A DNA stretch of 25,831 bases from Pseudomonadota bacterium (GTDB lineage Bacteria > CALINM01): assembly GCA_026415985.1 (NCBI GenBank), contig JAOAGA010000011.1, positions 1 to 25,831 on the forward strand. The letters run 5' to 3'. The notes under the pieces are model-generated. The model had not been told where the DNA came from. It saw only the letters and a program-made list of their open reading frames with translations, and did not search any database. Positions 1-25,831 of the stretch are shown here, one piece after another; position 1 is the stretch's first letter, and every line of letters starts with the position of its first letter. Both the position numbers and the translations under genes were made by a program.

Positions 1-1345
1 GATAGCCCTGACCGATAGCAAAAGGTATTGTATCACCATTATACCAGGGTTTTTTGTATTTTTTTTGTTTCCATTCCGGTGAGGGTACAATCCCTTCCAG
101 CTCACCGGGCAGATTAATTCCTGTTTTTTCTCCCAAACCTAAAATTTTTGCATAGTGAGCTATTTTTTGAGCCCCCAACTTTAGTGCCACTTCGTAAAAG
201 AATACATCACAGGACTCTACCATAGCCTTATGAACATCAACCTGTCCGTGTCCGTGATCTTTCCAGCATCTGAAATCTCTGTTACCCACACGTTTTTTCC
301 CATTGCAGTAAAAATGAGTATTTCTATTTATGATACCTTCTTCCAATCCAGCTATTGCAGTTATAAGTTTAAAGGTTGAGCCCGGTGGGAATATGCCCTG
401 AATTGCCTTATTTTGCAGAGGGTGAAAGGGATTTTTTACAATATTTGACCATTCCTGTGAAGGAAAACCTCTGACAAATATATTGGGGTCAAAATTGGGA
501 TGAGAAACAAGAGCAAAGATCTCCCCGGTCTTAGGCGACATGGCTATCACCGCACCGTTTTTATCAGCCATAGCTTTTTCTGCTGATTCCTGTAACTTCC
601 AGTCAAGGGTTAGTTTTACGCTTCCCCCTGAAACAGGGTCTAATTTATAAAGTACCTTTTTCTTTCTCCCAGCTGCATCTACTTCTACTTTCTCAACGCC
701 GTCAAAACCTCTTATATAATCTTCCAGTTGTTTTTCCAAACCGTATTTACCTATTTTGGATCCCATGGGATAATTTTTTTTAAGTTTTTCTACCTCTTTA
801 TCCGTTATTTGTGAAACATAGCCAAGCAAGTGAGAAGCGAAATTTTTGTAAGGATAACTTCTCTCAGATTTATAATTTATTTTCACACCCTTTAATTTCC
901 ATTTTAATGCTTCTATTGATACAATCTGAGTTCTGTCCAAATTTTCATATAAAACTACAGGATAAAACTTAGGGGTAATCCTTGATTTTTCCGAATAGTC
1001 CTTTAAAACGGCCTCTTTAGTTTTGTTAAAGATTTTTGAGATCTCATTAAAAACCTCATCACTGTTAATTAACTCTTCCCTGATTATTTCCAATTGAAAG
1101 GTAGGAGAGCTGGAAGCAATAATATGACCGGTTCTGTCATAAATTATTCCTCTTGGTGCAGGAATTTTCAGGTTCCTGATTCTGTTTTTTTCGGCAAGTT
1201 CAAGATAGTAGGAATGAAAAATTATCTGCAAAAACCAGAATCTTACTATCAGCAAGATAGAAATTATTGCAATTGCATTTATTATAAGTGCTAATCGTTT
1301 TTCTAAGAGTGGATGACTGTCAAGGGTTATGTGAATCTTTTTCAT
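1..1345 (-). CDS. mrdA: Penicillin-binding protein 2 (peptidoglycan transpeptidase), C-terminus missing
   Basis: This is the class B penicillin-binding protein that cross-links peptidoglycan during side-wall elongation with RodA and MreBCD. About 448 codons are visible in one open minus-strand frame; the gene runs off the left edge, so the KTG box and the end are not seen. A short cytoplasmic stretch is followed by one membrane anchor at about residues 18-40, then the dimerisation domain containing the PAPRGIIYDR motif, then the transpeptidase domain. The active-site SxxK motif is PPGSTFK, with Ser323 and Lys326 (Ser codon at 377-379). The second motif is SCD, with Ser378. The start ATG overlaps the mreD stop codon as ATGA, so the genes are translationally coupled. 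Order mreB-mreC-mreD-mrdA is the classic elongasome operon, and rodA would be expected beyond the edge. Identity is strong; only the missing C-terminus limits it. Confidence 0.95.
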   Translation of the reverse strand, partial: MKKIHITLDSHPLLEKRLALIINAIAIISILLIVRFWFLQIIFHSYYLELAEKNRIRNLKIPAPRGIIYDRTGHIIASSSPTFQLEIIREELINSDEVFNEISKIFNKTKEAVLKDYSEKSRITPKFYPVVLYENLDRTQIVSIEALKWKLKGVKINYKSERSYPYKNFASHLLGYVSQITDKEVEKLKKNYPMGSKIGKYGLEKQLEDYIRGFDGVEKVEVDAAGRKKKVLYKLDPVSGGSVKLTLDWKLQESAEKAMADKNGAVIAMSPKTGEIFALVSHPNFDPNIFVRGFPSQEWSNIVKNPFHPLQNKAIQGIFPPGSTFKLITAIAGLEEGIINRNTHFYCNGKKRVGNRDFRCWKDHGHGQVDVHKAMVESCDVFFYEVALKLGAQKIAHYAKILGLGEKTGINLPGELEGIVPSPEWKQKKYKKPWYNGDTIPFAIGQGY

Positions 1346-1815
1346 ATTTTTTTTGCTACTGCGAAAGAAAGATAGTTTACAAGCTTAATCAGGTAAAAGG
1401 ATACAACTCCGCCTGAAAGAGCGTATATCAGTATATAAAGGAAAACATTTTGATCGATTTTTATATCCTTTGAGTTTAAGAAGAAGAGCAACAAAGCTTT
1501 AATAAAAAGCATTGATGTTGTAATGATTAATAAGAACGGTTTTGAATTTATGTGAAAGGTATTTTTAAATAGCGAGACCAAAAGATATACTAAAAGAGCA
1601 AAATTAATGTTTATAAGTACAAAACCCTGGGACAGACCTGTTAACAGAGCAAAAAAGACGGTAAAAAAAACAGAACTTATACCCCCATAAGTTACAGAAA
1701 ATATAGTAGCAGGAATGAGAATATCAAATTTGATGAGAAAATAGGAGCTAAAATAGCTTAAAGATTCCAAAATTATAAAAAAAATGTAAAAAAATACATA
1801 ACCTATAAATTTCAT
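1342..1815 (-). CDS. mreD: Rod shape-determining protein MreD
   Basis: A 157-residue, very hydrophobic protein with about five predicted membrane segments and almost no soluble part, the usual size and character of MreD. MreD is an inner-membrane component of the Rod complex that links MreC and the PBP2/RodA synthase to MreB filaments. MreD sequences are poorly conserved, so the call rests on length, hydrophobicity and position. It lies between mreC, whose stop it overlaps by 4 bp at 1812-1815, and mrdA, which starts inside its stop codon. Nothing looks truncated. Confidence 0.9.
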   Translation of the reverse strand: MKFIGYVFFYIFFIILESLSYFSSYFLIKFDILIPATIFSVTYGGISSVFFTVFFALLTGLSQGFVLININFALLVYLLVSLFKNTFHINSKPFLLIITTSMLFIKALLLFFLNSKDIKIDQNVFLYILIYALSGGVVSFYLIKLVNYLSFAVAKKI

Positions 1816-2627
1816 TTTGATCTTTTATAATCCTTAACAACCATTACTTCTTTTAATCGCAAAACATCAACATATGGAATAACAAATGCTTCAAGAAAAT
1901 AGGAGCCGAAGGGTTTATTAATCTCCACTATATAGCCAACGGGGATCCCCTGGGGGAAACTGTTATCAAATCCTGAAGTTATTAGTGTTTCTCCGGGAGA
2001 GAACTCTTCATATTTAGGAACATAGTTTAGTTTGAGAACAGATGTGCCTGTTCCCGATACAAGGGCGAGTATATCGGATTTTTCACCTCTGACATCACAG
2101 GCAAAATCCTGATCCACAAGTAATATTATCTTGGATGTCTTTTCATAGACTTCTGAGATCTTCCCTACTAATCCATCTTTGGTTATGACAGGCATCCCCG
2201 CTTTGAACCCAAGATCAGCACCACCATCTATTATCAGAAATTGATGCCAGAGCATAGGATTTCTGCCCACAACTTTGGTTACAGTAATCGAAAAGGGATA
2301 GTTTTCTTTAAGTTTTTCTAACTTCAGTTGACCTTCAAGGTCTTCAATCTGCCTTTTCATAAGCAGAATTTCTGCCTGCAAAACTTCATTTTCCCGTTTA
2401 ACGGACTGAAGATCTTCGTATGCTTTTGAAAGACCGAGAACCTTTTCTTTTTTCTCGCCTATGTATATAATTGTCTTATTTATAAGATAGGCTGGATATA
2501 TAAAAAACCTTAAAAAAGATATATTCTCCCCTGATTTATATCTATTTGAAAAGACTAAATAAAACAAATTAAAAGCTAAAAGGATAATTAAAAGGACATA
2601 GAACGTCCTTTTTAATCTTCCATGCAT
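1812..2627 (-). CDS. mreC: Rod shape-determining protein MreC
   Basis: MreC is a bitopic inner-membrane protein whose periplasmic part scaffolds PBP2 and the elongation machinery. The 271-residue product has one N-terminal membrane helix at about residues 8-28. A charged coiled coil follows at about 65-105 (many Glu/Lys/Leu), then a beta-rich periplasmic domain that includes the family-typical stretches VVGRNP, KAGMPVITKDGLVGKI and VSGTG. Length is normal. It begins one base after the mreB stop codon and overlaps mreD, so it is co-transcribed with both. The start Met-His-Gly-Arg places a short positive segment before the membrane helix, as expected. Confidence 0.95.
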   Translation of the reverse strand: MHGRLKRTFYVLLIILLAFNLFYLVFSNRYKSGENISFLRFFIYPAYLINKTIIYIGEKKEKVLGLSKAYEDLQSVKRENEVLQAEILLMKRQIEDLEGQLKLEKLKENYPFSITVTKVVGRNPMLWHQFLIIDGGADLGFKAGMPVITKDGLVGKISEVYEKTSKIILLVDQDFACDVRGEKSDILALVSGTGTSVLKLNYVPKYEEFSPGETLITSGFDNSFPQGIPVGYIVEINKPFGSYFLEAFVIPYVDVLRLKEVMVVKDYKRSK

Positions 2628-2628
2628 A

Positions 2629-3756
<1,128 letters not shown>

Positions 3757-3789
3757 TTATGACATAATCCATTGATTAACCATGACCGA

Positions 3790-3818
3790 TTGCCTTTATT
3801 TTTATAAGTTAATATAAT
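3790..3818 (+). promoter_or_regulatory. Sigma-70-type promoter of the rRNA methyltransferase gene
   Basis: TTGCCT (3790-3795) and a perfect TATAAT (3813-3818) are separated by 17 bases. The predicted transcription start near 3825 leaves only about 12 bases before the ATG at 3837, and no Shine-Dalgarno sequence is visible there. The transcript would therefore have an extremely short leader. Confidence 0.6.
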
Positions 3819-3836
3819 TTAAAAATCGGTTTTAAC

Positions 3837-5012
3837 ATGAAAAAGGTGAGACTGAACAAAAAGTTTGTTCCAAAAGCCTTTTATCTCTGGATTTTTTCAA
3901 ATGAGATAGAGGACAGGTTAAGTAAGTATGAAGCGGGGGAACTTGTTGAAGTCTATCTTGCAAACGGAAAGTTTTACTGTATAGGTTATATAAATCCAAA
4001 ATCTCTTATTGCAATTAGAATATTATCGTTTGTTCAAAGAGATATAGATAAAGATTTCTTTATAGAACGAATCGAGACCGCCTATAAACACAGAGAATTA
4101 ATTAATTATACCGGTTTTGATGCCTACAGACTTTGTTACAGCGAAAGCGATTTTTTGCCCGGCCTTATCATAGATAAATATAATAAATTCTTTGTCGTTC
4201 AGACATTAACTGCGGGTATGGATAAGATATATCCGGTTGTTAAAGAGATTTTAATAGAAAAGTTTAAGCCGGAAGGGATAATTCTGAAAAATGATTCTAA
4301 CTTCAGAACATTGGAAGGCATTGAAAAAAATGTTAGTGTTGATTATGGAAAATACGAGGATACGATTGTCATAGACGAAAAAGGTGTTAAATACACCCTG
4401 AATTTGTTATCGGGACAAAAAACAGGATTTTTCCTCGACCAAAGGGAAAACAGGATATATTTAAGGAACCTTCTGAAAAACAGGATAATTAATAAGATTC
4501 TTGATTGTTTTTCCTATTCGGGAGGTTGGGCCTTTAGTGCAGGCATATCTTCCGACGGAGAGATTATTTGCGTTGATTCCTCAGAGGGAGCCATTCAGTT
4601 AATAAAGAAAAATTCAGAAATTAACAGAAGAAGAGTAACTGTCTTTAAAGAAGATGTTTTTGACTTTCTTAAGAAATCTCACACAAGAGGAGAAAAATTT
4701 GATTGTATTATACTCGATCCACCTGCCTTTATTAAAAGCAGGTCAAAGATAAAAGAAGGGTTAAAAGGCTATAAGGAGATAAACCAGAGAGCCATGAGAC
4801 TACTTAGTAAAGGTGGTTTACTTGTGACTGCATCTTGTTCTCACCATATGGAAAGGGAACAATTCATACAAATGCTTAAGGATTGTGCTAATGATTCAAA
4901 AAGGAGTTTCAGAGTTGTTCACAGAGGTTATCAGGCTCCTGATCATCCTATTTTGTTGAACATGCCAGAGACAGATTATCTTAAAGTAGTTTTTCTTGAA
5001 AATATTGATTGA
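3837..5012 (+). CDS. rlmI: Class I SAM-dependent rRNA (cytosine-C5) methyltransferase, RlmI family
   Basis: A 391-residue protein with the RlmI architecture: an N-terminal PUA-like RNA-binding domain (about 1-70), a central domain, and a C-terminal Rossmann methyltransferase. The family signature GFFLDQREN is at 197-205, SAM motif I (DCFSYSGGWAF) at 223-233, motif IV DPPAF at 294-298, and motif VI TASCS with the probable catalytic Cys334. In E. coli RlmI makes m5C1962 in 23S rRNA; the same target is inferred here, but paralogues with other targets (RlmK-like) exist. It is monocistronic. The ATG is preceded by a good promoter but no Shine-Dalgarno, and the PUA domain begins directly after the start, so a later start is unlikely. 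Confidence 0.85.
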   Translation: MKKVRLNKKFVPKAFYLWIFSNEIEDRLSKYEAGELVEVYLANGKFYCIGYINPKSLIAIRILSFVQRDIDKDFFIERIETAYKHRELINYTGFDAYRLCYSESDFLPGLIIDKYNKFFVVQTLTAGMDKIYPVVKEILIEKFKPEGIILKNDSNFRTLEGIEKNVSVDYGKYEDTIVIDEKGVKYTLNLLSGQKTGFFLDQRENRIYLRNLLKNRIINKILDCFSYSGGWAFSAGISSDGEIICVDSSEGAIQLIKKNSEINRRRVTVFKEDVFDFLKKSHTRGEKFDCIILDPPAFIKSRSKIKEGLKGYKEINQRAMRLLSKGGLLVTASCSHHMEREQFIQMLKDCANDSKRSFRVVHRGYQAPDHPILLNMPETDYLKVVFLENID

Positions 5013-5072
5013 TAGTCTTGATAGCTAAAAGGCGGTTAAGAATCTTTGTTTAAGAACTGAATGTTTTTTAAG

Positions 5073-5145
<73 letters not shown>

Positions 5146-5158
5146 AGATTATTTTATG

Positions 5159-5188
5159 ATATTACAATTTGAGAAGGCTTTTAGTCAA
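5159..5188 (-). promoter_or_regulatory. Promoter of tRNA-Ala
   Basis: On the minus strand TTGACT (5183-5188) and TAATAT (5159-5164) are 18 bases apart. The -10 element ends 13 bases before the first base of the mature tRNA, a normal distance for a short 5' leader removed by RNase P. Confidence 0.65.
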
Positions 5189-5263
5189 GAAAAATCATTG
5201 AAACAGGATATTTTTAACAGAAAAGGCAAGTTAAAATCTGATTTTTCTTAGAAAAGAATTGTG

Positions 5264-5299
5264 AAGTTAAGTTTTTAAAAAATTTGTTATTCTTAACTT
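5264..5299. repeat. Inverted repeat upstream of the gatC promoter
   Basis: AAGTTAAG (5264-5271) and CTTAACTT (5292-5299) form an 8-bp inverted repeat with a 20-base, A/T-only-rich spacer. A third partial copy, AAGTTAA, lies at 5229-5235. The repeat ends 22 bases before the gatC -35 box. It could be a paired regulator site, but in such A/T-rich DNA chance is plausible. The rest of the 248-base gene-free stretch 5146-5393 holds only the two divergent promoters and the gatC ribosome binding site. Confidence 0.3.
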
Positions 5300-5320
5300 A
5301 AGCGGAGAATATGATTACCG

Positions 5321-5350
5321 TTTACAGAGATTGTTTTTTTCTGCTATCAT
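5321..5350 (+). promoter_or_regulatory. Promoter of the gatCAB operon
   Basis: TTTACA (5321-5326) and TATCAT (5345-5350) are 18 bases apart. The -10 element ends about 43 bases before the gatC ATG, and a strong Shine-Dalgarno (GAGGAGG, about 5383-5389) lies between. It is the last clear promoter before the 15.5-kb gene run, although weaker internal promoters may exist. Confidence 0.6.
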
Positions 5351-5393
5351 TAAAACGTTTTTCTAAGCATAAAAAGGATACAGAGGAGGTTTT

Positions 5394-5684
5394 ATGCCCG
5401 AAATAAACAAGGATCTTGTTAAATATGTGGCAGGACTTGCAAGATTAGCCTTTGATGAGACAGAACTGGAAGATTTTACTAATAAATTTAAAAATATTCT
5501 GAATTATGTTGAAAAATTGGGTGAATTAAATGTGGAAGATGTTTCTCCTACCTATCATCCAATGCCTGTAAATTATGCCATGAGGGAAGATATTGTGAAA
5601 AAATCTCTGGACGTTGAGAGGGCGCTTTTAAATGCACCAGACAGAAAGGATGATTTTTTTAGAGTTCCTAAGGTAGTTGATTAA
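5394..5684 (+). CDS. gatC: Asp-tRNA(Asn)/Glu-tRNA(Gln) amidotransferase subunit C
   Basis: GatC is the small subunit that wraps around and stabilises the GatA-GatB interface of the tRNA-dependent amidotransferase. The 96-residue product has normal length. Its opening VKYVAGLARLAFDE corresponds to the family's LAxLARLxxxxxE start, and its later part has PTYHPMPV and MREDIV, matching the usual P..HP....LREDxV pattern. The ATG has an excellent Shine-Dalgarno and its own promoter. It is immediately followed by gatA and gatB, the standard cluster. Confidence 0.96.
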   Translation: MPEINKDLVKYVAGLARLAFDETELEDFTNKFKNILNYVEKLGELNVEDVSPTYHPMPVNYAMREDIVKKSLDVERALLNAPDRKDDFFRVPKVVD

Positions 5685-5694
5685 AGGGGGAATG

Positions 5695-7152
5695 ATGGAG
5701 TTAAAGGACTTAAGTCTTTCTAAGATATCAGAACTACTTGACAAAAAAGAGACAACTTCAAGAGAGATAACAGAGGTTTTTCTTAAAAAGATAGAAGAGA
5801 TGGATAAAAAAACCAATGCCTTCATTACGGTCTGTTATGAAAGGGCGGTTGATATGGCAGATACTGCCGATAAAAGGCGGGCTAAAGGAGAGAGAGGCAG
5901 ATTTTTAGGAGTGCCGATCGCTGTTAAGGACAATATATGCACTGAAGATATTAAAACAACCTGTGCTTCAAAAATATTACACAATTTTATACCACCCTAT
6001 TCCGCTACGGTAGTTGAAAAACTCCTTCAGAAGGGTGCAGTAATACTTGGGAAGACAAACATGGATGAGTTTGCTATGGGCTCGTCAAATGAGACTTCTT
6101 ATTTTGGACCTGTGAGAAATCCCTGGGATTTGGAAAGGATTCCCGGGGGTAGTAGCGGGGGAAGTGCGGTGTCTGTAGCAGGGTTGGAATCCCCTGCCTC
6201 TTTGGGCAGTGATACCGGTGGGTCAATAAGACAACCTGCCAGTCTCTGTGGTGTTGTGGGGCTAAAGCCTACCTATGGTAGAGTTAGCAGGTTTGGACTT
6301 ATTGCCTTTGGTTCTTCTTTAGACCAGATTGGTCCACTTACCCGGAATGTCAGAGATTGTGCTTTACTTCTTGAAGAGATTGCAGGCTATGACGAGAAAG
6401 ATTCAACTTCACTTCCTGTTGAGGTTCCGCAGTATAGCTCACTTCTTACGGGAAATATAAAGGGGTTAAAACTTGGTGTTCCTAAGGAGTATTTTATTGA
6501 AGGGATGGAAGAAGGTGTTACAAAAAGAATAAAAGAGGCAATAGAGGTTTTCAAATCATTAGGTGCTGAGATAGTAGATATTAGTCTTCCCCATACTGAT
6601 TATGGTATAGCAGTTTATTATCTTATAGCTACCGCAGAAGCGAGCTCAAATCTGGCAAGGTTTGATGGGGTTAAATACGGTTATAGGGCTGAAGGATTAA
6701 AGGATTTGAAAGAGATGTATATCAAAACCAAAAAAGAAGGTTTTGGAGAAGAGGTAAAAAGAAGAATTATGTTAGGGACCTTTTCTCTCGCCTCTGGTTA
6801 CTATGATGCTTATTACAACAGGGCAAGCAAAGTAAGAACACTGATCAAAAGAGATTTTGAAAAGGCCTTTGAAAAGGTTGATGCTATAATTTGTCCAACC
6901 TCTCCTACTACTGCCTTTAAATTAGGGGAGAAGACCGGAGATCCCATCAAGATGTATTTATCTGATGTTTTTACAATAAATGTTAATCTGGCGGGAGTTC
7001 CTGCCATATCAATACCCTGTGGTTTTGATGAAAAGAATCTTCCCGTTGGTATCCAGATTATCGGCGATTATTTAAAAGAAGCAGATATTATGAATATTGC
7101 CCATGCCTATGAAAAGGCGGTAAGCGGTTTTAGGTTTTCTCCTTTTATTTAA
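5695..7152 (+). CDS. gatA: Asp-tRNA(Asn)/Glu-tRNA(Gln) amidotransferase subunit A
   Basis: GatA is the amidase that hydrolyses glutamine and delivers ammonia to GatB. It carries the amidase signature with its Ser-cisSer-Lys triad: the Lys in VAVKDN-type context (PIAVKDNIC), the GGSSGGSA loop and [15 protein letters not shown]. At 485 residues it is full length. I chose ATG 5695 because it yields the usual N-terminus ([10 protein letters not shown]) and lies 4 bases after the G-rich AAAGGGGG ribosome site. ATG 5692 is also possible, while a TTG at 5677 would lie within gatC. The gene begins about 10 bases after gatC and ends 16 bases before gatB, so the three subunits are co-expressed. Confidence 0.97.
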
Positions 7153-7168
7153 AAAACGGAGGTATTTG

Positions 7169-8605
7169 ATGTCATACGAAGCGGTTATAGGGCTCGAGGT
7201 GCATGCCCAGTTACTTACAGACAGTAAGATTTTTTGTAATTGTTCTACTAAGTTTGGCTCAAACCCTAATTCACAGGTATGTCCCATTTGTTTAGGGATG
7301 CCGGGTGTTTTGCCTAAACTTAATAAAAGGGTAGTTGAGTTTGCGGTTATGCTTGGACTTGCTACAAACTGCAGGATAAATAAAAGCTCTTTATTTGCAA
7401 GAAAAAACTATTTTTATCCTGATTTGCCAAAGGGCTATCAGATTTCCCAGTATGAGTTACCAATCTGTGAGAACGGCTATATTATTATAAAGGTTAAGGG
7501 AGAGGAAAAACGTATTGGTATTACAAGAATCCACATGGAAGAAGATGCGGGTAAGCTAATTCACGAAGGTGGGGCAAGTCTGGTAGATTTAAACAGAACA
7601 GGAACCCCGCTTCTCGAGATAGTTAGTGAACCTGATCTAAGAACCGCCGAAGAGGCGGTTGCCTATCTAAAGGAGTTAAGACAGATCTTACTTTATTTAG
7701 GTATCTGTGACGGTAACATGGAAGAGGGAAGCTTCCGGTGTGATGCCAATGTGTCTGTCAGAAAAGCGGGGGAGACAAGGTTCGGAACCAAAGCTGAACT
7801 TAAAAATATAAACTCTTTTAGATTTATTCAAAGGGCAATTGAGTATGAGATAGAAAGGCAGATAGATCTTATAGAAAGCGGTGGCAGGGTAGTTCAGGAG
7901 ACCCGGTTATTTGATTCTTCGAAGGGTATTACAATCTCAATGAGAGGTAAAGAAGAAGCCCATGATTACAGATACTTTCCTGATCCCGATTTAATGCCCG
8001 TAAGTTTTGATGAAGGTTTTGTTGAAGAGATAAAGGCGAAACTACCGGAAATTCCCTATGATAAGAGAAGGAGGTTTATTAATGAATATAATCTCCCTGA
8101 GTATGATGTGGAGATAATCACAACCGATAGAGATATAGCAGATTTTTTTGAGGAAACTGCCAGATTATTTAATAATCCGAAGACAATAAGCAATTTTATA
8201 ATGACAGAAATTTTAAAGGAGCTTAACGAGAAAAAGATAGGGATAAGAGATACAAAAATAACCGCATCGCTTTTGGCTAAATTACTGACCTTGCTGAACG
8301 AAAACAAGATAAACACAAACGGGGCAAGGGCAATATTACCAAAGGTTATGGAATCAGGCAGAGATCCGGAAAGCTTTATAGAGGAGTTAGGGCTTGCTCA
8401 GATATCAAATGAAGATGAGATTCTGAAAATGATAGATGAGGTGTTAAAAGAAAATCAAAAGGAGTTGCAGGAATATCTTTCAGGTAAAGATAAACTTTTT
8501 GCCTTTTTCGTTGGACAGGTAATGAAAAAAAGCAGAGGAAAAGCAAACCCGAAACTTTTAAACGAGCTTATAAAAAAGAGGTTAGATGAGTTAGCAAGTA
8601 AATGA
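7169..8605 (+). CDS. gatB: Asp-tRNA(Asn)/Glu-tRNA(Gln) amidotransferase subunit B
   Basis: GatB binds the mischarged tRNA, activates its side-chain carboxylate with ATP and amidates it. The 478-residue product has the family opening [14 protein letters not shown] Cys cluster follows (FCNCS and CPICLGMPG; zinc site), then [16 protein letters not shown], [17 protein letters not shown] residues, and [15 protein letters not shown]-terminal YqeY-like helical domain (about 330-478) contacts the tRNA elbow. ATG 7169 is preceded by CGGAGG at good spacing; a TTG directly before it (7166) is less likely. The tRNA-Gln at 22565 has a U1-A72 first pair, the kind recognised by bacterial GatCAB, so Glu-tRNA(Gln) is a likely substrate, but this depends on whether the genome lacks GlnRS. 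Confidence 0.98.
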
Positions 8606-8609
8606 GCTA

Positions 8610-10604
8610 ATGGAATTTCTTGAAATAATAGAGCTGATTTTTATTGTTTCAGCGATTATTGTTTTTATCTTAACCAAGGTTAATATACCGTCACTTGTTG
8701 GCTTCCTCACCGCAGGAATATTGATAGGTCCATCAAGTCTTGGTCTCGTAGGAAATAGTCACAACATAGAGATTATAGCCGAAATTGGGGTTGTCCTTCT
8801 TCTTTTCTCCATAGGGATCGAGTTTTCCTTAAAAAAATTATTGAGAATAAAAAAGATTGTCTTTGGTGGCGGTTTACTTCAGGTCTTTATTACTACTTTT
8901 TTTGTGTTTCTGATTAGTTTTTATTTTTTTAAAAATATAAAGATTTCTATTTTTCTGAGTTTTCTGATCTCTTTAAGTAGTACCGCTGTAATATTAAAGA
9001 TTCTCACAGAAAAGGGCGAGTTAGACACACCTCAGGGAAGGACTATGGTTGGTATCCTTATCTTTCAGGACCTTTTCGTTGTGGTTATCATGCTTCTTAT
9101 CCCCATACTTGCCGGCGGAGACATTACTTTTAAAGAAATTTTTCTTAAAATTTTCAAGGCGGGGTTAATAATTTTGTTTGTTATGGTTGGTTCAAGATTT
9201 GTTTTTCCCTATTTTCTTCATCAGATTGTTAAAACAAAAAGCAGAGAGCTTTTTATAATCACCTTGATAGTAATTTGTTTAGGCATAGCAATTTTAACTT
9301 CCTATGCAGGGTTGTCTCTTGCGCTTGGTGCCTTTCTTGCAGGACTTATAATATCAGAATCAGAGTATGCCCATCAGGCATTGTCGGACATAATACCCTT
9401 TAAAGAGAGCTTTATGGGGCTATTTTTTGTATCAGTTGGTATGCTTATGAATCTTAGCTTTGTTTATAAAAATTTTTTTATAATATTTTTAGGATTGTGT
9501 ATAGTTGTTTTGATAAAAATTTTAGCCCTTTTAATAATCGGCTACCTTCTTAATCTGTCCCAAAGAGTATCTATAATTACTGCATTTAGCCTTTCTCAGG
9601 TGGGAGAGTTTTCTTTTGTTCTTGCTTTTTCCGGAAAGAGCTCTAACTTAATCTCAGATGATATATATCAGATTATCTTATCCATAACAGTTATAACCAT
9701 GATCTTGTCACCCTTTATGATAAACCTATCCTATAAAATTTCTGAAAACTTAAGTATCTCAAACTTTCTGAAAAATTTTTATAAAAAATCAAAAGATACT
9801 GATGATACAAAATCTTTAAAAAAGACAGATCATATAATAATAATTGGTTTTGGTCTTAACGGAAAGAATTTAGCTAAAATTTTAAAAGAGTTAAACATCC
9901 CCTACGTTATTCTTGAGATGAACAGTGTAACAGTTACAGAGATGAAAAAAAGAGGAGAGCCCATATATTTTGGAGATGGAACAAGCATTGAGGTTCTGAA
10001 ACATTTGGGTATAGATAAAGCAAGGGCAGTTGTTGTAGCCATATCAGATCCTTCTGCCACAAGGAGAATCGTATCTATTATCAGAAAGGAAAATAACAGT
10101 GTATACATCTTAGTCAGAACAAGATACGTAGCAGAGATTGAAGACTTAAAAAAGTTAGGGGCAACAGAAGTAATCCCCGAAGAGTTTGAAACTTCCATAG
10201 AGTTATCTGCAAGGGTTCTTAAATACTATCATTTTCCTACCAATGTTATTCTCGATATGGCAGAAAAATTAAGAAAAGACAGCTATAAAGTCCTCAGAAA
10301 AACAAATGTTCCCAAACATAGCTTATATGATCATTCCTTTGCACTGAAAGAGCTTGAGATTGATAGTTACTTGGTAACCAACAGATGTAGTCTGTTGGAT
10401 AGAAGCATAAAAGAGCTGGAAATAAGAAAAAAAACAAATGTTACTATTATTGCAATCAAAAGAGATGAAAATTTAATCGTAAATCCAAATCCGGATTTTA
10501 GATTTTCAGAAAACGACTTAGTGATCTTTGTTGGTAAAGGAAGTGATATCAATAAAGCTGTAGCATATTTTAATGAAGTCTGCGGGGTGGAATGCAAAAT
10601 ATGA
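8610..10604 (+). CDS. Kef-type monovalent cation:proton antiporter (CPA2) with RCK domains
   Basis: A 664-residue inner-membrane protein of the CPA2 family. The first 380 residues form about 12 membrane helices, with the conserved GFLTAGILIGPSSLG region (31-45), the transport-site pair Gln153-Asp154 in a helix, and SLSSTAVILK. A TrkA-N/RCK domain follows: DHIIIIGFGLNGKN contains the dinucleotide-binding GxGxxG at 413-418, and an Asp/Glu-rich Rossmann core runs to about 530. A TrkA-C domain occupies about 580-660. It probably exchanges K+ or Na+ for H+, gated by nucleotide binding to the RCK part. Starts 4 bases after gatB, so it is in the same transcript. No separate ancillary KefF/G subunit is nearby, and the cation cannot be told from sequence. 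Confidence 0.88.
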   Translation: MEFLEIIELIFIVSAIIVFILTKVNIPSLVGFLTAGILIGPSSLGLVGNSHNIEIIAEIGVVLLLFSIGIEFSLKKLLRIKKIVFGGGLLQVFITTFFVFLISFYFFKNIKISIFLSFLISLSSTAVILKILTEKGELDTPQGRTMVGILIFQDLFVVVIMLLIPILAGGDITFKEIFLKIFKAGLIILFVMVGSRFVFPYFLHQIVKTKSRELFIITLIVICLGIAILTSYAGLSLALGAFLAGLIISESEYAHQALSDIIPFKESFMGLFFVSVGMLMNLSFVYKNFFIIFLGLCIVVLIKILALLIIGYLLNLSQRVSIITAFSLSQVGEFSFVLAFSGKSSNLISDDIYQIILSITVITMILSPFMINLSYKISENLSISNFLKNFYKKSKDTDDTKSLKKTDHIIIIGFGLNGKNLAKILKELNIPYVILEMNSVTVTEMKKRGEPIYFGDGTSIEVLKHLGIDKARAVVVAISDPSATRRIVSIIRKENNSVYILVRTRYVAEIEDLKKLGATEVIPEEFETSIELSARVLKYYHFPTNVILDMAEKLRKDSYKVLRKTNVPKHSLYDHSFALKELEIDSYLVTNRCSLLDRSIKELEIRKKTNVTIIAIKRDENLIVNPNPDFRFSENDLVIFVGKGSDINKAVAYFNEVCGVECKI

Positions 10605-10635
10605 TATATGTTAATATCATATTGACAATGCAAAA
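10591..10635. promoter_or_regulatory. Palindrome flanked by direct repeats, next to a possible -35 box
   Basis: A perfect 10-bp inverted repeat, AATATGATAT (10598-10607) and ATATCATATT (10614-10623), has a 6-base centre. Exact 9-bp direct repeats AATGCAAAA lie on either side at 10591-10599 and 10627-10635. The right half overlaps a consensus -35 box TTGACA (10622-10627); 18 bases on is a fair -10 TAAACT (10646-10651), then the receiver gene ATG at 10663. The left part covers the antiporter stop codon. It looks more like an operator/promoter than a terminator, because no T run follows the palindrome and its stem is all A/T except one pair. Confidence 0.45.
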
Positions 10636-10662
10636 CGTAATAAAGTAAACTTAACTCAAAAG

Positions 10663-11043
10663 ATGAAGATAGAGAAAATACTTGTTGCTGAAGATGACAG
10701 CGAGGTAAGGTGGTCTCTTGTTAAGTTTTTAAAAAAGGAAGGTTTTTCTGTATCTGAAGCGAAAGATGGTTTAGAGGCCTCAGCCCTCCTGAGTAAAGAA
10801 AAATTTGATCTTATCATAACAGATTTAAATATGCCCAATTTTTCGGGCGAAGATCTTTTAAAGCTTTGCAATAAAGAAAATATTAACTCAAAATTCATAA
10901 TCATCACTGCCTATGGTGATTGTCAGAGCTTCTGGAAAGCCATGAAGATGGGCGTATATGAGTACCTTAATAAGCCCGTTAGCCTTGATGAGCTCCTTTC
11001 ATTAATAAAAAAGTTAGAGGAAACAGATAATGAAAGAGATTAG
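10663..11043 (+). CDS. Single-domain response regulator (receiver only)
   Basis: A 126-residue stand-alone CheY-like receiver domain with every phosphorylation residue present: acidic pair Asp11/Asp12, phospho-acceptor Asp54 in IITDLNMP, switch Thr82 in ITAYG, and Lys104 in NKPV. There is no output domain; the ORF ends naturally and overlaps the next gene by 14 bases. Such proteins act by binding a partner or by passing phosphate on. Possible partners are the REC-histidine-kinase-like protein at 14479 and the GAF/MCP-like protein at 12507, but the link is only by proximity. It may have its own promoter in the short gap after the antiporter. Confidence 0.92.
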   Translation: MKIEKILVAEDDSEVRWSLVKFLKKEGFSVSEAKDGLEASALLSKEKFDLIITDLNMPNFSGEDLLKLCNKENINSKFIIITAYGDCQSFWKAMKMGVYEYLNKPVSLDELLSLIKKLEETDNERD

Positions 11044-12055
11044 AAAGGATATTTTTACAGGGCAGTGGGTGGTATTCAATACCGATTTAAAAGAGAGGAT
11101 GGTTAACTTCTGGCTAAAAAGGGAGTTTAATGTTCCCAAACTGGCTACGTGTAGCTTCTGTGAGGGCAAAGAAAACGAAACACCACCGGAAACACTTGCC
11201 TATCGGAGATCCGGAACAATTCCAAACGGCCCCGGTTGGTGGATAAGAACTTTTAAGAATAAAGATTCTGCATTAATACCCGATGAAGAGCTCGATAGAA
11301 GGCCTGTAGGTATATACGATATGGTTACCGGGTATGGTGTTCAGGAAATAATTGTAGAAACGCCGGAACACAGAACACAACTTGAAGAACTGCCTTTTAA
11401 TCAGGTAAGGGATGTCCTCTGGAGTTTTAAAGAGAGAATATCATCCCTTAAAGCTAATAAAGGTTTTAAGTATGTTCTTGTCTTTAAGAATTTCGGGCTT
11501 GGCACCTTTGGTAGTATGGAACATTCACACTCACAGATACTGGCAACTCCTATTATGCCGAGAAAAATAAAAGATGAGCTTATCCAGGCAAAACTCTATT
11601 ATTCAGATAAAGAAAGATGTATTTTTTGTGATGTCATCAAGCAGGAGATCAGACAAAAAGAAAGAGTTATATATGAAACAGAGCATTTTGTTGTAATAGC
11701 ACCCTATGCATCAAACTCACCCTACGAGATGTTTATCTTCCCGAGGGTACATAGTGCCCTTTATGAAGACATAACACCTACTCTTGCAAATGATTTAACA
11801 GATACGCTCATTATCACGCTTAAAAAACTATCTAAGGTACTGTCTGCTCCGCCATACACATTAGTTATTCATACCGCTCCCAACTTCGTTCCGAGACCGG
11901 GATACTGGGGTACCGTTCAGTATGACTACCACTGGCATATAGAAATATCACCAAGACTGTTCCGTCTGTCCGGGCTTGAGTGGGGAACAGGATTCTTTTT
12001 TAATCCAATAATGCCTGAGGAAGCTTCAATAGAATTAAAAAATATAAGTGTTTAG
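11030..12055 (+). CDS. galT: Galactose-1-phosphate uridylyltransferase family protein (GalT-like)
   Basis: A 341-residue HIT-superfamily nucleotidyltransferase. The N-terminal zinc motif CSFC is at 41-44 and TPPET follows at 51-55; His114 (TPEH) and the active-site HSH (His165, His167) would complete the metal and catalytic sites. A second Cys pair (CIFC, 197-200) and HWH (301-303) are in the C-terminal half, and the C-terminus has the family-type GFFFNPIMPEEA. The middle residue of the usual HPH active-site motif is Ser instead of Pro, while the nucleophile His167 is retained. The family includes enzymes that transfer UMP to galactose-1-phosphate and relatives that act as ADP-glucose phosphorylases; no galK/galE neighbours settle which. 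Starts within the preceding receiver gene. Confidence 0.85.
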   Translation: MKEIRKDIFTGQWVVFNTDLKERMVNFWLKREFNVPKLATCSFCEGKENETPPETLAYRRSGTIPNGPGWWIRTFKNKDSALIPDEELDRRPVGIYDMVTGYGVQEIIVETPEHRTQLEELPFNQVRDVLWSFKERISSLKANKGFKYVLVFKNFGLGTFGSMEHSHSQILATPIMPRKIKDELIQAKLYYSDKERCIFCDVIKQEIRQKERVIYETEHFVVIAPYASNSPYEMFIFPRVHSALYEDITPTLANDLTDTLIITLKKLSKVLSAPPYTLVIHTAPNFVPRPGYWGTVQYDYHWHIEISPRLFRLSGLEWGTGFFFNPIMPEEASIELKNISV

Positions 12056-12063
12056 GGGGTCTT

Positions 12064-12510
12064 ATGAAATTAAATAAAATATTGTGTCCCATCGATTTTT
12101 CTGAGTATTCGGAAAAGGCAGTTTCATATGCCAAGGAACTGGCAAAAACTTTTAATTCGAAGTTGTATATAATGCATGTTATTTATGAACCGGCAGAGTT
12201 TACCGGTTTTTACGTTCCTCATATATCATTTGACAAAATAAAGACCGAGATAAAATCGGGCGCCCAGAAGCTTATGGATGATTTCATAAGTAAAAATCTT
12301 AAAGATTTTAGTAATTATGAGGTAATAGTTACACTTGGTGATCCCGCAGAAGAGATAGTAAAATTTTCCGATGAAAAGGAAATAGATCTCATTGTTATAG
12401 GCAGTCAGGGAAAGAAGGGTTTAGAGAAGGTTGTCTTTGGTAGCACTGCAGAAAAGGTAGTCAAGAGGGCAAACTGCCCCGTTATGTGTATAAAGCCAAG
12501 CAGAGAATGA
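12064..12510 (+). CDS. Universal stress protein, UspA family (ATP-binding type)
   Basis: A 148-residue single-domain Usp protein. The nucleotide-binding signature G-2x-G-9x-G-S is intact at residues 113-127 (GSQG to FGS), so it belongs to the ATP-binding class and not the UspA class that lacks the motif. The start [16 protein letters not shown] is the normal Usp N-terminus. A clear ribosome site (AGGGGG) lies just before the ATG. Usp proteins dimerise in the cytoplasm and modulate stress survival. Adjacent to transport and signalling genes here, a role in stress-linked signalling is plausible but not shown. It overlaps the next gene by 4 bases. Confidence 0.93.
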
Positions 12511-14477
12511 TTAAGATTAGTTTTAAGACGAATCGTGGCAAATATTTATTTGCAGGGGTAGTAGCGGGTATTTGTGCGCCCCTCGGCTGGATAACCATTG
12601 CCCTTCTAACCTTCAAACCCTACAATATAGATTTTGGAGAGCATTTTTTTAATTTTTTCAATAGTAACTATAACTTGTCACTGATTTTTTATTTAAGCAC
12701 CTCAATTATTGTGCTTGGCACACTTGGCTATATCATAGGTTTTAACAGAGATAAGCTACTTCAGCAAAACAGTGAGCTTGAAAAAAATAAACAGGAGATT
12801 CAGACAAGAGAGATAGAATATAAAACAACCCTTGAGAATATCAGGATAAAAACCAACAGGCTTCTTGAGGCTACCAAAAAAATTCAGGAATCTCCTAATA
12901 TTAATGCGGTTCTTCAGGAAGTGGGGAAGTGTGCTCACGAAATACTTGGTTTTGACAGAGTAAATATTCTCCTTGTTAGTGAGGAAAAAGGGATAATATA
13001 CTGTGTTGTTACCTATGGGACGAGAGACCCAAAAGAAAAGATCTGGGTTCCCTTTAATAATGAAGGAGGACTTCTTTTCAGAGCCATTCACGATAACAAG
13101 ACCTATCTGGTAAAAGATATAAATGACTATCCCGATGATTTTCATCTGCATCCACCTTATAGCAATATCGAATCCTTCAGGACAAAATCTTTTTTCTGTC
13201 TCCCCTTCCACAGGTTGGGTAAACCTATAGGGGTAATCAATGTTGATAATAAATATAAGAAAAAGGTTGCATCTGAAGACGAGTTAGCGGTTCTTACGGT
13301 TTTATCACAACAGGTATCTCAGGCAATAACAAATATATATTTTATGGAAAGCATAAACGGTGTTTCAAAGGAGCTTGAAGACACCTTTAAAATGATATTA
13401 AAACAAAAGGAAAAACAAGTAGAGATGTTCAGTAAGTTTAGAGAGACAATTGTTGACATAAATGAAGGTTATAATTTCCTGAATTCTAATATTCATAATC
13501 TTTTTCAGTCTCTTGAAAGGAGTGTCTCCTCAATTGCTCAGATACATTCATCAATAGCAGAAACCTCAGGTGCTCTGAAAAATCTCTACAAATACACGGA
13601 AGAGCTGGCAACTACTGCAATAGAAATGAAAGAGTTGGGTGAAGAAATTGCCACATCAAGTAAGGTTTCAATTGAAAGCAGTATAAAATTAAACAGCAAG
13701 GTTCAGGAAGGAAGTAAAGTAATATCAAATATTTATAGCTTTGCCGACAACGTTAGAAAAACTCTTGATATCTCAAGGTCGCTTTTTGAGAAATATAGAA
13801 ATACCATACAAAGTGTCTATCAGATAGTTCTTACAATTACATCCATTACGGAGCAAACAAATCTTTTGTCTCTTAATGCCTCAATAATAGCCTCACAGGC
13901 GGGTGAGTATGGTAAGCCCTTTGCGGTTGTTGCCAATGAAATTAAATCTCTGTCTGAAAGGACTAAGTTTTCTGCTCAGGAAATAAAAACAATTGTTGAT
14001 CATCTTAAAAGCGAATCTGAAGAGTTTATCGCTAATATAGAGCAGACCTATCTTATGGTAGAAGACGGTATAAAGATTGCCACTAAATCAAATCAGATTT
14101 ACGAAGAGTTAAGGGACCTTTCGGAAAACACAAAGCATCTCAATGAGAAGATTGAAAAGGCGGTATTTGAGCAGTTGTCAGGTGTTACCTATATGACCCA
14201 ATCTATTGAAGAGATAAAGGATTCTACAAAAAAAATAGCATCGGCAGGAGAAGAGCAGGAAAAGGGTAGCAATCAGATAGTTTCTGCCAATGAAGATATT
14301 AAAAACTTAGCTAAAGATGTTCTTTCTGCCAATGACAAGGAGTATGAGGATTTTAAGATAATCTCTGTTATGTTTAAAGATGTGAGCGATTTCATAGAGA
14401 GGATGTTTTTAGAGATAGATTCCAAAAACAAAGAGATAGAGCGCTTAATTGAAGATTTAAAGATATATTTCAAATAA
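12507..14477 (+). CDS. Membrane GAF-domain protein with divergent MCP signalling domain
   Basis: A 656-residue protein with two membrane helices (about 13-36 and 57-79) separated by only 20 residues, so there is no periplasmic sensor. A short coiled coil leads to a GAF domain (about 126-280), and a long helical MCP-type signalling region follows (about 330-610). No HAMP domain is visible between membrane and GAF. The hairpin tip at 446-486 is recognisable ([29 protein letters not shown]) but the canonical NAAIEAARAGE reads [11 protein letters not shown]: the Glu is Ile and the Arg is Gln. Signals are presumably sensed in the cytoplasm by GAF. I prefer ATG 12507, overlapping the Usp stop as ATGA, over an in-frame ATG at 12486. 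The next gene begins 2 bases after its stop. Confidence 0.85.
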
Positions 14478-14478
14478 G

Positions 14479-15582
14479 ATGAGTGAAAATCTTTTTATTA
14501 TTGATGACGATGAAGAGATATTAAATCTTCTTACCCTTGCTCTTTCAAGGTCCGGTTTTAATATTGAAACAGCGAATAATTACGGAGAAGCAATAGCCAA
14601 AATCGATAGAGGATACATACCCGATCTTGTTCTTATGGATTATTATCTGCCCGGTCTTGACGGAATATCTTTAGCTGGTGAGTTCTTGAAAAAGGGGGTT
14701 AAGTCACCGGTTTTTTTGTTTACTGCTGCCGATAGTGATGTTATAAACCTCTCAGACTGTCCTGAAAATGTAATTGATATTATCAGAAAACCCTTTAGTT
14801 TTGAGGAAATAGTTCAAAAACTTAACCAATCTAAAAGATACAATAAACTTTTTCTGGATAAAGAAGAGGTAACTGATAAAAAAAATCAGGTTGTCGATCT
14901 GAATAATGATTTATATACCCAAAAGATTTCGGACATACAGAAGTTCTTAGATATAGTTTCTCACAAAATAAAAAACTCTCTGCAGACAATTACCAATTAT
15001 GTTGAGTTACTAAAGAAGGGTTATATTGACGAAGAAGATAAAGACAGGGTTTTCCAGACTATATTAGATAAGGTATCGCAAATCAAACATGAGCTTGATA
15101 TTCTTAAAAGACCCGCAGAGTTTTATTACGAGGAAGATTTTTCCTTAAAAAATGTTATAAGAACGGTATTATCAGATTTAAAAAAGGATATAAAAGCCAG
15201 AGATCTTTATATAAAGACGGATTTTCAAAAAAATCTACCCCTTTATTATGGCAGAAGAGGTATTTTTGCGGAGTTTTTTTTGGAGTTTTTCGGGAAGATA
15301 GTTAATTGTTCGGAAATGTCAAGCAAGATTCATATTTCTTTAAGTCAGGATAATGATGAGTATTTGATAAATGTTATTCAAAGCGAGGTCTCACAGACTT
15401 GCAGGGATTTATATAATTATTTCGAGTTAAGCTTGAAAGACGATAAAGAAATCAGGTTTGCCAAAGCCTTTGTTGATTTTAAAGATCTTGGTTGCAGAAT
15501 AATAATTGATAAAGATAATGAAGGCCGTGGTATTTATAAGATAATTATACCTAAGAGTTCTAATGTTTCAGATAGAGATTAA
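14479..15582 (+). CDS. Receiver-histidine kinase-like protein with degenerate ATPase domain
   Basis: A 367-residue cytoplasmic protein. The receiver domain (1-118) is intact: Asp9-Asp11, phospho-acceptor Asp54, Thr82 and Lys104. A linker leads to a DHp-like helical hairpin with an H-box SHKIKNSLQ and His162 at the phospho-site. The remaining part (about 220-360) has the length and end pattern of a HATPase_c domain, finishing RGIYKIIIP. However, the N box (expected Asn residues near FLEFFGKIV) is absent, and no DxGxG or GxGLG box is seen. It probably cannot bind ATP and may work as a phosphotransfer protein, in the style of Spo0B or ChpT, or as a docking dimer. It starts 2 bases after the MCP-like gene and overlaps the next gene by 20 bases. 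Confidence 0.8.
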   Translation: MSENLFIIDDDEEILNLLTLALSRSGFNIETANNYGEAIAKIDRGYIPDLVLMDYYLPGLDGISLAGEFLKKGVKSPVFLFTAADSDVINLSDCPENVIDIIRKPFSFEEIVQKLNQSKRYNKLFLDKEEVTDKKNQVVDLNNDLYTQKISDIQKFLDIVSHKIKNSLQTITNYVELLKKGYIDEEDKDRVFQTILDKVSQIKHELDILKRPAEFYYEEDFSLKNVIRTVLSDLKKDIKARDLYIKTDFQKNLPLYYGRRGIFAEFFLEFFGKIVNCSEMSSKIHISLSQDNDEYLINVIQSEVSQTCRDLYNYFELSLKDDKEIRFAKAFVDFKDLGCRIIIDKDNEGRGIYKIIIPKSSNVSDRD

Positions 15583-17137
15583 GGTCCCTCCTGAAAAGGA
15601 TAATCTTGAATTCATAAAAGAAAGACTTAGAAATATTACGGGGTTAAAAAAGGACGAAATTACCTTTTTTTCTATAGAAAAAAAATCTCTCGATTCAAGG
15701 AATAAATCTTCCGTTCATTGGATTTATAGAATCAACTTTTCTGCATCAAAAGTTATCAGAGATACAGAAGGTCTTAATATCAAAAAAGTATCGGATAGTA
15801 AGGCCGATTATAAACCAAAGATCACTATATCTCAAAGAAAGGAGAAAAAGGTTGTTGTAGCTGGCATGGGGCCTGCGGGTATCTTTTGCAGTCTTATTTT
15901 GGCTCTGAATAATTTTGAGGTGCTTTTAATAGAGAGAGGTAAAGCAGTTGAAGAGCGGGTAAAGGATGTAGAAATTTTTTTTAAAAAAGGCATTCTTAAT
16001 GAAGAGTCTAACATACAATTCGGAGAGGGAGGAGCGGGAACATTCTCCGATGGCAAGCTCACCGCCAGAACAAGATACGAGTTTTATGATTTTATTATTA
16101 AGGAACTAATTTCAGCGGGAGCTCCGGAAGAAATCAGCTATCTGTATAAACCTCACATTGGTACCGATAAACTCAGGCAAGTTGTTACTAATCTGAGAAA
16201 AAGGCTAATAAGCTTAGGTGTTAAAATAAGTTTTAATGAAAAATTAATAAAACCCGTCATAAATAAAGAAAGAAAGGTAGTATCTGCCTTAACAAACGAA
16301 AGAGATATCCCCTGTGACGCATTAGTCCTTGCAACAGGAAATGCCAGCAGGGATCTTTACAAAGGCTTATTTGATGAAAATGTATTATTGGAGCCCAAAG
16401 GGTTTGCCATGGGCTTTAGAATAGAGTTATCCCAAAAAAGTATAGATAAAAATCAGTATGGCAAAAAAAGTTATCTGTTACCTCCTGCAGACTTTTTTCT
16501 CAGCAGATATTTTAATGAGATTAAGGGTAGTATTTATAGTTTTTGTATGTGCCCCGGAGGAACTATAATTCCCGCTTCTTCTGAGAAGGGAGGACTTGTT
16601 TTAAATGGGATGAGCAATTATAAAAGAGATGGTCATTATGGGAACGCGGGGCTTGTTATATCAGTCTCGCCGAAAGATTGGAATAATACGTTGTTTGGTG
16701 GTATAATTTTGCAGAAAGAAATTGAGATGAAATGCTATAATGCGGGAAAGGGTGGTTACAGGGCACCTTTTTGTACCACCGTTGATTTTGTAGAGAAAAG
16801 AATCAGAACTGATAATGCCCCCAGTTCCTATCCGAGAGGATTAACAGCATATCCGCTGTGGGAGATCTATGAAGACAAGTATGATTTTTTTAAAACCGCT
16901 CTTTCTGATTTTGATAAAAAAATAAAAGGGATAATCTCAGATAGTACAATATTAATTGCTCCGGAGACAAGAACATCCTCTCCGATAAGAATTAAGAGGG
17001 ATCAGAATTTTATGTCAGTTAACACACAATTTCTTTTTCCCTGCGGAGAGGGAGCTGGTTATGCAGGCGGTATTATTAGTTCTGCTGTAGATGGGGTTAA
17101 GGTTGCTGAAAAGATTATTGATATATTAGGAAGGTAA
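15563..17137 (+). CDS. FAD-dependent dehydrogenase-like protein (COG2509 type)
   Basis: A 524-residue flavoprotein. An N-terminal domain of about 90 residues (EIKVPPEKDNLEFIKERL) precedes the FAD-binding Rossmann motif VVVAGMGPAG (GxGxxG at 101-106), with the ribose-binding Glu in LLIERG. GEGGAGTFSDGKLT (154-167) and PCGEGAGYAGGI near the C-terminus are characteristic of this uncharacterised FAD-dependent dehydrogenase family. The substrate is unknown; members are widespread in bacteria and no pathway neighbour here suggests one. It overlaps the preceding gene by 20 bases and is followed after 1 base by the OB/HD protein, so it belongs to the same run. Start ATG 15563 lacks a strong ribosome site and may depend on coupling. 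Confidence 0.82.
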   Translation: MFQIEIKVPPEKDNLEFIKERLRNITGLKKDEITFFSIEKKSLDSRNKSSVHWIYRINFSASKVIRDTEGLNIKKVSDSKADYKPKITISQRKEKKVVVAGMGPAGIFCSLILALNNFEVLLIERGKAVEERVKDVEIFFKKGILNEESNIQFGEGGAGTFSDGKLTARTRYEFYDFIIKELISAGAPEEISYLYKPHIGTDKLRQVVTNLRKRLISLGVKISFNEKLIKPVINKERKVVSALTNERDIPCDALVLATGNASRDLYKGLFDENVLLEPKGFAMGFRIELSQKSIDKNQYGKKSYLLPPADFFLSRYFNEIKGSIYSFCMCPGGTIIPASSEKGGLVLNGMSNYKRDGHYGNAGLVISVSPKDWNNTLFGGIILQKEIEMKCYNAGKGGYRAPFCTTVDFVEKRIRTDNAPSSYPRGLTAYPLWEIYEDKYDFFKTALSDFDKKIKGIISDSTILIAPETRTSSPIRIKRDQNFMSVNTQFLFPCGEGAGYAGGIISSAVDGVKVAEKIIDILGR

Positions 17138-17138
17138 T

Positions 17139-18197
17139 ATGAGCAGAAGATTTATACAAAACCTAAAAGAAAATGAAAGTATTGAAGAAGTTTTTTTCAT
17201 CAATGAGAAGACATTAGGAATTGGTAAAACAGGAAAACCCTATATAAGTCTGAAGCTCTCTGACAAGACGGGTTTTATGGATGGGAAGATTTGGGATAAA
17301 GTAGATTTATTTGCAAACACCTTCGATAAGGAGGACTTTGTTAAGATCAAGGGTGTAACACAGCTTTTTCAGGGATCCCTTCAGTTAGTAATATCAGATA
17401 TAAAAAAAATTGACTCCCTTGATAAGATCAATATAGATGATTTTATGCCCGATTCAGGTGTTGATATTGAAAAATTATATGAAAGTTTTATGAATATGGG
17501 CGAGTCAATCAAAAATATGTATCTCAACCAACTTTTTAAGCTTTTTTTCTATGATAATGAGATTGTCAGAAAGTTTAAGGTTTATCCTGCAGCCAAGAGT
17601 TTTCATCATGCCTACAAAGGCGGACTGCTGGAACATTCTTTAAGTGTAGCAAGATTAAGTGATTACGTATATAAACACTATGGGAAAGAGCTTAACAGGG
17701 ATATCTTGGTTTTTTCATCCCTTTTACATGATTTGGGAAAGATTTGGGAGCTTGATTTCTCCCTTATCCCCACCTATACGGATAAAGGTAAGCTTTTGGG
17801 TCACATAGTATTACTTGACGAAGAGCTAACAAAAAGAGCATCTAAAATCAAATCTTTTCCTGAAGAACTACTAATGTATATAAGGCATGTTTTATTAAGC
17901 CATCACGGAGAGTATGAGTTTGGATCTCCCAAAAGACCCAAGATAATAGAAGGATTAGTACTTCATTTTTTAGACAATTTAGATGCAAAATTCAATAGTT
18001 TTAAGTTTGCCCTTGAGAAAGATAATCAACAGGGCAACTGGACAGCGATTGTCAAAGCCTTCGATCGTCAGTTATTTAAGGGGAAAATAAATATAGATGA
18101 CGAGTTCACGGAAAAAAAAGAAACAAGGGAAACCAAAGAGGGGTTTAATACGGTGCTCAAAAATTTTAATTTTGAACTATTTAATAATCAGGAGTAA
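17139..18197 (+). CDS. OB-fold/HD-domain 3'-5' exoribonuclease, YhaM-like
   Basis: A 352-residue protein. The N-terminal OB-fold nucleic-acid-binding domain covers about 15-90 (KTGKPYISLKLSDKTG). A metal-dependent HD phosphohydrolase domain at about 150-310 has His156/His157, His166 (GGLLEHS), the HD pair His197-Asp198 (LLHDLGK), and HHGEYEFGSPKRP. This is the architecture of Bacillus YhaM, a 3'-5' exonuclease acting on RNA and single-stranded DNA. The ATG lies 1 base after the preceding stop codon, with AGGAAGG for ribosome binding. Length is close to the family's usual 310-340, with a somewhat longer charged C-terminus (TEKKETRETKE). The function is inferred from architecture; the substrate is not fixed by sequence. 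Confidence 0.85.
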   Translation: MSRRFIQNLKENESIEEVFFINEKTLGIGKTGKPYISLKLSDKTGFMDGKIWDKVDLFANTFDKEDFVKIKGVTQLFQGSLQLVISDIKKIDSLDKINIDDFMPDSGVDIEKLYESFMNMGESIKNMYLNQLFKLFFYDNEIVRKFKVYPAAKSFHHAYKGGLLEHSLSVARLSDYVYKHYGKELNRDILVFSSLLHDLGKIWELDFSLIPTYTDKGKLLGHIVLLDEELTKRASKIKSFPEELLMYIRHVLLSHHGEYEFGSPKRPKIIEGLVLHFLDNLDAKFNSFKFALEKDNQQGNWTAIVKAFDRQLFKGKINIDDEFTEKKETRETKEGFNTVLKNFNFELFNNQE

Positions 18198-18210
18198 AAT
18201 TTAAGTAACT

Positions 18211-19293
18211 ATGCCTCAGTCAAAACCTATTGGTTTAATTCTTTTATGGGGTATCTACTTAGCCCTTTTTTATTTTATCTACAAAGTTATAAACCCTTTT
18301 ATTTATCCTATACTTTGGTCGGCAATATTCAGCATATTGTTTTACCCTGCTCACAGGTATTTTTTAAGGATAACTAAAAACAGAGAAACTTTATCGGCGG
18401 TAATGACTCTGCTCGTAATAATCTTTTTGGTAATTATTCCGGGAATCTCTATCGTAACATTGATAATTACAGAGGCTATCGATTTTGCGCAGGAGATCAT
18501 TCAGGATAAACACATAAATGTTATAGATATCGTTAATCATCCATATATACAGAAGATTCTTAAAAAGATAGAAAATCTTTTACAAGTTGAGACCGTCGAT
18601 CTAAGGGTTTTTTTTCAGGCCAAGCTGAAGGAAATAAGTTCAGTTGTGGTTTTGAAGGCAGAGCAACTGCTTTTTGAGATACCTTCAAAATTTTTTGATT
18701 TCTTTATAATCTTTTTTACAACCTTTTTTATGATCAAGGACGGGAAGGCCTTTGGCGAGTTGCTGAGAAATCTTCTTCCCTTTACCGAAGGTGAGATAAA
18801 TTATTATTTTTCCAATCTCAAAAAGGTTATACTTGTGACCTTTCTGGGTGTTCTTTTAACTGCCTTCGTTCAGGGGCTTGTCGCTTTTATAGCCTTTTAT
18901 TTTATTGGAATTAAGTCTTCCTTACTTCTGGGGCTTGCGGTGGCAGTTTCATCCTTAGTCCCCATGGTTGGAAGTGCCCTTGTATGGGTGCCTCTCGCTA
19001 TTTATCTTCTGGTGGAGGGTATGATATTGAAAGGGGTACTTGTCATAATAGTGGGCGTATTTTTTATAAGTCTTGTAGATAATTTTGTAAGACCAATTTT
19101 TTTACATCAATATCTGTCTCTCCATCTTGTTTTAACCTTTTTCAGCCTCTTTGGTGGCATAAAAGCCTTTGGACTTATTGGTATCTTTTTAGGTCCCATA
19201 ATTATATCAGCCTTTATTGGTTGCTGCCTCTTCTATCAGGAGTTTAAGCAAAAACTTATATCAGAGGAGGTATTAAAAGATGAAGGAAGCTAA
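18211..19293 (+). CDS. AI-2E family transporter (PerM-like permease)
   Basis: A 360-residue polytopic membrane protein with about seven or eight membrane segments. An early pair of helices (11-45) and one at about 64-86 are followed by an amphipathic cytoplasmic region and then a helix cluster from about 160 to 345. The pattern, with SSLVPMVGSALVWVP and LFGGIKAFGLIGIFLGPI near the end, is typical of the AI-2E/PerM family. Members transport different small molecules, including autoinducer-2 and Na+/H+; the substrate here is unknown. There is no luxS in the window. Starts 13 bases after the YhaM-like gene and overlaps the radical SAM gene by 14 bases. Confidence 0.9.
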   Translation: MPQSKPIGLILLWGIYLALFYFIYKVINPFIYPILWSAIFSILFYPAHRYFLRITKNRETLSAVMTLLVIIFLVIIPGISIVTLIITEAIDFAQEIIQDKHINVIDIVNHPYIQKILKKIENLLQVETVDLRVFFQAKLKEISSVVVLKAEQLLFEIPSKFFDFFIIFFTTFFMIKDGKAFGELLRNLLPFTEGEINYYFSNLKKVILVTFLGVLLTAFVQGLVAFIAFYFIGIKSSLLLGLAVAVSSLVPMVGSALVWVPLAIYLLVEGMILKGVLVIIVGVFFISLVDNFVRPIFLHQYLSLHLVLTFFSLFGGIKAFGLIGIFLGPIIISAFIGCCLFYQEFKQKLISEEVLKDEGS

Positions 19294-20293
19294 ATATTTT
19301 GAAAAGCTTGAGGATAAAAAGGTTAGCTGTTTTCTCTGCAGACATCACTGTATTATAAAAGAAGACAAAAAGGGTATCTGTGGTGTTAGAAAGAACATAA
19401 ACGGTTCCCTTTACAGCCTCGTTTATGAGAGGGTAATAGCAAAAAACGTTGATCCTATAGAAAAAAAACCCCTCTTTCATTTTCTCCCCTCAACAAAATC
19501 TTATTCAATCGCAACTGTCGGATGTAATTTCAGATGCTTCCATTGTCAGAATTACGAAATATCTCAGATGCCAAGGGAAGAGGATACAATTATGGGGAGC
19601 ATAATCCCTGTTGAAGATATTGTTGATTCAGCTATTTATTATGATTGCAAGAGCATATCCTATACCTACACTGAGCCGACAATCTTTTATGAGTATGCCT
19701 ATGATGTGGCTGTTTTAGCTAAACAGAAAGGATTAAAAAATGTTTTTGTAACTAACGGTTATATTGAAAAAAAGCCTTTGGAGGATATTAAACCCTATCT
19801 TGACGGTGCAAATGTTGATTTAAAGGGCTTCAGCGAGGATTTCTATAAGAAAGTTTGTGGAGCAAGCCTCAAAGGTGTTTTGGAAAGTCTTATAAATTAT
19901 AAAAAATTAGATATCTGGCTTGAGATAACCACATTGATAATACCCACCTATAATGATAAAGAAGAGGAGTTAAAGGGAGTTGCAAGATTTATCAAGGCTG
20001 AGTTAGGAGAAGAAACTCCATGGCATGTAACCGCCTTTTATCCCACCTATAAACTTACCGATGCTCCTCCCACTCCCGTAAAAACACTCAAGATGGCAAG
20101 AGAGATTGGTTTTTCTGAAGGATTAAAGTATGTCTATACGGGAAATATCCCCGGTGAAGAAGGAGAGTCAACCTACTGTCCCCATTGCAGGAAAAAAATC
20201 ATTGAGAGGGTGGGCTTTAGGGTAAGTAAGTTAGATATTATAAATGGAAGTTGTAAATTCTGTAATAGAGAGATAGCGGGTGTATGGAGTTAG
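19280..20293 (+). CDS. Radical SAM enzyme of the AmmeMemoRadiSam group (PflA-like)
   Basis: A 337-residue radical SAM protein with the canonical CxxxCxxC motif GCNFRCFHCQNY (Cys82, Cys86, Cys89). An N-terminal Cys cluster (Cys17, Cys20, Cys24, Cys34) and a C-terminal Cys-rich segment (CPHCRKK and CKFCNRE) flank the core and could bind zinc or a further iron-sulphur cluster. Sequence features such as SYTYTEPTIFYEYAYD, NVFVTNGYI and the C-terminal YTGNIPGEEGESTYCP are typical of the AmmeMemoRadiSam system radical SAM enzyme. Its usual partners AMMECR1 and Memo are not in this window. It overlaps the AI-2E gene by 14 bases and the endonuclease V gene by 10 bases. The substrate is unknown. Confidence 0.88.
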   Translation: MKEAKYFEKLEDKKVSCFLCRHHCIIKEDKKGICGVRKNINGSLYSLVYERVIAKNVDPIEKKPLFHFLPSTKSYSIATVGCNFRCFHCQNYEISQMPREEDTIMGSIIPVEDIVDSAIYYDCKSISYTYTEPTIFYEYAYDVAVLAKQKGLKNVFVTNGYIEKKPLEDIKPYLDGANVDLKGFSEDFYKKVCGASLKGVLESLINYKKLDIWLEITTLIIPTYNDKEEELKGVARFIKAELGEETPWHVTAFYPTYKLTDAPPTPVKTLKMAREIGFSEGLKYVYTGNIPGEEGESTYCPHCRKKIIERVGFRVSKLDIINGSCKFCNREIAGVWS

Positions 20294-20924
20294 ATAGGCT
20301 GAAAAGGGCTCAGGAAGACTTAAAAAGTCTTGTCAGGATAACACCATTTAACTTTTTTTCAGGTAATGTAGCGGGTGTTGATTCATCATATATGTTAAAA
20401 AATGATGAGATAATATCTACAGCGGTAGTCTATAACACCATTGAAAAAAAGATTATAGAAAGATCTTACTGTAAAAAAAAATTTCTTTTCCCTACATCCC
20501 CGGTTTTCTCTCCTTTCGTGAGATTGACTCCACCTTAACCGCCATTATGAAACTTAAAAGTGATTTTAGCCTCATAATCGCAGATGGTCAGGGTATAGCC
20601 CATCCGAGAAGATTTGGCATAGCTTCCCATTTAGGTGTTTTGTTAAATATCCCTGCTATCGGATGTGCAAAAAAAAGACTTGTAGGCAAGTTTCAAATGC
20701 CCGAAAATATATCAGGGGCTTTTACCTATTTGTATGACGGGGAAGAGAAGATAGGGGCGGTATTAAGAACAAAGGTTAATGTTAAACCCCTTTTTATTTC
20801 GCCGGGTCATCTTGTAGATATTGAAAGTTCTGTCAGAATAATTATATCTTTGATCGGAAAATACAGACTGCCCGAACCGGTAAGAGAAGCCCATTTATAT
20901 GGTAACAAGTTAAGGGTTGAATAG
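20284..20924 (+). pseudogene. nfi: Endonuclease V, split by a frameshift at a run of nine A's
   Basis: Endonuclease V cleaves near deaminated bases (inosine) in DNA or RNA. Frame 1 from ATG 20284 encodes the N-terminus with the catalytic Asp33 (AGVDSS) and runs to a stop at 20536-20538. The other frame, open from 20475 to 20924, holds the wedge motif PYIPGFLSFRE (20490-20522) with the catalytic Glu, IIADGQGIAHPRRFG with the catalytic Asp (20583-20585), AKKRLVGKF, and PLFISPGH. Moving one base back at the A-run 20473-20481 joins them into a 213-residue protein, close to the family's usual 220-230. Every catalytic residue is present once. It could be a recent mutation, a sequencing error in the homopolymer, or a gene expressed by slippage. 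The ATG 20547 is inside the second part and would lose PYIP and Glu. Confidence 0.85.
20473..20481 (+). other. A9 slippery tract inside the endonuclease V gene
   Basis: Nine consecutive A's (read TGT AAA AAA AAA in the upstream frame) sit exactly where the endonuclease V reading frame must step back by one base. The tract contains the -1 ribosomal slip heptamer A AAA AAA in the correct phase. It is also long enough for RNA polymerase slippage, which is known on A or T runs of nine or more. Ten A's in the DNA, or in part of the transcripts, would restore one continuous frame. Confidence 0.6.
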
Positions 20925-20995
20925 GATGAGATACTATTAAACAGGCAATCTTTAACTTTAAAAATGAATTTTTAATTATTTCGGGGTTTGATGTT

Positions 20996-21733
20996 ATGAG
21001 ATATTTTTGTTTTGTTATTTTTAATATGTTTTTTCTCTGCACAGTTTCTTTTGCTCAGGTGAAAACTGAGCTTGTTCCGTCTGCGCCGGGGCTTATGCAA
21101 CCCTATGAGAGGCTTGGAAAGGTTTATAACCCCATCGAACCGGAAAAGGCTGATAATTATATAGAAAGAGGGATTGCTTCTTGGTATGGAGATGATTTTC
21201 ATAACTACAAAACATCAACCGGCGAGATATATAATATGTATGATATGACCGCTGCTCACAAAACCCTGCCTTTAGGAATATACGTAAGAGTTAAAAATCT
21301 TAAAAACAAGAAAGAGTGCATCGTAAGATTAAATGACAGGGGTCCCTTTGTAGATGGAAGAATTATAGATTTGTCTTATAAGGCTGCATTAGAGCTCGAT
21401 ATGGTAAAAAACGGTACCGCACCAGTTGAGATTGAGGTTCTGGGTTTTCCCGAAGAGAAAGACGGAAAAACAGTCTATCTGAAGCCTTCTTCTTTTTACG
21501 CAGGAACCTTTAGTATCCAGATCGCAGCATTTAAGATGCTTGAAAACGCTGAAAGATTAAAAAATCAGTTTTTAAAAGAGGGAGTTATCGCAAAGATTGT
21601 AGAGTTTAAAAAAAATGATGAACTTTTTTTCCGTGTAAGGATTGGAGAGTTTAAAACAATTGATGAGGCTAAGCTTTATCAGGAGGAGTTAAAAAAGATG
21701 GGATACAAGCAGACCTATCTTGTCGGTGAGTAG
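20996..21733 (+). CDS. rlpA: RlpA-family septal ring lytic transglycosylase with SPOR domain
   Basis: RlpA cleaves denuded glycan strands at the septum. The 245-residue product has an N-terminal Sec signal (about 1-20, hydrophobic core then SFA before Gln21). A double-psi beta-barrel (about 58-155) has the RlpA signature GIASWYG, TSTGE, TAAHKTLPLG (catalytic His) and RLNDRGPFVDGRIIDLS (catalytic Asp). A C-terminal SPOR domain (about 165-243) starts AGTFSIQIAAF and would bind denuded peptidoglycan. There is no lipobox at the signal cleavage site, so this form appears periplasmic and not a lipoprotein, unlike E. coli RlpA. The 71-base gap before it has a weak ribosome site (CGGGG) and no convincing promoter. 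The ispE ATG begins 1 base after its stop. Confidence 0.92.
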   Translation: MRYFCFVIFNMFFLCTVSFAQVKTELVPSAPGLMQPYERLGKVYNPIEPEKADNYIERGIASWYGDDFHNYKTSTGEIYNMYDMTAAHKTLPLGIYVRVKNLKNKKECIVRLNDRGPFVDGRIIDLSYKAALELDMVKNGTAPVEIEVLGFPEEKDGKTVYLKPSSFYAGTFSIQIAAFKMLENAERLKNQFLKEGVIAKIVEFKKNDELFFRVRIGEFKTIDEAKLYQEELKKMGYKQTYLVGE

Positions 21734-21734
21734 A

Positions 21735-22574
21735 ATGATTTACTGTAATGCAAAACTCAATCTTTATTTAAAGGTAGTAGGAAAACGGGAAGACGGGTAT
21801 CATCTCCTTAATATGATCAATGTTCCTATTAGCATTTATGACAGAATGGAAATAGATATAAAAGAAGGAGAGGGAAGATTAATACAAAAATTTGAGCCAC
21901 CTGTTAATTGCATACCAGAAAAAACAACAATCTACAGGGCCTTTCAGATTATGAAAAAATTTCTTCCTGAAGATATAAATATAGTGGTTAATATTGAAAA
22001 GGTTATACCAGAGGGCTCAGGATTAGGTGGAGGAAGTAGCGATAGTGCCTTTTTTATTAAAAAATTAGCTGAAGTCTTTAAAATTGAGATAGATAATAAC
22101 TTAATTTTTAAGATTGCTAATCAAGTGGGTGCAGATGTGCCCTTTTTTATTTTTAATAAACCAGCCTATCTCGAAGGAATAGGAGAAATGGTTTATCCCT
22201 ATAAATCATTTCCTGCTCTTAATTTTTTAGTTATAAAGCCTGATTTTTCAATAAATACCGGATGGGCTTACTCTAATGTAAGGGATTTTTCTTTGCCAAA
22301 TGATACTTTTAAACAAGACTATATAAAAGCAGAAGATATTTTCAGATATATGGAAAATGATCTTGAAAAAATTGCCGAGGGAAAATTTTTTGAGATTAAA
22401 AAAATAAAAAATTTTTTGTATAATAATGATGCAAAAAAAGCAATGATGACCGGCAGTGGCTCGGCGGTATTTGGTATTTTTGAAAAAGAAGATGTTATTA
22501 AAGATGTTTTTTTAGAAGCAAAAAAGACATTCCCGGAGTATAAAATCTTTAAAGCTCATACAATTGGGGCGTAG
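21735..22574 (+). CDS. ispE: 4-diphosphocytidyl-2-C-methyl-D-erythritol kinase
   Basis: IspE is the GHMP kinase of the MEP isoprenoid pathway, phosphorylating CDP-methylerythritol. The 279-residue product has the catalytic Lys7 in CNAKLNLYLKV, GKREDGYH, the ATP-binding glycine loop PEGSGLGGGSSDS (92-104), the catalytic Asp134 in GADVPFF, and the third GHMP motif MMTGSGSAVFG. I chose ATG 21735 because it puts the substrate-binding NAKLNLYLK at its usual position; upstream GTG 21726 and TTG 21720 would lie within rlpA. The last ten bases, including the TAG stop at 22572-22574, are also the first ten bases of the mature tRNA-Gln. Confidence 0.96.
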   Translation: MIYCNAKLNLYLKVVGKREDGYHLLNMINVPISIYDRMEIDIKEGEGRLIQKFEPPVNCIPEKTTIYRAFQIMKKFLPEDINIVVNIEKVIPEGSGLGGGSSDSAFFIKKLAEVFKIEIDNNLIFKIANQVGADVPFFIFNKPAYLEGIGEMVYPYKSFPALNFLVIKPDFSINTGWAYSNVRDFSLPNDTFKQDYIKAEDIFRYMENDLEKIAEGKFFEIKKIKNFLYNNDAKKAMMTGSGSAVFGIFEKEDVIKDVFLEAKKTFPEYKIFKAHTIGA

Positions 22575-22641
22575 GCGAATTGGTAAAGCCACCAGACTTT
22601 GACTCTGGAGTTTGGAGGTTCGATGCCTCCCGCCCCAGCCA
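22565..22641 (+). tRNA. tRNA-Gln, anticodon TTG
   Basis: The plus strand folds into a full cloverleaf. The acceptor TGGGGCG (22565-22571) pairs with CGCCCCA (22631-22637) over 7 bp. The D stem is GGC/GCC; the anticodon stem CCAGA/TCTGG encloses CTTTGAC with anticodon TTG. The T stem GGAGG/CCTCC encloses TTCGATG. The discriminator is G, usual for glutamine tRNA, and the 3' CCA is encoded (22639-22641). The first pair is U1-A72, the pair known to help bacterial GatCAB recognise tRNA-Gln. Its 5' end overlaps the 3' end of ispE by 10 bases, so it is probably made from the same transcript. The mscS gene follows 44 bases later. Confidence 0.97.
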
Positions 22642-22685
22642 TTCTAAAAGTGAAATAAATAGATGTTTTGGATGGGGGTTAAGAA

Positions 22686-23714
22686 ATGAATATCAGTATA
22701 AACACCTTATTTATTCCTTCATTAATTATATTAGCGACAACTTTTGTTTTGTTAATAATAAGAGGCATTGCCTTTAATATACTTCATAAATGGGCTAAAA
22801 AGACCGAGACAAAGATAGATGATATCATTATCAAATCTATAAGAACCCCGTCGATTTACTGGAGTATAGCCATAGGGTTTTATATTGGGTTGGCTATGTC
22901 CAATCTACCTGAAAAATATGTTTTCTATATTAACAGAGCAATATATATAATCATAATTTTTTCCATTACCCTTGCCTGTGCAAACCTTGCGGGTAAAATT
23001 TTTCGTAACTACATACAAAAGTCAGATTTACCGATCCCTACAACGGGATTAGTCTATGGCATTATAAAGGGAGTTATCTTAGTAATAGGTATTTTAATTA
23101 TCCTTTCAGTCTTAGGGATATCAATCACGCCATTAATAACTGCCTTGGGAGTCGGAGGTTTGGCGGTTGCTCTTGCGTTGCAGGATACCCTTGCAAACCT
23201 ATTCGCAGGTGTTCATATCTTGATTGAAAAATCTATTAGAGTTGGTGATTTTATCAGACTGGAAACAGGTCAGGAAGGTTATGTGGAAGATATTACCTGG
23301 AGGACAACAAGAGTAAGGATGCTTCCGAACAATATGGTGGTTATCCCTAACAGTAAGCTTGCTCAGAGCATTGTAACAAACTATTATTTGCCCGAAAAGA
23401 AAATGACCTTGCTTATACCTGTCAGTGTTAGCTACTTTTCTGATGTAGATAAAGTTGAAAAAATTCTTTTGGAGGAAGCAAAGAAGGCAATGGATGAAGT
23501 TACAGGGCTTGTTAAAGAGTTTGAACCAGTTGTGAGATTCGTTCCGGGATTTGGTGAAAGCTCTCTTGACCTGACTCTGATTTGTCAGATCTCTGAGTTT
23601 ACTGATCAGTTTCCTGTCCAGTCTGAACTGAGAAAAAGAATCTTCAGAAGATTCAGGGAAGAAGGCATTGAGATACCTTTTCCTCACAGAACTGTTTATA
23701 TTAGACAGGGATGA
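22686..23714 (+). CDS. MscS-family small-conductance mechanosensitive channel
   Basis: A 342-residue membrane protein. It has four apparent membrane segments (about 5-25, 55-75, 83-106 and 120-145) before the pore-lining TM3-like helix, whose Gly/Ala pattern (LGVGGLAVALALQDTLANLFAG) is diagnostic. The MscS beta domain follows (VGDFIRLETGQEGYVEDITWRTTRVRM, with the usual PNSKLAQSIVTN), then an alpha/beta vestibule domain. MscS channels open under membrane tension to release solutes on hypoosmotic shock; some family members have other ligands. ATG 22686 has GGGGG at good distance. The next gene begins inside its stop codon (ATGA), so the two are coupled. Confidence 0.94.
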   Translation: MNISINTLFIPSLIILATTFVLLIIRGIAFNILHKWAKKTETKIDDIIIKSIRTPSIYWSIAIGFYIGLAMSNLPEKYVFYINRAIYIIIIFSITLACANLAGKIFRNYIQKSDLPIPTTGLVYGIIKGVILVIGILIILSVLGISITPLITALGVGGLAVALALQDTLANLFAGVHILIEKSIRVGDFIRLETGQEGYVEDITWRTTRVRMLPNNMVVIPNSKLAQSIVTNYYLPEKKMTLLIPVSVSYFSDVDKVEKILLEEAKKAMDEVTGLVKEFEPVVRFVPGFGESSLDLTLICQISEFTDQFPVQSELRKRIFRRFREEGIEIPFPHRTVYIRQG

Positions 23715-24595
23715 TTATGGACTATCAGGGTATAATTATAAGACCACCAAGCGAGGCAGACAGCCTGATTCTGCAGGTAACCATTGGCTGTTCTCATAAT
23801 AAATGCACCTTTTGTCCCACATACAAGGGTGTGTCTTTCAGATTGAAAGATGAAAAAATTATTGATAAAGATATTGATTTTGCAAGGAAAAGATATGGTC
23901 AGTATGTAAGGAGGGTTTTTCTCTGCGACGGTGATGTTCTTATTCTAAAGACAGATTATCTTTTAAACCTCTTTAAAAAATTAAAAAATGCCTTTCCTAA
24001 TCTTCAAAGAATTGGTCTATACGGCAATGCAAAAAGTGTATTGAGAAAATCAGATGAAGAACTCAGATTATTAAAAGAAAATGGCTTAGGAATAGTTTAT
24101 TTGGGAGTTGAGTCCGGTAATGATGAGGTTTTGAAAAATATCAATAAAGGCGTAACTTCTGAAGAAATTTTAAAAGCGGGGAAGAGTGTTGTAGAAGCAG
24201 GCATAAAACTTAGCGTAACAGTTCTTTTGGGAATCGGTGGGGTAGATCTGTCACACAAACATGCCATTGATACAGGAAAGCTATTATCTGAAATGGAGCC
24301 CAATTATATTGGTGCTTTAACGGTTATGGTTATCGAGGGAACGCCTCTTTATAATGAACAGAAGTCTGGAAAGTTTATATTGCCAAAACCCTTTCAGCTT
24401 CTTGAAGAACTTAAGATTATGATAGAAAACACTGATTTAAGAACAGGTCTTTTTATGGCTAATCATGCATCCAATTACCTGCCCTTAAAAATCAGACTTC
24501 CAAAAGACAAAATACAAACTCTTCAGTTACTCTCAAAAATAATATCTCAGAAAGACGAAAATCATCTTAAACCTGAATATTACAGAGCCCTCTAA
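23711..24595 (+). CDS. Small radical SAM protein, uncharacterised family
   Basis: A 294-residue radical SAM protein with the family-typical opening IIIRPPSEADSLILQVTIGC. The cluster-binding motif is GCSHNKCTFC, which is CX4CX2C rather than the canonical CX3CX2C; I read it as a property of this family and not as damage. The usual barrel continues with GDVLILKTD, a SAM-binding Gly-rich region (GIVYLGVESGNDEVLKNINKG) and GVDLSHKHAIDTGKLL. No B12-binding domain, SPASM extension or other auxiliary domain is seen. The substrate is unknown. The start overlaps the mscS stop by 4 bases; an in-frame ATG at 23717 is an alternative. Confidence 0.88.
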   Translation: MIMDYQGIIIRPPSEADSLILQVTIGCSHNKCTFCPTYKGVSFRLKDEKIIDKDIDFARKRYGQYVRRVFLCDGDVLILKTDYLLNLFKKLKNAFPNLQRIGLYGNAKSVLRKSDEELRLLKENGLGIVYLGVESGNDEVLKNINKGVTSEEILKAGKSVVEAGIKLSVTVLLGIGGVDLSHKHAIDTGKLLSEMEPNYIGALTVMVIEGTPLYNEQKSGKFILPKPFQLLEELKIMIENTDLRTGLFMANHASNYLPLKIRLPKDKIQTLQLLSKIISQKDENHLKPEYYRAL

Positions 24596-24672
24596 AATTT
24601 CTCATCACTGCAATTAATTTTAATCTCATACTTATCAGAAATAAGAACAATGGGACCTTTAAATTTAAACCA

Positions 24673-24700
24673 TTGATTTTCTTATATAAAATAATATAAT
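24673..24700 (+). promoter_or_regulatory. Promoter of the response regulator/sensor pair
   Basis: TTGATT (24673-24678) and a perfect TATAAT (24695-24700) are separated by 16 bases. The predicted start near 24707 lies about 30 bases before ATG 24736, with the ribosome site GAGAGGG (24723-24729) between. The preceding intergenic bases (24596-24672) show no convincing terminator for the radical SAM gene, only a short A/T palindrome TTTAAATTTAAA. Confidence 0.6.
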
Positions 24701-24735
24701 GACTGTATCTTTTTTATTAATGGAGAGGGCAAAGT

Positions 24736-25377
24736 ATGGAGTACGATAAAAAGCTTAATATCTTAATCATAGATGACCACCCCCTTTTCAGAAAGGGGAT
24801 GATTTCAATCCTTGAAAATTCTGGCATTGCGGAAAAGATACTTGAAGCAGGAAACTTAAAAACAGCATGTGAGTTAATAGATACCGCAAATATAGATTTA
24901 GTAACCCTTGATCTTAATCTTCCAGAAGAGGACGGTATAAAGTTATTAAACAGGTATGTGGAAAGGCATTTTAAAATAATTGTGGTCACAACATATAATA
25001 GCTCTTTTTTGTTGCAGGAATTATTAAGAAGGGGTGCAGATGGTTATATCAAGAAGGAAAATTTATATGAAAATTTAATAGAAGCAATTAACTGTGTTCT
25101 TAATGGCCATGTTTATGTCAATGATGATAACTCTGTTAAAAAGGATGCTCTCAGTCTTGAGGATAAAGCCTCAAGGTATTATTGTTTAACAAATGCAGAA
25201 AAGGAAGTGTTCAAATTACTTGCCCAGGGCAAAAACGCAAAGGAAATCGCCCTTGTTCTTGGGAAAAGTTATAAAACCGTAGAAAACCAAAAAAATGCAA
25301 TAATTTCAAAAATGCAGATAAAGTCTGATTTGGAATTATTTAAAATAGCGATCAGGCTTAATCTGACTAATTTATGA
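24736..25377 (+). CDS. NarL/FixJ-type response regulator
   Basis: A 213-residue transcription regulator. Receiver domain 1-125 has Asp13/Asp14, phospho-acceptor Asp59 (VTLDLNLP), Thr85 and Lys106. A LuxR-type helix-turn-helix follows at about 150-210, with LTNAEKEVFKLLAQGKNAKEIA and the recognition-helix stretch SYKTVENQKNAIISKM. It has its own promoter and overlaps the probable sensor kinase gene by 4 bases, a standard two-component pair. Target genes and signal cannot be told from the window. Confidence 0.95.
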   Translation: MEYDKKLNILIIDDHPLFRKGMISILENSGIAEKILEAGNLKTACELIDTANIDLVTLDLNLPEEDGIKLLNRYVERHFKIIVVTTYNSSFLLQELLRRGADGYIKKENLYENLIEAINCVLNGHVYVNDDNSVKKDALSLEDKASRYYCLTNAEKEVFKLLAQGKNAKEIALVLGKSYKTVENQKNAIISKMQIKSDLELFKIAIRLNLTNL

Positions 25378-25831
25378 TTACTCTGTCTTATCTTTTAAAG
25401 AAGAACTATAGAATCATTGCGGGAAGTATAGTTTTAATATATTTTTCCTTTGTAGTCTTGGCTTCCATAATAATGTATCGGATACTTTTAAATAATGCCT
25501 TAACAATCGCAACTATAAACGACGCCTATTTTGAAAATTTCAGGCTCGATGTTGAAAACAGAGCTTATACCTCACAGGAAATATTTAAAGATGTGGAAGA
25601 GAATTTCAAAAGAGGAGTTCTTAAAAGACCGGATGAAATTCAGAGATACCTGAAAGGCGAGTATTTAGAAACATACGATGTGGCATTTATCTCTGAAAGA
25701 GGCGTTATTTTTGATACTACAAATCCAAGTGAAAAGAATTTAGATTTAAGTAAGTTTCCCGATTCTTCCAAGAGCTTTGAGGAGGCAAAAAATACCCGCA
25801 GGCTATTAATAGATTATCCTGTATTAAACTC
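25374..25831 (+). CDS. Probable sensor histidine kinase, N-terminal part only
   Basis: The frame starts at ATG 25374, inside the regulator's stop codon (ATGA), and remains open to the right edge (152 codons). It has a short basic cytoplasmic start, one strong membrane helix (about 13-36), then a soluble segment (NDAYFENFRLDVENRAY, FISERGVIFDT) that resembles an extracytoplasmic sensor domain. The kinase core is outside the window. Its role as partner of the preceding regulator is inferred from coupling and topology; it could also be a membrane sensor of another class. Confidence 0.7.
   Translation, partial: MITLSYLLKKNYRIIAGSIVLIYFSFVVLASIIMYRILLNNALTIATINDAYFENFRLDVENRAYTSQEIFKDVEENFKRGVLKRPDEIQRYLKGEYLETYDVAFISERGVIFDTTNPSEKNLDLSKFPDSSKSFEEAKNTRRLLIDYPVLN

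Follow-up and report, generated by a model that had tools for sequence, protein, structure and literature searches.

Here, we report a 367-residue protein in which an intact receiver (REC) is joined to a histidine-bearing DHp hairpin and to a CA domain that has lost its ATP-binding residues, encoded in a window of 25,831 nucleotides, that is, the whole stretch of DNA that was analysed. On balance we favour the reading that a former REC-controlled histidine kinase (HK) gave up ATP binding and now acts as a single-chain phosphorelay intermediate, its phosphotransfer being something that we infer from the sequences of three orthologs. Given that His162 and Asp54 are kept and ATP binding is lost, phosphotransfer between receivers would be the simplest function. 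Conversion of a kinase into a phosphotransferase is known in a few lineages (Spo0B, ChpT, PhyT), and the present gene looks like a further case, one derived from a REC-HK with the donor receiver kept in the same chain. The features of the gene and of the two neighbours discussed below are collected in Table 1.

Table 1. Location of the REC-DHp gene, its domains and two neighbouring genes in the window
Feature	Position	Strand	Basis
Whole gene, 367 aa, REC-linker-DHp-degenerate CA	14479..15582	+	ORF, Pfam, orthologs
Receiver domain, residues 3-118, acid pocket D9/D10, D54, T82, K104	14485..14832	+	Pfam and ortholog alignment
Linker, about residues 119-143, poorly conserved	14833..14907	+	Low model confidence
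DHp helical hairpin, residues 144-209, phosphoacceptor His162	14908..15105	+	Pfam, alignment, model
His162 codon	14962-14964	+	In DHp hairpin
Degenerate CA domain (Bergerat fold predicted), residues 216-358, G1/G2 motifs lost	15124..15552	+	Profile alignment and model
Lys273 codon, in place of the N-box Asn	15295-15297	+	Profile alignment
Upstream neighbour, GAF and MCP-signalling protein, two-TM (by eye)	12486..14477	+	Kept in three genomes
Lone receiver	10663..11043	+	Same block in all three genomes

The initial annotation was accurate in the extent and frame of the gene, in its numbering of Asp54 and His162, and in describing an intact receiver followed by a His in a good H-box. Response_reg was matched at residues 6-115 (Pfam, protein scan, E=1.3e-17) and every residue of the acid pocket is present. 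HisKA was matched at residues 154-204 (E=7.6e-6) with 26.3 bits against a gathering score of 26.9 in the protein scan, while the genome scan gave 28.7 bits at the same locus, above the cut-off. The DHp motif around the phosphoacceptor reads SH-K-IKNSLQTI-NY-ELL-KGYI. The His is invariant in the three orthologs, the Asn at H+4 (HxIKN) is kept, and the residue directly after the His is Lys, Ala or Gly, in no case acidic.

Two full-length orthologs, from another genus of the same family, share 41% (G002:C95) and 37% (G001:C10) identity with the window protein; their contigs, JAOABK010000003.1 and CALINM010000010.1, both belong to MAGs, and neither a sample of about 290 genomes nor a scan of GTDB r220 yielded any further ortholog. 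When a DHp-CA profile was run against 290 genomes, the three orthologs scored E <= 1e-118 and the rest were generic kinases with E >= 1.9e-16. Since two orthologs that are 37-41% identical to the window protein have its domain order and show its losses too, the architecture is not a product of chance. Within these three sequences, which represent one family-level clade, conservation over 24 residues is highest from the Ser before His162 onward (residues 161-184, 19/24 invariant), a degree of invariance matched in any 24-residue window by 11 of 20000 shuffles. A second conserved stretch at 216-262 (26/47, including FQKNLPLYxGxR) lies outside the ATP boxes; the G1-lid-G2 stretch (303-332) has four invariant positions in 30 and the strands at 281-302 have two in 22. 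By domain, identity to the orthologs was 37-43% for REC, 17-23% for the linker, 53-55% for DHp and 34-39% for CA.

The claim that N, G1 and G2 boxes are not found in the C-terminal domain was borne out as far as the boxes themselves are concerned, but the domain is a degenerate CA domain and not one unrelated to kinases, as follows from its alignment with CA domains over the whole length and from the predicted fold. HATPase_c was absent from the 367-residue protein even at E<=10 (Pfam, HMMER). In a profile alignment, canonical kinases carry the N-box Asn, a DxG motif at G1 and GxGLGL at G2; in the window protein Lys273 stands in place of the Asn, and the Asp/Gly of G1 and the Gly of G2 are replaced as well. 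All three orthologs have Lys at the Asn position and lack both the G1 and the G2 motif; of the three, the G002 ortholog alone retains a DG pair close to G1, which is absent from the G001 ortholog and the window protein. The three-row DHp-CA profile aligned near full length with canonical kinases of other genomes (E about 1e-14 to 1e-18) and, in the PDB, with Geobacillus KinB (E=1.5e-8), and AtoS was matched by one ortholog across residues 165-368, so that residues 216-358 descend from a CA domain. Searched against the PDB as a single sequence, the C-terminal part had chance-level matches only, the best being the Mx1 GTPase.

The structure prediction proposed in the initial annotation gave an AlphaFold2 model with a REC domain, a helical hairpin at 144-209 and the helices and strands in CA order, built on a thin alignment of three sequences (mean pLDDT 67 for the whole protein and 75 for DHp-CA). 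The predicted CA domain was superimposed on solved CA domains with Z about 15-17 and rmsd 2-3 Å over about 140 residues. The CA (Bergerat) fold is predicted to be retained, then, in a domain whose ATP-box residues are lost in the aligned sequences; such models speak to fold and not to activity. The best full-length fold match was the REC-HK LvrB (E=8e-16), with a low overall TM (0.27) that reflects a differing domain arrangement. DivL and RetS structures were among the good CA fold matches; among the matches printed, which were mostly ordinary kinases, Spo0B, ChpT and PhyT did not appear, and this is uninformative either way.

By architecture and fold, the nearest relatives are REC-histidine kinases such as LvrB, with which the protein shares a REC-DHp-CA order, an N-terminal REC joined to DHp and a length of about 370 residues. 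LvrB has a working ATP site and an autokinase activity switched on by phosphorylation of REC (PMC13269768), whereas the present protein has lost the ATP boxes, and its linker between REC and DHp is poorly conserved and modelled with low confidence. A phosphoacceptor His stands in a HisKA-type DHp as in HisKA-HATPase_c kinases, but their N, G1 and G2 boxes are missing, and by the models and motifs tested the protein is neither a canonical kinase nor a member of the Spo0B, ChpT, PhyT-type or Hpt families. The likeness to Spo0B and ChpT that had been proposed fits the probable way of working and not family membership. In the profile comparison suggested along with it, SPOB_a matched one of the three orthologs at 14.1 bits (E=0.035), below the cut-off of 28.1, SPOB_ab matched none of the three, and HPTransfase (PF10090, the ChpT family) gave no match at E<=10 with the HMMER filters on. 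The HRxxN motif of the PhyT type is absent, the sequence being H-(K/A/G)-I-K-N, HisKA_2 scored 17.1 bits against a cut-off of 22.3, and monomeric Hpt (PF01627) had no match at the locus in the genome scan. We therefore class it as a degenerate REC-HK, one whose mode of action is probably that of a DHp-type phosphotransferase.

Spo0B, ChpT and PhyT are degenerated histidine kinases whose phosphotransferase function has been established experimentally, and each resembles the present protein in part. In Bacillus subtilis the receiver Spo0F is followed by Spo0B, a dimeric His phosphotransferase from a degenerate HK core (PMC6136694), as two separate proteins where the window has a single chain. 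ChpT, with DHp and a degenerate CA-like domain in the CckA-ChpT-CtrA relay (PMC9981736), is alphaproteobacterial and has no receiver. In Sphingomonas PhyT/PhyP, an HK with a degenerate ATPase takes phosphate from a single-domain receiver and hands it to a response regulator, but is membrane-anchored, of the HRxxN type (HWE/HisKA_2) and served by a separate donor receiver, SdrG (PMC5898713). No description of a fusion of REC with a degenerate HK of this kind was found in the literature searched, which was covered in part.

We infer a course of events, partners and direction included, in which an upstream kinase encoded elsewhere, a hybrid HK or CheA, would phosphorylate Asp54; the phosphoryl group would then pass to His162 of the protein's own dimeric DHp, across the long linker, or to that of a partner subunit, and from there to the response regulator at the end of the chain, for which the lone receiver at 10663 is a possibility. 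One polypeptide would thereby combine the two middle steps of a relay of the Spo0F-Spo0B type. That three species retain receiver and H-box intact but not the ATP boxes, with the strongest conservation at the His motif and little in G1-lid-G2, argues for such a relay, and lends good support to the earlier statement that the protein is not a kinase and carries a phosphorylatable His and Asp; the possible role of a hub found no support. The switch position of beta5 in the fused receiver (I101) holds no Tyr or Phe (I/T/I across the three orthologs); in the lone receiver the position is Tyr in each of the three genomes. According to one study this aromatic position is variable in a relay-type group of receivers and a fixed Tyr in an output-type group, and the difference weakly suggests that the fused receiver may be a relay receiver and the lone one an output receiver, by a criterion that is not absolute, as a few other receivers of the genome also have no aromatic residue there. 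Against a relay, none of the other nine genes compared in the block evolves as fast as this one (37-41% identity, against 50-73%). The acidic residue that Spo0B and ChpT keep after the His is, moreover, replaced by Lys, Ala or Gly; a non-acidic residue here is no proof of lost kinase activity, since another kinase of the genome, with intact boxes (L051), also has His-Lys.

A His so placed can also be kept for phosphatase activity or reverse transfer. The DHp might dephosphorylate a partner response regulator, or take phosphate back from it, with the fused REC as controller or final sink. The retained Asn in HxIKN is at the position linked to phosphatase activity in HisKA proteins, and PhyP/PhyT was initially taken for a phosphatase and a negative regulator. 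The acidic residue of the usual phosphatase motif is missing, however, and so is the nucleotide-bound CA domain that serves many HisKA phosphatases as a cofactor; we hold a phosphatase or phosphate drain to be improbable. Somewhat easier to entertain, although still unlikely in our view, is a pseudokinase modulator like RetS or DivL, HK cores not used as ordinary kinases, in which a dead core would pair with or bind another HK and alter its activity, gated by REC, with His162 free of phosphate in vivo. A CA fold kept without ATP residues and the good fold matches to DivL and RetS would suit it, as would a CA-less ChrS variant that raised output via its paralogue without using its own His. The His and the positions that directly follow it are the most conserved part of the protein, though, and a protein acting purely as a scaffold could do without them; in DivL the His is replaced. 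RetS and DivL act on other kinases by contact and are not known to pass phosphate on by way of an N-terminal REC in the same chain.

Continued kinase activity and decay are both very improbable. Domain order, length, the LvrB fold match and the predicted CA fold would agree with an LvrB-like, REC-controlled kinase that binds ATP through non-canonical residues and autophosphorylates, but none of the three orthologs has an unaltered N, G1 or G2 box, the Asn at the metal-binding position having become Lys, and the model does not give the linker the continuous signalling helix reported for kinases of the LvrB type. The rapid evolution of the gene might indicate a REC-HK drifting towards loss; yet open frame, position and full length have been kept in two genera, and conservation is uneven, rising steeply at the H-box and the FQKNLPLY segment.

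The relay reading can be set against the other kinases of these genomes. HATPase_c adjoins 23 of the 24 HisKA matches in the window genome and 30 of 31 in G002, the exception in each case being the REC-DHp gene (coordinates compared by eye; G001 is too fragmented to count). Both G001 and G002 also encode an REC-HK of roughly 350 residues with complete boxes (HEVRN, NIINNS, DTGIGI, GTGLGL), 26% identical to the REC-DHp orthologs along almost all of its length (E down to 2e-24) and with a shorter linker; the loss of the ATP boxes is thus specific to the REC-DHp gene, and the intact REC-HK offers a natural comparison of which changes accompany loss of kinase activity. A hybrid HK gene lies directly before the intact REC-HK (L139 566-5705, L140 2-3496, L141), an arrangement like Leptospira LvrA/LvrB; in the window genome the contig that carries the pair ends within the second gene. 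These genomes encode several hybrid HKs, and all Hpt matches of G001 and G002 fall inside CheA-like frames (the window genome has one further Hpt, at C122), which would leave a vacancy for a phosphotransferase; the argument is a weak one, as hybrid kinases can use their receivers without Hpt.

The gene lies in a block common to the three genomes (gatA-gatB-[lone REC]-galT-Usp-GAF/MCP-[REC-DHp gene]-FAD protein-HD protein-AI-2E protein), to which the window adds a gene for a Kef-type transporter, placed after gatB and before the lone receiver. One base (14478), and not two as first annotated, separates the stop codon of the MCP-like gene (14475-14477) from the ATG at 14479. The GAF/MCP protein is a candidate input to the REC-DHp protein, and the lone receiver, earlier suggested to form a phosphorelay branch together with this protein, is by its conserved synteny a candidate phosphate acceptor. 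We would tentatively, and with considerable doubt, extend this to a one-piece Spo0F-Spo0B-like module in which the fused REC passes phosphate to the DHp His within the dimer and on to the co-conserved lone receiver; if true, it would tie an unusual MCP-like sensor to a relay in a little-sampled bacterial lineage. The idea that the MCP needs the REC-DHp protein for want of chemotaxis genes was rejected, CheA and CheW being present. The 12-residue signalling tip of the MCP-like protein is altered in all three genomes (12486-14477; L031 6408-8375; L032 11277-13244), the other MCPs read out from these genomes having the tip LNA(A/T)IEAARAGE; the E and R that are changed correspond to trimer-contact residues of Tsr. 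Another possible partner is the NarL-type response regulator encoded at 24736-25377, towards the end of the window, which has no adjoining histidine kinase gene inside the window. Endonuclease V (nfi, 20284-20924) is split by a frameshift, with its N-terminal part in another frame, and is an intact ORF of 216 residues in the sister genomes; the split reflects either an assembly error or a pseudogene. Two tRNA genes (Rfam) are located at 5073-5145 (-) and 22565-22638 (+).
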